This document shows positions 1 to 64,000 of a stretch of 64,000 nt of DNA, piece by piece. This DNA is from Acidimicrobiaceae bacterium (GTDB lineage Bacteria; Actinomycetota; Acidimicrobiia; Acidimicrobiales; RAAP-2), in contig PMFA01000011.1 of the NCBI GenBank assembly GCA_003155915.1, positions 1 to 64,000 on the forward strand, given 5' to 3'. The notes below the pieces were generated by a model. That model worked only from the letters and a program-made list of their open reading frames with translations, made no database searches and was not told where the DNA came from. The position numbers and the translations under genes are program-made. How positions within the stretch are numbered: the first letter of the stretch is position 1; each line of letters begins with the position of its first letter.

Positions 1-297
1 GCCGTCGCCCAGCAGCGTCGAACGTGGCCCACGAAATCGACGTTTTGTAGGCTTCACGATGGGATCATCGCGGTTCGAGGACGGGCCAATTCACTCTGAA
101 ATCAAGGCTTTTCATGTTTTCCTCAAAAGTTGTGAAACCTGTGTGAATCCAACTGTTAAGTTCTGATTGACGTTCTAGTGCGTGGTCAGGCTAGATGTCA
201 CCTCCAGACAATGCGGGTACCGCGGTTTCGGTGTCTCGAGGGGTGACTCGCATGATTTTTTCAACTTTCAGTTCATTAATGTCAGTACGGCATTGAC
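1..297. promoter_or_regulatory. Upstream region of the REC-EAL operon, weak promoter candidate
   Basis: No convincing gene lies in these bases. A possible sigma-70-type promoter on the plus strand is TTGACG at 167-172 with CTAGAT at 191-196, spaced 18. The match to the -10 consensus is only moderate. The first gene starts with GTG at 298 and has no clear Shine-Dalgarno sequence in front of it. Confidence 0.3.
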
Positions 298-1524
298 GTG
301 AGTAATTCCTCACGCCGTAGCGACGACCAGGTGTACCGGGTGGTCGTGGTGGACGATCACGAGATGATTCTCGAAAGCATCGTGCGACTGCTCGCCGCAG
401 ATCCGAGGATCAACATCGTCGGCACGGCACTCACGGGCATCGAAGGAATCGAATCGGTACGCGATCAGTCGCCTGACGTACTGGTCATTGATTACCACCT
501 TCCGGACATGGACGCTCCCGAAGCGATAGCGGCAATTCGCAACTTTGACCGAGACGTCAAGATCGTCACGCTCTCCGGATCGGAACGTCCCGGAGCGCAA
601 CTCTCATCGATGAAGGCCGGAAGTGCTACCTGGGTTCGCAAGACTCGCGCAATCCATGAGCTCATTGACGCGATTCTTCTCGTGGCGGTTGGTGAACCGC
701 GCCCCACCGACGAGCGCGATCGCCTGCCAACAATGGACGAATTGGTGGTTCGCTATCAGCCGGTGGTGAAGCTGTACGACGAGCGAATCGTCGGCTTCGA
801 AGCGCTCGTCTACTGGCAACATCCCGAGAAGGGACTGTTGCCTCCCGACTCCTTCTTGCCCGTCGCGATCGAGACGGGCTTCATCGAGGACGTGGAGCGT
901 TGGGTGCGCGAGCAGGCGTTTGGCCAATTGGTGCAATGGCAGCAACGATGCCCGACGGTCCCACGACTGTGGATGAGCGTCAATCTTTCGAGCGGGAGCG
1001 TGGCCGATCCCCGATTCATGGGCTCGTTGGCCCGAGCGATCACCGACTCAGGCGTCCACGCCAGGGACGTCATCGTCGAGATCAACGAACTGATCCTCCT
1101 CGACGATCCGGAGTCCGCCGTCGAGTTCCTGTCCCAACTCAGCGATCTAGGTGTGCGACTAGCGCTCGAGAAGTTCGGGAGCTCATTCTCCCCCATCTCC
1201 TACATGCACCGAATCTCCTTTGACTGCCTCAAGATCGATCGATCCTTCACCGCGAAGCTGCTCGAGCCGTCGGGAACTATGTCGCTCGTCGAGTCGATCT
1301 CTAAGTTCGCCGGTTCAATGGGGATGATGTGTGTCGTCGAAGGTGTCGAGCACTTCGATCAAGTGATCGCATTGCGTTCCGTGGGACTGGACATTGGACA
1401 AGGCCCGAAGTTTTCGCCACCGATTTCGGCCCAGAACTGCGAGGTCCTGCTCGCGCGGTCGTTTCCCCATTCGGTCCGTTCGCCTCAACCATCGTCGTCC
1501 AATGTCAGCACGTCGACTCGGTAG
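298..1524 (+). CDS. Response regulator with degenerate EAL domain (REC-EAL)
   Basis: A 408-residue cytoplasmic signalling protein. A receiver domain covers about residues 12-135, with acidic pair D19/D20, probable phospho-acceptor D65 and a late Lys near 115. An EAL domain follows at about 145-395. The EAL signature is present (E168-A169-L170), as are E261, E264, K312, E348 and the Gln of a GQG motif. The Asp-Asp pair of the DDFG motif, which binds metal in active cyclic-di-GMP phosphodiesterases, is Glu291-Lys292 here. The protein is therefore probably catalytically dead, perhaps a c-di-GMP sensor or an inhibitor of its paralogue at 3332-4510; that role is inference. The GTG start has no obvious ribosome binding site. 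The next gene follows after 9 bases. Confidence 0.9.
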   Translation: MSNSSRRSDDQVYRVVVVDDHEMILESIVRLLAADPRINIVGTALTGIEGIESVRDQSPDVLVIDYHLPDMDAPEAIAAIRNFDRDVKIVTLSGSERPGAQLSSMKAGSATWVRKTRAIHELIDAILLVAVGEPRPTDERDRLPTMDELVVRYQPVVKLYDERIVGFEALVYWQHPEKGLLPPDSFLPVAIETGFIEDVERWVREQAFGQLVQWQQRCPTVPRLWMSVNLSSGSVADPRFMGSLARAITDSGVHARDVIVEINELILLDDPESAVEFLSQLSDLGVRLALEKFGSSFSPISYMHRISFDCLKIDRSFTAKLLEPSGTMSLVESISKFAGSMGMMCVVEGVEHFDQVIALRSVGLDIGQGPKFSPPISAQNCEVLLARSFPHSVRSPQPSSSNVSTSTR

Positions 1525-1533
1525 TCGGCTGAA

Positions 1534-3246
1534 ATGACGAAACGAGCCAATCAGTTGATTTCGAAGGTCCTGGGCGCGGCACCCGAAGCGATGCTCGTCG
1601 TCGATGGTGCGGGCCTTCTCGTCATGGCGAACACGAAGGCCGAGCTCCTCTTCGGATGCAGCCACAAAACAATGGTCGGAATTCCGGTGTCGCCATTGGT
1701 TTCGATCGATTTTCGAGAAGGTCGGTCTGACACCGCTGGCCTTCTCCTGTCGGCCCGGCGACGCAACGGGGAGATCTTTCAGGCGGAGATATCGCAGTCG
1801 ATCATTCATACCGCTGCCGGTTCACTCATCATCGCTGTCGTCCGCGACGTCTCCGCGAGAAGTGAAGTGGAAGCAGAGCGTATTCGGGTCAAATCAGCGG
1901 CGGAGCACGTATTGCTTAGCGCCGAGGCCGCGAGGGTCAATGCCGAAGCCGAGAAGACAATTGCGGCGAGCGTTCGCCTGGAAGCCGAAGTTAAGCGAAT
2001 CGAAGCAGAACGGGTGCGTCTCGAGGCCGAGATGGAGCTCGAACGCCTGAAGGGATTCCTCCATCAATCCCAACGAATGGAAAGTCTGGGGCAATTGGCT
2101 GAAGGCGTGGCCCACGACTTCAACAATTTACTGGCCGTCATCTTGAACTACGCGGCGTTCGTTGGCGAAGAGTTGCATAGAGCCGCTGATTCACCGGAGG
2201 GGTCCCAGTGGAGTGGACCTCTCAATGACGTGAAGCAGATTCAAGTGGCCGCAGAACAGGCCAGCGTCTTGACGCACCAACTCTTAGCGTTTGCCCGCCG
2301 AGAGGTGATCCAAGCGCGACCGTTGAGTTTCAACGGAGCCATCAGAAACATTGAGGAGATGCTACGAAGGACGATTGGCGAGCAGATTGAGCTCTCCATT
2401 GAACTCGAACCCGATCTATCGAAGGTCATGGCCGACCCGGGCCACATTGAACAGATGATTCTCAATCTGGCGATCAATGCTCGCGATGCCATGCCGACGG
2501 GAGGAACTCTCTCCATCATCACGTCCTCGAGAGAAGTCAACGCATCTGAATGGTCGCTCCTTGGTGCTCCCGCGGGTTCCTACATTTGCGTGCAGTTCAG
2601 CGACAACGGCACGGGCATGTCCGCCGACGTCCGAGATCGCGCCTTCGAGCCGTTCTTCACCACGAAACCCAGAGGCGAAGGGTCAGGACTCGGTCTCGCA
2701 ACGGTCTACGGAATCGTCCTGCAGTCGGGTGGTTTCCTCAAGATCTATTCCGACGAGGGGATTGGAACGTGCATCACAATCCTGCTTCCGATCGATCCCG
2801 GTTCGGTCGAACTCGGTCAGCGCAGTTCGAAAGTCGACGTGACCGTCCCTCTCAATGGATCGAAAACCGTGCTCGTCGTTGATGACGAAGAGGGCTTACG
2901 TGAAGTGACACGCCGAATCCTCAGTCGTTCTGGCTACAGGGTGCTCACGGCGTCGAGTGGCGTCGAGGCAATCGAGATCGCGGCGACACATCTCGGACAC
3001 ATCGACCTGCTCTTGACGGACGTGATCATGGCCACATTGCAAGGCCCAACTGTCGCCAAGGAAATAACGGTATTGCGACCGGATATACGAGTGCTCTTCA
3101 TGTCGGGGCACGCTCAGCCCGTTCTCGAGGCTGAGGCCGTCCTCGGCACTGGGTTTCAACTGGTGGAGAAGCCCTTCGACCAGAAGATGCTGTTGGACAA
3201 CGTGCGATTCGCCCTCGACGCCGATCGCGAAAGTGTCACCACATGA
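1534..3246 (+). CDS. PAS-containing hybrid histidine kinase with C-terminal receiver
   Basis: A 570-residue protein with no membrane segment, so probably a soluble sensor. Order of domains: PAS fold (about 10-108), a charged Ala/Glu/Arg-rich coiled coil (about 109-178), a dimerisation/phosphotransfer domain with phospho-His194 in a VAHDFNN motif, an HATPase_c domain with an N-box ([11 protein letters not shown]) and glycine-rich G boxes, then a receiver domain from about 444 with predicted acceptor D496. It lies between two REC-EAL genes with short gaps, so it is the likely kinase for their receivers. The signal sensed by the PAS domain cannot be read from the sequence. Confidence 0.93.
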
Positions 3247-3331
3247 AAATGAACGCACCGCCGAGATTCGGGGACATGACGGCGTTCGCCCGTCCATGCG
3301 TCAACCCCGACGAGCAAGGACGGAACTCACC

Positions 3332-4510
3332 ATGACCGACCACGCCGCTATCACCGTGGTCGTCGTTGACGATCACGAGATGATTCTCCAGAGCGTGGTT
3401 CGTCTACTCGCGGCGGACCCTCAGATCGTCGTGGTGGGCACCGCCCTCACCGGTGCTCAGGGCGTCGACGTCACCAAGCGGGTCAAGCCCGACGTCCTCG
3501 TCATAGACTTTCATCTGCCGGACATGGACGCCCCGGAAGCGATTCGCCAGCTCCGCGAGGCACATTGCGATGTCAAGGTCGTCACAATCTCAGGATCCGA
3601 ACGGCCGGGAGCGCTCTACGCCTCCATCAGGGCCGGCAGTTCGGCCTGGGTTCGCAAGACACGTGCCATTCACGAACTGCGCGACGCGATTCGCCACGCC
3701 GCCGCCGGATGGCCCTTCGCGAACGAGGAGATGGAGGCGACCCCGAAGCAGGACCAGCTGATCGTGCACTACCAACCGATCGTGAATCTCACCGACGGAC
3801 GCATCGTGGGATTTGAGGCGCTCGTGCGTTGGCAGCACCCGGAACGCGGCCTGATGTACCCCGAGTCGTTCCTGCCCTACGCCGAAGAGACGGGGTACAT
3901 CGAAGAGATTGATCGATGGATACGCGAAGAGGCGATACGGCAACTGGCTCGCTGGCAAGCTCAGTTTCCCTCGGAGTCGCCACTCTGGATGAGCGTGAAC
4001 CTATCGGCGTCCGACATTCTCGATCCACTGCTTTTCCAGTCGATCTCTGACAGCCTCGAGGAAGCCCACATCGAACCGGAGCATCTCGTGGTCGAAGTCA
4101 CCGAATCGGTACTGTTGGACGACTCCGACACCACGATGCGATTCCTCTCGCAACTCAACGCCATCGGTGTGAAGCTCGCCTTGGACGATTTTGGCACCGC
4201 GTTCTCATCAATCTCCTACGTTCGCCGTTTCCCGTTCGATCACTTGAAGTTGGACCTGTCGTTCACGGCCGAACTGCCGAATTCAATTCGATCGATGTTG
4301 CTCGTCGAAGAGATCTGGCACATGGCCGTTTCACTCAACATGAGAGGTATCGCCGAGGGGATTGAACGAATCGACCAACTCGAGGCCCTTCGCGACATCG
4401 GCTTCGAATTTGGCCAGGGCTATCTCTTCTCGGGCGCCGTGAGCGCTGCGGAATGTGAAGTACTTCTCTCGCGCGCGACCCTTTTGCCCACGCTGGAATC
4501 GAAAGTCTGA
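3332..4510 (+). CDS. Response regulator with intact EAL phosphodiesterase domain (REC-EAL)
   Basis: A 392-residue paralogue of the gene at 298-1524. The receiver domain has acceptor D59 in the same IDFHLPDMDAPEA context. The EAL domain keeps all expected catalytic positions: E162-A163-L164, E255, E258, D285-D286 of DDFG, K306, and later EGIE and GQG motifs. It should therefore hydrolyse c-di-GMP to pGpG, with activity set by phosphorylation. An in-frame extension back to 3233 exists, but I chose ATG 3332: it has an AAGGA upstream, begins right before the receiver, and avoids overlapping the kinase gene. Confidence 0.92.
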   Translation: MTDHAAITVVVVDDHEMILQSVVRLLAADPQIVVVGTALTGAQGVDVTKRVKPDVLVIDFHLPDMDAPEAIRQLREAHCDVKVVTISGSERPGALYASIRAGSSAWVRKTRAIHELRDAIRHAAAGWPFANEEMEATPKQDQLIVHYQPIVNLTDGRIVGFEALVRWQHPERGLMYPESFLPYAEETGYIEEIDRWIREEAIRQLARWQAQFPSESPLWMSVNLSASDILDPLLFQSISDSLEEAHIEPEHLVVEVTESVLLDDSDTTMRFLSQLNAIGVKLALDDFGTAFSSISYVRRFPFDHLKLDLSFTAELPNSIRSMLLVEEIWHMAVSLNMRGIAEGIERIDQLEALRDIGFEFGQGYLFSGAVSAAECEVLLSRATLLPTLESKV

Positions 4511-4555
4511 TTCGAGTGACGATCAATCGATTGAACGTGCGACGACCCTTTTGCT

Positions 4556-4604
4556 CATGTGGTCACGGTTGTTCCGGTGCGTATAAACCGCGAGTGACCA
4601 CATG
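4556..4604. promoter_or_regulatory. Perfect 11-bp inverted repeat around a TATAAA box
   Basis: CATGTGGTCAC at 4556-4566 is repeated as its exact reverse complement GTGACCACATG at 4594-4604. The 27-base spacer contains TATAAA at 4582-4587. It lies 45 bases after the REC-EAL stop and about 70 bases before the CsbD start. It could be a two-site operator over the CsbD promoter or a long hairpin ending the upstream operon. There is no U-run after it, which favours an operator. Confidence 0.5.
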
Positions 4605-4676
4605 TTCTATCGATTCACGAGTCGCGGGCGACACGTCCGCACGTGCGACGTCTTTCAGAAACAAACGAGGAGGAAC

Positions 4677-4853
4677 ATGAATGTAGTGAACAAGGCGAAA
4701 AATCTGTTCCAGATTTCCAAGGGCAAGACCAAAGAGGTGACCGGGAAGGTTACGAGAAACCGGGACGTTGAATCCGCCGGCGCGAACGATCAACACAAGG
4801 GCCACCTCAAGCAGGTTGGAGAAAAGGTGAAGGATGCTATCGACGAACTTTGA
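4677..4853 (+). CDS. CsbD family stress protein
   Basis: A 58-residue, highly charged, Lys-rich protein with the CsbD pattern: an N-terminal AKNLFQISKGKTKEVTGKV stretch and a C-terminal KGHLKQVGEKVKDA helix. CsbD proteins are small, general-stress-induced and of unknown biochemical function. The start is set by a strong GAGGAGGA at 4667-4674; a longer in-frame reading from 4602 has no comparable signal and its extra residues do not look like CsbD. The following gene begins 20 bases before this one stops, which suggests translational coupling. Confidence 0.85.
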   Translation: MNVVNKAKNLFQISKGKTKEVTGKVTRNRDVESAGANDQHKGHLKQVGEKVKDAIDEL

Positions 4854-5190
4854 ATCGCCCGCAGACGAAGAGGGTGGCGACTTACGCGACGTGTTGGTGC
4901 GTCAACCTACGGCGGAGGTCGGAAGTCTGCAAGATGACGTCGAACGACTGCTCGAGATAGCGGCACAACTCTTTTCCGCTATTGAGCGCCAAATCCAACG
5001 CATAGAGGAAGATTTAGTGTGTGCCTGTGGAGAGAAGGTCCGAGCGTACGCACAGAGTGCCTTCAAGGAGCGTCTGGTTCTTTGCGCCGAGAGTCTCGAC
5101 ACGTCGATCCACGCGATCGATCTTCATCTCGAGCGCCGAGCGGGTGAGCACATCACCAACTTCGGACTTCGCGACGACCCCTCGACGTAA
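4834..5190 (+). CDS. Small helical hypothetical protein coupled to CsbD
   Basis: A 118-residue acidic protein that I do not recognise. The centre (about 30-100) is predicted to be long amphipathic helices and includes a CAC pair near residue 65. There is no signal peptide or membrane segment. Its ATG lies inside the end of the CsbD gene in another frame, preceded by a GGTGAAGG stretch, so it is probably co-expressed with the stress protein. A competing reverse-strand ORF inside it has no ribosome binding site and looks like a shadow. Confidence 0.6.
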   Translation: MLSTNFESPADEEGGDLRDVLVRQPTAEVGSLQDDVERLLEIAAQLFSAIERQIQRIEEDLVCACGEKVRAYAQSAFKERLVLCAESLDTSIHAIDLHLERRAGEHITNFGLRDDPST

Positions 5191-5274
5191 CTCACCTCGA
5201 CCACGGGCACGACGCGAATCTTCCGTTCGCGCTGATTCCTGCCCGTCCCGAGATGGTGGACGTTCGGTGAAAAC

Positions 5275-7788
<2,514 letters not shown>

Positions 7789-7953
7789 GCGTGAATTCCC
7801 TATCTCTCATGAATTTATTTGCGCGATCCACGGCCAAACTCAAATGACCGCTCGCGACGTCACCGTTCGCGTCAACGGTTGGAGTATTCATAATCGCAGG
7901 TCCCCGGCAGTTTCCTAAGCGCCACACGATCCATCGCATACGACGAGGGGAAT

Positions 7954-7999
7954 TTCCTATTATTTCACTAGGAATACTGGTATATTGAACCAAACCAGT
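7954..7999. promoter_or_regulatory. Two adjacent inverted repeats before the cysteine dioxygenase gene
   Basis: TTCCTA at 7954-7959 pairs with TAGGAA at 7969-7974, and ACTGGT at 7976-7981 pairs with ACCAGT at 7994-7999. They sit at the end of a 223-base gap, directly before the AAGGAGG of the next gene, so they may be operator or leader structures. The rest of the gap (7789-7953) holds nothing I recognise. Confidence 0.35.
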
Positions 8000-8011
8000 C
8001 AAGGAGGCAGT

Positions 8012-8575
8012 ATGTCACTCAACGTTGAAACGATCCTCAGTGAAGCGCCAGCGACCCGAGCGGCCGAGTTGCGCATGTTTTTCGAGTCGTTGAAGTTGCC
8101 GGAAGGACGACTCGATGCCCGCACGCTCGTGCGGATCACCGACGCCGTCGCGGCTCGTGCGGACCTGTTCGAAGATCTACTCGTCGACGACGAAGTGAAT
8201 CGTTGGTGGTTCCAACTGTGGGTCACCGAAAGTTACGAAGTCCGTCTACTGACCTGGGAGCGCGAACAGTCATCGGACTGGCACGATCACGGTGGCTCAT
8301 CCGGGGCCTTTACGGTCACTGCCGGAGCACTCTACGAGGCGTACCGAGCCGAGGACCACTTCAGCGTCCGTGATCACCATTACGTCGCCGGCGACAACGG
8401 TTCGTTCGGCCCGGAGCACGTGCATGACATGATCTACGAAGCGGGCAAACCGGCCGTCAGCATCCACGCCTATTCGCCGCCGCTCAGCGGGCTCACGGTC
8501 TACGACCGAACTCGATTTGGCTTCGTGGCCCGCGACTTCGTGAACGAGGAGCGACGCGCCGAAGAACTCTCGTAA
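8012..8575 (+). CDS. Cysteine dioxygenase family protein (cupin)
   Basis: A 187-residue cupin of the type I cysteine dioxygenase family, a mononuclear Fe(II) enzyme that oxidises cysteine to cysteine sulfinate. Iron ligands are H91 and H93 in a WHDHGGS motif and a His in the later HVHD motif (H136/H138). The C-terminal SIHAYSPPLSGLTVYD supplies the conserved His and Tyr. A related thiol substrate, such as 3-mercaptopropionate, is possible. ATG 8012 is chosen because AAGGAGG lies just upstream; the longer reading from a TTG at 7985 runs through that site. Confidence 0.85.
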   Translation: MSLNVETILSEAPATRAAELRMFFESLKLPEGRLDARTLVRITDAVAARADLFEDLLVDDEVNRWWFQLWVTESYEVRLLTWEREQSSDWHDHGGSSGAFTVTAGALYEAYRAEDHFSVRDHHYVAGDNGSFGPEHVHDMIYEAGKPAVSIHAYSPPLSGLTVYDRTRFGFVARDFVNEERRAEELS

Positions 8576-8590
8576 GTCGTCGCGCGAAAA

Positions 8591-9628
8591 TCAGTCGGCG
8601 ACGGGCGAGTCGAGTGCGTCGGGCATCCCCCACGCCTCAGCCACGAGGGCGTGCGACTCGATTCGAGCCTCGAGTGAATGCAGTCGGGTCGAGATCATGA
8701 ACTCGTCGGCCGCTGTTCGTTGCTGCAGGAGAGAAAGCCCGTTCACAACGGTTTCTTGATCGCCGATGAGGTGCGTCGACATTGCCTCGGCGGCGATCTG
8801 CTCCTCGAGTGGAGTGAAGGAGTACGCCGCGGCCTCCTCCGGTGACGGCAACTGCCCGGGACGACCGGTTCGCATCTGCACGACGCTGAGCGCGGAAGAG
8901 CCCGACAGCCACTTCGCCTCTTGCAAACTTGGGGCACAGATCACGGAGACCGCGACCATCACGCGAGGCTCGGAAAGCACGATCGAAGGCTGAAAGTTCT
9001 CCCGATAGGTCGCGAGGGCCGCGTCCAATTCTCGTGGAGCGAAATGATACGCAAATGAGAAAGACAGACCGAGAATGCCCGCCAACTGCGCGCTGAATGT
9101 TGAGGATCCGAGCAACCACATCTCCGGCAGATAACCACTTCCAGGATTCGCGAAGGGGTGCGTCGGCGCACCATCGGATGGTAATAGGTACTTGATGAGT
9201 TCCACGACGTCATTGGGAAAACTGTCGGCGCCGAGGTCGAGGGTGCGCCGAAGGGCTCGAGCCGTCACGTGATCCGTTCCCGGTGCGCGCCCGAGACCAA
9301 GGTCGATGCGACCGGGGTGCAACGCTTCGAGCGTCGCGAACTGCTCGGCCACGACGAGCGGCGCGTGATTCGGCAGCATGACACCGCCGGATCCGACGCG
9401 CAGCGTAGAGGTCGCATCCGCGATGTGCGCGATGAGCACGGCTGGCGCGGAACTCGCCACGGCGGGCATCCCGTGGTGCTCGGCGACCCAGAGTCGTTTG
9501 TAACCGAGTCGCTCTATCTCAATGGACAACGCCGTCGTCTCAGCGAATGCGCGGGCCGGTGACGATCCCGTCGCGACGGTCGCGAGATCGAGGACGGAGA
9601 GGGGGATCACGGAGAGGGCCGTTTGCAC
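8591..9628 (-). CDS. LLM-class flavin-dependent oxidoreductase (MsnO8-like)
   Basis: A 345-residue luciferase-like TIM-barrel monooxygenase using reduced FMN. Family marks are the [11 protein letters not shown] segment, the [39 protein letters not shown] block and a C-terminal region that selects hits by score over a sliding range. It fits the MsnO8/YhbW-like group, whose substrates are mostly unknown. The start is GTG at 9628 with a poor ribosome binding site, so the N-terminus may begin slightly later. It converges with the cysteine dioxygenase gene, 15 bases between stops. Confidence 0.85.
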
Positions 9629-9659
9629 GCGGGTTGATCAGTAGTGATGTTCGCCCGCC

Positions 9660-9974
9660 TTAAGCGATCTCGGTCACGTACGAACCAACGAGTGTCGCCG
9701 TCTGTTGCTCGACGGCGCCCACACGACGACCCTCGTGTCCGTCTTGGAAGTGAGCGAAGGCGGCGCTCGATGATATGGGGTTCGGCTCATCATCTCGGTG
9801 GTTGTGGAACGACACGTGGACGAATGAGTCGTCGGCGAGGCGCAGCACGATGTAACTGACGTTGTCCGGCTTCTTCTGTGCCAACTCCTCGAAGACGCCT
9901 TCGATACGCTTTTGATTCTCGTCGGCGGCCACTTGCGATGATGTCGCGTAGCGTGTAAACAATCGTTTCTCCAC
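9660..9974 (-). CDS. Small ABM-like (dimeric alpha/beta barrel) protein
   Basis: A 104-residue protein resembling uncharacterised actinobacterial proteins of the antibiotic-biosynthesis-monooxygenase fold: a first strand with LFTRY, a helix with ENQKRIEGVFEELA, a YIVLRLADDSFVHVSF strand pair and a SSAAFAHFQDG helix. No catalytic residue can be assigned. The start is decided by GGAAGGA placed six bases before a GTG at 9974-9972. The ATG a few codons upstream (9989) contains that ribosome binding site in its own coding bases, so it is less likely. Function unknown. Confidence 0.65.
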   Translation of the reverse strand: MEKRLFTRYATSSQVAADENQKRIEGVFEELAQKKPDNVSYIVLRLADDSFVHVSFHNHRDDEPNPISSSAAFAHFQDGHEGRRVGAVEQQTATLVGSYVTEIA

Positions 9975-10173
9975 GTTGCATCCTTCCATTGAAATGAACA
10001 TTGAACTCGTAGCAGATTGCGAGTGCGACACGAACTCCAGCGCGCATTCGACGCTACCGGTCGACCTGCCAATCTCTTTCACCCCTTCGGTTGCAACCGA
10101 ACTCGAGGCCAAGGAATAGTGCTAAGGAAAATCCGTCTGACTGATATTCGTCGGACGGGCCGGGGACGCGGCG

Positions 10174-10680
10174 TTAGATCCAATAGCGGCGGAATGCCAC
10201 TCCATCATCGTCGATCGCGATGGCTTCAAGAACTCCGCCGCAACGTTCGATGACGGTGGCGGATCCCAGATTGTCATCGTCGCAAGTCAAAAGGAGAGCA
10301 CCGACGACTTCGCTGCGTGCGATCTCGATGGATTCCCGCAGAATCGCGGTCGCGTACCCTCTGCGACGAAACGCCGGAATCACGTTGTAACCGATGTGCC
10401 CTCCTCTGAAGACGAAAAAGTCATTGAGCTCAAATCTGACTGACGCACGACCGACCAGTTGACCGGCCACGTCGGCAGCGAGAAAGGCCGCACGAACTCG
10501 ATACTCCGGTAGGTCCACCCCTTGCCGATAGCGCTCCATGAGCCCAATCCACTCCGCCCATGGCATGCGAGAGTCGAAATCGAAAGGCAGAAAATTCTGA
10601 CCTGGGTCCTTGGACTCCGCCCCTGCGGCTCGCGCCGGTGCTTCGTCGGCGAGGCCGAATGGTCGGAGGATCAGTGGCAT
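10174..10680 (-). CDS. GNAT family N-acetyltransferase
   Basis: A 168-residue acetyltransferase of the Gcn5 fold. The acetyl-CoA loop is in GYNVIPAFRRRGYATAIL, the pyrophosphate-binding R/Q-x-x-G-x-A type motif. The later TCDDDNLGSATVIERCGG segment is the usual second half of the fold. It resembles the predicted-acetyltransferase group (YjaB/YncA-like); the acceptor is unknown. It stands alone on the minus strand. Confidence 0.82.
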   Translation of the reverse strand: MPLILRPFGLADEAPARAAGAESKDPGQNFLPFDFDSRMPWAEWIGLMERYRQGVDLPEYRVRAAFLAADVAGQLVGRASVRFELNDFFVFRGGHIGYNVIPAFRRRGYATAILRESIEIARSEVVGALLLTCDDDNLGSATVIERCGGVLEAIAIDDDGVAFRRYWI

Positions 10681-10799
10681 AAAGGAACGCTAACAGTGCC
10701 CCTTTCTTCGCCAACTGCTTCGTGATTCACTTGATACGGACGCCGCGTGATTCGCGTTTGGCGGCTGTGAGTCGGGAACCCCACCTATTGTTGGTCGAA

Positions 10800-11405
10800 C
10801 TACATCGGCGAAACGCCGTCAAACACGAGATCAATCTTTCGTCGATTCGCTGATTCGAGGTCCAGACCTTCCGTAAAGTTCGTTGATGATTGAGCGAAGG
10901 TGCACGAGACGAGTACATCGCAAAGAAGGTTTTCATCAATGTCCGGACGGATCTCTCCGATCTCTTTGCCCCGTCGGATGGCCAGCTTCATCGCGTGATT
11001 GAGAGGAGCGACGATCTCAGCGAGGTACTGCTCATGGAGATCAGGAAAGTTCTGTGCTTCGGCGACGATGGTCTCAGCCATCCGACGCTCGCGTTGATCG
11101 GTGACGCGATCGAATGACACGTCCATCAACGTGACGAGATTTTCACGCGCGCTTTGTTTCGTGAGATCGGGCAGTGGCCGTGTCATCGACTTCACTACGT
11201 CTGAGAAGAGTTCGTCTTTGGAATGCCATCGGCGATAGATCGAATTCCTCGAAATGCCCGTACGTCGAGCGACGTCGACCAAAGAGAGCGACGTCAATGT
11301 CGCTCCGCCGCCAATGAGGTCCAACACTCCGTCGACGATGACGTGGTGCACCCCAGGACTCCTCGGTCGTCCAGTCTTGATTGCAAGTGAATCGGACGCG
11401 CTCAT
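10800..11405 (-). CDS. TetR/AcrR family transcriptional regulator
   Basis: A 201-residue repressor with an N-terminal helix-turn-helix (LVDVARRTGISRNSIYRRWHSKDELF) and a mostly helical ligand-binding half ending in a TetR_C-like region. I chose ATG 11405 because the longer reading to 11468 would run through the operator-like palindrome at 11411-11434. The palindrome begins six bases upstream of this ATG, so autorepression is likely. The ArsR-MFS pair lies divergently to the right and may be a second target. Confidence 0.85.
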   Translation of the reverse strand: MSASDSLAIKTGRPRSPGVHHVIVDGVLDLIGGGATLTSLSLVDVARRTGISRNSIYRRWHSKDELFSDVVKSMTRPLPDLTKQSARENLVTLMDVSFDRVTDQRERRMAETIVAEAQNFPDLHEQYLAEIVAPLNHAMKLAIRRGKEIGEIRPDIDENLLCDVLVSCTFAQSSTNFTEGLDLESANRRKIDLVFDGVSPM

Positions 11406-11410
11406 CTTTT

Positions 11411-11434
11411 TAACGATACATAGGTGTTCCGTTA
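11411..11434. promoter_or_regulatory. Operator-like palindrome 1 for the TetR protein
   Basis: Half-sites TAACGATACA and TGTTCCGTTA are separated by TAGG; 8 of 10 positions are dyad-symmetric. The site lies six bases before the chosen TetR start codon. Confidence 0.6.
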
Positions 11435-11457
11435 CTTCTCGGGACTGGTTAACCAAG

Positions 11458-11481
11458 TTACGCAACATAACTGTTCCGTTA
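11458..11481. promoter_or_regulatory. Operator-like palindrome 2 for the TetR protein
   Basis: Same architecture as the first site: TTACGCAACA, a four-base spacer TAAC, then TGTTCCGTTA. The right half-site is identical in both copies, and the sites are 47 bases apart centre to centre. Confidence 0.6.
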
Positions 11482-11575
11482 TATGTCCTTGGGAAGGCAC
11501 TGCGAATTCACGTCGCATTGTTGTTCTGTTCCAGTTCAAAAGCCTGATGTGAGAATTTCAAGATATGAGACTTCT

Positions 11576-11599
11576 CTCTCGATAGATAACTCTCGATAG
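11576..11599. repeat. Tandem CTCTCGATAG repeat before the ArsR gene
   Basis: CTCTCGATAG occurs at 11576-11585 and 11590-11599 (14-base period), ending 14 bases before the ATG at 11614. The place suits a binding site of the ArsR-type regulator, but it is not palindromic. Confidence 0.4.
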
Positions 11600-11613
11600 G
11601 TTACGCTCGAAGA

Positions 11614-12243
11614 ATGCCGCTAGAGACCCCTGACTCCGAATCACCCACAATGGGCACTGACCCGCGAAATGAGTTGCGCGACGTCAATGATCCAAAGACA
11701 CTTCGGGCTTTGACCCATCCCGTGCGGCTCGCTCTCCTCGAGGCACTGGCGCTCGAGGGACCGCTCACCGCCACCGCGGCAGGCGAATTGATTGGTGAGT
11801 CGCCGACCACCTGTTCATTTCACTTTCGCCAACTGGCCAAATACGGCTTCGTCGAAGAGGCCCACACCGGACCGGGTCGACTTCGACCTTGGAAGATCGT
11901 CAATGTGGGCATGCGTTTCAGCGACATCACCGAGGATCCCGAAACCAGTGTCGCGGCGAAGAGCCTCGAACGCATGGTCTTCGATCGTGCGATGAATCGA
12001 CTCGCGAGTTACATATCGACGAAGGCCAGTTTTCCCAAGGTCTGGCAAGAGGCGTCGCAGAATGTCGAAACAATCCTTTGGGTGACGCCCGCCGAATTGG
12101 AAGAAGTCACCCACGAAGTCTTGGGAATCTTTAACCGATTCCGCGATCGAATCTCTGACCCGAGCACCCGCACGGAAGGTTCATTGCCTGTCGAGGCCCT
12201 CATGTTCACCTACCCCGTGCGACTTCCTGAGGGCTCGCAATGA
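11614..12243 (+). CDS. ArsR-type winged-helix transcriptional regulator
   Basis: A 209-residue DNA-binding protein. The winged helix-turn-helix spans about residues 28-100 (LRALTHPVRLALLEAL, then TAAGELIGESPTTCSFHFRQLAKYGFV). There is no ArsR metal-site CxC, so a metal sensor is unlikely. The C-terminal half is a predicted helical ligand domain. The stop overlaps the start of the MFS gene (ATGA), so it is the obvious regulator of that transporter. An internal ATG at 11650 is an alternative start. Confidence 0.85.
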   Translation: MPLETPDSESPTMGTDPRNELRDVNDPKTLRALTHPVRLALLEALALEGPLTATAAGELIGESPTTCSFHFRQLAKYGFVEEAHTGPGRLRPWKIVNVGMRFSDITEDPETSVAAKSLERMVFDRAMNRLASYISTKASFPKVWQEASQNVETILWVTPAELEEVTHEVLGIFNRFRDRISDPSTRTEGSLPVEALMFTYPVRLPEGSQ

Positions 12244-13502
12244 CCATGCGCCAACTTGCAAAGTCCCGGGACGCACGGGTGTATCTCATCGGCCAGAGTT
12301 TCTCGCTCTTCGGCGACACCGCCATGTTCCTCGCTCTCGGGATCTGGGTGAAGGAGTTAACCCACTCGAACGCCGAGGCCGGATTGACGTTCCTCTTCTA
12401 TCCCTTGGCCGCACTGTTTTCACCAATCGCGGGAATGGTGGTCGACCGAGTGAGGCGGCGACCCACGTTGATTTGTGTGAACTTCCTGAGCGCGGCCCTG
12501 GTGATGTTGCTACTCCTGGTGCACAACTCATCGGACATATGGATCATCTACATGACAATGTTCCTCTACAGCTTCGCCGGTAACTTCATCGGCTCCGCTC
12601 AATCGGCATTCTTGACCGTGTTGTTGCCTACCGAGCAACTCGGCGACGCCAACGGCTTCCTGCGAACGGTGCGTGAAGGTCTTCGCCTCGTCGCGCCACT
12701 CGTTGGTGCCGGTCTCTTCGTCATCGTCGGCGGACACTGGATCGCTGCGTTGGACTCGGCCACGTTCGTGATCGCGGGATTCTCAGTCCTCGCGCTGCAC
12801 GTGCGCGAAGAAAAGCCGGAGCGTACGCCAGAGCATTTTCTCGCTGAAATCTCCGCCGGTTTCCACCACGTCGCGCGAACTCCAATTCTCCGGCGCATGG
12901 CGATCTCACTGGCCGTCGCACTGAGCGTGGTGGGATTTATTGAAACCGCGATCTTCGCGATCACCAGTAACGAACTGCACCGGAGTCCGAGTTTTATCGG
13001 AGTGCTCATGGCCGTCCAAGGCGTCGGGGCGCTCATCGGCGGTCCGCTTTCGGCGCCGACGATGCGACGAATCGGCGAACGATGGCTGTGCGGTATCGGC
13101 CTCATCGGCATTGTGATCGGAGCACTGCTTCTTGAGGGCGGATCAATGGCATTTGTCCTCATGGGCGCGGTCGTTTTCGGCGTGGCCCTGCCACCGCTCT
13201 TGGTGGGCGCCTACACCCTCTTGCAACTGCGAACGCCGGGCGAGTTGCAGGGACGCGCCTTCTCGGCTTTCGATTTGATCGCGTCACTCCCACAGACCAT
13301 GTCGATCGCCCTCGGCGCAATCCTCGTAACCGCATTGGGTTACCAAGGTGAGTTGACGATCATCGCCGTAGTCGTCTCGGTTGCCGCACTCATCATGTTG
13401 CTGCCGATCTCCGGAGAGCCGAACTTCGGTCCCCTCGCCACGCAAGAAGGTCGCGACGTCAACACCATCGATGAGACACTGACCAGTCCCACGACCAATT
13501 GA
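12240..13502 (+). CDS. MFS efflux transporter
   Basis: A 420-residue membrane protein with about 12 predicted helices. The cytoplasmic loop 2-3 signature appears as GMVVDRVRRRP, typical of major facilitator drug or siderophore exporters (EntS/MFS_3 type). The hydrophilic middle near 195-215 is the usual central loop. It is translationally coupled to the ArsR-type regulator, which suggests induction by the exported compound. The substrate is unknown. Its stop codon nearly touches that of the convergent gene at 13504. Confidence 0.88.
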   Translation: MTMRQLAKSRDARVYLIGQSFSLFGDTAMFLALGIWVKELTHSNAEAGLTFLFYPLAALFSPIAGMVVDRVRRRPTLICVNFLSAALVMLLLLVHNSSDIWIIYMTMFLYSFAGNFIGSAQSAFLTVLLPTEQLGDANGFLRTVREGLRLVAPLVGAGLFVIVGGHWIAALDSATFVIAGFSVLALHVREEKPERTPEHFLAEISAGFHHVARTPILRRMAISLAVALSVVGFIETAIFAITSNELHRSPSFIGVLMAVQGVGALIGGPLSAPTMRRIGERWLCGIGLIGIVIGALLLEGGSMAFVLMGAVVFGVALPPLLVGAYTLLQLRTPGELQGRAFSAFDLIASLPQTMSIALGAILVTALGYQGELTIIAVVVSVAALIMLLPISGEPNFGPLATQEGRDVNTIDETLTSPTTN

Positions 13503-13503
13503 A

Positions 13504-14490
13504 CTAGCTGTACTGCGAGGAATTGCAAGAATTACTGCCAGCCTTCGTCGCATCGGCCGTGCCGGATGGGAAGAAGGAGTCGACGACGTGCCAGAACGAG
13601 CAAGCTCGATTATCGAGGATCACCTTCGTCTTGTTCGACGTGATCGTCAGTGCACCGGGGCAGGCATCCGCCGTGGCACTCCACACCACCTTGCCACTCT
13701 TCACTTCCTTGATTTTTAGAAGCAACGAATCTTCCATGCACGTGCCATTGTCACCTAAGTCCTTTAGTTCGGCAATGACCGTGCGTAGCGTGAGCGCTTG
13801 ATGGTGGGTCAGTACCACCGAGGAGGGATCGCTGGACGCCTCCATGAGCGATGTCTTCCCGTATCCCGTGAGGGTCACGACGCCACCGGTTGGCATTTTG
13901 ACGTGCAGGATTGGCAGATAGATCACTTGCACGTCGACGCCCAATTCCTGCTCACCGTTTTTCGCTTCAGTCGTCACGTACGTGACACCACAGTACGTAA
14001 TGTGCGCGCTGACGCACGTTCGAGACACGGTCATGCTGTACACGGGATTGGTGGTCGGTCTACTGGTGGTGCCAGTGCCGCCAACCTTCTCACCGTTCGG
14101 CAAGTGGGCCCGAACGTACTGATCCACTGAAACCGACATCGGCAGAAGATACAGGTGATGCGTTTGTCGGACATCGGGTGCCTGGACCACCTGGCCGTAG
14201 GGAGCGAGTGGCGTAGGGAGTGAAGGAACCTCTCGCGCCTCGGGCGGTATCGGCTGTGCGTCCAACAGACCCAGAGCGTAGGCATTGCCCGCGGACACAA
14301 TGGCGGGCGCCAGCGTCGTCGTGGTCGTAGGAGCAGCGAAGGCATTCGTCGATGGAAGGCCGAGGCACGCAACGCCGAGCGCGACGAGAATCAGCGCGAC
14401 TCGGCGAGTTGCGTGCCCCCCACGAAGCTCGCGTGCCATCGAGCGCAGGTTTCTCGAAGCGCCGACTATCGGTTTCGCGAATTGCTTCAT
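13504..14490 (-). CDS. Exported hypothetical protein
   Basis: About 328 residues from ATG 14490; a longer reading reaches 14556. An Arg-rich n-region (TRR) is followed by a hydrophobic segment (VALILVALGVACLGL) ending near AFAAP, so it is exported by Sec. A TTTTT tract after the signal looks like a linker. The rest is beta-rich, with Cys in RTCVSAHITYCGVTYV and two late Cys that could form disulfides. I recognise no domain. No strong ribosome binding site supports either start. Confidence 0.65.
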   Translation of the reverse strand: MKQFAKPIVGASRNLRSMARELRGGHATRRVALILVALGVACLGLPSTNAFAAPTTTTTLAPAIVSAGNAYALGLLDAQPIPPEAREVPSLPTPLAPYGQVVQAPDVRQTHHLYLLPMSVSVDQYVRAHLPNGEKVGGTGTTSRPTTNPVYSMTVSRTCVSAHITYCGVTYVTTEAKNGEQELGVDVQVIYLPILHVKMPTGGVVTLTGYGKTSLMEASSDPSSVVLTHHQALTLRTVIAELKDLGDNGTCMEDSLLLKIKEVKSGKVVWSATADACPGALTITSNKTKVILDNRACSFWHVVDSFFPSGTADATKAGSNSCNSSQYS

Positions 14491-14636
14491 ACTCCATACT
14501 GTCCGGAGCAGTCCCGAACTTTCGTTCAGCCGATTAATCCCAGAATGTTCGCCCATGGCACGAGCGCGGTGGGTTCTCGAAGGTCCATGACTCGTGGATT
14601 TTCGACTCGTTTAGGGTGGTACAGGGTCGATGAAGA

Positions 14637-15467
14637 TTGGTCGACGCCGATGCCTCGTCGAGTAGCCCAACCAGGAGGAACATCATCAAGAAGCTCTTTG
14701 TATTCGACCTCGACGGCACGCTCGCCCCAAGCAAGTCGCCCCTGGGTGCCGACGTCGCCGTCCTCTTGCACGACTTATTGGGCGTCATGAAGGTGGCCGT
14801 CATCTCCGGTGGCGACTGGTCGCAGTTCCAGAAGCAACTCCTCGCCAACCTCCCCGACGACGAGCGAATGAAGGATCTCTATCTGCTTCCCACGTGCGGT
14901 ACGCAGTTTTATGAGTACGTCGGTCATTGGTCGAAGGTCTACTCCGAAGACCTCAGTGACGAAGAGCGTGCACGGATCAAAAAGGCGCTGCAGGACGCCT
15001 ACGACCAATCGGGCACGAAGGTGGACAGGATCTGGGGCGAAGCGATTGAAGATCGCGGGAGCCAGATCACGCTCTCGGTGCTCGGCCAGGAGGCACCGTT
15101 GGAAGAGAAGGAGCGCTGGGACCCCGATTTCGCCAAACGAAAGAAGATCATTGCGATCCTCCAGCCGATGTTGCCCGAGTTCGCCATTCACATGGGCGGG
15201 ACCACGTCAATTGACATCACAAAACCCGGAATCGACAAGGCCTACGGAATCGCCAAACTGCGTGATCAACTGGCGATGCCGATCTCCGAGATGCTCTTCG
15301 CTGGCGACGCGATCTTCCCCGGTGGCAATGACTACCCCGCACAGGTGGCGGGCGTCGACAGCATCCAGGTTCGAGACCCTCGTGAGACCGCGCGGGTGAT
15401 TCAAACGGTGATCGCGTGCCTGGGCGACGGCACAACGCAGATCACGTCTCCGGGGAGACTTGCGTGA
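14637..15467 (+). CDS. HAD-IIB hydrolase, phosphomannomutase-like
   Basis: A HAD enzyme with motif I FDLDGTLAP (nucleophile and acid Asp), motif II ISGGDWSQFQ, a Lys/Gly-rich cap and motif IV GDAIFPGGND. The spacing and the GTTSIDITKPGIDKAYGI segment resemble eukaryotic-type phosphomannomutases, which convert mannose-1-P to mannose-6-P. The start is uncertain. The only standard in-frame start is TTG 14637, with no good ribosome binding site. A perfect AGGAGG at 14673-14678 precedes ATC codons at 14682 and 14685, exactly where the family's N-terminus would begin. The stop overlaps the GTG of the GH130 gene. Confidence 0.8.
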   Translation: MVDADASSSSPTRRNIIKKLFVFDLDGTLAPSKSPLGADVAVLLHDLLGVMKVAVISGGDWSQFQKQLLANLPDDERMKDLYLLPTCGTQFYEYVGHWSKVYSEDLSDEERARIKKALQDAYDQSGTKVDRIWGEAIEDRGSQITLSVLGQEAPLEEKERWDPDFAKRKKIIAILQPMLPEFAIHMGGTTSIDITKPGIDKAYGIAKLRDQLAMPISEMLFAGDAIFPGGNDYPAQVAGVDSIQVRDPRETARVIQTVIACLGDGTTQITSPGRLA

Positions 15468-16570
15468 GCGGATTCAATATGCGCCCACTCGATCTGGTGA
15501 TCGATCCCGAGCCGGGCAACGACTACGAAGTCGGCGGCATCTTAAATCCCGCGGCAACGAGAGGACCGGACGGTCATCTCTATCTCTTCCCGAGACTCGT
15601 CGCGAAGGGCAACTTCTCTCGGATCGGCATCGCCCGAGTGCAGTTCGACTCGAGCGGTGAGCCGTGCGGCATCGAACGGCTCGGCATCGCCCTCGAACCC
15701 GAGATGCCCTACGAACTGCGACCCGATGGGGGTGGCTGCGAAGATCCTCGAGTCACGTTCGTAGAGCCACTCAAGCACTACGTCATGACCTACACGGCCT
15801 TTTCTCCGAACGGACCGCGTATCGCGTTGGCGATTTCCACGGACCTCATGAAATGGGAGCGTCTAGGCCTGGCGACGTTCGAACCGTACGAGGGAATCCA
15901 CTTCGACGGCGTGGACAACAAGGACGCGGCGATGTTTCCCCTTGCCGTGCCCAACCTTTCGGACCACTACGAACTCGCCATCCTCCACCGTCCCCTCTTC
16001 CCGGGCACACTGCCCGAAGACACGATGCTGATGGAAGAGGATCGCGAAGTCGACCTGCATCGCGAGAGCATCTGGATTTCCTACACTCCGGCGGGGCCGA
16101 GCGACCCAAAGTACCAGCTACGCCAATTCACCTCGCACCACCGCTTAGCGGCACCGGTTTCGGATTGGGAGTCGCTCAAGATTGGTAGCGGTGCGCCGCC
16201 GATCTTGACCAAACATGGATGGCTGTTCGTCTACCACGGTGTCGCCGACCTCGCTCCGCCAAACAGCGATGAGCACCACATCACGTATTCGGCCGGCGTG
16301 ATGATCATGACAAGGAATCACCCCAATGAACTTCTCTATCGCTCGACGCACCCGGCGCTCGCCCCGAGTGCGTACGTCGGGCCCCGGGGTACGCCTTCCA
16401 ACGTCGTATTCCCGACCGGCCTTGACCGTCGCGATGACATCGGCGAACCGGACCGCATTGACGTCTACTACGGGATCAACGACTATCAGATCGCCGTCGC
16501 TCGCCTCGACATCCCGGACACTCTCCCCCACGCCGGCGAAGCTGACCCGCCAGCGAGTCAGACGCGTTGA
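15464..16570 (+). CDS. GH130 mannoside phosphorylase/hydrolase
   Basis: A 368-residue five-bladed beta-propeller of family GH130. The conserved GGGCEDPRV segment carries the likely catalytic Asp; later HGWLFVYHGV and the TPSNVVFPTG block are typical. Members phosphorolyse or hydrolyse beta-mannosides, giving mannose-1-P or mannose. There is no signal peptide, so it acts in the cytoplasm. The GTG start overlaps the upstream TGA and follows GGGGAG; ATG 15479 is an alternative. The neighbouring phosphomannomutase-like HAD favours the phosphorylase type. Confidence 0.88.
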   Translation: MSGFNMRPLDLVIDPEPGNDYEVGGILNPAATRGPDGHLYLFPRLVAKGNFSRIGIARVQFDSSGEPCGIERLGIALEPEMPYELRPDGGGCEDPRVTFVEPLKHYVMTYTAFSPNGPRIALAISTDLMKWERLGLATFEPYEGIHFDGVDNKDAAMFPLAVPNLSDHYELAILHRPLFPGTLPEDTMLMEEDREVDLHRESIWISYTPAGPSDPKYQLRQFTSHHRLAAPVSDWESLKIGSGAPPILTKHGWLFVYHGVADLAPPNSDEHHITYSAGVMIMTRNHPNELLYRSTHPALAPSAYVGPRGTPSNVVFPTGLDRRDDIGEPDRIDVYYGINDYQIAVARLDIPDTLPHAGEADPPASQTR

Positions 16571-16607
16571 AATGTGTTCACGCGCCGGACTTGGCACGAA
16601 GGAGTGA

Positions 16608-16676
16608 ATGTCTCGATTCAGATGTGATTCAGAAAGTTGCCAGACTGAGAAGATGGAGGGACGCCATCGCTCTTGA
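16608..16676 (+). CDS. Possible 22-codon leader ORF before pgi
   Basis: GAAGGAG at 16598-16604 precedes an ATG at 16608 and a 22-codon reading frame ending in TGA, 21 bases before pgi. The predicted peptide is rich in charged residues and has two Cys. It may be a chance ORF; I see no attenuator structure. Confidence 0.2.
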   Translation: MSRFRCDSESCQTEKMEGRHRS

Positions 16677-16697
16677 ACTAACGCCAAGGAACATTCC

Positions 16698-18347
16698 ATG
16701 ACCGCACTCCCGCTTCGCCAACGAAGCGCCTGGCTGGCGCTCGAAACTCACCAGCGCACACTCGACGCGACGAACCTGCGGACGCTCTTCGCTCAAGACC
16801 CGAAGCGCGGAGAACGACTGCGCGCCGAGGCCGAGGGTATCCACCTCGACTATTCCAAACAGCGCGTCACCGATGAGACGCTGCGACTCCTCGTCGAACT
16901 CGCACACGAGTCGAATCTGGCTGAACGACGAGACCAAATGTTCCGGGGCGAACACATCAATGTCTCCGAGGACCGCGCGGTTCTCCACGTCGCGCTGCGA
17001 ATGCCCAAGAGCGCGTCGCTGATAGTCGACGGCGTCGACGTTGTCGCCGACGTCCACGCCGTACTCGACCAGATGAGTTCCTTCGCCGATCGCGTGCGAT
17101 CTGGACAGTGGAAGGGACACACTGGCAAAACCATCAAGAACGTCGTCAACATCGGCATCGGTGGCTCCGACCTAGGGCCGGTGATGGCGTATGAAGCGTT
17201 GCGCTTCTACTCGCGCCGCGACCTGACTTTCCATTTCGTGTCCAACGTCGATTCCACCGACTTGGTCGAGGCGCTTCGCGGTCTCGAGGCCGACGAGACG
17301 CTCTTCATTATCTCCTCGAAAACTTTCGGTACGCTCGAGACGCTCACCAACGCGACGTCCGCGCGCACGTGGCTCATCGAACAGCTCGGTGACGAATCGG
17401 CCGTCGCGAAACACTTCGTTGCGGTGTCGACGAACGCCGAGAAAGTCGCGGCCTTCGGAATCGACACCGACAACATGTTCGTGTTCTGGGACTGGGTGGG
17501 CGGTCGCTACTCGATGGAATCGGCCATCGGCCTTTCGACGATGATCGCCATCGGTCCGGAACGTTACGTCGAGCTGCTTGACGGCTTCCACGCCATGGAC
17601 GAACACTTCCGATCAGCGCCCTTCGAAGAGAACCTGCCGGTCTTGATGGGACTGCTCGCCCTTTGGAATCGCGATTTCCTCGGATGCGCCAGCGTCGGTG
17701 TGATGCCCTACGAGCAGTACTTGAAGCGCTTACCGGCCTATCTCCAGCAACTCACGATGGAGTCCAACGGCAAGCACGTGACACTGGACGGAACGACGGT
17801 GGACTACGACACCGGGGCGCTCTATTGGGGCGAGCCGGGCACGAACGGCCAGCACAGCTTCTACCAAATGATCCATCAGGGGACGACCGTCATACCGGTC
17901 GACCTCATCGGATTCGCCAAAAGCCTCAATCCGCTCGGTGAGCACCACGACATCCTTTCGTCGAACGTTTTCGCGCAGGCCCAAGCGCTCGCCTTCGGCA
18001 AGACTGCCGACGAGGTCCGCGCCGAAGGCACGGCCGAACACGTCGTGGCCCATCGCGTCATGGAAGGCAACCGGCCAACCAGTGTGCTCTTGGCCGAGAT
18101 CCTCACGCCACGAATCCTCGGGTCACTGATTGCCCTCTATGAACACTCGGTGTTCACCCAGGGAACCATCTGGGGTATCGACTCCTTCGACCAATGGGGC
18201 GTGGAATTGGGCAAGGTCTTAGCAGTCGCCATCATTCCCGAACTGGAATCCGAGACCGATCCGACCCTCGCCCACGACTCATCAACGAATGAACTGATCA
18301 CGCTGTACCGACGGCTGAAGAGGAATGGGGACACTCATGGCAACTGA
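16698..18347 (+). CDS. pgi: Glucose-6-phosphate isomerase
   Basis: A 549-residue enzyme that interconverts glucose-6-P and fructose-6-P. Family signatures are [19 protein letters not shown], the SKTFGTLET phosphate-binding loop, [15 protein letters not shown] with the catalytic region, and the ESNGKHV segment; a C-terminal Lys/His region is complete. Length is that of the usual long Pgi. AAGGAA lies six bases before the ATG. It opens a run of six genes joined by overlaps or 1-base gaps. Confidence 0.97.
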
Positions 18348-19368
18348 CCGACCAACGCAGTTGGGAATGGTGGGGCTCGGGCGGATGGGGGCGAACCTCG
18401 TTCAACGACTGGTGCGTGACGGCCACCGTTGTGTCGTCTACGACGTCAACGTCGCGGCGGTCGAGAAGCTGGCGGGTGAACGCGTCGTGGGAGCGTCGTC
18501 GCTCGAAGACCTCGTCGCCAAACTGGACGCGCCACGCGCGGTGTGGCTCATGCTGCCGGCGGCGATCACCCAGGACACGTTGAACGAGCTCATCCAGTAC
18601 CTGGATCACGACGACGTCGTGATTGACGGCGGCAACTCCTTTTACCGCGACGACATGACGCGCGCGACGCAACTCAGCGAACGTGGCCTGCACTACGTCG
18701 ACTGCGGCACGAGCGGCGGGGTCTGGGGCCTCGAGCGGGGCTACAGCTTGATGATCGGCGGCGAGGACGACGTGGTCGCGCGCCTCGACCCGATATTCCG
18801 GTCGATCGCTCCGGGCGAGGACGGCACTGCCAAAACGCCCGGGCGTACCCGCAGCGACGGCACCGCCCCGTTGGGCTACCTGCACTGTGGACCGAACGGT
18901 GCCGGACACTTCGTCAAGATGGTGCACAACGGCATCGAGTACGGAATGATGGCGGCGATCGCTGAGGGCCTGAGCATCTTGAAGCACGCCAACGTCGGCA
19001 CCACTGCGGTTGAGGCCGACGCCGAGACAACGCCGCTGCGTGATCCCCAGTACTACCCCTTCGACTTCGATCTCGCCGAAGTCGCCGAAGTGTGGCGACA
19101 CGGCTCGGTAGTTGGTTCGTGGCTGGTCGACCTCACGGCCGACGCCCTCGCGAGGTCACCGGAACTCGCCGACTTCAGTGGGCGCGTTTCGGACTCCGGA
19201 GAGGGCCGTTGGACCGTCGAAGCCGCGATCGACGAATCCGTCCCCACCCCGGTCATCAGCGCGGCCTTGTGGCAACGATTCGAGTCACGCAACCAAGGCG
19301 AGTTCACCGCCAAGGTGCTCTCAGCGATGCGCGCAGAGTTCGGTGGCCACGTCGAGAAGAGTTCGTAA
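18337..19368 (+). CDS. gnd: 6-phosphogluconate dehydrogenase, short NAD-type
   Basis: A 343-residue oxidative decarboxylase that makes ribulose-5-P from 6-phosphogluconate. The Rossmann motif is GLGRMGANL, followed by an Asp at the end of strand two (VYDVN), which favours NAD over NADP. Substrate motifs are [21 protein letters not shown] and [16 protein letters not shown], with the catalytic Lys in the last. Length matches the short (GndA/YqeC-type) class, not the 470-residue form. ATG 18337 overlaps the pgi stop; an in-frame ATG at 18325 is an alternative. Confidence 0.93.
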
Positions 19369-19369
19369 C

Positions 19370-20032
19370 GTGCACCACGAGTTGCGGACCTTTCCCGACG
19401 CCGACACCGTCGCGCGAGCGGCGGCCGACTTCGTGGCCGAGCGTTCATGGCAATCGATCGACACGAAGGGTCATTTCACCTTCGCGGTGAGTGGCGGGCG
19501 AACGCCCTGGGCGATGTTCGAGAAGTTGGCCCTGATGGACGTGGCCTGGGCTGACGTCGTCATCTATCAGGTCGATGAGCGGATCGCGCCCCTCGGTGAC
19601 GCGACGCGAAACCTCACGAATCTCGAACGCAGTCTTGGCGAGTGCCGACCGACGATCGTTCCGATGCCAGTCAACGATGACGACCTCGACGACGCCGCCT
19701 CGTCGTACGCTCGAGAGCTGCCCGAGCGATTCGACCTCATTCATCTCGGTCTCGGACCCGACGGCCACACGGCCTCACTCATCCCCGGCGACCCGGTCTT
19801 GGCAGTGCGCGATCGACTCGTCGCGGTCACCGGTGTCTATCAAGATGAGCGCCGGATGACGTTGACCTACGGGGCCCTCGCACGTGGCGACCAACTGCTC
19901 TGGCTCGTTACCGGCGACGACAAGCGAGCAGCGCTCGCGTCCCTGTTACGTCGTGACACCACAATCCCGGCCGCGAGTGTGGAGGCGGTGGCATCACTCG
20001 TGATGGCCGACGAAGCGGCGCTGACGCCATGA
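19370..20032 (+). CDS. pgl: 6-phosphogluconolactonase
   Basis: A 220-residue protein of the NagB/RpiA-like fold that hydrolyses 6-phosphogluconolactone between Zwf and Gnd. Motifs: FAVSGGRTP, the IYQVDERIAP strand, and GLGPDGHTASLIPG with the catalytic His. The start is GTG one base after the gnd stop, with GAGAAGAG upstream; a longer ORF reading back inside gnd is ruled out by the domain start. Confidence 0.94.
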   Translation: MHHELRTFPDADTVARAAADFVAERSWQSIDTKGHFTFAVSGGRTPWAMFEKLALMDVAWADVVIYQVDERIAPLGDATRNLTNLERSLGECRPTIVPMPVNDDDLDDAASSYARELPERFDLIHLGLGPDGHTASLIPGDPVLAVRDRLVAVTGVYQDERRMTLTYGALARGDQLLWLVTGDDKRAALASLLRRDTTIPAASVEAVASLVMADEAALTP

Positions 20033-20679
20033 ACACCGAAGAAGAGAAACGTCTCGCCGCCGACGCGGCCGCCGAGCTCATTGAAGTGAACTCGCGCGTC
20101 GGACTCGGCACGGGCACGACCGTCGCTTACCTGCTCGAAGCAATTGCGCGACGCGGTGTGACGGCGCGCTACGTCGCGACGTCTCCGGGGACCGCGGACG
20201 CCGCCCGTGCCCTCGGCATCGTCGTCGAGTCCTTCGACGGGCTCGACGAACTCGACCTCGCGATTGACGGAGCCGATCAGATCGCGCCCGACGGGTGGCT
20301 CGTCAAAGGCCGCGGCGGCGCACACCTCCGCGAGAAGGTCGTGGCGGCGTCGGCGAGACGTTTCGTGGTCATCGCCGACTCCTCGAAGCCAGTGGCGTCA
20401 TTGCATCCACCGGTGCCCCTGGAACTGCATCACTTCGGCCTGCGAGCCACACTGCGAGAACTCGGCTCCGTCACCGTGCGCGACGCCGAGCGCAGTCCCG
20501 ACGGCGGCGTTCTCGCCGACTACCACGGTGCCGTAGACGACCCCCGAGCGCTCGCGGTCCGACTGGCGTCCACACCCGGCATCAGTGCTCACGGCCTCTT
20601 CGCGCCCGAATTGGTGAGCGACATCATCGTCGCCACCGGTAAAACGGTGACTACAACAACCCTGGGAGGTCCACGATGA
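20029..20679 (+). CDS. rpiA: Ribose-5-phosphate isomerase A
   Basis: A 216-residue isomerase joining ribulose-5-P and ribose-5-P. Signatures are VGLGTGTTVAYLLEA near the N-terminus, DGADQI, KGRGGAHLREKVVA and IVATGK near the end. It overlaps pgl and zwf by ATGA at both ends, so the oxidative branch and ribose formation are expressed as one unit. Confidence 0.95.
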   Translation: MNTEEEKRLAADAAAELIEVNSRVGLGTGTTVAYLLEAIARRGVTARYVATSPGTADAARALGIVVESFDGLDELDLAIDGADQIAPDGWLVKGRGGAHLREKVVAASARRFVVIADSSKPVASLHPPVPLELHHFGLRATLRELGSVTVRDAERSPDGGVLADYHGAVDDPRALAVRLASTPGISAHGLFAPELVSDIIVATGKTVTTTTLGGPR

Positions 20680-22121
20680 CGAAGAGCCACTCCGGCATGC
20701 ACACCAAAATGCCGCCGGATCACATTTTCGTGATGTTCGGCGCCACGGGCGACCTCGCCAAGCGCAAGGTCCTTCCGGGTCTCTTCCATCTCGCCGTCGC
20801 CGGTCTTCTGCCCAAGAACTACCGGGTCATCGGCTGTTCGCGTAAGGCGTCGTCGATGTCCGACGAAGAGTTCCGAAAGCGCGCGTACGACGCGGTCTGC
20901 GAATTCGGGTCGAACAAACCTGAAGGGGCCGACTGGGAGAAGTTCGAGAAGAACCTCTCTTTCGCCTACGCCGATGAAGACGGTACCGGCGAACTCGTCG
21001 GCGCAATCGCGCGTGCCGAAGAGGAGATTGGCGGTCGCGTGCAGCGGCTCTTCCATCTGGCCGTACCGCCGGGCGCACTTCTCGGCATCATTGAGATGCT
21101 GGGGAAAACCGGTCTCAACGAGAACACGAAGATCATCTGTGAGAAGCCCTTCGGAACCGACCTCGCCTCGGCGCGCCGCCTCAACGCCACCATCGCCAAG
21201 TGTTTCGACGAGTCGCACGTCTTTCGCATCGACCATTTCCTCGGCAAGGAGTCGATCGACAACATTCTCGCTCTGAGATTCGCCAATGGGCTCTATGAGC
21301 CGATCTGGAACCGCCATTACGTCAGTTACGTCCAGATTGACGTACCGGAGTCCATCTCGATCGAAGGGCGCGGTGCCTTCTTCGAAGAGACCGGAACGTT
21401 CCGCGACATGGTCGTCACGCACCTCTTACAAGTGCTGGCCTTCGTCGCGATGGAACAACCTATTTCACTCGACGCCAAGCCGTTGCGCGATGAGATCAGC
21501 AAGGTCTTTGATTCGACCGCGCCACTGAATCCCGCCCACGTCATTCGGGGTCAGTACGACGGGTACCGCGACGAGCCCGGCGTCGCGCCAAACTCCCAAA
21601 CTGAGACGTTCGTGGCGTTACGGGCCGACGTCGAGAACACCCGCTGGAAAGGCGTGCCATTCTTCCTTCGAACGGGCAAGTCGATGGCGCAGAGCCGACA
21701 GGTCGTCACCATCGGATTCAAAGAGCCGGTCATGCGAATGTTCCCCGTTGACCATATGGAGGGTCAGCGCCACGGCAATGAATTGGTCGCCGACTTCGCG
21801 GACCCCGGATCCATCCAAACGCATTTCTTGGCCAAGCAGCCCGGGCCGCAGATGCGTCTCGCGCCCGCCGTCATGACCTTTCGCTACGCCGACTCGTTCC
21901 AAACGGCCAACAATCTCGAGGCGTACGAATACTTGTTTCTCGAAGCGATGCTCGGCAACCAAGCCTTCTTCACCCGCTCCGACGGGATCGAACGACAGTG
22001 GGAGATCGCCGCCCCAGTGTTGGCCAACCCGCCAGAGGTGGAGATCTACGAGCCGGGATCGTGGGGACCGGTCTCCATTGACCGGATCGTCGCGCCGGAC
22101 CGGTGGTCATTGCCTCGATGA
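20676..22121 (+). CDS. zwf: Glucose-6-phosphate 1-dehydrogenase
   Basis: A 481-residue enzyme that oxidises glucose-6-P to the lactone and commits carbon to the pentose phosphate pathway. The coenzyme motif is FGATGDLAKRK; the substrate motif is RIDHFLGKE with its catalytic His. EKPFG and the TGK segment are also present. It has ATGA overlaps with rpiA before and the HAD gene after. Confidence 0.97.
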   Translation: MTKSHSGMHTKMPPDHIFVMFGATGDLAKRKVLPGLFHLAVAGLLPKNYRVIGCSRKASSMSDEEFRKRAYDAVCEFGSNKPEGADWEKFEKNLSFAYADEDGTGELVGAIARAEEEIGGRVQRLFHLAVPPGALLGIIEMLGKTGLNENTKIICEKPFGTDLASARRLNATIAKCFDESHVFRIDHFLGKESIDNILALRFANGLYEPIWNRHYVSYVQIDVPESISIEGRGAFFEETGTFRDMVVTHLLQVLAFVAMEQPISLDAKPLRDEISKVFDSTAPLNPAHVIRGQYDGYRDEPGVAPNSQTETFVALRADVENTRWKGVPFFLRTGKSMAQSRQVVTIGFKEPVMRMFPVDHMEGQRHGNELVADFADPGSIQTHFLAKQPGPQMRLAPAVMTFRYADSFQTANNLEAYEYLFLEAMLGNQAFFTRSDGIERQWEIAAPVLANPPEVEIYEPGSWGPVSIDRIVAPDRWSLPR

Positions 22122-22924
22122 GTGCGAAGATTCGTCTGCTCCTTTCGGACATTGATGGCACCCTCGTGCCGCCCGACAAGGTCCCCACCGAACGAACAAT
22201 CCGGGCCGTCAACGAGGTGCGCGACGCGGGCATCATCTTTGCGATCACGAGCAGCCGCCCCCCGAGGGGTCTTCGCATGCTCATCCGGCCACTGGATCTG
22301 TCGACACCAATCGCCGGGTTCAACGGTGGAATGATCATCGACCCGGACGAGCACGTGCTCGAGGAACGAACGATCCACGACGACATCGTCGCAACGACAA
22401 TTGGATTCCTCGACGAGCACGAAGTGACCCCTTGGATCTACCGCGGCCAAGAATGGTACGTCCGTGACCCGAAGGATCCTTACGTTCAACATGAAGCTGA
22501 GGTCTGTGAATTCGAACCCCTGAGCGTTGCGAACTTCGAGTCGGTAAGCGACGGCGTGGCCAAGATCGTTGGCGTCAGCAGTGACCGGGACGCACTCAAA
22601 CGAGCACAACTAGATATGTACACCAGGTTCGGTGGAAGCGTGTCGGCGACCAACTCTCAGTCGTACTACCTCGACATCACGAACCCCCTGGCCAACAAGG
22701 GTATGGTGGTCGACTATCTCTCGTCGAAGTTCGGCGTCCCGGTTGGCGAAATCGCCACCATCGGCGACGCGCAAAATGACGTCGCCATGTTTGAACGATC
22801 CGGGCTTTCCATCGCGATGGGCAACGCCGAAGACGACGTAAAAGGTTCAGCGAACGAAGTGACGACGTCGAATGAAGACGAGGGGTTCGCGCGCGCCGTT
22901 GAGCAGTTCATCTTGTCTCAGTGA
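22118..22924 (+). CDS. HAD-IIB (Cof-type) sugar phosphatase-like protein
   Basis: A 268-residue HAD hydrolase: motif I LSDIDGTLVPP, motif II ITSSRPPRG, a C2 cap of about 100 residues, then the K-containing NKGMVVDYL and motif IV TIGDAQNDVAMF. Cof-like phosphatases act on sugar phosphates or flavin-related compounds; the exact substrate is not readable. The ATG overlaps the zwf stop and it ends the pentose phosphate operon, so an overflow sugar-phosphate phosphatase is plausible. Confidence 0.88.
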   Translation: MSAKIRLLLSDIDGTLVPPDKVPTERTIRAVNEVRDAGIIFAITSSRPPRGLRMLIRPLDLSTPIAGFNGGMIIDPDEHVLEERTIHDDIVATTIGFLDEHEVTPWIYRGQEWYVRDPKDPYVQHEAEVCEFEPLSVANFESVSDGVAKIVGVSSDRDALKRAQLDMYTRFGGSVSATNSQSYYLDITNPLANKGMVVDYLSSKFGVPVGEIATIGDAQNDVAMFERSGLSIAMGNAEDDVKGSANEVTTSNEDEGFARAVEQFILSQ

Positions 22925-23129
22925 CGTTCGGAACAACAAGTTTCAATTCACAACAGATAGGGCGCCGGGGCCAATTACAACGCGACCATCAATCAAACAT
23001 TGCTTCGTGAACGTACGACCAATGAGCGCCTCATCAATTGAAGTTCCTATCCACCTTTTTACGGTCAGAGCACGGGATAATTTTCACGTCGAAATTGTCA
23101 TCGTGTCGGACTTCTTCGAAGGAGGATGA
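22925..23129. other. Intergenic stretch after the pentose phosphate operon
   Basis: No gene is supported, and no terminator hairpin with a U-run is visible. A weak AT-rich stretch near 23056-23084 could serve as a promoter for the small ORF at 23130, but its elements are badly spaced. Confidence 0.3.
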
Positions 23130-23306
23130 ATGAGAGCCATCAGGAAATTACTCGGTCTGTCGACGCCGAAAGCTCAGAACACCAGTTTGTTAGAGCCCGT
23201 GTCACTGGCCGCGTTCGGGCAAATGAGCGGGTCCCAACAATCGATGCTCGCCGAAGCGCTGGTCGCCGCGGCCAACGAACGCCGAAAGCTGGACAAAGCG
23301 TCGTAA
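23130..23306 (+). CDS. Orphan small protein, 58 residues
   Basis: A short reading frame with a very strong ribosome binding site (GAAGGAGG at 23118-23125). The predicted protein has a basic N-terminus (RAIRKLLGL), a central FGQMSGSQQSML segment and an Ala-rich helix ending in a charged tail (NERRKLDKAS). No signal peptide or membrane helix. I do not recognise it. A frame starting four bases earlier (ATG 23126) would abut the ribosome binding site and has no protein-like composition. Confidence 0.5.
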   Translation: MRAIRKLLGLSTPKAQNTSLLEPVSLAAFGQMSGSQQSMLAEALVAAANERRKLDKAS

Positions 23307-23334
23307 CGCTCTGCCCGAAACGCTCTGAGTCAAT

Positions 23335-23598
23335 TCACTCTTCGCTCGCCGACGGTAACGTCCGTCGTCGATTCGGAGGAACCGTCAATGGTGGCGACCG
23401 ACGAGGCGGCAACGCTCCTAACAATCGCTCGGTGACATCGGCGATCTGATCGACCGCTTCGGTGAAGGCACTCGCCGTCAACAGCGGTCCCGAAGTGACC
23501 GCAGCGACCTTTCTCGCGTACTGCAGCGCGGCAGCGTGAATCTCCTCGTGAGTGGCGGGTGGCTCAAGTCCCCGCAGCATGGTGATGTTTCGACACAT
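23335..23598 (-). CDS. DUF2277 family protein
   Basis: An 87-residue protein with the DUF2277 signature at its N-terminus: MCRNI, TMLRGLEPPAT, EEIHAAALQYARKV. The second half is helical and ends in a Pro/Arg-rich tail. The function of this family is unknown. I start at ATG 23598, where the family begins and a GGTGGGG lies upstream; a longer reading to 23634 adds unrelated residues. Confidence 0.85.
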   Translation of the reverse strand: MCRNITMLRGLEPPATHEEIHAAALQYARKVAAVTSGPLLTASAFTEAVDQIADVTERLLGALPPRRSPPLTVPPNRRRTLPSASEE

Positions 23599-23683
23599 CG
23601 CCCCACCGTAGGTCGCGGGTGCGCGCCAATCCAAACCGGCCGGTCAACCCCGCATCCGCGCGGATCAGACTTAAGGTTAGCTG

Positions 23684-24167
23684 ATGGTCATCGAACGCCT
23701 TGCAGTACAGCGGACGATTCACGCCGCACCTTCATCGATTTTCCGATTTCTCAGTGACCCGAATGGTCACGTCACGATCGACAGCTCGGGGATGTTGATG
23801 GGCGCCGATAGTGACGTGGTCACGGGCGTGGGTGACACCCTCGTCATTCACATGGACCGCGAAGCGCTGAACGACCTTCCCCGAGGCCTTTATGACGGCG
23901 GTGACGATCACGAAGTTCCAGGTCGACCGTGAGATCGCGTGGACAGTCGCGGGCGTAGCGCGCCCGTCAATGGGTCACGTCTACGGCTACCTTCTCGAAC
24001 CACCTGACGGCACCACTGTGGTGACGTCGTACTACGACTGGTCAGGTGTCAGCCACGAGTGGAAGGAGGCCGACATCTTTCCCGTGATCTCCGAGGCCAC
24101 TCTTCGTGCGACGCTCGGCGTCCTTGAACGAAACGTGATCAGATGCGACGACGTCGCTGAAGGTTGA
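23684..24167 (+). pseudogene. SRPBCC (polyketide cyclase-like) gene split by a frameshift
   Basis: Two overlapping frames together make one START/SRPBCC-type protein of about 160 residues. The first (from 23684) supplies the N-terminal helix-grip part up to MDREALNDLPRGLY; the second (in frame from about 23892 to 24167) continues with TITKFQVDREIAWTVAG, the GHVYGYLLEP strand and the TSYYDWSG segment. The switch needs a +1 shift around 23885-23895, consistent with one extra base near CCTTTATG. This may be a real pseudogene, a sequencing error or, less likely, programmed frameshifting. Confidence 0.75.
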
Positions 24168-24191
24168 CACCGCTCAGTCGCGAAGTCCTGA

Positions 24192-25637
24192 TCAGTCGCC
24201 GCCACTCGTCGAGTACGTCAGAGCATTGTTCCGAATCGTGTTGGCGTACCACGAGAAACTCGCCTTGGGCAGTCGCGTACCAGTCGGAAAGTCGACCCAG
24301 ACGATTCCGAAGCGCCGTGAGTAGCCGTAGGACCACTCGAAGTTATCGAGCAGGCTCCACACGAAGTAGCCCTGCACGTTGACGTCGGCCTTGATCGCGT
24401 CGTGCACCGCCGAAATGTGTTCTTCGAGGTACGAAACGCGGTCGTGATCGAGGACGTGACCGTTGGGATCGACGTAGTCATCGAAGGCCGCGCCATTCTC
24501 CGTGATGTAGATCGGCAACTCCGTGTAGTCGTTCTTCACCCGCACGAGTAACTCGGTGAGCCCCGACGCGTCGACTTCCCATCCCATCGACGTAGTGTCC
24601 GTGCCGGGCGTCTCCAAGGAGAGAACCCGTAGGTCGGGAAACTGCTCACCGATGGGCACCCCGTAGCCGGCGGCTCGGGCCTCTTTGACCCGCGTCGAGT
24701 CCATGATGGTGCCCGGGAAGTAGTAATTGACGCCCAGGAAGTCGAGTGGCTGTGCGATGACGTCCATGTCGCCGTCTTGCACGACCGAAAAGCCGGGCAG
24801 GTTCGCCTTGTAGTGATCGAGCATGTCCTCGGGATAATGGCCCTTGAAGACCGGGTCCAAGAAGATCCGATTGAGATTCCCATCTGCTCGACGCGCGGCC
24901 GCGAGATCGAGTTCGTGGGTCGTGCCGGGGCGCGAGACGCCCAGATTGAGGGTGATGCCGACTTTGGCGTCCGGGATCGCCGAGCGCAGTATTGGTAGGG
25001 CGGTACCGTGCGCGAGCAACAGGTGGTGCGTCGCGGCGACGGCCTTGCCGATGTCCTTGACGCCCGGCGCGTGGCGGCCCGCCCCGTAGCCGAGCCAGGC
25101 CGAACACCACGGCTCGTTCAGCGTGATCCAACGTTCGACGGAGTCTCCCAACGCGCGAGCGACGATGTCCACGTACTCGCCGAAACGTTCGACGGAGTCG
25201 CGCGCGCACCATCCGCCTTCGTCTTCGATCGGCTGGGGAAGGTCCCAGTGGTAGAGCGTCAACGTGGGCTCAATCTCTCGCTTCAAGAGTCCATCGACGA
25301 GTCGACGGTAGAAGTCCAGTCCGGCCTGATTCGCCGGTCCCTTGCCGTCGGGCTGTACCCGGGGCCACGCAACCGAGAACCGATACGAGCCGACGCCGAG
25401 TTCTTTCATGAGGTCGAGGTCTTGGTCCATTCGGTGGTAGTGATCACACGCGATGTCACCGGTGTCTCCGTTCCAGACGGCTCCGGGCTGGTGACTATAG
25501 GTGTCCCAAATCGATGGTCCGCGGCCGTCGACGTCGACGGCGCCTTCGATTTGATACGAGGCGGTAGCGGTTCCCCAAAGGAAATCCGCTGGGAACGAGC
25601 GTGGAGGACTCTCGTTGGGGGGGTTGGTCGTGCTCAT
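24192..25637 (-). CDS. GH1 beta-glucosidase
   Basis: A 481-residue cytoplasmic (beta/alpha)8 glycosidase. Acid/base E175 is in TLNEPW and nucleophile E380 in ITENGAA; the FLWGTATASYQIEGA start and the WSLLDNFEW glycone-site segment are typical. It likely cleaves cellobiose or other beta-glucosides. The ATG follows AGGAGA. It is the last gene of the operon that starts at the LacI gene, separated from the binding-protein gene by two large hairpins. Confidence 0.93.
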   Translation of the reverse strand: MSTTNPPNESPPRSFPADFLWGTATASYQIEGAVDVDGRGPSIWDTYSHQPGAVWNGDTGDIACDHYHRMDQDLDLMKELGVGSYRFSVAWPRVQPDGKGPANQAGLDFYRRLVDGLLKREIEPTLTLYHWDLPQPIEDEGGWCARDSVERFGEYVDIVARALGDSVERWITLNEPWCSAWLGYGAGRHAPGVKDIGKAVAATHHLLLAHGTALPILRSAIPDAKVGITLNLGVSRPGTTHELDLAAARRADGNLNRIFLDPVFKGHYPEDMLDHYKANLPGFSVVQDGDMDVIAQPLDFLGVNYYFPGTIMDSTRVKEARAAGYGVPIGEQFPDLRVLSLETPGTDTTSMGWEVDASGLTELLVRVKNDYTELPIYITENGAAFDDYVDPNGHVLDHDRVSYLEEHISAVHDAIKADVNVQGYFVWSLLDNFEWSYGYSRRFGIVWVDFPTGTRLPKASFSWYANTIRNNALTYSTSGGD

Positions 25638-25689
25638 GGTGTGGATGTCTCCTGCTAGTAATTGGGCGAGTTTCAGCGAAGGGTGACTG

Positions 25690-25729
25690 CGCGCGACCGC
25701 GCTGATAGCAAAATCGACGCGGTCGCGCG
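25690..25729 (-). other. Strong hairpin, 12-bp perfect stem, 16-base loop
   Basis: CGCGCGACCGCG at 25690-25701 is exactly complementary to 25718-25729. It sits between the binding-protein stop and the glucosidase start. No U-run follows in the direction of transcription, so an mRNA-stabilising or processing structure fits better than a classical terminator. Confidence 0.65.
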
Positions 25730-25743
25730 TAATCTGGTGTTCC

Positions 25744-25793
25744 CTCTACGCGCGGGCTAGCAGGGTTGGAGAACTCCTAGCCCGCGCGCAGAG
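25744..25793 (-). other. Strong hairpin, 16 of 17 bp stem, 16-base loop
   Basis: A 12-bp perfect core (CGCGCGGGCTAG at 25749-25760 against 25777-25788) is extended by CTCT/AGAG across one mismatch. It lies nine bases past the binding-protein stop codon, in tandem with the hairpin at 25690-25729. There is no U-run after it. Confidence 0.7.
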
Positions 25794-25801
25794 GTGATTT
25801 A

Positions 25802-27463
25802 TTACGACGCCTTGAGTTGCATCAAGATGTAGGGCAATTCAGGGTCGCTCGGCGACGGGTCCATGTACGGGTTGCTCGCCGTTACGAAACCGGTGAAGTT
25901 CGCCGTGCTGTACTCGTCCCAGTCCGCGCCGTACAACAGCGGCACGACGGGCAACGTGGTCGCCTCGATCTTCTCGAGTGGCAACGTGGCCGCCTTCACG
26001 GCAGCTGTGTTCGACGGGTCCGTCCCTGACAACTTCGACAGCAAGGACTGAACCGTGGCGTTGTGGTAGCGCCCGTAGTCAGCGGAGGCTGACTTGCCAA
26101 TCGCAGCTGAGTTGTTGTAGTCAAGCCAGTTGTCGAATTGCGTGTACGGGTCGGTACCACCATTGCCCCAGTGCTCAATCGAGTCAAAGTTGCCGTTGGC
26201 GGAGTCGGTGTACCACTGCGAAGCCTCAACGCCATCAACCGTCGCGTCGATGCCTTCGGACTTTAGTTCCGAGGACATGAGTTGAATGTCGGCGTAGTAG
26301 TCAGAGTAGGCAATCGGGTCCTCCATCGAGAACTTGACGACCTTGCCCTTCAACGCGTAGTAACCCTGCTTGTTCTTCTTGAACCCGGCCTTCGTCAGAA
26401 TCGACTTTACGGTCTTGGGCTGATTCGTTGACTTGATGTCGTTCTTGTACTGCGAAGCGAGGTACCCCGCCTGGCTGGGCAAGATGAGCGCACTGAGCGA
26501 CGTCGCCGGAGCTTCGTAGCCAGTCTCACCCTTGATGCTCAACGCACTGCGGTCCACGCCGGCACTGACGGCTTGGCGAACGGCGATGTTCGTGAATGGC
26601 CACTTGGTGACGTTGAATTCCAACGTCACGGTCGAGCCCGGAGCAAAGTAGGTGTGGTTGGTCGCCTTGTCCACGTTCACGAAGATCTTGTTGACGTTCG
26701 CAATGTCGTTACCAGCCCAATCCAGTTGTCCCGCAGCCAACGCGGTCGCGGCGTCAGTGTTGGACGCGTATGACGGAACGTTGATCAGGCTCGCGGCCGG
26801 TGCGCCACCCCAATACGACGGGTTGGCCTTGTAGCTCACGAGCGTGGAACTGTAGTTACCCACAACGTACGGGCCGGTGCCGATTGGCGCAGTCACCGTG
26901 GCCGTCCCGGGGTTCGCGTACAGCGTCCCGAAGTTAGCGGGCAGCATCAACTGGGTGCCAGCGATGGCCACGATGTTCGAGTACTCCGCCGTCGCGTAAT
27001 TCAACACCACGGTGTCACCCGAAACCGTCGCCGGACTCGACAATGCCGGAAGTCCCCATATGTTCGCCGCGGGAGTCGAGCTCACGAGGTTGAACGTTGC
27101 GGCGACGTCGGCCGGGCCGAATGCCGTTCCGTCACTCCACTTCACACCTGTGCGAATCGTGAAGGTCAGGGTCTTGCCACTATTGGACCATGCGTACTTC
27201 GTTGCGAGCCACGGATACGAGACGCCCGCTTTGAGCGAGTCGAACTCGAACAGTGGTTCATAGATGAGCGAGCGCACACTCATCTGCGTCGCGAACGAGC
27301 TCGAGTCCAATGGATTGAAGTTGTCGGTGAAAGTCACACCGGTGTTGTTCTCCAATGTCAAAGTAGAACTCGCTCCCGAGGCGGCGGTGAGGCCCGCGCT
27401 CATGACAATGCCAAGTGTCAAACACGACATCGCCGTGAAGACAACAGCAGCTCTTTTAAACAT
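25802..27463 (-). CDS. ABC transporter substrate-binding protein, family 5 (Opp/Dpp type)
   Basis: A 553-residue exported binding protein. An N-terminal signal (basic start, AAVVFTAMSCLTLGIV core, probable cleavage near AASGA) is followed by the family 5 fold, with the RSLIYEPLF and WSDGTAFGPADVAATFNL segments. No proper lipobox is present: the only early Cys (C14) is in a poor context, so membrane anchoring is unclear. With a GH1 enzyme and LacI in the same operon, the ligand is probably an oligosaccharide such as cellobiose, not a peptide. AAGGA lies six bases before the ATG. Confidence 0.92.
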   Translation of the reverse strand: MFKRAAVVFTAMSCLTLGIVMSAGLTAASGASSTLTLENNTGVTFTDNFNPLDSSSFATQMSVRSLIYEPLFEFDSLKAGVSYPWLATKYAWSNSGKTLTFTIRTGVKWSDGTAFGPADVAATFNLVSSTPAANIWGLPALSSPATVSGDTVVLNYATAEYSNIVAIAGTQLMLPANFGTLYANPGTATVTAPIGTGPYVVGNYSSTLVSYKANPSYWGGAPAASLINVPSYASNTDAATALAAGQLDWAGNDIANVNKIFVNVDKATNHTYFAPGSTVTLEFNVTKWPFTNIAVRQAVSAGVDRSALSIKGETGYEAPATSLSALILPSQAGYLASQYKNDIKSTNQPKTVKSILTKAGFKKNKQGYYALKGKVVKFSMEDPIAYSDYYADIQLMSSELKSEGIDATVDGVEASQWYTDSANGNFDSIEHWGNGGTDPYTQFDNWLDYNNSAAIGKSASADYGRYHNATVQSLLSKLSGTDPSNTAAVKAATLPLEKIEATTLPVVPLLYGADWDEYSTANFTGFVTASNPYMDPSPSDPELPYILMQLKAS

Positions 27464-27627
27464 ATTTTTCCTTTATATTGATTGTGTCCAGCCGGCTTTC
27501 GCCGACGTTTCGTTTGAACCGTGTGGGTCCTTACTTAACAAGCGCGAGGCCGGTTGGACCTTCGCGGTACTGTCGACCGGAAAAGCGTCCCAAAATGGAG
27601 TTCTCCCGGCTCTCAATTCGAAGTGGT
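27464..27627. other. Gap between transporter ATPase and binding-protein genes
   Basis: A 164-base spacer inside the operon. It holds the ribosome binding site of the binding-protein gene and an imperfect long-range repeat (TCCAGCCGG near 27486 against CCGGTTGGA near 27551). No gene seen. Confidence 0.3.
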
Positions 27628-28674
27628 TCATGTCGTCGCGATCTCCCCCTCCTTCCGGCGCGTCGGTAGCGCCACTTCGACTGCGGCATCGTGTCCGGCG
27701 TAGAGCCAACACTTCGAGGTGTGGTCCTCGCCGACAACGAAGGCGGGGGGCTCTTCTTCGCGGCACCGGTCCATCACGTGAGGACAGCGCGGACTGAATC
27801 GGCAACCCTTCTCCGCGATGGCCGTCTGCGCGTGCTCACCGGTCGGCGGTGCCTCCTTCGCGGTGTCCGACGGATCGGGCACCGACGCGATGAGCAGTTG
27901 GGTGTACGGGTGCGTTGGTTCATCGACGAGAGTCGTGCCCCGAGACTGCTCGACGACTTGCCCGGCGTACATCACGATGATCGAGTCCGCGATGTAACGC
28001 GCCGAGGCAATATCGTGCGTGATGTAGAGGATGGCGAGTCGGTCGTTCTCGCACAGACCGCGCAACAGGTTGAGTACGCCGAGACGCACCGAGACATCCA
28101 GCATCGAGATCGGCTCGTCGGCGAGCAGCACCTTGGGTTGAATGCACAGTGCGCGCGCAATCGAGATTCGCTGCAACTGCCCTCCGGAAAGTTCGTGCGG
28201 GTAACTCTCGAGAAAGCGGCTCGGTGGTTCGAGTGACACGCGTCGAAGCGCCGCCTCGGCCATCGCCGGTGCGTCATGCTTTGACGCACCGTGAATCATG
28301 AGTGGTCGAATCAGGTTGTGGCTCATGCGGTGCACGGGGTTCATTGACGCGAAGGGGTCCTGCAACACCAGTTGTACCTGCGACGCGTAGTCGAGAGTTC
28401 GCTTCGACTTGATCTCAATTGGCTTGCCCTGGAGGACGAGATCTCCAGAGGTCGGGGTAATGATGCGCGCCAACATCCGCGCGAGAACCGATTTGCCCGA
28501 ACCGCTTTCGCCCACGACGGCGACGACCTCGCCCGCGACCAAGTCGAGACTGACGCCATCAACCGCGTGCACGATGCGCTTCGGGGCGAAAAATGCACCG
28601 GGCGTGCGCACCGAGAAGTGTCGCGTCAGGCCTCGAGCGGCGAGTTGCACCGACGTTGTCCTTACGTCAGTCAT
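27628..28674 (-). CDS. ABC transporter ATP-binding protein (DppF/OppF type)
   Basis: A 348-residue ATPase with Walker A GESGSGKS, signature ELSGGQLQR, Walker B VLLADEP and switch His in YITHD. The C-terminal CRFSPRCPHVMDRC segment is the oligopeptide-transporter Cys motif, which in this family can bind an iron-sulfur cluster. It pairs with the ATPase at 28671-29870 and overlaps it by ATGA. Confidence 0.93.
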   Translation of the reverse strand: MTDVRTTSVQLAARGLTRHFSVRTPGAFFAPKRIVHAVDGVSLDLVAGEVVAVVGESGSGKSVLARMLARIITPTSGDLVLQGKPIEIKSKRTLDYASQVQLVLQDPFASMNPVHRMSHNLIRPLMIHGASKHDAPAMAEAALRRVSLEPPSRFLESYPHELSGGQLQRISIARALCIQPKVLLADEPISMLDVSVRLGVLNLLRGLCENDRLAILYITHDIASARYIADSIIVMYAGQVVEQSRGTTLVDEPTHPYTQLLIASVPDPSDTAKEAPPTGEHAQTAIAEKGCRFSPRCPHVMDRCREEEPPAFVVGEDHTSKCWLYAGHDAAVEVALPTRRKEGEIATT

Positions 28675-29870
28675 GACGACACCTCCGTCACTCCTTCAGA
28701 CGGCGAGGCAATTGACGTGCCCACGCGACTTAGTTCCACCGGGACCGTCACGCCGGCGTCACCGACGTGCAACCAACAAGCGACCGAACGCCCCGAACCT
28801 TCGATCTCGACGAGCGGCGGCGTCTCGTTCGCGCATCGCGTCATTGCGAACGGACACCGGGGATGGAAACTGCAGCCGGTGGGCAGATGCGCGAGATCGG
28901 GTGGGGATCCCGGTATGCCCGTGAGTTCGGTGTGCTCACCGTGCATGGGAGGAAACGAATTCAGGAGACCCAGGGTGTAAGGGTGTCGCGGCGCCTCATA
29001 TAGTTCTCGCGCCGTCGCTCGCTCCACCAACACGCCGGCGTACATCACAACGATCTCGTCGGCCAACTCAGTCAGCAGCGAGAGATCGTGGGTAATGAAA
29101 ATCATCGCGAAGCCGAAGCGAGAGCGCAACTCGAACAGTTCACTGATGATTTCGCGTTGGGTGACGACGTCGAGCGCCGTCGTCGGCTCGTCCATGATCA
29201 CGAGCTGAGGGTCGAGTGCCAGAGCGAGTGCGATCATGATGCGCTGGCGCTGTCCACCCGAAAGTTCGTGAGGGTAGCGATCGAGGCGATCCTCGTTCAG
29301 ACCGACCAGGCCCAGCAACTCCGTCGAGCGCGCTCGCCGTTCGACCTTCGACATCTCGTGTCGATGGGTCTTGAGAACTTGCTCAAACTGCGCGCCCACG
29401 CGAACGACAGGATTCAAAGCGCTGAGTGCGCTCTGGAGGACAATGGAGATGCTGGACCACCGAATGCTCCGGAGTTCGCGTTCGCTCGCCGTCACGAGGT
29501 CGATCACGTTCTCGCCTTCGTCTTTGGAACTTAGGTTGAATCGCGCTTCGCCGCCCGTAATCACGCCGGGTGCGCGAAGGAGCCTCGTGATCGCGTACAC
29601 CAACGTTGACTTCCCACTCCCGCTCTCGCCCGCAATCCCGAGTACCTTCGAGCGGTCGATGTGAACGTCGACGCTGTCGACGGCGCGCACCGCGCTGTCA
29701 CCCCATCCGTAGTCCACACTGAAGTCGCGGACGTCCAGGATGCGCTCGCCCATCGCACCGTCATGGGGGATCGTGTTCGCCACGACCTCGCGCACGGTGT
29801 GGGCCGTGGGCGCCGCCGCCGGGGCTTCTCGTGCCACGTCGCCGCTCACTCCCACGGATTCGGTCGTCAT
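28671..29870 (-). CDS. ABC transporter ATP-binding protein (DppD/OppD type)
   Basis: A 399-residue ATPase: Walker A GESGSGKST, signature ELSGGQRQR, Walker B VIMDEPT, switch His in FITHD and the terminal CSFHPRCPFAMTRC motif. About 45 extra residues precede the ATPase core. The frame stays open far upstream, but that extension is a shadow of the permease gene; the real ATG at 29870 overlaps the permease stop (ATGA). Confidence 0.92.
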   Translation of the reverse strand: MTTESVGVSGDVAREAPAAAPTAHTVREVVANTIPHDGAMGERILDVRDFSVDYGWGDSAVRAVDSVDVHIDRSKVLGIAGESGSGKSTLVYAITRLLRAPGVITGGEARFNLSSKDEGENVIDLVTASERELRSIRWSSISIVLQSALSALNPVVRVGAQFEQVLKTHRHEMSKVERRARSTELLGLVGLNEDRLDRYPHELSGGQRQRIMIALALALDPQLVIMDEPTTALDVVTQREIISELFELRSRFGFAMIFITHDLSLLTELADEIVVMYAGVLVERATARELYEAPRHPYTLGLLNSFPPMHGEHTELTGIPGSPPDLAHLPTGCSFHPRCPFAMTRCANETPPLVEIEGSGRSVACWLHVGDAGVTVPVELSRVGTSIASPSEGVTEVSS

Positions 29871-30838
29871 GGGGCCACCGAGTTCGAAGGCGTCGAAGTA
29901 AGTCGCGGCTTTATTGCGGCTCTTCGATTCACCGGTGTCAGTCCGAGACGCTGGCGACGTGGCAGTCCCAAGCGTCGACGCTGGCGGCCGCTCAGCCCAC
30001 CCGCGCGAAGGCGGGGATTGATGAACTCGTCGATGCCAAAATTCAAAAGAGCCAGGCTGGTGCCGACCAACGCAATGCAAATGCCCGGCGGCACGAACCA
30101 GTACCACTCTCCGGACAGTGGGGCGTTGTTGGCCTGCGCCCAGAAGAGCATGGTGCCCCAGTTCCACACCGAGGTACTCGTGAGACCGATGTAGGCCAAC
30201 GTGACGTAGGCGCCGATGGAGTAGAGGATGGTGAACAGGAACGACGAGGCCAAAATCGGCAGGAGATTGGGCGCGACCTCGGAGAACATGATCCGAAGCC
30301 GCTTCTCGCCAATGATTCGTGAGGATTCGACGAAGTCTCGGTTGCGCAGCGACATCGTCTGCGCCCGCAGTACCCGGGCACCCCAGGCCCACCCGGTCAA
30401 CGCAATAACGAAACCGATGATGAGGGAGTTCGAACGACTGTTCACCGGCAGATAACTGTCAATCACGATGAGCAGCGGCAGCCCGGGCAACGCGAGAAAG
30501 ACGTTGGACATCAACGAAAGGCCGTCGTCAGCGTAACCTCCGATGTAGCCCGCCGAAACGCCGACGATGATCGACAGCATCGTCGCGACCACTCCCGCCA
30601 CAAGTGCCACGACCATCGTCGCTCGGGCGCCGACGAGGGTCTGGGAAAAGATGTCTTGGCCGAGACTCGTGGTTCCGAACCAGTGGTGCGCGGAAGGCGT
30701 CAAGAGCGGCGCGAACGAGGTGTTGTCGGGGCTGTAGGGCGCGAGATAGGGTCCGAAGATCATCAGCAATACGAAGAATCCGAGGATCACCAATCCGAGG
30801 ACCACTTTGGGCGAACGAGGTAAGCGCAGGGATTTCAT
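29867..30838 (-). CDS. ABC transporter permease (DppC/OppC type)
   Basis: A 323-residue inner membrane protein: an N-terminal helix, the FGTTSLGQDIFSQ entry typical of OppC, about six helices and an EAA loop (ESSRIIGEKRLRIMFSEVAPNL) that docks on the ATPases. The C-terminal tail is basic and unusually long. It overlaps the neighbouring genes at both ends. Confidence 0.93.
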   Translation of the reverse strand: MKSLRLPRSPKVVLGLVILGFFVLLMIFGPYLAPYSPDNTSFAPLLTPSAHHWFGTTSLGQDIFSQTLVGARATMVVALVAGVVATMLSIIVGVSAGYIGGYADDGLSLMSNVFLALPGLPLLIVIDSYLPVNSRSNSLIIGFVIALTGWAWGARVLRAQTMSLRNRDFVESSRIIGEKRLRIMFSEVAPNLLPILASSFLFTILYSIGAYVTLAYIGLTSTSVWNWGTMLFWAQANNAPLSGEWYWFVPPGICIALVGTSLALLNFGIDEFINPRLRAGGLSGRQRRRLGLPRRQRLGLTPVNRRAAIKPRLTSTPSNSVAP

Positions 30839-31815
30839 GGCGCCACTTCAGTTCGCGTTCGGGGATCCAGCCAAAGGTAGACGAGGTCAGCCAAGAGGTT
30901 CGCCGCCAAGACCGCCAACGTGATGCACAAGAAGATCCCCTGAATCAACGGATAGTCCTCGCTCTGGACCGCGTTCAACAACAGGTCTCCGACGCCGGGG
31001 TAATTGAAGACCAGTTCGACCAGCAGCGCGCCGGACACGACGAGGCCGATCGCCAATGAGAGGTTCGCAATACTGGGCAACACCGCATTACGAGCGGCCG
31101 CATAGATTACTTTGCGCTTGGGCAGTCCCATGGCGATCGCCATGAGAACGAAATCCTCAGCCACCATCGTGATCATCATGTTGCGCATGCCGAGCATCCA
31201 ACCGGCGACCGAACTCAGAACGATCGAGATCACCGGTAGTTCGCCGTAGCGCAGCAGACTCGCCACGAACGCCCAATGCCATCCCGGTATGAGGTTCTGA
31301 CTGTACGCACCGAGGACCGGGAACCAGCGGAGGTTGCTCGCAAAAACCAGGAGCATGACGGTCGCCAAGAAGAAGTACGGAACCGCTTGAAAGAACGTCG
31401 CGGTTGGAATCAGCGAGTCGAGCCGCGAGCCACGCGTCCAACCCAGCAACGCACCGCAGACAGTGCCCACCAAGAAGCTGATGATCGTGGAGACACCGAT
31501 AAGACCGATCGTCCACGGCACCGAGGTCTTGAGAGCTGTGCTCACGTTCTCGCCGAGCGTGAGCGAGAACCCGAGGTTGCCGTGGAAGAGTTGTCCGATA
31601 TAGGTGAAATACTGCGAAATCAAGCTCTGGTTCAACCCTCCGCCGAAAGAAAGCCGAATGGCCCTGATCTCTTGCGGCGTGACCTGTCCTTGCAACTTTC
31701 CGATCATCGTTTGAATCGGATTTCCGGGCATGAAGTGCGGCAGTAAGAAGTTGACCGTGATCGCCACACACGCGGTCAATGCGTAGAGCCCGAGTCGACG
31801 ACCGATCAGTCGCAT
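30835..31815 (-). CDS. ABC transporter permease (DppB/OppB type)
   Basis: A 326-residue membrane protein. N-terminal RRLGLYALTACVAITVNFLLPHFMPGNP is the usual OppB start; an EAA-type loop (EDFVLMAIAMGLPKRKVIYAAARNAVLP) couples to the ATPases. It begins two bases after the LacI stop, so regulator and transporter share one transcript. Confidence 0.93.
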   Translation of the reverse strand: MRLIGRRLGLYALTACVAITVNFLLPHFMPGNPIQTMIGKLQGQVTPQEIRAIRLSFGGGLNQSLISQYFTYIGQLFHGNLGFSLTLGENVSTALKTSVPWTIGLIGVSTIISFLVGTVCGALLGWTRGSRLDSLIPTATFFQAVPYFFLATVMLLVFASNLRWFPVLGAYSQNLIPGWHWAFVASLLRYGELPVISIVLSSVAGWMLGMRNMMITMVAEDFVLMAIAMGLPKRKVIYAAARNAVLPSIANLSLAIGLVVSGALLVELVFNYPGVGDLLLNAVQSEDYPLIQGIFLCITLAVLAANLLADLVYLWLDPRTRTEVAP

Positions 31816-31817
31816 AT

Positions 31818-32927
31818 TCAGTTCACCGCCATCGCTGGGGCCGCGATCGTCTTAAACATCTCGGAAGGTGATTCGGACTGCGCAGCGCAACCACAACTTT
31901 CACGGACAACCAGTTCGGTCGGCAACACGACCGTGCGGTCGGCGAGTTCGGAGTTATCGAGTGTGGCGACCAACGCGTCAACCGCGACTTCACCCAAAAG
32001 ACTGCCCGATTGACGAATCGTCGTGAGCGGCGGCTTGAAGTATCGCGTCAAGGTGATGTCGTCAAATCCAGACACCAATACGTCTTCGGGTACACGCAGT
32101 CCGGCAGCGTGCAGTGCGTAGATCACACCGACGGCCGTTTGATCGTTGGCGCAAGCGAACGCCTCCGGCAGGGGTTCGTCTTTTCCGAGCCGTGCCCGCA
32201 TGGCCGCTTCGCCACCGGCCGACGTCCAGTCAGACTTGAGAATGTCGATGTCCGCCAGTGTCGCGCCGCCCTCAGCGATGGTTGCCTTGAACGACAACTC
32301 GCGCGCGACGCTGTCGGGGCTTCCCTCGTGACCCGACACGAATCCGACTCGCTTCACCTGGTGAACCTCAACGAAGTGCTCCGCGAGGCTGCGCATCGCC
32401 TGCTCGTTATCGACGCGCACGGTGATGGCCGATGACGAGTCGCCGGCGCCAGCGAGCAGCACGACGGGGATCCGACGAGAGAGATCAGCGACGTCGTCCT
32501 CGGTCATGACCCGGTCGAGCACGATGAGTCCGTCGACTGTGCCGGTCAGATTGAGCAGCGGGGTCATGCCGGCCGGGTGATTCTCGCCCGCGCCACAGAG
32601 CAACAGCGAGTAGCCGTGCGCCGCCGCTCGCGCCTCGGCGCCTCGAATGACGATGTCGGTATAGAGAAGGCTCGCCTCCTCCACGGCGAGGACGTTGTTG
32701 TCCAGCGCGGTTTGCATGAAGACGAGTCCGAGAATCCAGTGTTTGCCGCTCGAAAGACCCCGCGCCACGGAATTGGGGACGAACTCTAACTCACGCATGG
32801 CGGCCATTACTTTTTCGCGCGTGGCGGGACGAACGGAGGAAACGGAGTTGAGGGCGCGACTGACAGTGGCAATAGAAACGCCCGCCCTCTGGGCGACGTC
32901 GTAAATCGTCGGCTGTGAATCAACCAC
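31818..32927 (-). CDS. LacI family transcriptional regulator
   Basis: A 369-residue repressor. The N-terminal helix-turn-helix and hinge are TIYDVAQRAGVSIATVSRALN and ATREKVMAAMRELEFVPNSVARGL; a periplasmic-binding-like sugar domain follows. It is the first gene of its operon and directly follows a promoter whose -10 touches a LacI-type palindrome, so autorepression relieved by the imported sugar is expected. By context the inducer is probably a beta-glucoside. Confidence 0.93.
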   Translation of the reverse strand: MVDSQPTIYDVAQRAGVSIATVSRALNSVSSVRPATREKVMAAMRELEFVPNSVARGLSSGKHWILGLVFMQTALDNNVLAVEEASLLYTDIVIRGAEARAAAHGYSLLLCGAGENHPAGMTPLLNLTGTVDGLIVLDRVMTEDDVADLSRRIPVVLLAGAGDSSSAITVRVDNEQAMRSLAEHFVEVHQVKRVGFVSGHEGSPDSVARELSFKATIAEGGATLADIDILKSDWTSAGGEAAMRARLGKDEPLPEAFACANDQTAVGVIYALHAAGLRVPEDVLVSGFDDITLTRYFKPPLTTIRQSGSLLGEVAVDALVATLDNSELADRTVVLPTELVVRESCGCAAQSESPSEMFKTIAAPAMAVN

Positions 32928-32973
32928 GTGATTCCCTTCGGTTCCCCCAACATTGACAACTCAGTGTTGCCGC

Positions 32974-33015
32974 TGTAACCGCTTACAAAATACACAGGCG
33001 GCTCCTCTCTGTCAA
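32974..33015 (-). promoter_or_regulatory. Promoter with overlapping LacI operator (O1)
   Basis: On the minus strand, TTGACA (33015-33010) and TATTTT (32992-32987) are spaced 17. TGTAAGCGGTTACA (32987-32974) begins at the last base of the -10. It is a near-perfect 14-bp palindrome with the central CG typical of LacI operators, placed at the transcription start. Confidence 0.8.
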
Positions 33016-33064
33016 GTCAGCAAAACCCTTACAACATAAGGAAAATCTTCCAAATCCTTCGAAA

Positions 33065-33078
33065 AGTAAGCGTTTACA
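33065..33078. promoter_or_regulatory. Second LacI operator (O2)
   Basis: AGTAAGCGTTTACA matches the O1 palindrome pattern (GTAA, central CG, TTAC). It lies about 50 bases upstream of the -35, 91 bases centre to centre from O1, a spacing suitable for repressor looping. Confidence 0.65.
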
Positions 33079-33450
33079 ACGTGTTTACTCGAGCCGTTTT
33101 TTTGACAATTCTTTTTGCGCTTTTCTCGATTTCCCTCGACTGCGCTCGACGAAGTCCCTCCACCTGTCCTTCACGAATCCAACTCGTCAAACCAACATAT
33201 TCCAGCGTTATCAGAAATTTCCGTCGGCCCCCTAGGGACCAAATCCTCCAATTGCACTTCGCGCTGGATTGAAGCGAATCAGAAGCGAAATCGACGTGGT
33301 TCGATAGATTGAGGACATCAATTCAGTGAATTCTCACGTCGCCTCGACCTACGAGGCACCCGTACTTTGGATTGGGTCACTTGATTTCGACTACCTCGTG
33401 ATGAAAGCGTTTCGGATGCGAAATCCCAAGGAAGGTTCGACGTTATCGAG
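33079..33450. other. Intergenic region between the LacI operon and the kinase gene
   Basis: About 370 bases without a supported gene. It is AT-richer than its surroundings and the short ORFs in it have no ribosome binding sites. It should hold the kinase promoter, but I cannot point to a good -35/-10 pair. Confidence 0.4.
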
Positions 33451-34929
33451 ATGAGTACCACCGGCGAGTTATTGGACGGACGGTACCGGTTGGGTACGTT
33501 GCTCGGACGCGGCGGAATGTCTGACGTCTTTCGCGCAGTTGACGAAGTGAACAGCACCGACGTCGCCATCAAGATCGTTCGTTCACCGGACCGCGAATAC
33601 GCACAACGCCTCTCGCAGGAGGCCCAGGCGCTTCGACGGTTCTCACACCCCGGACTGGTGCAGCTCTTCGAGTCCGGGGTCAACGGCGACATGGCCTATC
33701 TCGTGATGGAGTTGGTCGACGGCCCGAGCCTCGATCAGGTGCTGCGACAAGGTCCCCTCACGACCGCAGAGACGGCATCCATTGGATCTTCGCTGGCCGA
33801 CGCGCTCGCCTACGCCCACGCCCAGGGCGTCGTGCACCGCGACGTCAAGCCGGCCAACATTCTCATTGGCGCTGACGGACTCGCTCGACTCACGGACTTC
33901 GGCATCGCTCGACTGGTGGACACCTCAACGCTGACGTTGACCGGCACGATGCTCGGTACCGCCACCTACATGGCGCCCGAACAGTTAGAGAATCACGCCG
34001 TCGGACCGAGTGCCGACGTCTGGTCCCTCGGCATCGTGCTGCTCGAATGTCTCACCGGCGAGCGGGTCTACGCCGGCACACCGAGCGAGGTTCTCGCCCG
34101 ACGAATGGCCGGTCCAGTGACGCTGCCCGATGGACTTCCGGTGCCGTGGAAACTGCTCCTCACCGGGATGCTCGCGCCCGCGCCCGAGGACCGCCTCAGT
34201 GCGCTCGACGTGTCGACGATGCTCGCGACACCGGCCTTCCGCTCCCCCTGGGTTCGATCGACCCCGTCGAGCGACATCACGACAATCGTCGGCGACCCCG
34301 GCAATATACGGGGCGGACAGGACGGCGAAACTTCCATTAGGGCTCCGCGCGCCTCGCCAATGGCGCCAAGAACGGCGCCGAAACAGACGACAAACGTTCG
34401 CAACGCTCGGGTGATTGCCATCCTGGTACTCGTGGTGATACTCGGTGGCATCGGAATCGCGTTCGCCCTGGGATCGAAGAACCCTCCGGTCACGACGACC
34501 ACAGTCGCGCCGACGACGACCGAAGCTCCTTCGACGACCACGACCTTGCCTTCGATTTCGCACTCCCTGACCAAGATGGTGAATGACGTCATCGCCGGAC
34601 AGAGCACGCACGCGATTGGCCCACAGGTCGCTCAGTCCATCTCGAACGGTGCGCAACAGGCGGTCACCGACCTCGCATCGGGCAACGCACAAGCGGCGGC
34701 CAATGACCTCCAAGGAGTCGCCACCTCAATAGCGAACGGCCTCGCCAACGGGTACATCACTCCCGCGTACGCGACAAACCTGCAGGCCGATCTCAAGACC
34801 CTCGCCAACGCGCTCGGTCTCGGAGCGGCGGCCACACCGTCATCCTCGACCACGACCACGACGACCACGACGCTGGCGACTCCCAATGGCAACGGCAACG
34901 GCAATGGTCTGGGAAATGGGCCTCCGTAG
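33451..34929 (+). CDS. Membrane Ser/Thr protein kinase (PknB-like)
   Basis: A 492-residue kinase. The Hanks-type domain covers about 11-265: glycine loop LGRGGMSDVF, K41, HRDVKPAN with catalytic D131, DFG with D149, and the GTATYMAPE activation segment. A disordered Pro/Ala stretch leads to one membrane helix (about 320-341). Outside is a Thr/Pro linker, a helical domain of about 95 residues rich in Ala/Asn/Gln, then a Thr-run and a GNGNGNGLGNG tail. It has no PASTA repeats, so the ectodomain senses something other than muropeptides in the usual way; its ligand is unknown. Confidence 0.92.
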   Translation: MSTTGELLDGRYRLGTLLGRGGMSDVFRAVDEVNSTDVAIKIVRSPDREYAQRLSQEAQALRRFSHPGLVQLFESGVNGDMAYLVMELVDGPSLDQVLRQGPLTTAETASIGSSLADALAYAHAQGVVHRDVKPANILIGADGLARLTDFGIARLVDTSTLTLTGTMLGTATYMAPEQLENHAVGPSADVWSLGIVLLECLTGERVYAGTPSEVLARRMAGPVTLPDGLPVPWKLLLTGMLAPAPEDRLSALDVSTMLATPAFRSPWVRSTPSSDITTIVGDPGNIRGGQDGETSIRAPRASPMAPRTAPKQTTNVRNARVIAILVLVVILGGIGIAFALGSKNPPVTTTTVAPTTTEAPSTTTTLPSISHSLTKMVNDVIAGQSTHAIGPQVAQSISNGAQQAVTDLASGNAQAAANDLQGVATSIANGLANGYITPAYATNLQADLKTLANALGLGAAATPSSSTTTTTTTTLATPNGNGNGNGLGNGPP

Positions 34930-35127
34930 GCTCGAAGAAGGCACGAGGGATCGCTCGGAGTTGCTCCGACGACGTGACACGACCGAACTCGAAGCGGATG
35001 CAACACGAACACGTTGAGGCCCGACTGAACCTCGACGCGCCTTTCACCAAGACCGATTGTCAAGAGTCGATCGATTGTGCGGAGCGCGACCCAGAAATCA
35101 CAATGGCGTTTTGAGTACTGTTCGGGA

Positions 35128-35862
35128 ATGATCGTTTTCCTTCACGGCGTACCCGAGACATCCGCACTGTGGGACGGGGTGCGCGCGGAGTTCGACGAAG
35201 AGACCGTCGCGCTCTCACTCCCCGGATTTGGTTGCGAGCGCCCCGAGGGTTTTGGCGCCACCAAGGACGACTACGCCGACTGGCTCATCACCGAACTCGA
35301 GAAGTTCGACGCTCCCGTCGACCTCGTCGGCCACGACTGGGGAGCGCTACTGACGTACCGAATCGCGACGACGCGCGGGGACCTACTCAGATCCTGGACC
35401 GCCGACATCGCCAACGGTGTCCACCCCAACGTCCAGTGGCACCAATACGCGCGCACCTGGCAGACCCCCGGTGAGGGTGAGGCCTACTTCAAGGCCATCC
35501 ACGAGACGCCCATCGAGACGATGGCCGAGGCCTACGAGGGTTTCCACCTCAGTCACGACGACGCACTCGCCTTGGCCCAATGGTCCGACGACACGATGGC
35601 CACGTGCATCCTCGATCTCTATCGATCGGCGACGCCCAACGTCTTCGCCTCGTGGGGCGCGCAGTTAGCTCCGACGTCGGCGCCGGGACTGATTCTCTTG
35701 GCGGCACTCGATACGTTCGGGAACGAGGCGATGTCCAAGGAAGTTGCCCGGACCCTGGGTGCGCGCGAAGTGACGCTGCCGGGAGTTGGGCATTGGTGGG
35801 CTCTCGAAGCACCGCGCAAAGCGGCCGCCGTAATCGAGGAATTCATTCGCTCGGTTGACTGA
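35128..35862 (+). CDS. Alpha/beta hydrolase (epoxide hydrolase-like)
   Basis: A 244-residue hydrolase starting at MIVFLHGVPET, where the family's first strand and HG oxyanion motif begin. The nucleophile elbow is GHDWGA, with Asp instead of Ser as in epoxide hydrolases and haloalkane dehalogenases; the catalytic His is in GVGHWW. A cap domain occupies roughly 115-185. The substrate cannot be read. The longer reading from 35077 adds residues without family likeness. The 34930-35127 gap holds no other gene. Confidence 0.82.
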   Translation: MIVFLHGVPETSALWDGVRAEFDEETVALSLPGFGCERPEGFGATKDDYADWLITELEKFDAPVDLVGHDWGALLTYRIATTRGDLLRSWTADIANGVHPNVQWHQYARTWQTPGEGEAYFKAIHETPIETMAEAYEGFHLSHDDALALAQWSDDTMATCILDLYRSATPNVFASWGAQLAPTSAPGLILLAALDTFGNEAMSKEVARTLGAREVTLPGVGHWWALEAPRKAAAVIEEFIRSVD

Positions 35863-35884
35863 CGCCGCGGCGATTGCGACGTCG

Positions 35885-36625
35885 CTAGTGAACGCGGCGT
35901 ACGAGTACGAAGGCCACCGACAACGCGATCATCGCGATCGCGAGCGAGCGAAGAGCGCGCTCGGACGGCACGATCAAGAAGTCGCGGTCGATCGGACGAA
36001 CAGTACCGTCAGCGAACCTGATCTCGCCTTCGACGGACGTGACCCGACGACGGATCATACGGACGGGATTGGAAAGATTGCGCTGCGCGGCCGACAGTAG
36101 CGCCGCGGCGAGCGCGAGCACGGCGGCCGACCACGTGATGGTGGAGGTCTGGGCGTACGCCGAAGTGAGCACCGGGAACGCGCCCCAGGACACCGCGAAG
36201 CCGAAATCAGTATGGACCAGTCCGCCAAAGAGCTCCAGGTCGTAGGCCAGTACGAAGAACGCCCCCACGACGATGAAGGCCAGCAGCCCGAAACCGACGC
36301 GAGTGATGCCGATGGCGCCGAGGGCCACGGCCCCGCCGAGTCCCAGCGCGGCGGCACCACTCAACAGCCACGAGGGCATCGCCGTGCCGAGCGGACGACC
36401 GCGTAGTTCATCCAGGGCGTGCGCCGCGACACCGACCGCGAGAAAAAAAGCCAGCAACGTCGCGATGAGCGTCGTCCAGTTGACGCGAGGTGCGATCATC
36501 GCGCCGAGCACGACGTAGGAGAGGTGCCACGCGGTATAGGGCGGGTGGAGGACCGCGCGCACGTCACGCCACGCGCTGCGCTGACCAGTCGCGTAAAACG
36601 CCGGTCCCTCGACGCTCTTAGCCAC
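35885..36625 (-). CDS. UbiA-like polytopic membrane protein
   Basis: About 246 residues with seven or so hydrophobic helices. A cytoplasmic loop AAHALDELRGRPLGT recalls the Asp-rich first motif of UbiA prenyltransferases, and the next gene upstream is a UbiE/MenG-type methyltransferase, so a role in quinone or other prenyl-lipid synthesis is possible. The second Asp-rich motif is not obvious. The open frame extends upstream inside the methyltransferase gene; I place the start at tandem GTGs (36628/36625) after AAGGGGA, giving a short overlap. Confidence 0.6.
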   Translation of the reverse strand: MAKSVEGPAFYATGQRSAWRDVRAVLHPPYTAWHLSYVVLGAMIAPRVNWTTLIATLLAFFLAVGVAAHALDELRGRPLGTAMPSWLLSGAAALGLGGAVALGAIGITRVGFGLLAFIVVGAFFVLAYDLELFGGLVHTDFGFAVSWGAFPVLTSAYAQTSTITWSAAVLALAAALLSAAQRNLSNPVRMIRRRVTSVEGEIRFADGTVRPIDRDFLIVPSERALRSLAIAMIALSVAFVLVRRVH

Positions 36626-37358
36626 CACTCCCCTTGGTGGCCCACATGACGAGGCCGCCCCCGAGCGACATCGGCTTCGCGTGAACATCTTCCATCCCGG
36701 CCGCTTTCCAGTACTCGACAATCGCCGCGAGTGGGTGGAGGGAGTAGTGACCTTCGATGTTGGGACCGAGGAAGCGTCCCACGTCGTACCACTCTCGGCC
36801 ACCGGTGAGGAACCCCCCGATAGGCAAGACCCATCGGGTGAAGCACCACCACAGGGGACGCCAGACGCGAGAGGGCGGGACGTAGAAGTCCATGCCGGCG
36901 AGCACGCCACCGGGCTTGAGGACTCGGGCGAGTTCGGCCACAGTCGCCGCCGGGTCACTGACATATCGAAGGAGGTAGGTGAACGTCACGTCATCGAAGG
37001 TGTCGTCGGCGAAGGGGAGGTCTTCGGCGCGTCCCTGCACGAGGCGCACGCCCGATTCACCGCGACGCATCAACTTCTGTCGAGCGTTTTCGAGCATGTT
37101 GGCGTTGAGGTCGATACCGGTAATTTCGGCGCCGGTAGCCGCGCGCAGCGCCAGGGCAACACCGGCGGTGCCGGTCGCCACGTCGAGTATCGACTCGCCT
37201 GGTGAAGCGTTCACCTTGTCCACCACCGCCGAACGCCAACGTCGGTCCTGACCCATCGACAAGAGATAGCCGAGTCGGTCGTAGCGCAGTGGGAGGCCAT
37301 TGAACAACTTGGTGGCAAATCGATTTGGATCGGGTCCGGTGCCTAGTGACATCATCAT
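36618..37358 (-). CDS. UbiE/MenG-type methyltransferase
   Basis: A 246-residue class I SAM methyltransferase. SAM motif I is ILDVATGTAGVAL, motif II follows with GIDLNANML, and the FATKLFNGLPLRYDRLGYLLSMGQDRRWR N-terminus is typical of demethylmenaquinone/ubiquinone methyltransferases. It probably methylates a menaquinone precursor or a related lipid. Three ATGs in a row (37358, 37355, 37352) leave the exact start open. It is overlapped by the UbiA-like gene. Confidence 0.85.
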   Translation of the reverse strand: MMMSLGTGPDPNRFATKLFNGLPLRYDRLGYLLSMGQDRRWRSAVVDKVNASPGESILDVATGTAGVALALRAATGAEITGIDLNANMLENARQKLMRRGESGVRLVQGRAEDLPFADDTFDDVTFTYLLRYVSDPAATVAELARVLKPGGVLAGMDFYVPPSRVWRPLWWCFTRWVLPIGGFLTGGREWYDVGRFLGPNIEGHYSLHPLAAIVEYWKAAGMEDVHAKPMSLGGGLVMWATKGSGG

Positions 37359-37454
37359 CTTTCGTGTTTCTCGAAGGCTACGCCCTTGGGGATTCGCCCG
37401 TGACGGCGCCGGTCACTTCCAATCGGACGAGCGACAAATGACTCGAGAGTCCGA

Positions 37455-38342
37455 TCAGAGGACGGGCCGTCCCCGAGCGATCCGTCGGTGCGTGTCGTAC
37501 TCAATGATGTTCCACGGGAATTCGCGGATCACCTTCGGTAGGTGGCGGTTGACCACGGCCGCACGAGAAGTGATTCGAACAAAGCGTTGCTGATTCCTCG
37601 AGGTCCAGGCCAGACCGAGCTCCTCGCGAAAGGGCGCCGGGAGAAAACCGACGGTGAGGAATCGGTGACTCGGTCCCAGGAGTCGCGCGAGCGGAGCGGG
37701 CAGGAAGTCCAACGAAGCGAGACCTTGCAAATAGGCGCGAGTGACGTCGTCCATGTGCACGTCGTCTAACGCGCCCGTCCAGTACGCCTCGAAACTCTCA
37801 CGGTCCGTTGGCCAACGCGACTCACTGACTTGGAGCGTCGTGGCGAACGGCGCGCTGCGCTTCAAGAGCGTCGTAAAGCCCTCGTCGTTCACGGGTCCGT
37901 AGAGAAGCGTCACGGTGTCGACGACACCCCGGAACATGCACGCAGCGACCCAGAGCTGGAGTTCGGGATCGAGCGCGTCATAGGCGACGGCGCTCTCGTG
38001 ATCGGATCGAACGAATCGATGTTGCGCATTGATTTCGCGTCGCATCACCGCTCGTTCGTAGTCGGTGCCAAACAGGGCGACCATGATGAACGCGAGCGTC
38101 GTGCGCGTTCGTTTTAGCGGATGGTGGCGAAGTGATCCGCTGTGGACTTTGCTTTCGGCAACTGCGCGTCCGATAGGCAGTCGCGACAGCTGCATGATGA
38201 CGTTGGCACCGGCGGGCGCGAGAGCGAGCCCACTAATGAGCCTGCGTCGACTGTCCGGCGTATTCGACGTGTCCGGAACATCGGCGGGCCCATCGGTCTC
38301 ACTCGTCAATGAATCTCCATCTTCTGAGGTTGGACGGTTCAA
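37455..38342 (-). CDS. MpaB/DUF2236 family oxygenase-like protein
   Basis: A 295-residue protein of the MpaB (DUF2236) family: GTDYERAVMRREINAQHRFV, then ALDPELQLWVAACMFRGVVDT and the TRAYLQGLASLDFLPAPLARLLGP region. Members include latex-clearing and lipid-cleaving haem-containing oxygenases, but most have no known substrate. The start is a TTG at 38342; the first 40 residues are Ser/Asp-rich and unlike the family, so a later TTG (38309) may be used. Confidence 0.78.
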   Translation of the reverse strand: MNRPTSEDGDSLTSETDGPADVPDTSNTPDSRRRLISGLALAPAGANVIMQLSRLPIGRAVAESKVHSGSLRHHPLKRTRTTLAFIMVALFGTDYERAVMRREINAQHRFVRSDHESAVAYDALDPELQLWVAACMFRGVVDTVTLLYGPVNDEGFTTLLKRSAPFATTLQVSESRWPTDRESFEAYWTGALDDVHMDDVTRAYLQGLASLDFLPAPLARLLGPSHRFLTVGFLPAPFREELGLAWTSRNQQRFVRITSRAAVVNRHLPKVIREFPWNIIEYDTHRRIARGRPVL

Positions 38343-38516
38343 TCGTACCGGGCCTCGTCATTTGGTCATCGGTGGGTCACCAGTCGCACCGAGACGTACC
38401 CTTAACCGTCGTCCCGACACCTTCAACGTCACGAATGAGAAGGTCGATTCTTGCGGTACTCTCACCGTAACGAGACCGCAGCGTCTACCGGAGAGAAAGT
38501 CCGAAGCTCGACCTTG

Positions 38517-39827
38517 ATGAAGGCACAGGAGTCCCTCTACACCGACCGATACGAATTGAGCATGCTCGATGCTGCACTCGTCTCGGGCGTGATCGACGCC
38601 CACGCGACGTTCGAAGTATTCACCCGTTGTCTCCCGAACGGTTTTCGCTACGGCGTCGTGGGCGGTACCGGACGGTTTCTCGAGGCGCTCGCCGATTTCT
38701 CTTTCGACGATGAGACGATCTCCTGGCTCGTCAACGAGCGCATCGTGAGCAACGATTTAGCGACGTTCCTCTCGACGTACCGATTCAAAGGGAATGTCTA
38801 CGGCTACTCCGAAGGCGACGTCTTCACGGCACTTTCGCCAATACTTCGGATCGAAGGTCGATTCTGCGATCTGATTCTCGAGACCCTCGCGCTCTCGATC
38901 CTCAACTACGACTCCGGCGTGGCAACCAAGGCCGCGCGCGTCGTGCACGCGGCGAAGGGCCGCCGTCTCATCGAGATGGGATCGCGCCGAACCAACGAAG
39001 CCGCCGCCGTGGCGGCCGCTCGCGCGGCCTACGTCGCCGGATTCGACGCGACCAGCAACTTGGCCGCCGGCAAGCTCTACGGCGTGCCGACCGCGGGGAC
39101 CGCGTCACACGCGTTCGTGTTGGCTCATCGAAGTGAGCGCGAAGCGTTCGAGGCGCAGGTCCGCACCCAGGGACCGGGCACCACGTTGCTCGTCGACACC
39201 TTTGACACCGAGGTCGGTACCGAACTAGCCCTGGACGTGGCGGGGCCCGGTCTGGGCGCCATTCGCATCGACTCCGGTGATTTGGGCAACTCGACTCGAC
39301 GCTCACGCAAACTGCTCGATCAGCGTGGCGCGACGAACGTGAAAATCACCGTGACGGGCGATTTGGATGAGTTCGCGATCGCCGAATTGCTGGCGAACGA
39401 CGCCCCGGTCGACTCCTTCGGCGTGGGTACGAAACTGGTCACCGGCTACATGCCGCCGGGATTCGTCTTCAAATTGGTCGCCATCGAAGACGCCACGACG
39501 ATGCGACCCGTCGCGAAACGTTCGATCGGTAAGTTATCGAGCGGCGGAGCCAAAGACGCCTACCGACTCTTCGTCGACGACGTCGCGGTGAAGGAGTTGG
39601 TCGTGACGCGCGACGCTGGCGTCACCGAACTTCCCGCAGCGTGCCGCACCCTCTCGCACCTCCTCGTCGAAGGCGGCGTCACGGTGGTTGATTCGTCGCC
39701 CGAGAGTGCTCGCGCCACCGCGAAAGCGGCACTCGCGGAACTTCCGCACTCAGCGTTCGCGCTCAGTGCGGGTGAACCGGCACTGTTGAGCGAGGTCGTC
39801 GCTTCGACGTCGCGCTCGAACCAGTGA
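38517..39827 (+). CDS. pncB: Nicotinate phosphoribosyltransferase
   Basis: A 436-residue enzyme that joins nicotinate to PRPP to form nicotinate mononucleotide in NAD salvage. Features: the YTDRYELSMLDAAL start, the conserved EMGSRRTN with phosphorylatable-loop context, the VDTFDTEVG and RIDSGDL motifs for PRPP, and GVGTKLVTG. ATG 38517 begins exactly at the family N-terminus; a longer reading from 38451 does not. pncA follows after 12 bases. Confidence 0.95.
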   Translation: MKAQESLYTDRYELSMLDAALVSGVIDAHATFEVFTRCLPNGFRYGVVGGTGRFLEALADFSFDDETISWLVNERIVSNDLATFLSTYRFKGNVYGYSEGDVFTALSPILRIEGRFCDLILETLALSILNYDSGVATKAARVVHAAKGRRLIEMGSRRTNEAAAVAAARAAYVAGFDATSNLAAGKLYGVPTAGTASHAFVLAHRSEREAFEAQVRTQGPGTTLLVDTFDTEVGTELALDVAGPGLGAIRIDSGDLGNSTRRSRKLLDQRGATNVKITVTGDLDEFAIAELLANDAPVDSFGVGTKLVTGYMPPGFVFKLVAIEDATTMRPVAKRSIGKLSSGGAKDAYRLFVDDVAVKELVVTRDAGVTELPAACRTLSHLLVEGGVTVVDSSPESARATAKAALAELPHSAFALSAGEPALLSEVVASTSRSNQ

Positions 39828-39839
39828 AGCGGAGTGAAC

Positions 39840-40430
39840 GTGACTGAAGCGTCGCTCAAAGGTCGAGCCATCGTCGTCGTTGACCCGCAGCCCGATTTCT
39901 TCGAGGGCGGCGCGCTTCCCGTCGCCGGCGCCACGCGCACCGCGGAGAGAATTGCGCAGTACCTACTCGCTCGAAGTGACGAATACTCGATGAAGATCGT
40001 TACCCAGGACTGGCACCTCGATCCCGGTGAGCATTGGTCGAGCGACCCGAATTTCGTTACGACCTGGCCAGTGCACTGCGCCGCCGATACCAGCGGCGCA
40101 CGGATTCATGCCTCGCTCGCTGAGCAATCCTGGGACGTCGTCATTCGCAAGGGTCTCCACGAAGGGGCCTACTCGGGCTTCGACGGTCTGAGCCAGAACG
40201 GTTCGACGTTGGCCGAAGAACTCGCAGCAGCGTCCATCGGCAGCGTGACAGTGGTCGGCTTCGCGACGGATCACTGCGTGAAGGCCACGGCCCTCGACGC
40301 GCGCAGACTCGGATTCGACGTCACCGTGTTGCTCGACCTCTGCGCCGGTGTTGCACCAGAGACGACAGATGCGGCGATCTCTGAAATGTCAGACGCCGGC
40401 ATCACGACAGTGTCATCAGAAGCTGCGTAG
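39840..40430 (+). CDS. pncA: Nicotinamidase (isochorismatase family)
   Basis: A 196-residue hydrolase converting nicotinamide to nicotinate, the substrate of PncB upstream. The triad is D15 (VDPQPDF), K104 (VIRKGLHEG) and C146 (GFATDHCVKATALDA). The metal ligands lie in TQDWHLDPGEHW (D57, H59, H65). The GTG at 39840 has GGAG five bases upstream; a GTG two codons earlier is possible. Confidence 0.93.
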   Translation: MTEASLKGRAIVVVDPQPDFFEGGALPVAGATRTAERIAQYLLARSDEYSMKIVTQDWHLDPGEHWSSDPNFVTTWPVHCAADTSGARIHASLAEQSWDVVIRKGLHEGAYSGFDGLSQNGSTLAEELAAASIGSVTVVGFATDHCVKATALDARRLGFDVTVLLDLCAGVAPETTDAAISEMSDAGITTVSSEAA

Positions 40431-40442
40431 TCCGGGGCCTAG

Positions 40443-40790
40443 CTACGGCAAAGACTCGATGAGGCGGGCGAGTTCGTCTCGCCGGTAGCCGTGTCCCCTC
40501 GCGAAATCGATCAACTCGCGCGCCCGCGTTACCACAGCGCCGACCTCGGGCGTACCCGATACGGTGATTCCTCGGCCGCGACGGAACTCCAACAGTCCCT
40601 CGTCACGAAGTATTCGTAGTGCTCGAAGGACCGTATTGGAGTTGACGTTCAACACGGCGGCCAAGTCTCTCGCCGGCGGCAGGCGTTCTCCACGTCGCGC
40701 TTCGCCGTCGGCGATCGCTCGACGAAGTTCCGCCGCGACTTGATCATGCAATGCGACGGATTCTTCGGGGGTCAACTTGACACTCAGCAT
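40443..40790 (-). CDS. GntR family regulator, YtrA-like
   Basis: A 115-residue protein: winged helix-turn-helix (ALHDQVAAELRRAI, ERLPPARDLAAVLNVNSNTVLRALRILRDEGLL) and a short C-terminal dimerisation helix, the layout of the small YtrA subgroup that usually controls a transporter or membrane protein. The start is ATG 40790; upstream in-frame codons read through the promoter. A perfect palindrome touches the start codon, and no Shine-Dalgarno is present, so the mRNA may be leaderless. Confidence 0.85.
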   Translation of the reverse strand: MLSVKLTPEESVALHDQVAAELRRAIADGEARRGERLPPARDLAAVLNVNSNTVLRALRILRDEGLLEFRRGRGITVSGTPEVGAVVTRARELIDFARGHGYRRDELARLIESLP

Positions 40791-40811
40791 GGTGCTAGAT
40801 AGAGTAGCACC
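40791..40811. promoter_or_regulatory. GntR operator at the start codon
   Basis: GGTGCTA (40791-40797) and TAGCACC (40805-40811) form a perfect inverted repeat with a 7-base spacer. On the minus strand TATCTA, a -10-like element, ends five bases before the GntR ATG, so operator, promoter and start codon overlap. The divergent gene starts 35 bases away. Confidence 0.65.
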
Positions 40812-40845
40812 AAAGCGGAGTTCGTTCCTAGCCCGGAGATTGACC

Positions 40846-41520
40846 ATGAGCCATGTCATTACCGCAGTTACGCCCGATGATGCGCCCGATCTGAGCGCGG
40901 GCTCCCACGAACACCGCGAAGCCGAACAGATGCTCATCGAAGAGGCGCGTCGCCGCCAACGCAGGCGACAGCGCGTCATTGCCGCCGCGCTGTCAACGAT
41001 CGTCGCGGCCGCGGGTGTCGCGTGGGCCGTGGCGGGCGGAGCGTCGAACCCACGTCCCCGTCCGATCTCGGGCCAACCCGTGTCCTTGACGGCGTTCCCG
41101 ATCTGTTTGGCGAGTCATCTGCACGTCTCGTTGTCGGGCCAACCGCAAGGCGCCGCCGGGACGGACTATTTCACGTTGAAGCTCTTGAACAATGGTCCCG
41201 AGTGCACGGTCGCGCCCGTGACGGCGCGCGGATTCAATACCTCGACCTCGGGTTACGAGGGTCCGTGGTCCAACGTGTTCATCACCAGTCAGACCAAGAC
41301 CGTCGTCGCGAGCGGACGCGCGGCGTACGTGCCGCTGGGCATTGGGGATACCGCGAACTGGCCGGGTTCGATGTGTCGAGCGGCCAACGTGAACGCCATC
41401 CGCGTGGCGCTCGCCGGGAACCACTCACTCATCGGAGCCGTCGCGCTGCGTACAGCGGTCTGCACCGTCACCAAGAGCATGCACACGCAGTCGGCGTCGC
41501 TGAACCCCAGCGGCCTCTAA
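40846..41520 (+). CDS. Membrane-anchored DUF4232-like protein
   Basis: A 224-residue protein: a short acidic cytoplasmic part, a basic RRRQRRRQR patch, one membrane helix (VIAAALSTIVAAAGVAWAVAG) and an exported domain. This domain has the DUF4232 pattern with paired Cys (PICLASHLHVSLSG, GAAGTDYFTLKLLNNGPECTV, later SMCRAANVNAIRV and AVCTV). Actinobacterial relatives are cell-envelope proteins of unknown function. GGAG lies eight bases before ATG 40846. It is divergent from the GntR gene and probably controlled by it. Confidence 0.78.
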   Translation: MSHVITAVTPDDAPDLSAGSHEHREAEQMLIEEARRRQRRRQRVIAAALSTIVAAAGVAWAVAGGASNPRPRPISGQPVSLTAFPICLASHLHVSLSGQPQGAAGTDYFTLKLLNNGPECTVAPVTARGFNTSTSGYEGPWSNVFITSQTKTVVASGRAAYVPLGIGDTANWPGSMCRAANVNAIRVALAGNHSLIGAVALRTAVCTVTKSMHTQSASLNPSGL

Positions 41521-41529
41521 CAGGACTCT

Positions 41530-42348
41530 CTAGTCGTCGAGACGTCCGACGCTCGTGAGGATCTTCTCGGCGTGGCGTAACAACGGCGCGTCGATCATTC
41601 GACCCTCGTAACGAAAGACACCACCCTCGTTGGTGGCGGCGCGGATGACGCCCGAGGCCCACGCAATCTCATCATCCGTCGGTCGATAGGCCGCGCGTAC
41701 GACGTCAACTTGTGAAGGATGAATGCAGGCGGTCGCGCAAAAACCCGACGCCGCGGCGTCGCGCGCCTCTTCGCCCAGTCCCTCGATGTCGGCGATGTCG
41801 AGGTGGACTGCGTCGATCGCCGCTCGATCGTGCGCGCGCGCACTGAGGAGAACCTGGGACCTGGCGAAGCGGGCGAAGTCTCGGTACTGACCACGCTCGT
41901 TGCGACTCGAACGCCCGCCGAGCGAGGCGAGCAAGTCCTCGGCGCCCCACATAAGAGCAATTGTCGATGCGGCCGCGGCAATGGACGACGATTCGAGGAC
42001 ACCCGCGGCGGTCTCACAGAGCGCGATGACCTCGCGGCCCGCGAGGGCGTCAACCTGAACACTGGACTCGGTCTTGGCCAGCATGACCAAGGAGTACGGC
42101 GTCTGATCGAGGGCCTCGAGGTCGAGGGCGAAGTCCGCGGAGCCGACGGGATTCACTCGAAGAATCGTTCGCTGCGGATCGAGCAGGTTGTCAATGACCG
42201 CTCGTCGAGCGACGACCCGATCACCAGCGTTGACACCGTCTTCCAGGTCGAGGATCACCATGTCGGCCACCGCCGCGGCCTTGGCGAATCGATCGGGACG
42301 GTCTGCGGGACAGAAGAGCAGCGCCGGACCGAGCGGTGTCCAGCTCAC
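41530..42348 (-). CDS. CitE-like beta-hydroxyacyl-CoA lyase
   Basis: A 272-residue TIM-barrel lyase of the HpcH/HpaI-CitE family: [14 protein letters not shown], the metal-binding LDLEDGV, the Arg in RVNPVG, and a catalytic Glu region near ALCETAAGV. In this gene neighbourhood the best-known relative is mycobacterial Rv2498c, reported to act as an HMG-CoA and methylmalyl-type lyase in leucine and itaconate breakdown. The GTG start overlaps the MaoC stop (GTGA). Confidence 0.85.
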
Positions 42349-42827
42349 TCGGGCCTCGTGAAGACCATGGTCGCGCGCTTCGCCACGGCTACGACCTCGC
42401 CGTGTTGATTACGTGCCGTGTGCTCAAAGGTCACGACGCCCGTCCCGGGACGGCTTGCCGAGAGTCGCTTTTCGACCACGACGGTCTCGGCGTAGAGGGT
42501 GTCGCCGTGGAAGACCGGCTTCGGGAAGACGACGTCGGAGAAGCCGAGGTTGGCGACGATCGTGCCCTGGGTCAACTGCGCGACCGAGAGGCCCACGAGC
42601 GTCGACAGCGTGAAGAGGCTGTTGACGAGGCGCTGACCGAAGGGCTGTTGCGCCGCCCACGCTTCGTCGAGGTGCAGGGCCTGCGGATTCATCGTCAGGG
42701 TAGAGAACAAGATGTTGTCCGCTTCACTCACCGTACGTCCCGGTGCGTGGCGATAGAGCGCGCCCACCTCCAGCTCTTCGTACCAGAGTCCGCGCTGCTC
42801 ATAGACCGGACGCTCGCCGTCACTCAT
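42345..42827 (-). CDS. MaoC-like acyl-CoA dehydratase
   Basis: A 160-residue hot-dog fold protein. The hydratase motif lies in the [35 protein letters not shown] stretch with the Asn/His pair of MaoC enzymes. By context it could hydrate 3-methylglutaconyl-CoA before lyase cleavage. Start ATG overlaps the ScoB stop (ATGA). Confidence 0.87.
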
Positions 42828-43459
42828 AGTGCCAACCTCATTTCGGCTCCGGTGGCCGCACGCACCTCGTCGACGCTCACGCCGGGCGCCGTCTCACGAA
42901 GGACCAATCCGTCGTCGTCGATGTCGATGACCGCGAAGTCGGTGATGATGCGGTGCACACATCGTTTTCCCGTGAGGGGCAGCGAACAGTCCCGCACGAT
43001 CTTGTGCTCGCCCTCTTTGGTCACGTGTTCCATCATGACGATCACCCGCTTGGCGCCATGAATGAGGTCCATCGCGCCACCCATGCCCTTGACCGTCTTG
43101 CCGGGAACGATCCAGTTCGCGAGGTCACCGTGCTCGGAGACTTCCATCGCGCCCAAGACCGCGACGTCGATATGACCGCCGCGGATCATCGCGAACGACG
43201 TCGCCGAATCGAAGAACGACGCGCCGGGCAAGGTGGTAACCGTCTCCTTACCGGCATTGATCAAGTCGGGGTCAACGTGTTCGTCGTCGGGGTACGGGCC
43301 GACACCGAGGATGCCATTCTCTGAGTGCAGCACCACCGTGATGTCGTCGCCCAAATAGTTCGGCACCAGCGTCGGCATGCCGATTCCCAGGTTCACGTAA
43401 TCGCCGTCCCTCAATTCGGCGGCCACTCGTGCGGCGAGTTCTTCTCGCGAGAGCACCAT
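42824..43459 (-). CDS. 3-oxoacid CoA-transferase subunit B
   Basis: A 211-residue beta subunit: [12 protein letters not shown] near the start and catalytic E47 in the HSENGILG motif, which forms the glutamyl-CoA intermediate. [19 protein letters not shown] is also typical. It forms the active heteromer with subunit A, whose stop shares a base with this ATG. In leucine breakdown it activates acetoacetate or moves CoA between acids. Confidence 0.94.
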
Positions 43460-44229
43460 CAGTTTCCGGCTCCGCTTCCAGAAGCGCTACGAACGGTGCG
43501 CCGCTCGATGCGCTTCTCTGGATTCTCGGCGACGACGACTCGTTGGACGAAGATGCCCGGCGTGTGCACCTTCGCGGGGTCGATCTCTCCCGGTTCGACG
43601 AGTTCTTCAACCTCGGCGATCGTGACGCGACCGGCCTGAGCGCAGAGCGGATTGAAGTTCTGGGCGGCCTTTTCGTAGATGAGGTTGCCGTGACGGTCTC
43701 CGACGCGCGCGTGCACCAGGGCGAAGTCACAGGTGATCGCTCGCTCCAGTACGAATTCGATGCCGTCGAAGAGCCGGACCTCTTTGGGCTGCGAGGCCAA
43801 GGCGACCGAACCTTCGGGGCCGTAGCGAAGGGGCAGTCCTCCGTCGACCACTTGCGTGCCGACGCCCGCGCGCGTATAAAAGCCCGCGATGCCCGCGCCG
43901 CCGGCGCGCAGACGCTCCGCCAACGTGCCTTGGGGAACGAGCTCCACCTCGAGTTCACCGCAGAGGTACTGGCGCGCGAATTCGCGATTCTCCCCCACGT
44001 ACGAGCCGGTCGTTCGTCGTATGCGTTTCTCGCGTAGCAGCATGCCGAGTCCGAATTCGTCGACGCCACAGTTATTACTCACCGTGACGAGATCACTGAC
44101 GCCCGTGGCGAGTACGGCTTCGATCAGTACCGACGGCAATCCGCAGAGCCCGAATCCGCCGACGGCCAGGGACGAACCACTGGCGATGTCGGCGACGGCG
44201 TCGGCCGCACTGGCCACTACCTTGTCCAT
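43459..44229 (-). CDS. 3-oxoacid CoA-transferase subunit A
   Basis: A 256-residue alpha subunit: [17 protein letters not shown] glycine motif, [15 protein letters not shown], then [13 protein letters not shown] and the [23 protein letters not shown] block. It pairs with subunit B through a TGATG junction. Its start lies 55 bases from the carboxylase gene. Confidence 0.94.
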
Positions 44230-44284
44230 TCCACTACCGCTTTCTCGAACTATCCGGACGACTTCGGCGAGTGATCCATCCGTC

Positions 44285-46279
44285 TCACGGACGTAACGGC
44301 GCCGTCGTATCCGGTGGAACCAACCGCGCCACTACTTCGTCAACGACGACTGAATCGCCTTCTCGCACAAGGATATCCACGGTCCCGTCGCGGGGCGCCA
44401 CGAGGACGTGTTCCATCTTCATGGCCGACACGACTACGAGTGCCTCGCCGGCGCGCACGTCGTGACCCGACGTTGCGCGCACGTTCACCACCGTGCCAGG
44501 CATGGGACTGCGCACGTCGTTGGAGAATGCCGCGGCATCACGAACGCGGCTCGCGACGTCCTCTTCGACGAGGGGCCACGTCTCTCCACCGACACTGACC
44601 CAGGTCGTTGCACCGTCGATCCGAAACCGGGCCCGATGTGTTTCACTGTCGAGCGTGAGGTACTCCTCGTGGTCTCGCTGCGCGAGACGTGTCGCGAGCA
44701 CGAGGCCGCCATCGATCGCGACCGTCGCCGAATCGAGCGATCCCGAGACCTTCACCTCGTTGACGGCGTTCTCGCTCGCCACACGCAACGTCAGAGGATG
44801 ACTGCGACCTCCGTTTCGCCATCCACGAAGGGCGCTCCAGGGATCGATGATTGGTCCCAGCGGTGTCAAACGTGACAACCACGACATCGCGAAAAGAGCG
44901 AGCGCCTCGGTCGACGGTTCGCTCGACACCAGTGCAGCGACCTCACGTTCGATCAGCCCCGTATCGAGGTTCCCAGCGACGACGTCCGAATTGTCGACGA
45001 GGCGCCGTAGGAAATTGACGTTCGTCACGATCCCGAAGATCACCGTGTCCTCGAGTGCCTGACGGAGCCGAGCGAGCGCGGCGGCTCGATCCTCACCCCA
45101 CGTCACCACCTTCGCCAACATGGGGTCGTAGTCGGTTGCCACCTCGAGGCCATCCAGCAGAGCGCTGTCCACTCGAATACCGTCGCCGGCTGGCTCGAGT
45201 ACTTCCAGCACTCGCCCACTCGTCGGTAGAAAGCCCCGCGACGGGTTCTCCGCGTAGAGCCGCGCTTCGATGCTGTGTCCACGGATTCGCGCCGTCATCA
45301 CCTCCTCACCGAGGTGCTCGCCGGCCGCCGCGCGCAACTGTTGTTCGACGAGGTCGAGTCCGGTCACCATCTCGGTGACCGGATGTTCGACTTGCAAGCG
45401 GGTGTTCATCTCCATGAAGAAGAACGCTTCCGGATGGGCGGACGCGACAATGAACTCGACCGTTCCCACCCCGGTGTAGTCGACACTGCGCGCGGCGGCG
45501 ACGGCGGCCGCACCGAGTCGCTCTCGAGTGGCGTCGTCGATCAGCGGTGACGGTGACTCTTCGATCACCTTCTGGTGACGACGTTGCAGAGAGCACTCGC
45601 GCTCACCCAAATGGACTACCGCGCCGTGCTGATCGGCCACGACCTGCACTTCGACGTGTCGCGGTCGCTCCACGAATCGTTCAACGAACAACGTATCGTC
45701 ACCAAAGGCTGACGTCGCCTCACGACGAGCCCGAGCGAGGGCTTCGACGAGGTCCGCTTCACGTTCCACGAGTTGCATCCCTTTGCCACCGCCGCCGGCC
45801 GACGGCTTCACGAGCACGGGGAAACCGATGTCCGATGCCGCTCGTACGAGATCATCGTTAGTCATACCGGCCTCGACTCGACCGGGCACGACCGGCACCC
45901 CCGAGGCGGCGACGTGGATTTTTGCTTGTATCTTGTCGCCCATCAATCGAATCGCCGCCGGCGCGGGTCCGATGAAGACCACACCGCTCGCGACGCAGGC
46001 GTCGGCGAAGTTCGGGTTCTCCGAGAGGAAGCCGTAGCCCGGGTGAACCGCGTTCGCGCCGGAGCGAGCACACGCGTCCACTACCCGTTCGATATTCAAG
46101 TAACTCTCACTCGCCGGCGTCGCGCCGAGGTACAGCGCGTCATCGGCTTCGAGAACGTGGCGAGCACCTCGGTCGGCGTCACTGAAGACCGCAACGGACG
46201 TGATTCCGAGACGACGCAACGTTCGAATTATCCGTACTGCAATCTCGCCTCGGTTGGCGACGAGCACCGTATCGAACAT
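44285..46279 (-). CDS. Acyl-CoA carboxylase alpha subunit (biotin carboxylase-BCCP)
   Basis: A 664-residue ATP-dependent biotin carboxylase fused to a biotin carrier. The N-terminus VLVANRGEIAVRIIRTLRRLGI, the ATP-grasp loop PSAGGGGKGMQ, the EMNTRLQVEHPVTE catalytic segment and the C-terminal biotin site K621 in SAMKMEH are all present. Length and BT-linker match 3-methylcrotonyl-CoA carboxylase alpha (AccA1 type). It starts three bases after the carboxyltransferase gene. Confidence 0.95.
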   Translation of the reverse strand: MFDTVLVANRGEIAVRIIRTLRRLGITSVAVFSDADRGARHVLEADDALYLGATPASESYLNIERVVDACARSGANAVHPGYGFLSENPNFADACVASGVVFIGPAPAAIRLMGDKIQAKIHVAASGVPVVPGRVEAGMTNDDLVRAASDIGFPVLVKPSAGGGGKGMQLVEREADLVEALARARREATSAFGDDTLFVERFVERPRHVEVQVVADQHGAVVHLGERECSLQRRHQKVIEESPSPLIDDATRERLGAAAVAAARSVDYTGVGTVEFIVASAHPEAFFFMEMNTRLQVEHPVTEMVTGLDLVEQQLRAAAGEHLGEEVMTARIRGHSIEARLYAENPSRGFLPTSGRVLEVLEPAGDGIRVDSALLDGLEVATDYDPMLAKVVTWGEDRAAALARLRQALEDTVIFGIVTNVNFLRRLVDNSDVVAGNLDTGLIEREVAALVSSEPSTEALALFAMSWLSRLTPLGPIIDPWSALRGWRNGGRSHPLTLRVASENAVNEVKVSGSLDSATVAIDGGLVLATRLAQRDHEEYLTLDSETHRARFRIDGATTWVSVGGETWPLVEEDVASRVRDAAAFSNDVRSPMPGTVVNVRATSGHDVRAGEALVVVSAMKMEHVLVAPRDGTVDILVREGDSVVVDEVVARLVPPDTTAPLRP

Positions 46280-46282
46280 CTC

Positions 46283-47899
46283 TCACATCCGAAAGACGCC
46301 GTAGCTCACGTCCTCGAGTGGTGCGTTCGCGCACACCGAGAGCGCAAGACCGAGCACGGTGCGCGTTTCGAGGGGGTCGATGATGCCGTCGTCCCAAAGT
46401 CGTGCCGTCGAGTAATAGGCGTTGCCTTCGGCTTCGTAACGTTCGCGAATCGGCGAGCGGAACCCTTCTTCCTCATCGGCGTTCCAGGTGCCGCCGGCGC
46501 CTTCGATCTGGGTTCGCTTCACCGTCGCCAGGACGGCCGCCGCCTGATCACCACCCATGACCGAGATTCGTGCGTTCGGCCACATCCACAAGAACCGCGG
46601 TGAATAGGCCCGTCCGCACATCGAATAGTTCCCGGCCCCGAAGGACCCACCGATGATCACCGTCAGCTTGGGGACCCGGGCGCAGGCCACTGCGTTCACC
46701 ATCTTCGCGCCGTGCTTCGCGATCCCACCGGCTTCATACTCGCGACCCACCATGAACCCGGTGATGTTCTGCAAGAACACCAACGGGATCTTGCGCCGAT
46801 CACACAGTTCAATGAAGTGCGCGCCTTTCAACGCCGACTCCGAGAACAGCACGCCGTTGTTGGCGACGATCCCGACCGGGTGTCCCCAAAGATGGGCGAA
46901 CCCCGTCACCAGCGTGGTGCCGTATTCGGTTTTGAACTCGTGGAAGAGGCTCGCGTCTACGAGTCGCGCGATGACTTCGCGAACGTCGTAAGGCGTGCGC
47001 GTATCGCACGGCACAACCCCGTAGAGATCGTTCGGGTCGACCGTCGGTTCTTCGTTCGCCTGGACGTTCCAGGGGAGTGCGCTCTTCGGGGCGAGCGTCG
47101 ACACGATCGAGCGAACAATCGAAAGGGCGTGGGCGTCATCCTCAGCGAGGTGATCGACGACACCGGACGTGCGCGCGTGGACCAGTCCCCCGCCCAGGTC
47201 CTCGTCGGTCACTATCTCTCCGGTCGCGGCCCTCACGAGCGGTGGTCCGCCCAAGAAAATGGTTCCTTGGCCCCGTACGATGACCGATTCGTCGGACATC
47301 GCGGGCACGTACGCGCCGCCGGCGGTGCACGAGCCCAGCACGGCCGCAACCTGGGCGATGCCCATTGAGCTCATGCGCGCCTGGTTGTAGAAGATGCGAC
47401 CGAAGTGGTCGCGGTCGGGGAAGACCTCGTCCTGTCGAGGAAGAAACGCGCCACCGGAATCGACGAGGTAGAGGCATGGCAGATGGTTCGCCAACGCCAC
47501 TTCTTGGGCGCGCAAGTGCTTCTTCACGGTCATCGGGTAGTAGGTGCCACCCTTGACCGTCGCGTCGTTGGCGACGATGACGCACTCACGTCCGCTGACG
47601 CGACCGACGCCGGTGATGATGCCCGCTCCGGGCGCCTCGTCGCCGTACATCTGATAGGCGGCCAGCGGCGAGAGTTCGAGAAAGGGACTGCCCCGATCGA
47701 GCAGGGTGTCGATGCGGTCTCGTGGCAGGAGTTTGCCCCGTTGGACGTGTCGCTCGCGCGACGGCTCGGGGCCGCGAGAGTAGTGATCCAATCGGCCCTT
47801 GAGCTCTTCTACGAGAGCGAGCAGTTGGGCCCGGTTGCGCGCGAAGGTCTCATCGTGACGGTCGACGACGCTCGAAAGTCGCTCCACGGGAACCCCCAT
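46283..47899 (-). CDS. Acyl-CoA carboxylase beta subunit (carboxyltransferase)
   Basis: A 538-residue crotonase-fold carboxyltransferase that moves CO2 from biotin to the acyl-CoA, probably 3-methylcrotonyl-CoA. The N- and C-domain oxyanion Gly pairs are in [17 protein letters not shown] and [29 protein letters not shown] is typical of MCC beta. The ATG directly adjoins a palindrome and has no Shine-Dalgarno, so it may be read from a leaderless mRNA. First gene of the six-gene operon. Confidence 0.94.
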
Positions 47900-47923
47900 T
47901 TGAGTTATTTATGATTAACTGAA
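47900..47923. promoter_or_regulatory. TetR operator in the divergent carboxylase promoter
   Basis: A 24-bp dyad with core halves AGTTA (47903-47907) and TAACT (47916-47920) and flanking TT/AA symmetry. It abuts the carboxyltransferase ATG and lies 46 bases from the TetR ATG. A -10-like CATAAAT inside it on the minus strand would give a leaderless transcript. Confidence 0.6.
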
Positions 47924-47969
47924 ATAGTGTAGCAATGAATGGCTGGTTCGTCCAGAGAAAGGTCGATGA

Positions 47970-48560
47970 ATGAACGAGGTGACCCGGCGCAGTCGCATGA
48001 AGGCCGAACGGCGTCAGCAACTCGTTCGCGCCGCCTCTCGGCTTTTCGCTGAGCGGGGCTTTCGGTCGGTCTCCATGGAGGACCTCGCCGCTGAGGCGGG
48101 CGTCAGCGGGCCCGCCATCTACCGTCACTTCGCCAGTAAAGAGGCCCTGCTCGCGGACCTCCTCATCGACGTGAGCGAGCAACTCCTGGAACAAGGAACG
48201 ACGCGTGCGACCAATGAGTCGCCCTTCGACGCGCTGAGGTTGCTGGTTGCCTTTCACACCGACTTCGCACTGCGAGATCGTGACTTGATCCGAATTCAGG
48301 ACCACGATTTCGCCAACCTTGCCGTAGAGGATGCTCGAACCGTGAGCCGCCTGCAACGCTCCTACCTCGAGGTCTGGGTCGGCGTGTTGCGACAGATCGA
48401 TCCAACGCTTTCTGAAAGCGTGGCGCGAACGAAGGTCCAAGCGGTCTTTGGTCTTCTCAACTCGACGCCGCACAGCGCGTCTCATCGCGACACCGAAGCG
48501 ACGCGTTCGATTCTCGAAGCGATGGCGATGGAAGCGCTGGGGCTCTCTCCTGTACGTTGA
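47970..48560 (+). CDS. TetR family regulator of the leucine/isovalerate operon
   Basis: A 196-residue repressor with the helix-turn-helix MEDLAAEAGVSGPAIYRHFASKEALLADLL and a TetR_C-type ligand half. It is divergent from the carboxylase operon, as Rv2506 is from the matching M. tuberculosis cluster, so an acyl-CoA of branched-chain breakdown is a likely inducer. AAAGG is eight bases before the ATG. Confidence 0.87.
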   Translation: MNEVTRRSRMKAERRQQLVRAASRLFAERGFRSVSMEDLAAEAGVSGPAIYRHFASKEALLADLLIDVSEQLLEQGTTRATNESPFDALRLLVAFHTDFALRDRDLIRIQDHDFANLAVEDARTVSRLQRSYLEVWVGVLRQIDPTLSESVARTKVQAVFGLLNSTPHSASHRDTEATRSILEAMAMEALGLSPVR

Positions 48561-48583
48561 GCATCAAGTCATCTTTGCGGCGT

Positions 48584-49345
48584 CTATCGCAACTGTGCGG
48601 TCGCGCGGTACACGTCGGTGACGTAGGGCAACGTAATCGTGTCCGGCAGTTGGTCGACGACTACTTGAACGTCACGCATGACCGTACGCTGTTCCTCGTC
48701 GTCCATCACCGCGATGTAGCTCGTCGTGAGAACACGTTGAAGAAGCCCCTCGTGATCCAGGATTTGGTGATGGCTGAACTTTCGTCGTTCGATGTTCACG
48801 AAGGGGCCTGACGCCAGGACGGGCGTGAAGTCTTGACCCACTGCGTACGGCTGGTAAATCGGCCACCGCATGGCCTCGCCGAGGTCGGCCACCCACGAGA
48901 CCGACTCGTCGCGCTCGTTCCACAAGACACCGAGGCGACCGCCGTCGACGAGCACCCGATGGATCTCTTCCATCGCCACCGGTGCGTCAAACCAGTGAAA
49001 GGCCTGCGCAACGACCACACAGTCGACGGTTGCGTCATCCAGAGGGATTGCGACGTCGCGGCCATCGAGGACCTTCACGGTGGGGAGCCGTTTGCTCAGT
49101 ACCTCTCGCATCCCGGGCGTTGGTTCGACTGCGGTGATCGTCGCGCAGTACGGCATCAACTGTCCGGTCATTATTCCCGTGCCGGCTCCTAAATCGAGGA
49201 CGTGGACGTCTTCATCGATGCCGAGCGAGTCGACCAAGTATGTGATGGCGTCGAAGGGGTAGTCCGGTCGCGCTAGCTGGTAACGCTCGCCGTCACCAAA
49301 TCCGGACGTGGCGTGATCGTGCGGGTGCTCGGTCAAACTCGACAT
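48584..49345 (-). CDS. Class I SAM-dependent methyltransferase
   Basis: About 253 residues. The SAM loop is VLDLGAGTGIMTGQL, the acidic turn is AVEPTPGMREVL, and AQAFHWFD is the third motif typical of the SAM-methyltransferase 11 group. No substrate can be named. ATG 49345 is preferred over the TTG two codons earlier. A 13-base direct repeat overlaps the start. Confidence 0.82.
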   Translation of the reverse strand: MSSLTEHPHDHATSGFGDGERYQLARPDYPFDAITYLVDSLGIDEDVHVLDLGAGTGIMTGQLMPYCATITAVEPTPGMREVLSKRLPTVKVLDGRDVAIPLDDATVDCVVVAQAFHWFDAPVAMEEIHRVLVDGGRLGVLWNERDESVSWVADLGEAMRWPIYQPYAVGQDFTPVLASGPFVNIERRKFSHHQILDHEGLLQRVLTTSYIAVMDDEEQRTVMRDVQVVVDQLPDTITLPYVTDVYRATAQLR

Positions 49346-49372
49346 CCCCAATCGTCAAAGACATCCCCAATC
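49341..49372. repeat. Direct repeat across the methyltransferase start
   Basis: GACATCCCCAATC occurs at 49341-49353 and 49360-49372, period 19. It duplicates the start codon region on the minus strand, but the upstream ATG copy is out of frame. Confidence 0.6.
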
Positions 49373-49444
49373 TACGGGGCGCGCACGTCATTCCAGCCAT
49401 GGAAAATGACCGGGCACATCTGACCCTCTCGTGAGGCGAAAAAC

Positions 49445-50620
49445 TCACTCCCAAATGGCAGATCCCGTGGTGGGATCGAAGAATTCCAATCGAATGGGAT
49501 CGATCGAGAACTTGAAGGTGTCGCCCTGACGAACTTCGTGTCGAGGCTCGATTCGAGCGACGCAGTCAACGGAGAGTTCCACACTCTCCTCGTCCTGATC
49601 CCTCGACCCCTTCGTCGCATTGGAGTCCTCCGCCTGAACCATGGGGGCGTCGTTTGTGAAGTGAACTAAGAGTTCCGAGCCGAGCGCCTCGACGACCTCA
49701 ACCTCCCCCACGAAAGCGGCGCCGGGACGATCATCGCTGGGCGCGCGTAGATCTTCGGGGCGTACGCCAACGACGATCGGCTGGCCAGCGAATCGCCTGA
49801 GACCTGGGTGAAGGGTCACGACGTCGCTCGATAGACCAATGTGCTGACTGCCGAGTGCAACCCCAGTCAATTCAGAATTCAGTGATCCCTCGAAGAGGTT
49901 CATGGCCGGCGAACCGATGAATCCGGCGACGAATAAATTGGTCGGGCGGTCGTAGAGAACTTGCGGAGCGTCACACTGTTGGAGCACGCCTGAACGCAGC
50001 ACCGCCACCCGATGTCCCAGCGTCATCGCTTCAGTTTGATCGTGGGTGACGTACAGCGCCGCCACGCCAATTCGCTTTTGGACCCTGGCGATTTCCGCGC
50101 GCATCTGAACTCGAAGCTTGGCGTCCAGGTTCGACAGTGGTTCGTCCATCAAGAAGACGTTCGGTTCACGCACGATGGCCCGGCCCATTGCGACGCGTTG
50201 ACGCTGTCCTCCCGAGAGTTGACTTGGCTTGCGATCGAGCCAATCTGATATCCCGAGAACGTTGGCGGCGCTCTTGACCCTCTTCGCGATTTCCGCCTTC
50301 GGAACCTTCTTCATCTTCAGAGCGAAGCCGATGTTTTGTGCGACGTTCATTTGCGGATACAACGCATAACTTTGAAAAACCATGGCGATGTCACGGTCTC
50401 TCGATGGGACATCATTGACGACTTGATCGCCAATGCGGATGACACCGGACGAGATGTTTTCCAGCCCCGCGATCATCCGAAGCACGGTGGTCTTTCCGCA
50501 GCCCGATGGGCCCACCACCACCATGAGTTCACCATCGTCTACCTGTAGGTCCAGTCCGTGGACGGCTTCGAACCCGTTGGGGTAGACCTTGGTCACGCTC
50601 TCGATGCTGATTGACGCCAT
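49445..50620 (-). CDS. Carbohydrate ABC transporter ATPase (MsmK/UgpC type)
   Basis: A 391-residue ATPase: Walker A GPSGCGKTT, signature LSGGQRQR, Walker B VFLMDEP, switch His in VTHDQ, then the OB-fold regulatory domain common to sugar importers (about 240-391, with VGVRPEDLR). It is the missing ATPase for the permeases at 52566-54432. The ATG is set by GAGGAGA six bases upstream; the open frame further upstream has no such signal. It is separated from the GH66 gene by 140 bases with no clear promoter. Confidence 0.92.
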   Translation of the reverse strand: MASISIESVTKVYPNGFEAVHGLDLQVDDGELMVVVGPSGCGKTTVLRMIAGLENISSGVIRIGDQVVNDVPSRDRDIAMVFQSYALYPQMNVAQNIGFALKMKKVPKAEIAKRVKSAANVLGISDWLDRKPSQLSGGQRQRVAMGRAIVREPNVFLMDEPLSNLDAKLRVQMRAEIARVQKRIGVAALYVTHDQTEAMTLGHRVAVLRSGVLQQCDAPQVLYDRPTNLFVAGFIGSPAMNLFEGSLNSELTGVALGSQHIGLSSDVVTLHPGLRRFAGQPIVVGVRPEDLRAPSDDRPGAAFVGEVEVVEALGSELLVHFTNDAPMVQAEDSNATKGSRDQDEESVELSVDCVARIEPRHEVRQGDTFKFSIDPIRLEFFDPTTGSAIWE

Positions 50621-50760
50621 CTTCTTCTCCTCAACTCGCTCTTCGCGAGTCATTTCTCTTCGACCACCACAATGTTTTGTCCGCCACGCAGTGACGCGGC
50701 AACCTACACTGACGTTCAACCGACGACGCGTTGACTACGGCGCGACCACTCGCGAGTCCC

Positions 50761-52464
50761 TTAGACATCGGCGTGCCCTTCGCGGCGCAGTCGAAGTACG
50801 GACCACCCTTTGATCAGAGGCAGCGTGACTTCGAGAGCTCGACCTTGACGGTGCGGTACGACGACAGTCTCAAGTGCGACGAAGTGTTCATCGCTCGCAC
50901 CGAGCACTGCCGCCGACACCGTCCAAGATTCGAAATGACTCACGAGCACCCTGACCTTCACGCTGGACAGTGTGCCTGGTGTGGTCGGTTCTGACCATTT
51001 CCCGTTCTCACTACCCGTGAGGTCGAGCACGCCCACGCTCACCAGACCATCGGCATGATTGACGCGGGCAAAGAGGCTCCCCCCGACGGGCTCCGGGCGC
51101 ACCGGCGCACCGGCCTCAATACCGACGGCACCATTCTCGTCACCTATTTCGTACCAACTCGTGTCCTCGCCGTCGACAAACAGATCTCGACACCGCAGTG
51201 TGAAGTGGCGCCACGCCGTGACTTCATCGAGCTCTTCAGAGTTCAGGATCGCGTGCTTCGGGTAGTAGGGATCACAGAGCGCGGCGCCTTTATCCCCATA
51301 GATGAGGGCACTGGCACCGAGTTGCGTCGAGATGGCTTCGCTGAGGACAACCGTCCGAAGTGACGCCTCGCGAGCGGGCCCCTCGACGGGCCCGCTCGCG
51401 CGGTCGATGCCCCACACGGGCGGATAACACGCAATCGAACCGCGGAGCACTTCGCCGCGATCAGCGCCAGGACCGAGCAGGCCCGAGACGCCGGAGCTTC
51501 GGTCCAACAATCCTTCAAAGTGACGCCATTCGTCATTCGGGGGCCAGATTTCGCAGTAGCGAAATCTGGGTCCCGGGGCGAGGCGCGCTCCCGAAGGAAC
51601 GCCATTCACTTGATTGAAACTTATGAGTACGTCGGGCCAGGCGTTTCTCGCGAAACGTAGAAAGGATTCGTACGCCCTGCGCATGTCGATGGCGTTGCCG
51701 TCGGCGTCGAAAGCGATGCGCGGATATCCGTAGGTGTCGATGTGGAAGCCGTCAAATCCGATCGCCTCGGCGGCCGCGCCGTAGGACTCGACGAAGTGAC
51801 GTTGCCACGATGCATTCCCAGGGTTCGCCAGCACGATCTGGTCCATGAAACGAATGGCCTCGCCGTGGTCGTCGTACATGAGCATCTCGGGATGCTGTTT
51901 CGCGAAGCCGTGACCGACGGCGTAGATCGGCACGTAGGCGTGGGTTACTGAACCCTGAGCGCGCAGTCCGGTCGCGAGTTCTCGAAGGGCGTCGAATGAG
52001 ACAGGTCGATGCGACGGGTCCTCCCAACCACTCTTGGGACCGAGCGGCTCGGTGTAACTGGCCATCCAGTCGTACACCTGGACCACGGTAGAGCGAAGGG
52101 AGCGGTGCCACTTCAGAATCGAAGCGACGTCGTCGACCTTGAAAGACGTCGCAAATCCATGGACCGGCCGCTCGCCCGGATGTGCTCCGATCGTCGTGAT
52201 GGATTCGGCGAGGAGCCGACCACTCTCGTCAATCGCCTGTACGGCGTACGTACCGGAACGCAGGTTCGAAAGCGTCCATCGGTCGCCGTGAACAGCTTCG
52301 AAGGATTCTCCGGAGGCCAGCAGCGCCCGTATTCGTGCGGTGCGAAGAGGTACGTCATCAAACGCGATCTCTTCAGTGGTCGAGTGAAATGCGCGTAGCT
52401 CTCCGAACCTCTGAGATCCGTCGTCGTGATCCGACGTGACGTCCTTGTCAGCGCACACGTTCAT
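50761..52464 (-). CDS. GH66 dextranase-type enzyme without signal peptide
   Basis: About 567 residues in the GH66 fold: an N-terminal beta domain, then a TIM barrel with the QVYDWMASY segment, HAYVPIYAVG, the proposed nucleophile Asp243 in GFDGFHIDTYG, and acid/base Glu305 in YCEIWPP, then a C-terminal beta domain. GH66 enzymes are endodextranases or cycloisomaltooligosaccharide glucanotransferases. No signal peptide is present, so it should act in the cytoplasm on imported saccharides. The first 12 residues of the open frame start with TTG; I prefer ATG 52464. It follows the permease gene. Confidence 0.85.
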   Translation of the reverse strand: MNVCADKDVTSDHDDGSQRFGELRAFHSTTEEIAFDDVPLRTARIRALLASGESFEAVHGDRWTLSNLRSGTYAVQAIDESGRLLAESITTIGAHPGERPVHGFATSFKVDDVASILKWHRSLRSTVVQVYDWMASYTEPLGPKSGWEDPSHRPVSFDALRELATGLRAQGSVTHAYVPIYAVGHGFAKQHPEMLMYDDHGEAIRFMDQIVLANPGNASWQRHFVESYGAAAEAIGFDGFHIDTYGYPRIAFDADGNAIDMRRAYESFLRFARNAWPDVLISFNQVNGVPSGARLAPGPRFRYCEIWPPNDEWRHFEGLLDRSSGVSGLLGPGADRGEVLRGSIACYPPVWGIDRASGPVEGPAREASLRTVVLSEAISTQLGASALIYGDKGAALCDPYYPKHAILNSEELDEVTAWRHFTLRCRDLFVDGEDTSWYEIGDENGAVGIEAGAPVRPEPVGGSLFARVNHADGLVSVGVLDLTGSENGKWSEPTTPGTLSSVKVRVLVSHFESWTVSAAVLGASDEHFVALETVVVPHRQGRALEVTLPLIKGWSVLRLRREGHADV

Positions 52465-52565
52465 CAGCCTGAACGAATCCTGTGACGTCCGCAACCTCAA
52501 CGATGCGGCGTCGCGACACCGAGGCGTCTACACCAGTGGATCCGGTCGAACGACTGCGTGGGGGC

Positions 52566-53486
52566 CTAACGAATGGCACCGAGCGACACCCCCGAACGGA
52601 ACCAGCGAAGTGAGATGAGAAAGACAACGATGACGGGCACCGTGGCGATCACCGACGCCGCGAAGAATGGCCCCCACGCCACCGTGTGGACCCCGATGAA
52701 ATCGGCCAGGCCCACGGGCAGGGTGTAGTTCTGGGAAGAGTTGATCATCGTGAGGGCCACGGGAAATTCGTCCCACGACGCGCTGAAGATGAACATCGAC
52801 ACGACGGCGATTGCGGGAAGCGCCAGAGGCACGATCAGTCCCCACAAGACTCGAAGGGTTCGCGCACCGTCAAGTCGGAACGACTCCTCGTACTCCTTGG
52901 GGATCGCCTCGAAGAAACCCCGCAAGAGGAAAATCGTGAATGGCAAGTTGGACGCGACGTACAACAGCACAAGACCGGTCAACGAATCGAGCAAGTGAAG
53001 CCGATCCATCAACAGGAACTGTGGGATCAACAACAGCAGGTTGGGAACGGCGAGACTCGCGAGGAAGAAATAGAAGATCGTCTGCTTCAATGGAAACTGG
53101 TAACGCGCGAACGCAAAGGCCGCCAATGACGCGAAGACCACGGTGATCACGACGGTTGCGAACGCCACGATGAGGCTATTCAAGAAATAGTGGCTAAAGC
53201 TGTTCTCAGTCCAGGCCTGCACGTAGTTCTGCACCGTCGGGTGCGTCGGAATGAGCACCGTCGCACCGAGCAACCCGCCGTTGGGCTGAAACGAAAGAGA
53301 GAGCATGTAGAGTAACGGCCCGAGCGAGGTCACCGACAAGATGATGGCGATGACCAGACGCGATTTATTGCGACGGCGCGCACCGAAGAGCCCGGGGCCG
53401 GCGGCCGTTGCGGGAGGCTTCTTCGGCGGCTTCTTCGGCGGCGCCATTTCCGTCGATAAAGTCGCGGTGCCGTCGAACCTAGACAT
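52566..53486 (-). CDS. Sugar ABC transporter permease (MalG type)
   Basis: A 306-residue membrane protein with six predicted helices and the EAA loop EEYEESFRLDGARTLRVLWGLIVPLALPA. The N-terminus has a PPKKPPKKPP tract before the first helix. The start ATG lies eight bases inside the MalF-type gene; an internal ATG at 53447 is possible. Confidence 0.92.
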   Translation of the reverse strand: MSRFDGTATLSTEMAPPKKPPKKPPATAAGPGLFGARRRNKSRLVIAIILSVTSLGPLLYMLSLSFQPNGGLLGATVLIPTHPTVQNYVQAWTENSFSHYFLNSLIVAFATVVITVVFASLAAFAFARYQFPLKQTIFYFFLASLAVPNLLLLIPQFLLMDRLHLLDSLTGLVLLYVASNLPFTIFLLRGFFEAIPKEYEESFRLDGARTLRVLWGLIVPLALPAIAVVSMFIFSASWDEFPVALTMINSSQNYTLPVGLADFIGVHTVAWGPFFAASVIATVPVIVVFLISLRWFRSGVSLGAIR

Positions 53487-54432
53487 CGTGCTGCCTCAGG
53501 ATGCGAATTTCTGCTGCACTGAAACCGAAGAGTATGACCGCTAACAGCGACGCCAGGGCCGCTGCGTAGCCGAAGGCGAAGTTGGAGAAGGCCTGTTGGT
53601 ACATGTACGTCATCAACGACTGCGTCGAGTTATACGGTCCCCCCTTGGTGATTTCAAAGATCTGTGTGAAAACCTGCGCCGCCCCGATGACGAGCAGGAC
53701 GGTGACGAATGTGACGGCGCCGCGGATAGAAGGCAACACGACGTTTCGCCAGACCCGAAACTCATTCGCCCCGTCGATGCGAGCCGACTCGACGAGTTGG
53801 CGAGGAATGCCATCCAAGGCGGCGAGGAAGATGATGAACGACCAGCCAACACCTTTCCAGATGCTCAGGAGCCATATGACCCCGTTCGCGGTCCAAGTCT
53901 GAGCAGTCCAGTCAACGCTCACGGTATGGCCGACGAAGAGACCCGCAAGCCCGTTCATGACACCGCCCTGGGACGCAAAAATGTAGGAAAACACCCAACT
54001 CACGACTACCCACGACGTGACGACTGGTATGTAAATGCAGGCTCGCCAGAACATCGAGCCGGGCATGTGGTCAGTCAGCACTGCCGCCGCGAAGAGGCCA
54101 ATCGCCATTTGGATCGGCACGGTGATGACGATGAAGAGAAATGAGTTGAACGCCGCCGTTCGAATGACGGGATCGTGGAAGATGGCGGTGTAATTCGACC
54201 AGCCGACGAACGGGTCCGACACTCCGGGGAAGATGTGCCAGTTGTAGAAACTGATGTCGAACTGACGATAGATCGGGTAGATCGTGAACACCCCGTAAAT
54301 GACCAGGGCTGGGACGAGGAGGAGGTACGGAGTGGCGATTCGACGGGCCCGCAGTGAGCGACGGGACCGTCCCGAAACAGCAACCGGCGCCTTTGACGCT
54401 GAGTGCTGCTCGAGACGGTCCATCTTGCTCAT
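53479..54432 (-). CDS. Sugar ABC transporter permease (MalF type)
   Basis: A 317-residue membrane protein with the EAA loop RQLVESARIDGANEFRVWRNVVLPSI and about six helices after a short basic N-terminus. It begins eight bases after the binding-protein stop, in the usual order binding protein, MalF, MalG. Confidence 0.92.
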   Translation of the reverse strand: MSKMDRLEQHSASKAPVAVSGRSRRSLRARRIATPYLLLVPALVIYGVFTIYPIYRQFDISFYNWHIFPGVSDPFVGWSNYTAIFHDPVIRTAAFNSFLFIVITVPIQMAIGLFAAAVLTDHMPGSMFWRACIYIPVVTSWVVVSWVFSYIFASQGGVMNGLAGLFVGHTVSVDWTAQTWTANGVIWLLSIWKGVGWSFIIFLAALDGIPRQLVESARIDGANEFRVWRNVVLPSIRGAVTFVTVLLVIGAAQVFTQIFEITKGGPYNSTQSLMTYMYQQAFSNFAFGYAAALASLLAVILFGFSAAEIRILRQHDV

Positions 54433-54440
54433 TTCGCTTG

Positions 54441-55730
54441 TTACTGCTTAAACGTTGAGTTCGCTGCCGTGGTCGCAGCCGCAAGACCTGCAGCAACTGT
54501 GACCTTGCCGGCCAACATCTCCGCCAGAGCGTTGGAGAAGTCCGTGTCGAGTTCTCCGTAGTTCTGGAACACGGGTCGGGCCCTCGCGGTCAAGAGCGCG
54601 GTCGCGAACACCTTCAATGCTGGGTTCTCGATCGCCTCATTCGCCGAGTCCGTCTTGTACGCCGTCATGTCACCAGCGCCGGCCATTGCCAGTTGGGCGA
54701 AAGGAGACTGGAGGTACTTGACGAACTTGATCGTGTCTGCCTCGTTCTTCCCACCCTTAGCAATGACCAGGTCCTCGCCACCGACCACCGAAATCGATCC
54801 ACCGGGACCAGCAGGAATTGGCTCCGTGGTGTAACCGGTGAAGTTGGCCTGCTTGTACGTGTTGGTCGCCCATGGTCCGTCCATGTACATTGCGTACTTG
54901 CCCGTCGGGAATCCAGTCTCACCACTGATCGAGCCCGAGCCGCCGACGAAGTCGCTACCGATCACGCCAGTCGATTCCAGTGTCACCAACTGCTGCACGG
55001 CAGCGGTCATCGTGGGACTGTCCATGAATCCGCTGGACGTCGTCAACGCCTTGTTCGCAAAGTTGGCGCCGTCAGTCCAAACAAACGGTCCGACGTTCCA
55101 GATGTCGGTGCTGTCAACGCCAAGTCCGTACTGGCCCTTGGACGGGATCGTCAAAGTCTGAGCGTCCGCCATCATTTGCGCGTACGTCGTGGGCGCAGTC
55201 AGTCCCGCAGCCTTGAAGTCAGCCGTGTTCATGAACAGCACCTGCGTGTTCGTGTCATCGGGAATTCCGTAGTAACCGCCATTCCATAGATTGGTCGACA
55301 ACGGTCCGGGGTCGGCGGCCTTCTTCATGGCGGGGAACCACTTTTGCTTGGACGTCTCGACCAGCGTCCCTTCAGAAGCCAGCTGGGGAACCCACGCAAT
55401 GTCCGAGCGCATCAAGTCCGGTGGATCGCCCGCCGCTGACGACGCAATGAATTTCTGCAGCATCCCTGCGTACGGCAACGTGTCATCCTTGACCTTGATG
55501 CCAGGGTTGGCTGACTCAAAGGCAGGTATGACAACTCCGTTCATGACTGGTGTTTCCGTAACGTCGTTATAGGCGTTCCAGAAAGTAACCCAATGCACTT
55601 TGGGAGACGCCGACGCCACGCCCGAGCCAGAGAGGCCGATTATGGTGCCACCGCCGACGAGGGCAACGCACGCAACGGATAATCGCGTGATTGTGCCGAC
55701 TCTTCCCCTTACTAATTTGTGAATCTTCAT
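54441..55730 (-). CDS. Extracellular sugar-binding protein, family 1
   Basis: A 429-residue solute-binding protein: Sec signal (basic KLVRGRVGTITR, hydrophobic core, cleavage near ASASP), then the family 1 fold with VTFWNAYND and YAMYMDGPWATNTYK. As in the other binding protein of this window, no lipobox Cys is present. By context it should bind isomaltooligosaccharides. GAGG lies nine bases before the ATG. Confidence 0.92.
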   Translation of the reverse strand: MKIHKLVRGRVGTITRLSVACVALVGGGTIIGLSGSGVASASPKVHWVTFWNAYNDVTETPVMNGVVIPAFESANPGIKVKDDTLPYAGMLQKFIASSAAGDPPDLMRSDIAWVPQLASEGTLVETSKQKWFPAMKKAADPGPLSTNLWNGGYYGIPDDTNTQVLFMNTADFKAAGLTAPTTYAQMMADAQTLTIPSKGQYGLGVDSTDIWNVGPFVWTDGANFANKALTTSSGFMDSPTMTAAVQQLVTLESTGVIGSDFVGGSGSISGETGFPTGKYAMYMDGPWATNTYKQANFTGYTTEPIPAGPGGSISVVGGEDLVIAKGGKNEADTIKFVKYLQSPFAQLAMAGAGDMTAYKTDSANEAIENPALKVFATALLTARARPVFQNYGELDTDFSNALAEMLAGKVTVAAGLAAATTAANSTFKQ

Positions 55731-55914
55731 TTTGCATTACCTCAATTTCTTTTCTAGTTAGGCCGAATGGCCTGGGTTCTTGTGTGTTCTGTGCTGATTT
55801 GGGCCTAGGGCCCCGCTCCTCTTCCCTCTCCCCCAACCGTTAATTGCCTATTCAAAGGCGCGTTCGACCGAACGCCGATAAGAATCACCACATCGTGACG
55901 GGTGCCGCTACACA
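55731..55914. other. Gap between GH15 and binding-protein genes with small hairpins
   Basis: Contains AGGCC/GGCCT with a 4-base loop (55760-55773), a GGGCC/GGCCC repeat near 55801-55813 and a bulged GGCGCGTTC/GAACGCC repeat near 55857-55876. They may modulate expression between the two genes. No U-run, and no clear promoter found. Confidence 0.4.
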
Positions 55915-57162
55915 TCACGCCCCCAATCCTCGTGCGTCCGCATCCGAATCACCGATCAGTGGGAAGATCACGCCGCCTTCGTCGGAGCCATCAAATGATT
56001 CGAGCGCAATCGACAGCACGACGTACATGGCGTGCGACCACGTAAGGTCCCGTGCTGGCGGGCCCCATCGGTCGACCCATTCTCGAAAGTGCGGAGCGTC
56101 TCGCAGTTCGCCGCCGAATTGCTCGCCGAGGCGGCCCTCTTCATCGAAGCGCTCGGAAATCCACTCGTGACATCGACGCGCGCCTTCGAGGTCGCCGACC
56201 GTGAGGTAGTGCCAACCGAGTGACGCCGTGAGCACGGGCCACGCGCCGCTGCCGTAGTAGATGTCGGTGGGATACCGACGGATACCGCCAACGAGCGAGA
56301 GCTGCTCCTCAATGGAGGCCACCGTTCGAACATAGGATCGATCAGTGGGTTCGACCACACGGAACGGCGTAGAGAGCCACAGCGCGCTGGCGTCGACATC
56401 TGCATTTTCGTTTGACTTTGCGTAGATCCCGAGTTGAGCGGCGCTCGCTCTTACTCGCTCCTTCACCGCAAGGGCACGTTCGAGTAGTTGGACGTCATTC
56501 AATAAACGAGCGGCTGTCGTGAGTCCGCCGTACACGCAGGCGAGGGTCGACGTATGGAGAGCTGATCCGCTCTCCTCCCACACGTCGTAGCAGGGACTCA
56601 GCGCGAACGACGCGAGGTAGCGACCCACTCGCTCTACGGACGCTAAGAACTCCGCTGGCACCCCGTCCTGACCCGTGATCAGCAAATGTTGGCCGAGCGA
56701 CCATAGCCACGTGCCGTAGCCGTCGATCTGAAAGTTCGGCCACTCATCGGTGACCGTCGATCCGTCCAACCCGAATCTGGCCGGCGGCATGTGTGACGGA
56801 TCGAGCTTTTCGCCTCGCTCGTGGCGCCCGATGACGTCATCGATGATGCCGCTGATGCCCCCGACGGCCGCGTTGACCCAAGAGTGGAATCGACGCGAGG
56901 CCTCGTGCTCGTCAGCTCGGTCAAGTGCGTAGGCACAGAAGGAACCATCGCGTAACCAGCTGTAGTGATACTCGGCAAAATCAGGAGACGCAATGAAGGC
57001 GCCGTTGTCGCTCTGGAGCCGAAGAATGGAGTCCACACTGTTTCGAACCGAAGAGAGCTCAATTCCTTCACTCAACTCATTCTCGATTCCTTGGAAGAAA
57101 TCCTTCTTGCGCGGTGCCTTGTCACGTCGTGGGCCGATGCCATATCGCGAGACTTTTGTCAT
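55915..57162 (-). CDS. Cytoplasmic GH15 glucohydrolase (isomaltose glucohydrolase-like)
   Basis: A 415-residue (alpha/alpha)6 enzyme of family GH15. Conserved parts: YSWLRDGSFCAYAL, NFQIDGYGTWLWSL, CYDVWEE with general acid E196 (or E197), HTSTLACVYGG, the general base E347 in GRLGEQF and the RDLTWSHAMYV segment. It releases glucose from non-reducing ends. With no signal peptide and GH66 neighbours, alpha-1,6-linked isomaltose is the likely substrate, as for the Kribbella isomaltose glucohydrolase. ATG 57162 lies 41 bases inside the ROK gene, after GGAG. Confidence 0.87.
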   Translation of the reverse strand: MTKVSRYGIGPRRDKAPRKKDFFQGIENELSEGIELSSVRNSVDSILRLQSDNGAFIASPDFAEYHYSWLRDGSFCAYALDRADEHEASRRFHSWVNAAVGGISGIIDDVIGRHERGEKLDPSHMPPARFGLDGSTVTDEWPNFQIDGYGTWLWSLGQHLLITGQDGVPAEFLASVERVGRYLASFALSPCYDVWEESGSALHTSTLACVYGGLTTAARLLNDVQLLERALAVKERVRASAAQLGIYAKSNENADVDASALWLSTPFRVVEPTDRSYVRTVASIEEQLSLVGGIRRYPTDIYYGSGAWPVLTASLGWHYLTVGDLEGARRCHEWISERFDEEGRLGEQFGGELRDAPHFREWVDRWGPPARDLTWSHAMYVVLSIALESFDGSDEGGVIFPLIGDSDADARGLGA

Positions 57163-58423
57163 CTGCTCCGGGCATGCTGAAAGACTCGCGCAAGACGAGC
57201 GTGGCAGCACCGACGGCCCACGTCTCATCGCCCCAACGCTGCACTTTGATCTCAACTTGACGGCCGAGATTGGCGAAGGTCTGTTCACGAACCGCGCTCA
57301 CAATCGGATCCAAGAATGGTCCGCCAAGATCCGTGCCTTCACCACAGATGATGAGCATCTCGGGATTCAAGAGCGTGATCATGTTGGCCACAGCCAGTCC
57401 GAGCTTCTTACCGGCACTCTCGATTACCTCGAGCGTCGGGGGGTCCTCGGTGAGAACCAAGGCAATTAGGTCATCGCGAGAGATCTCGCGGCCCTGGCGT
57501 TCGCCAACTCTGCGGCGTAGGGCGTCTTCGCCAACCATGGCTTCAAGGCACCCGAATCGGCCGCATTCACACAGTGGTCCGCCGGGGTCAACGATCATGT
57601 GTCCGAATTCGCCCGTTGCTCCATTCGCCCCTCGGTAGAGCGAGCGATCAATGACGATGCCCAGCCCGATGCCACGACCGACCGTCAAAATGACAAAGTC
57701 ATGCGCGTCATGGGCGTCACCAGCCCATTTTTCGGCGACGGCGAGCGTGTTGACGTCATTCTCAACCCACACCGGCATGCCCAGATGGCGACGAAGCGGT
57801 TCGGCGAGTTCGACATTTGACCATTGGAGCAAGTGAGAAAAGTTGCACGTGCCTCGATTCGTGTCGATGATGCCCGAAAGTCCGACGCCGACGCCCAACA
57901 CTTTGGCCCGCGGCAACCTCGCGGTTCGAATTGCTCGTCGCACCTCGATCTCGATGGCGTGAATGGCAGCCGCCGAATCTCCCACAAGGGGGACGTGAAG
58001 TTCCTGAGTAACCACAATCTGGGCAGCCAGGTCGCAAATGACCGTGGTCACTCCATCGCCCCGAAGTTTGATGCCAACGACGAATCCGGCCTTCGGATCA
58101 ACGCTAAGCAGCACAGGCGGGCGCCCTCCACTCGATGGCGCCGTTGACACTTCAATGAGAATTCCTCGCTCGAGTAATTTGTCGACGATGGTCGACACGG
58201 TCGCAGCGCTCAAAAGACTTTGTCGCGCGAGATCCGCTCGAGATATTGAACCGGCCCGTCGAACGAGTTCAATGAGCAGACCTACGTTCAGATCCCTCAA
58301 CAATGATCGGGAGGCCCTTTGCGAGTCCGGCCTCGCAACGGGCCCCCGGTGACCATTCGCATCAGGAGCCTCAAAGGAAGAACGCTCCGGTTGGGTGAGA
58401 GCGTTGGGAATTCTGCGAGCCAT
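57122..58423 (-). CDS. ROK family transcriptional repressor (NagC/XylR-like)
   Basis: A 433-residue protein: winged helix-turn-helix near 45-105 (SISRADLARQSLLSAATVSTIVDKLLERG), then a ROK sugar-kinase-like domain with NGATGEFGHM and the zinc motif CECGRFGCLEAM. The first 40 residues look disordered. ROK repressors bind a sugar or sugar phosphate that releases DNA. Its promoter carries a palindrome at the start site, so autorepression with control of the locus is likely; glucose or isomaltose is the plausible effector. Confidence 0.92.
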   Translation of the reverse strand: MARRIPNALTQPERSSFEAPDANGHRGPVARPDSQRASRSLLRDLNVGLLIELVRRAGSISRADLARQSLLSAATVSTIVDKLLERGILIEVSTAPSSGGRPPVLLSVDPKAGFVVGIKLRGDGVTTVICDLAAQIVVTQELHVPLVGDSAAAIHAIEIEVRRAIRTARLPRAKVLGVGVGLSGIIDTNRGTCNFSHLLQWSNVELAEPLRRHLGMPVWVENDVNTLAVAEKWAGDAHDAHDFVILTVGRGIGLGIVIDRSLYRGANGATGEFGHMIVDPGGPLCECGRFGCLEAMVGEDALRRRVGERQGREISRDDLIALVLTEDPPTLEVIESAGKKLGLAVANMITLLNPEMLIICGEGTDLGGPFLDPIVSAVREQTFANLGRQVEIKVQRWGDETWAVGAATLVLRESFSMPGADDKSLAIWHRPTT

Positions 58424-58459
58424 ACCCCTCCTTCTGCGACCTGCCCCGCTTTGTCATTT

Positions 58460-58503
58460 CTTTGTTAAGCAAAGATACTAAGTACCACTCAACGTCATGT
58501 CAA
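58460..58503 (-). promoter_or_regulatory. ROK promoter with overlapping operator
   Basis: On the minus strand, TTGACA (58503-58498) and TAGTAT (58480-58475) are spaced 17. Directly after, CTTTGCTTAACAAAG (58474-58460) forms a near-perfect 15-base palindrome, placed where transcription begins. Confidence 0.78.
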
Positions 58504-58594
58504 GTCATTTATTGCGTTCGCGGCTTACTGATGATTCTTGTATACTTCCTAGTCATCTACTATTTCCTAGCGAGGTACGTCCAAGCACTTGAAT

Positions 58595-58645
58595 CTTTGT
58601 TCAGGCAAGTGCATAAGTTCACTTGTCAAACTTTGTTATCGAAGT
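58595..58645. promoter_or_regulatory. Two further CTTTGTT elements between the ROK gene and the exported-protein gene
   Basis: CTTTGTTCAGGCAAG (58595-58609) and CTTTGTTATCGAAGT (58631-58645) share the CTTTGTT half of the ROK operator. The first lies inside a GCACTTG/CAAGTGC inverted repeat (58585-58612). The rest of 58504-58802 shows no gene. Confidence 0.4.
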
Positions 58646-58802
58646 GTCCAAAGTAACTTTGGGGAGGTATGAATGTCTCGTCAATAGGCAACTTCGGTCG
58701 AGCCCAATTGAACGTGGACTGATGTGGCGGGTCATTGGGACGCGCGTCACATTTTCAGTCAACCCAAAGTCATGCATTGACAACTGAAAGAGGGTTCCCT
58801 CT

Positions 58803-59486
58803 CTAAATGGCGCTGACGTCGATCGAGACGACCGGAGCGCTCGAACTCGCCGAAGAGCGGTACGTTCGAACGGTGATACGAAGTCCATCGAACGTTTTCG
58901 AATTGGTGGCCGTGACAAGCCCATTCGCATTCGTGTTGAGTATGCGACCAGTGCACCATTTTTGCGCCGCCTTGGAAGAGAATTCGCGACACGTCAATGA
59001 GTCGAACGCCACTTGGCCCTCGAGAATTGTCTTACTTGAAGTATCGAGAATCGAAACGACCTGGACGTCGACGACTTCCGGATAGCCATTGATTTCCACT
59101 GCCGTATAGAGACCCTTGTCTTGCCCGAGCGTCCTCGGGACGCCCTTGATCTTGCTCGCAACTTTGAAGATCGTTCTCTTGTCAATGTAGTGAAAGAGTT
59201 CTTCAACCTCGGTACGAGTGGCGCCCAGAGTCGGTGAAAAGCCGGTCAGGGTGACATTCAGACGGTTCGCACTTCGAAGAAGTGAGGTGACGCCACGAGA
59301 GTTGGCAGTATCTCCCGTCGAGGTTGCACTCGCGATTGACGCCGTCGAAACCGCGAATACCATAGCGATCGCAAGTACGAACAACGCCAGTTTGAAAAAC
59401 GTGTTCGACCGACGGGATGAAATGACATTGGAAGGACGGGCAGCCGTTTGAGCCGCCCGTCCTTCCAACGTTCGTTGAGTCAACAT
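58803..59486 (-). CDS. Small exported protein downstream of the GH15-GH66 gene
   Basis: A 227-residue protein with an N-terminal signal-anchor or signal peptide (FFKLALFVLAIAMVFAVSTA). The mature part has two Cys (LTCREF and KWCTGR) that may pair, and mixed alpha/beta character. I do not recognise the family. It starts five bases after the stop of the giant hydrolase gene, so it is probably made with it and might assist the hydrolase at the cell surface. Confidence 0.7.
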   Translation of the reverse strand: MLTQRTLEGRAAQTAARPSNVISSRRSNTFFKLALFVLAIAMVFAVSTASIASATSTGDTANSRGVTSLLRSANRLNVTLTGFSPTLGATRTEVEELFHYIDKRTIFKVASKIKGVPRTLGQDKGLYTAVEINGYPEVVDVQVVSILDTSSKTILEGQVAFDSLTCREFSSKAAQKWCTGRILNTNANGLVTATNSKTFDGLRITVRTYRSSASSSAPVVSIDVSAI

Positions 59487-59490
59487 TCGC

Positions 59491-62400
59491 CTAGTAGTTG
59501 ACCCACGCCATGTCCCAATAATCGAGCGACGGCATTGTGAAGGTCACGTACTTGCCTCCACCGTCGGTGCCGGTGGCGAAAGTCAGACTCTGCGCGATAC
59601 CGCCATTGATGTCGGGTGACGCCACGTAGACGCTCACGGGTGCGACCGACGACGTGTAGTAGTACTTGACTGCCACATTCGTCTGCACCGTTGGCGCCGG
59701 CTGGTTTGCGCTGGTGTCCATCCAGTCAGCGCTCGTGAGATTCAACATGTTGATGAACTGAATCACGTCGGTTCCGGATATTGATTTAGCAAACGTCCAC
59801 ACCGTCCCCGCCGTGCCGTTCGTGCTGGTGGCCGCCCCACCGGTCAAGTCAATGACGTTGGAGTTCGGTGTTTCGCCGTTTCTCAACAGGTCCTCGTAGG
59901 CCGTGAGGAAGTTGTAGTAGCTCACCATCGACTGCTGCAAGCCCGCACTCATATACAGGTTCCCGTTGAGGTAGTTCGGCGCGTCGAGCATGTGGTCGAC
60001 ATCACCCAGCTCGATGTGGTCACCGCCGGACGCGAAGATGGTCGCGTCCTCATACAGCACGCCGGGTGTATTGAAGAATCCGGGATCAGTTGACGAGAAG
60101 CTGTTCGCGTAGGTCTGATCCGGATAAGCCGCCAGCACACTCGCTTTAGCGCCCGAACTCCAAGTGTTGTTGTTGTTGATGGCGGTCTGGAGGTCGTCGT
60201 AGGTCGTCTGACCGAGGAACGGCCAGCATTCGGTGTACAAGAAGGCCAGGTCGGCGTTCGTTGCGATCTGCTGTTGCCCGTACTGGCCAACGGCGTTGAA
60301 GACGATGTTCCCTCCGAGTGCGGTGTACGCATTAGTTAAGAAACCACTGAACTCATTGGCTAGATTGACCGACGTTCCGCTGCAGTTGTAGACCGTGCCG
60401 ATATTCCCGAAACCGTCCGCCTGCCAACCGTCGAAGGCGTAGACGTCATCAGCGTTCTTTTCGGCATTGAATATGTATGACTGCCACGAGGCGTTACCCG
60501 GATCGAAGAGCCAGAGATAGGGCGTGGCCAACGGTGGGTCGGAGAGCGAGACGTTGGCTTGGCTGGTGCAGTTCGTGTTGTACCAGAGTCCCCACGCCGA
60601 ATTGACTCCGCTGCCGTCGCTGCCGTATCCGGCCCAAGCGCCATAGATGAGGTTGTAACTCATCGCTACCGCCGAAATTCCATGCACGTCACTGATTAGG
60701 GTTTGGATGGAATGCTCGTAGTTGGTGTTGCTGTCGATGTTCACCCAACTGGCGGCTGGGGACGCGACTGTGCCGGCTAACGGCACGTGTTGCTTCCACT
60801 CCCAGTCGTAGAACTGGACGCCGTCTAGGTGGTAAAGATTAAGGCGATTCTCGATCAACGTCTGGGTGTAGTTGTCCGCGAAGTTGGTCACGAATCCATA
60901 GCGGGGGAACTTCGCCCATGATGAGGAGATGTCGACCGCTGTATTCGCGCTGTCGAGAACGACACCCGTCGAGTTGGTCAGCGTCGCCTTTACGAGGTAG
61001 CCCTGATAGTTAGTCGTCGGGGGAGTCCAGGTCAAGGGGTAGTTCAGAATCTGACCCGCGGCCAGGGAAACGGTGGCCGTTAGTGGCGAGCCGACCGCCA
61101 CACCGTTGTGGGTGAAGGTAAGAGTCAATGTCTCACCCGACTCGCTCACAGCTTGAGGGTTCACAACGTTGGTGTTGATCGTGACGTTCGTGCTGGGCGA
61201 GTACCTTGCGGCGTTCGTGGTCAGGCTTTCAATCTCGTGGCCAAGCGTGCTTCCGTATTGCCAAGTCGAAGTTGAATTAGCGATCTCGTAGTGAATTCCT
61301 GTGATGTCGTCGTCTGTCCACGTGCCTGAGTTGTCGTACGCCGTCTCAACGTCCATGTATGACCACGACCCCGCCGCCGCGCTTCCCGAACTCGTGATGT
61401 TGGTGATCGGTATCTCGAGCTCGATTCGGCCCGTCGCCGTGTCCCATTGTGGTGCTTGTGTTGAAAGGTTGGAATCCCAAGTCCAGCCACCACTCGAGTT
61501 CGCACTGAACATCGAATACGTCGTGCTATCACTCCAGCGCGCGAACAGATAGTTCATCGGATGATCGAGCGTGCCACCATAAAAGCCAGTGCTCGTGGAA
61601 TAGATCGAGCCCGAATGGTTGAAATCCTGAGCGTAGACCAGAACCGCAAAATCCGGAGCCGTATTGTACGCCGAGAGTGCTCCTGAGGCATTGTCATCTC
61701 TGATGTAGAGATTGGTCGCGTCGTTGGCGGCGTAGACCCGCTTCACGCTCGTCATCGTCGAACCCGACGTGCTTCCGGCCGGATTGCCGTCATAGAAGGG
61801 GATGCCCCTCCACTGCGGCCAGTCATTCGATGGCGTCGTCGTCTCGTTGACCGTGTCGTACGAGCTGACATTGGCGTTGGTGGGGTAGATGCGAGCGTCA
61901 TATTGCGACGTGTACGCGAGTGCGGACATCACAAACGTGGCCGCTGTGAAGGGCTCGCTCATTGTGCTGACGATCGGTTGGTTCGTAGACGAAATCGCCT
62001 CGCCCGGCGGCATATCGCCGACACCCGAGACGCCGACGTACCACTGGAGAATCGAAAGGGCGTTGGCTGTCTGTCCGGTGTACACCTCATACAGCGCAAC
62101 GAGCATTGACATATTGGGCCACGATGGTTCAGCGGCGCCGGCTTCGTTGCCCGCTGGACTGTAGGGACTCGTGTAGTAGTAATCGTCGCCCTCGTAGCGA
62201 GCAATTCCCCACGTGTCGTGCGTCAAGGCCTGTTGGACGACAGAGATCTGGCTCGCGGCTTGCTCGCTGTTGGCGTTGACGTCGCCGAGCGCAATCAACT
62301 CGTCGGACGAAGCGTCGATCGTCGTGTCCGGTGATCCCGATGACGTGACGCCCTGGTCGTAGTAGCCGGTGGTGTCGTTGTACTCGCCCGGGGTGCCCCA

Positions 62401-64000
62401 GCTGTACGAGCGCTGGATCGCTGACAGAATGGTGCTGGCCGATCCGTTCCACGCGTCGGCGTCGGTCGGATTGGACTTGGTGAGGGCCAGATGCGCCGCG
62501 GCCCGTAGGCCAGCAACGTAGAACGCTTCGCTAAACGTGTTGTACTGATCGGTCTGTTCCCAAATGCTGTTGTCCTCGGGACCGAGTCCATTGGTGCCAA
62601 CATTCGATTCGAGGAAGTTGGCCGCTGCCTGCACCGCCGGCCACACCGTCGTCAAGAAGGTGTTGTCTCCGGTGTCTTGATAATGTCGGTAGACCCCGAC
62701 CAGGAACTCCCCGACGCTGTCGTACTCCGGTTCGACGAACGAGACATAGTTTCCGGACCATAGGTCGTAGGTCGTATGCCAATAGCCGCCTGACTCTTGA
62801 TTGGCCGCCATCCATTCCCAATACTGCGCGGCCTCGGAGTAGTGACCCGAAGCGTCGAGGGCCATGGCGTCAAATGACGAGTCTCGCACCCACGCCTTGT
62901 AACCGTACGATCCTGGGTTCGTGGCCGCGGGGAAGAGGCCGTCACCGGGGTTCTGGGAGTTCTTGATCACGACGAGGTTGCGTAGGTACGCCGTGTTGAC
63001 GCCAGTGTCCGAGGTGGAAACTGTCTTGCCTGCGGCGAGCCACGTGGAGTAATCCGTCGCCGTCGTGCTGTACCAATAGGCACCCGTCTGGGCCCGCGCC
63101 GTGTCGACGGCCGATTGTGCGGCGGTCATTGTCGACTGGATACCCAGGTAGTAGTAGAGAGTCTGTGACGAGTTCGGGGCAATGGTGACAGAGTTCTGGA
63201 AACCCATGTCCACGTTGGGTGTCGAGATCGAGCCATTGTCGTGCAGTGAGCCAGTCGCGTCGAATTGGCTCCAGGCACTCGCCGTGGGGTCGGTTGACGT
63301 GAGGTCCGAGTCGTTACCAACTTGATACGACGAAGCAGTTTGCAATGCGCCTAAGAAGATCACGTACTGACCCGACGCCGTCATATTCGCGAACATTGCC
63401 TTGCGCGTGGTGTCATAACTCCCAGCGACATTGTCACTGAGGTTCGTGTTGTTGACATGCACTTGGTCGAGGACGTTCCAGTTGTATGACGTCGTTGAGG
63501 AAGGGTTGGTCAACGTGTACTTGACCACCATGAACGGCTCGTTCGGAACCATGACGAAATCTCGCTCCATCTGGATAGGAGTCGAAGATCCGTTGTAGGT
63601 CCCATAGGAGCCGTGGAGCACGCCGTTTTCGTCGAGGTAGGCCGTCGACGTGAAGTCTTGAGGTTGGTCGTACTTCACGTTGTCAGTCGTGTCGCGGAAG
63701 AATCCGGTGTAGTCGTTGATCTGGTTTACGCCCCAATTCGGAGAGTAGTGCAGCTCGGCAATGCGCGGCCCGTACGTCGCCGTTGCCAGTTGGTTGAGCT
63801 TGGGAGCCATCCAAAGGGCCTGGATGTTCGACCAGTTGGAGAGGTACAAACTCGCGGCGGACGTGGACGTCGGCGTCGTGTTGGTGAGGTGCGCCTTTAC
63901 GGTATGTGTCGGACGGGGCGGGGCGTGAAAAACGACTTCGGCACCCGCAGTAATAGTTCCGGCGAGAACCATGGCCGCGACCACTAGCCCAATCAAAGTT
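59491..64000 (-). CDS. Exported GH15-GH66 fusion (glucodextranase-dextranase), 5' end outside window
   Basis: At least 1,501 residues; the frame is open to the window edge and the first visible residues are the hydrophobic core of a signal peptide, so the start is beyond 64000. Order: beta supersandwich (about 40-330); GH15 (alpha/alpha)6 domain (about 330-735) with general acid E480 in SIWEQ and base E623 in AAEPSWP; a DOMON/CBM9-like beta domain (about 740-905); an Ig-like domain (about 915-1030); a GH66 TIM barrel (about 1035-1400) with nucleophile D1194 in FDGWQADGFG and acid/base E1256 in LYTECWP; a C-terminal beta domain. Both catalytic sets look intact. It should cut dextran internally and release glucose from the ends. 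Confidence 0.9.
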   Translation of the reverse strand, partial: TLIGLVVAAMVLAGTITAGAEVVFHAPPRPTHTVKAHLTNTTPTSTSAASLYLSNWSNIQALWMAPKLNQLATATYGPRIAELHYSPNWGVNQINDYTGFFRDTTDNVKYDQPQDFTSTAYLDENGVLHGSYGTYNGSSTPIQMERDFVMVPNEPFMVVKYTLTNPSSTTSYNWNVLDQVHVNNTNLSDNVAGSYDTTRKAMFANMTASGQYVIFLGALQTASSYQVGNDSDLTSTDPTASAWSQFDATGSLHDNGSISTPNVDMGFQNSVTIAPNSSQTLYYYLGIQSTMTAAQSAVDTARAQTGAYWYSTTATDYSTWLAAGKTVSTSDTGVNTAYLRNLVVIKNSQNPGDGLFPAATNPGSYGYKAWVRDSSFDAMALDASGHYSEAAQYWEWMAANQESGGYWHTTYDLWSGNYVSFVEPEYDSVGEFLVGVYRHYQDTGDNTFLTTVWPAVQAAANFLESNVGTNGLGPEDNSIWEQTDQYNTFSEAFYVAGLRAAAHLALTKSNPTDADAWNGSASTILSAIQRSYSWGTPGEYNDTTGYYDQGVTSSGSPDTTIDASSDELIALGDVNANSEQAASQISVVQQALTHDTWGIARYEGDDYYYTSPYSPAGNEAGAAEPSWPNMSMLVALYEVYTGQTANALSILQWYVGVSGVGDMPPGEAISSTNQPIVSTMSEPFTAATFVMSALAYTSQYDARIYPTNANVSSYDTVNETTTPSNDWPQWRGIPFYDGNPAGSTSGSTMTSVKRVYAANDATNLYIRDDNASGALSAYNTAPDFAVLVYAQDFNHSGSIYSTSTGFYGGTLDHPMNYLFARWSDSTTYSMFSANSSGGWTWDSNLSTQAPQWDTATGRIELEIPITNITSSGSAAAGSWSYMDVETAYDNSGTWTDDDITGIHYEIANSTSTWQYGSTLGHEIESLTTNAARYSPSTNVTINTNVVNPQAVSESGETLTLTFTHNGVAVGSPLTATVSLAAGQILNYPLTWTPPTTNYQGYLVKATLTNSTGVVLDSANTAVDISSSWAKFPRYGFVTNFADNYTQTLIENRLNLYHLDGVQFYDWEWKQHVPLAGTVASPAASWVNIDSNTNYEHSIQTLISDVHGISAVAMSYNLIYGAWAGYGSDGSGVNSAWGLWYNTNCTSQANVSLSDPPLATPYLWLFDPGNASWQSYIFNAEKNADDVYAFDGWQADGFGNIGTVYNCSGTSVNLANEFSGFLTNAYTALGGNIVFNAVGQYGQQQIATNADLAFLYTECWPFLGQTTYDDLQTAINNNNTWSSGAKASVLAAYPDQTYANSFSSTDPGFFNTPGVLYEDATIFASGGDHIELGDVDHMLDAPNYLNGNLYMSAGLQQSMVSYYNFLTAYEDLLRNGETPNSNVIDLTGGAATSTNGTAGTVWTFAKSISGTDVIQFINMLNLTSADWMDTSANQPAPTVQTNVAVKYYYTSSVAPVSVYVASPDINGGIAQSLTFATGTDGGGKYVTFTMPSLDYWDMAWVNY

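Follow-up and report, generated by a model that had tools for sequence, protein, structure and literature searches.

The minus strand at one end of a 64,000-nucleotide stretch of DNA from an Acidimicrobiaceae contig (hereafter, the window) encodes a single exported polypeptide in which a GH15 unit precedes a GH66 unit. We regard it, with slightly better than even confidence, as a bifunctional enzyme that remodels α-glucan and is encoded first in an α-1,6-glucan uptake operon: the GH15 unit would transfer glucosyl groups, the GH66 unit would cut the resulting chains, and the fragments would be imported and finished in the cytosol. The sequence data establish the domain identities, the conserved residues, the gene content of the operon and the recurrence of the fusion, and we infer each of these reactions. 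GH15 and GH66 are already known to occur joined in TtCITase of the heat-loving Firmicute Thermoanaerobacter thermocopriae, a GH66 CITase with a C-terminal GH15 glucosyltransferase domain (PMC12446779, PMC13084667), and what is new here is the reversed order. No characterized enzyme with the GH15-first order was found in the literature. An earlier, sequence-only reading of the window had likewise named no characterized enzyme with this order.

Architecture of the fusion protein

An uninterrupted reading frame spans positions 59491–64000 and extends 30 nt beyond the window, where it starts with an ATG at 64029, on a contig of 79,837 bases; a GGGGAG motif lies 7 nt before this ATG. The full-length protein has 1512 amino acids (163 kDa, pI 4.1), the first 10 codons lying outside the window, and the frame within the window has 1502. 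Residues are numbered here by the full-length protein, so that E480, residue 666, D1194 and E1256 of the window frame, the numbering of the sequence-only reading, become E491, E677, D1205 and E1267. The N-terminus (MERRQG..LIGLVVAAMVLAGTITAGA), judged by eye, resembles a signal peptide of the Sec type. Pfam assigns both catalytic families above their cutoffs: GH66 (PF13199) matches over the whole domain with an E-value of 2e-151 and 505.8 bits against a curated cutoff of 23.7, and GH15 (PF00723) matches with an E-value of 1.2e-12 and 48 bits against a cutoff of 22. Together with the uninterrupted frame and the N-terminus, these assignments uphold the original proposal of one exported chain carrying both families.

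The GH15 unit (residues 52–720; 61870–63876, minus strand, as are all window features given below) comprises an N-terminal β-sandwich like the N2 domain of the dextran dextrinase (DDase) of Gluconobacter oxydans and a catalytic domain. It is followed by a β-rich middle domain of about 200 amino acids (residues 721–925; 61255–61869) and by the GH66 unit (residues 926–1512; 59494–61254), which has its own N-terminal β-domain. The middle domain had been called DOMON/CBM9-like, a label that we do not retain: residues 721–925 gave no Pfam match at E ≤ 1 and, with a seven-sequence profile, no PDB match at E ≤ 5. The Ig-like domain proposed as a further linker belongs to the GH66 fold itself: TpDex, a dextranase (5axg), aligns from residue 918 of the 1502-residue window frame onwards, which takes in this region. 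Fold prediction had been suggested as a check. The AlphaFold models, built on shallow alignments, were poor (pLDDT 46 for residues 52–935 and 41 for residues 722–1512), and fold searches with them, which we treat as weak evidence, ranked 9ju0 (DDase) and 5axg first.

Immediately 5' of the fusion ATG, just beyond the window end at 64000 (L003:5651–5663), lies an inverted repeat, TTTACTAAAGTAAG, which is a possible candidate for a ROK operator. Half sites resembling AAAGTAAG were found before several other fusion genes.

Relatives and catalytic residues of the two units

In PDB searches, the GH15 unit matched the DDase of G. oxydans (9ju0) with an E-value of 1e-73 as a single sequence and 2e-130 as a profile, and all other matches had E > 1e-5. 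DDase is a retaining GH15 transglucosidase that converts maltodextrin to dextran (PMC12446779). Over its catalytic domain, the unit shares 39% identity with DDase, with which three other GH15 proteins share 20–22%. In a phylogenetic tree sampling DDase, the RYN34 protein, two Actinospica proteins, the fusion proteins and four outgroup GH15s, all but the outgroups form one group (support 100/99). Within this group, the fusion and Actinospica proteins sit beside, not inside, the pair formed by DDase and RYN34, in an internal order that long branches make uncertain.

The sequence-only reading had described this unit as glucodextranase-like. The Arthrobacter globiformis glucodextranase (AgGD; 1ug9/1ulv) belongs to the same GH15 fold family and came directly after DDase in the low-confidence fold search (rank 4, behind three DDase chains, with the pLDDT-46 model), but it gave no match to the GH15 unit at E ≤ 1 with the single sequence or at E ≤ 0.01 with a profile against the PDB. 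As no sequence search supported it, the glucodextranase assignment was dropped as the lead.

Alignment to DDase places the predicted acid or acid/base at E491 in S3 (62557–62559; DDase E671), the residue already picked out as the GH15 acid, and the predicted nucleophile or base at E677 in S5 (61999–62001; DDase E858; motif MPPGEA). The second glutamate originally proposed, E623 of the window frame (E634 of the full-length protein, in the motif AEPSWP), is not a catalytic residue; its position is occupied by Ser in DDase and by Thr in the RYN34 homologue. According to a 2025 proposal, the retaining GH15 cluster is marked by a Phe-Tyr and a Gly-Glu dyad (PMC12446779). The Gly-Glu dyad of S5 is present (G676-E677). 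At the Phe-Tyr dyad of S4, our protein has Tyr-Tyr (Y617-Y618), as do the remaining fusion proteins and the two from Actinospica, which keeps the nucleophile-bonding tyrosine (the Tyr798 equivalent) and replaces Phe797 of DDase with Tyr. Judged by these alignments, strict membership of the retaining DDase cluster fails on this one stated feature. All checked subsite −1 residues are retained, as are Phe602-Val603 of the +2/+3 subsites and the equivalents of Thr871, Glu874 and Thr877; changed are Trp803 (to Tyr), Asp672 (to Gln) and Ser872 (to Met). E677 is followed by Ala, whereas inverting GH15 enzymes carry Gln at this position. Inverting glucodextranases of the AgGD type have Gln after the general base and Pro before it, and AgGD thus differs from the fusion on both sides of the catalytic glutamate (PMC12446779).

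Outside the catalytic domain, the fusion differs from DDase in its attached GH66 unit and in having neither the C-terminal β-helix nor the CBM35-like N1 domain, as the chain has only about 51 residues ahead of its N2-like domain. N1 is essential in DDase, yet it occurs in only about half of the cluster, and the authors of that study caution that sequence alone cannot reveal the mechanism of a GH15 enzyme (PMC12446779). From its closest relative and its conserved residues, we conclude that the GH15 unit most probably works like DDase.

The GH66 unit is closest to TpDex of Thermoanaerobacter pseudethanolicus (E-value of 4e-127), which it matches over the whole length; TpDex is a dextranase chain of 618 amino acids, whereas the GH66 unit here is the C-terminal part of a 1512-residue protein. 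The predicted nucleophile, D1205 (60415–60417), occupies the position of the D312G mutation of 5axh, and alignment and conservation point to E1267 (60229–60231) as the acid/base. Both had been correctly singled out by the sequence-only reading. Characterized CITases carry a CBM35-1 domain inserted in the seventh loop of the barrel, and this insert determines the distal subsites for sugar binding (PMC5408701). This insert is missing from the fusion, as it is from TpDex, and the TpDex alignment passes straight through the region. CITase 3wnk aligns in two pieces that flank its insert, and in a blastp comparison the GH66 protein of RYN34 aligns only as far as the insert region. Because the best relative is TpDex, aligned through the insert region, we filed the unit as dextranase-type and demoted a CITase identity, though it may perform some cyclization.

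The operon and the function of the fusion

Downstream of the fusion, on its own strand, Pfam and homology searches indicate a ROK-family regulator (57122–58423; Pfam), a cytosolic, isomaltose-glucohydrolase-like GH15 (55915–57288), a solute-binding protein (54441–55730), two ABC permeases (53479–54432 and 52566–53486), a second and presumably cytosolic GH66 in which no signal peptide was seen (50761–52500), and a sugar ABC transporter ATPase of the UgpC/MsmK type (49445–50719). A second ROK gene lies upstream of the fusion gene and is divergent. The cytosolic GH15 is nearest the isomaltose glucohydrolase KfIG (E-value of 1e-62); its homology begins at about residue 77, and its true start is probably downstream of the listed GTG. 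The closest solved relative of the solute-binding protein is TdCIBP (9xf5; E-value of 6e-61, next best 1e-26). It keeps seven of the nine ligand residues listed as conserved among CIBPs, with Thr in place of Arg91 and Trp275 of TdCIBP.

This gene content recalls the route proposed for Tepidibacillus decaturensis, in which the GH15 46GT makes isomaltooligosaccharides from maltodextrin, a CITase cyclizes them, CIBP and a transporter import the products, and an intracellular dextranase and an isomaltose glucohydrolase finish the process (PMC13084667). By homology, our operon encodes nearly the same maltodextrin-to-α-1,6-glucan pathway. The exported enzymes, however, are separate genes in Tepidibacillus and fused here, the CITase there contrasts with a dextranase-type GH66 here, and our operon also includes a gene that we call ORF227.

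We propose that the GH15 unit would act as a DDase-like retaining enzyme, with E677 as nucleophile and E491 as acid/base, moving glucosyl groups from the non-reducing ends of α-1,4-glucan (maltodextrin, starch or glycogen) to 6-hydroxyls and building isomaltosyl chains. Judging from its family, the GH66 unit would then use D1205 and E1267 to cut these new chains, or ready-made dextran, internally, giving mainly linear isomaltooligosaccharides. Homology further suggests that the TdCIBP-like protein and the ABC importer would take up the fragments, that the cytosolic GH66 and the isomaltose-glucohydrolase-like GH15 would convert them to glucose, and that the ROK regulators would control the operon. 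There is no GH13 (PF00128) or GH31 (PF01055) match in the genome that carries the window, which is 95.65% complete, so 4-to-6 conversion would be this organism's own route from α-1,4-glucan into an α-1,6-type pathway. GH13 is present in 13 of 14 control genomes, which makes its lack here unusual; with the families searched, the α-glucan enzymes of the genome are those of the fusion operon plus one further GH15. Several features count against our proposal, namely Tyr-Tyr in place of the Phe-Tyr dyad, the changes at Ser872 and Asp672, and the missing N1 domain. So does the lack of a genomic amylase gene to supply maltodextrin, which means that the donor would have to be external.

A more specific version of this proposal, to which we give somewhat less than an even chance, holds that one secreted chain converts α-1,4-glucan to linear isomaltooligosaccharides in two steps, without cyclization, for private import; that its GH15/GH66 join is independent of, and reverse to, that of TtCITase; and that its N-terminal ancestor was a GH15-plus-middle-domain unit that is still free-standing in Actinospica. 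Compared by description, TtCITase shares with the fusion the combination of GH66 and a DDase-type GH15 on one chain and a nearby gene for a CIBP-type solute-binding protein. It differs in having GH66 first, where the fusion has GH15 first, and in coming from Bacillota rather than Actinomycetota; the fusion, for its part, has a dextranase-type GH66 without CBM35-1 and an extra middle domain between the units.

An alternative that we consider possible but unlikely is that the protein depolymerizes dextran, with the GH66 unit cutting internally and the GH15 unit acting as an inverting exo-glucohydrolase, either glucodextranase-like or of cluster II, that frees glucose from the ends. Among DDase relatives, those in cluster II have just the Gly-Glu dyad, and retention is not expected of them (PMC12446779); the altered Phe-Tyr dyad and a position in the tree beside the DDase and RYN34 pair could both fit such a protein, and the importer and cytosolic enzymes would suit environmental dextran use too. 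Yet glucodextranase is absent from every sequence search with the GH15 unit, the catalytic glutamate is followed by Ala where inverting enzymes have Gln (PMC12446779), and the Phe-Val pair of the DDase +2/+3 subsites is retained. It can also be argued, short of proof, that an external exo-glucosidase would destroy the oligosaccharides meant for the importer. The sequence-only reading had offered two functions for the protein. Making and then trimming isomaltosaccharides comes close to the reading that we favor, whereas combined endo and exo hydrolysis of dextran is the weaker of the two, given the DDase relationship and the Ala.

Cyclodextran synthesis, in which the GH15 unit would build α-1,6 chains and the GH66 unit would close them into cycloisomaltooligosaccharides for CIBP-like import, as TtCITase does, seems to us improbable. 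It has the precedent of TtCITase (PMC12446779, PMC13084667), a solute-binding protein nearest a cycloisomaltooligosaccharide-binding protein, and the match of the GH66 unit, at an E-value of about 1e-82, to PDB chains of only 576–592 amino acids that are labelled CITase (9sjg and others). However, the GH66 unit lacks CBM35-1 in the seventh loop of the barrel (PMC5408701), its best match is a dextranase, and in the solute-binding protein Thr stands in place of both Trp275 and Arg91 of TdCIBP.

If the favored reading of glucosyl transfer followed by endo-cutting is true, a starch-to-α-1,6-glucan "private sugar" route described so far in Bacillota would reach the Acidimicrobiales (several from peat or bog). 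The protein would be a second GH15/GH66 fusion, in reverse order, and a one-protein enzyme from maltodextrin to isomaltooligosaccharides would be useful for prebiotic sugars. The Tyr-Tyr GH15 clade also directly tests the 2025 proposal that retaining and inverting GH15 enzymes can be told apart by the combined Phe-Tyr and Gly-Glu signature.

Recurrence and origin of the fusion

A scan of genome contigs identified the full-length architecture in four other actinobacterial metagenome-assembled genomes (MAGs), palsa_509 (L037), GL140_3 (L038), bog_808 (L040) and YP4.bin5 (L046), with 77–86% identity per part. Because it recurs at full length in these MAGs, the fusion is not an assembly join. All five assemblies, including our own, have the same architecture with no stop, and both catalytic pairs are invariant across the five proteins. 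Among the fusion proteins, dN/dS is about 0.04–0.11 in the GH15 unit, the middle domain and the GH66 unit, values that are rough because dS is near saturation; by this measure, both halves are under purifying selection. The rival view that assembly or annotation created the join, or that one half is inactive, may draw on the fact that all full-length copies come from MAGs, but it is highly improbable and already largely refuted by the shared uninterrupted architecture, the dN/dS values and the invariant catalytic pairs.

Extra copies of the fusion are cut by contig ends or rearranged (L039, L041 and L044). In the last of these (L044:8804–11355), GH15 residues 1–392 read in frame into GH66 residues 176–349, and the GH66 end lies in a second frame after them; a deletion or a frameshift could account for this, as could misassembly.

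Across 298 genomes of the order, the full-length fusion occurs only in the window's genome and in one genome of a different family (G241), and it is missing from the eight congeners and three further members of the same family that were searched. This patchy distribution, together with 81% identity, suggests that the fusion spread by horizontal transfer. Plasmid and phage tblastn searches returned distant GH15s only or nothing, and viral contigs contained no relative. The nearest relative of the window's fusion (59494–63876) differs by half: the GH15 unit is closest to palsa_509 (dN of 0.08) and the GH66 unit to bog_808 (dN of 0.10, versus 0.18 for palsa_509), a split that hints at recombination between domains.

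Both Actinospica genomes encode the GH15 unit with the middle domain at its C-terminus as a stand-alone protein of 934–935 amino acids, and GH66 was found in neither. The simplest story is that such a GH15-plus-middle-domain unit was joined to GH66 within an acidimicrobial lineage; alternatively, Actinospica may have lost its GH66. In Actinospica durhamensis (L042:4852–12619), the stand-alone gene adjoins genes for a solute-binding protein, permeases, a GH13 protein (8032–9645) and ROK regulators.

RYN34 has a DDase-like GH15 gene, with the Phe-Tyr and Gly-Glu dyads both intact, adjacent to a GH66 gene that bears a CITase-type insert, an arrangement that amounts to the same idea in separate genes. 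The two are consecutive there with a GH13-like gene (weak α-amylase match, E-value of 2.5e-5; L035:10453–17527).

ORF227 (58803–59486) encodes an exported or anchored protein of no accepted family, with two conserved cysteines and only a sub-threshold match to PNGase_F-II_N (E-value of 0.008). Within the 298 genomes of the order, its strong matches fall in the two fusion carriers only, and it adjoins the fusion gene in palsa_509, GL140_3, bog_808 and YP4.bin5. From this pattern, it looks like a dedicated partner of the fusion.
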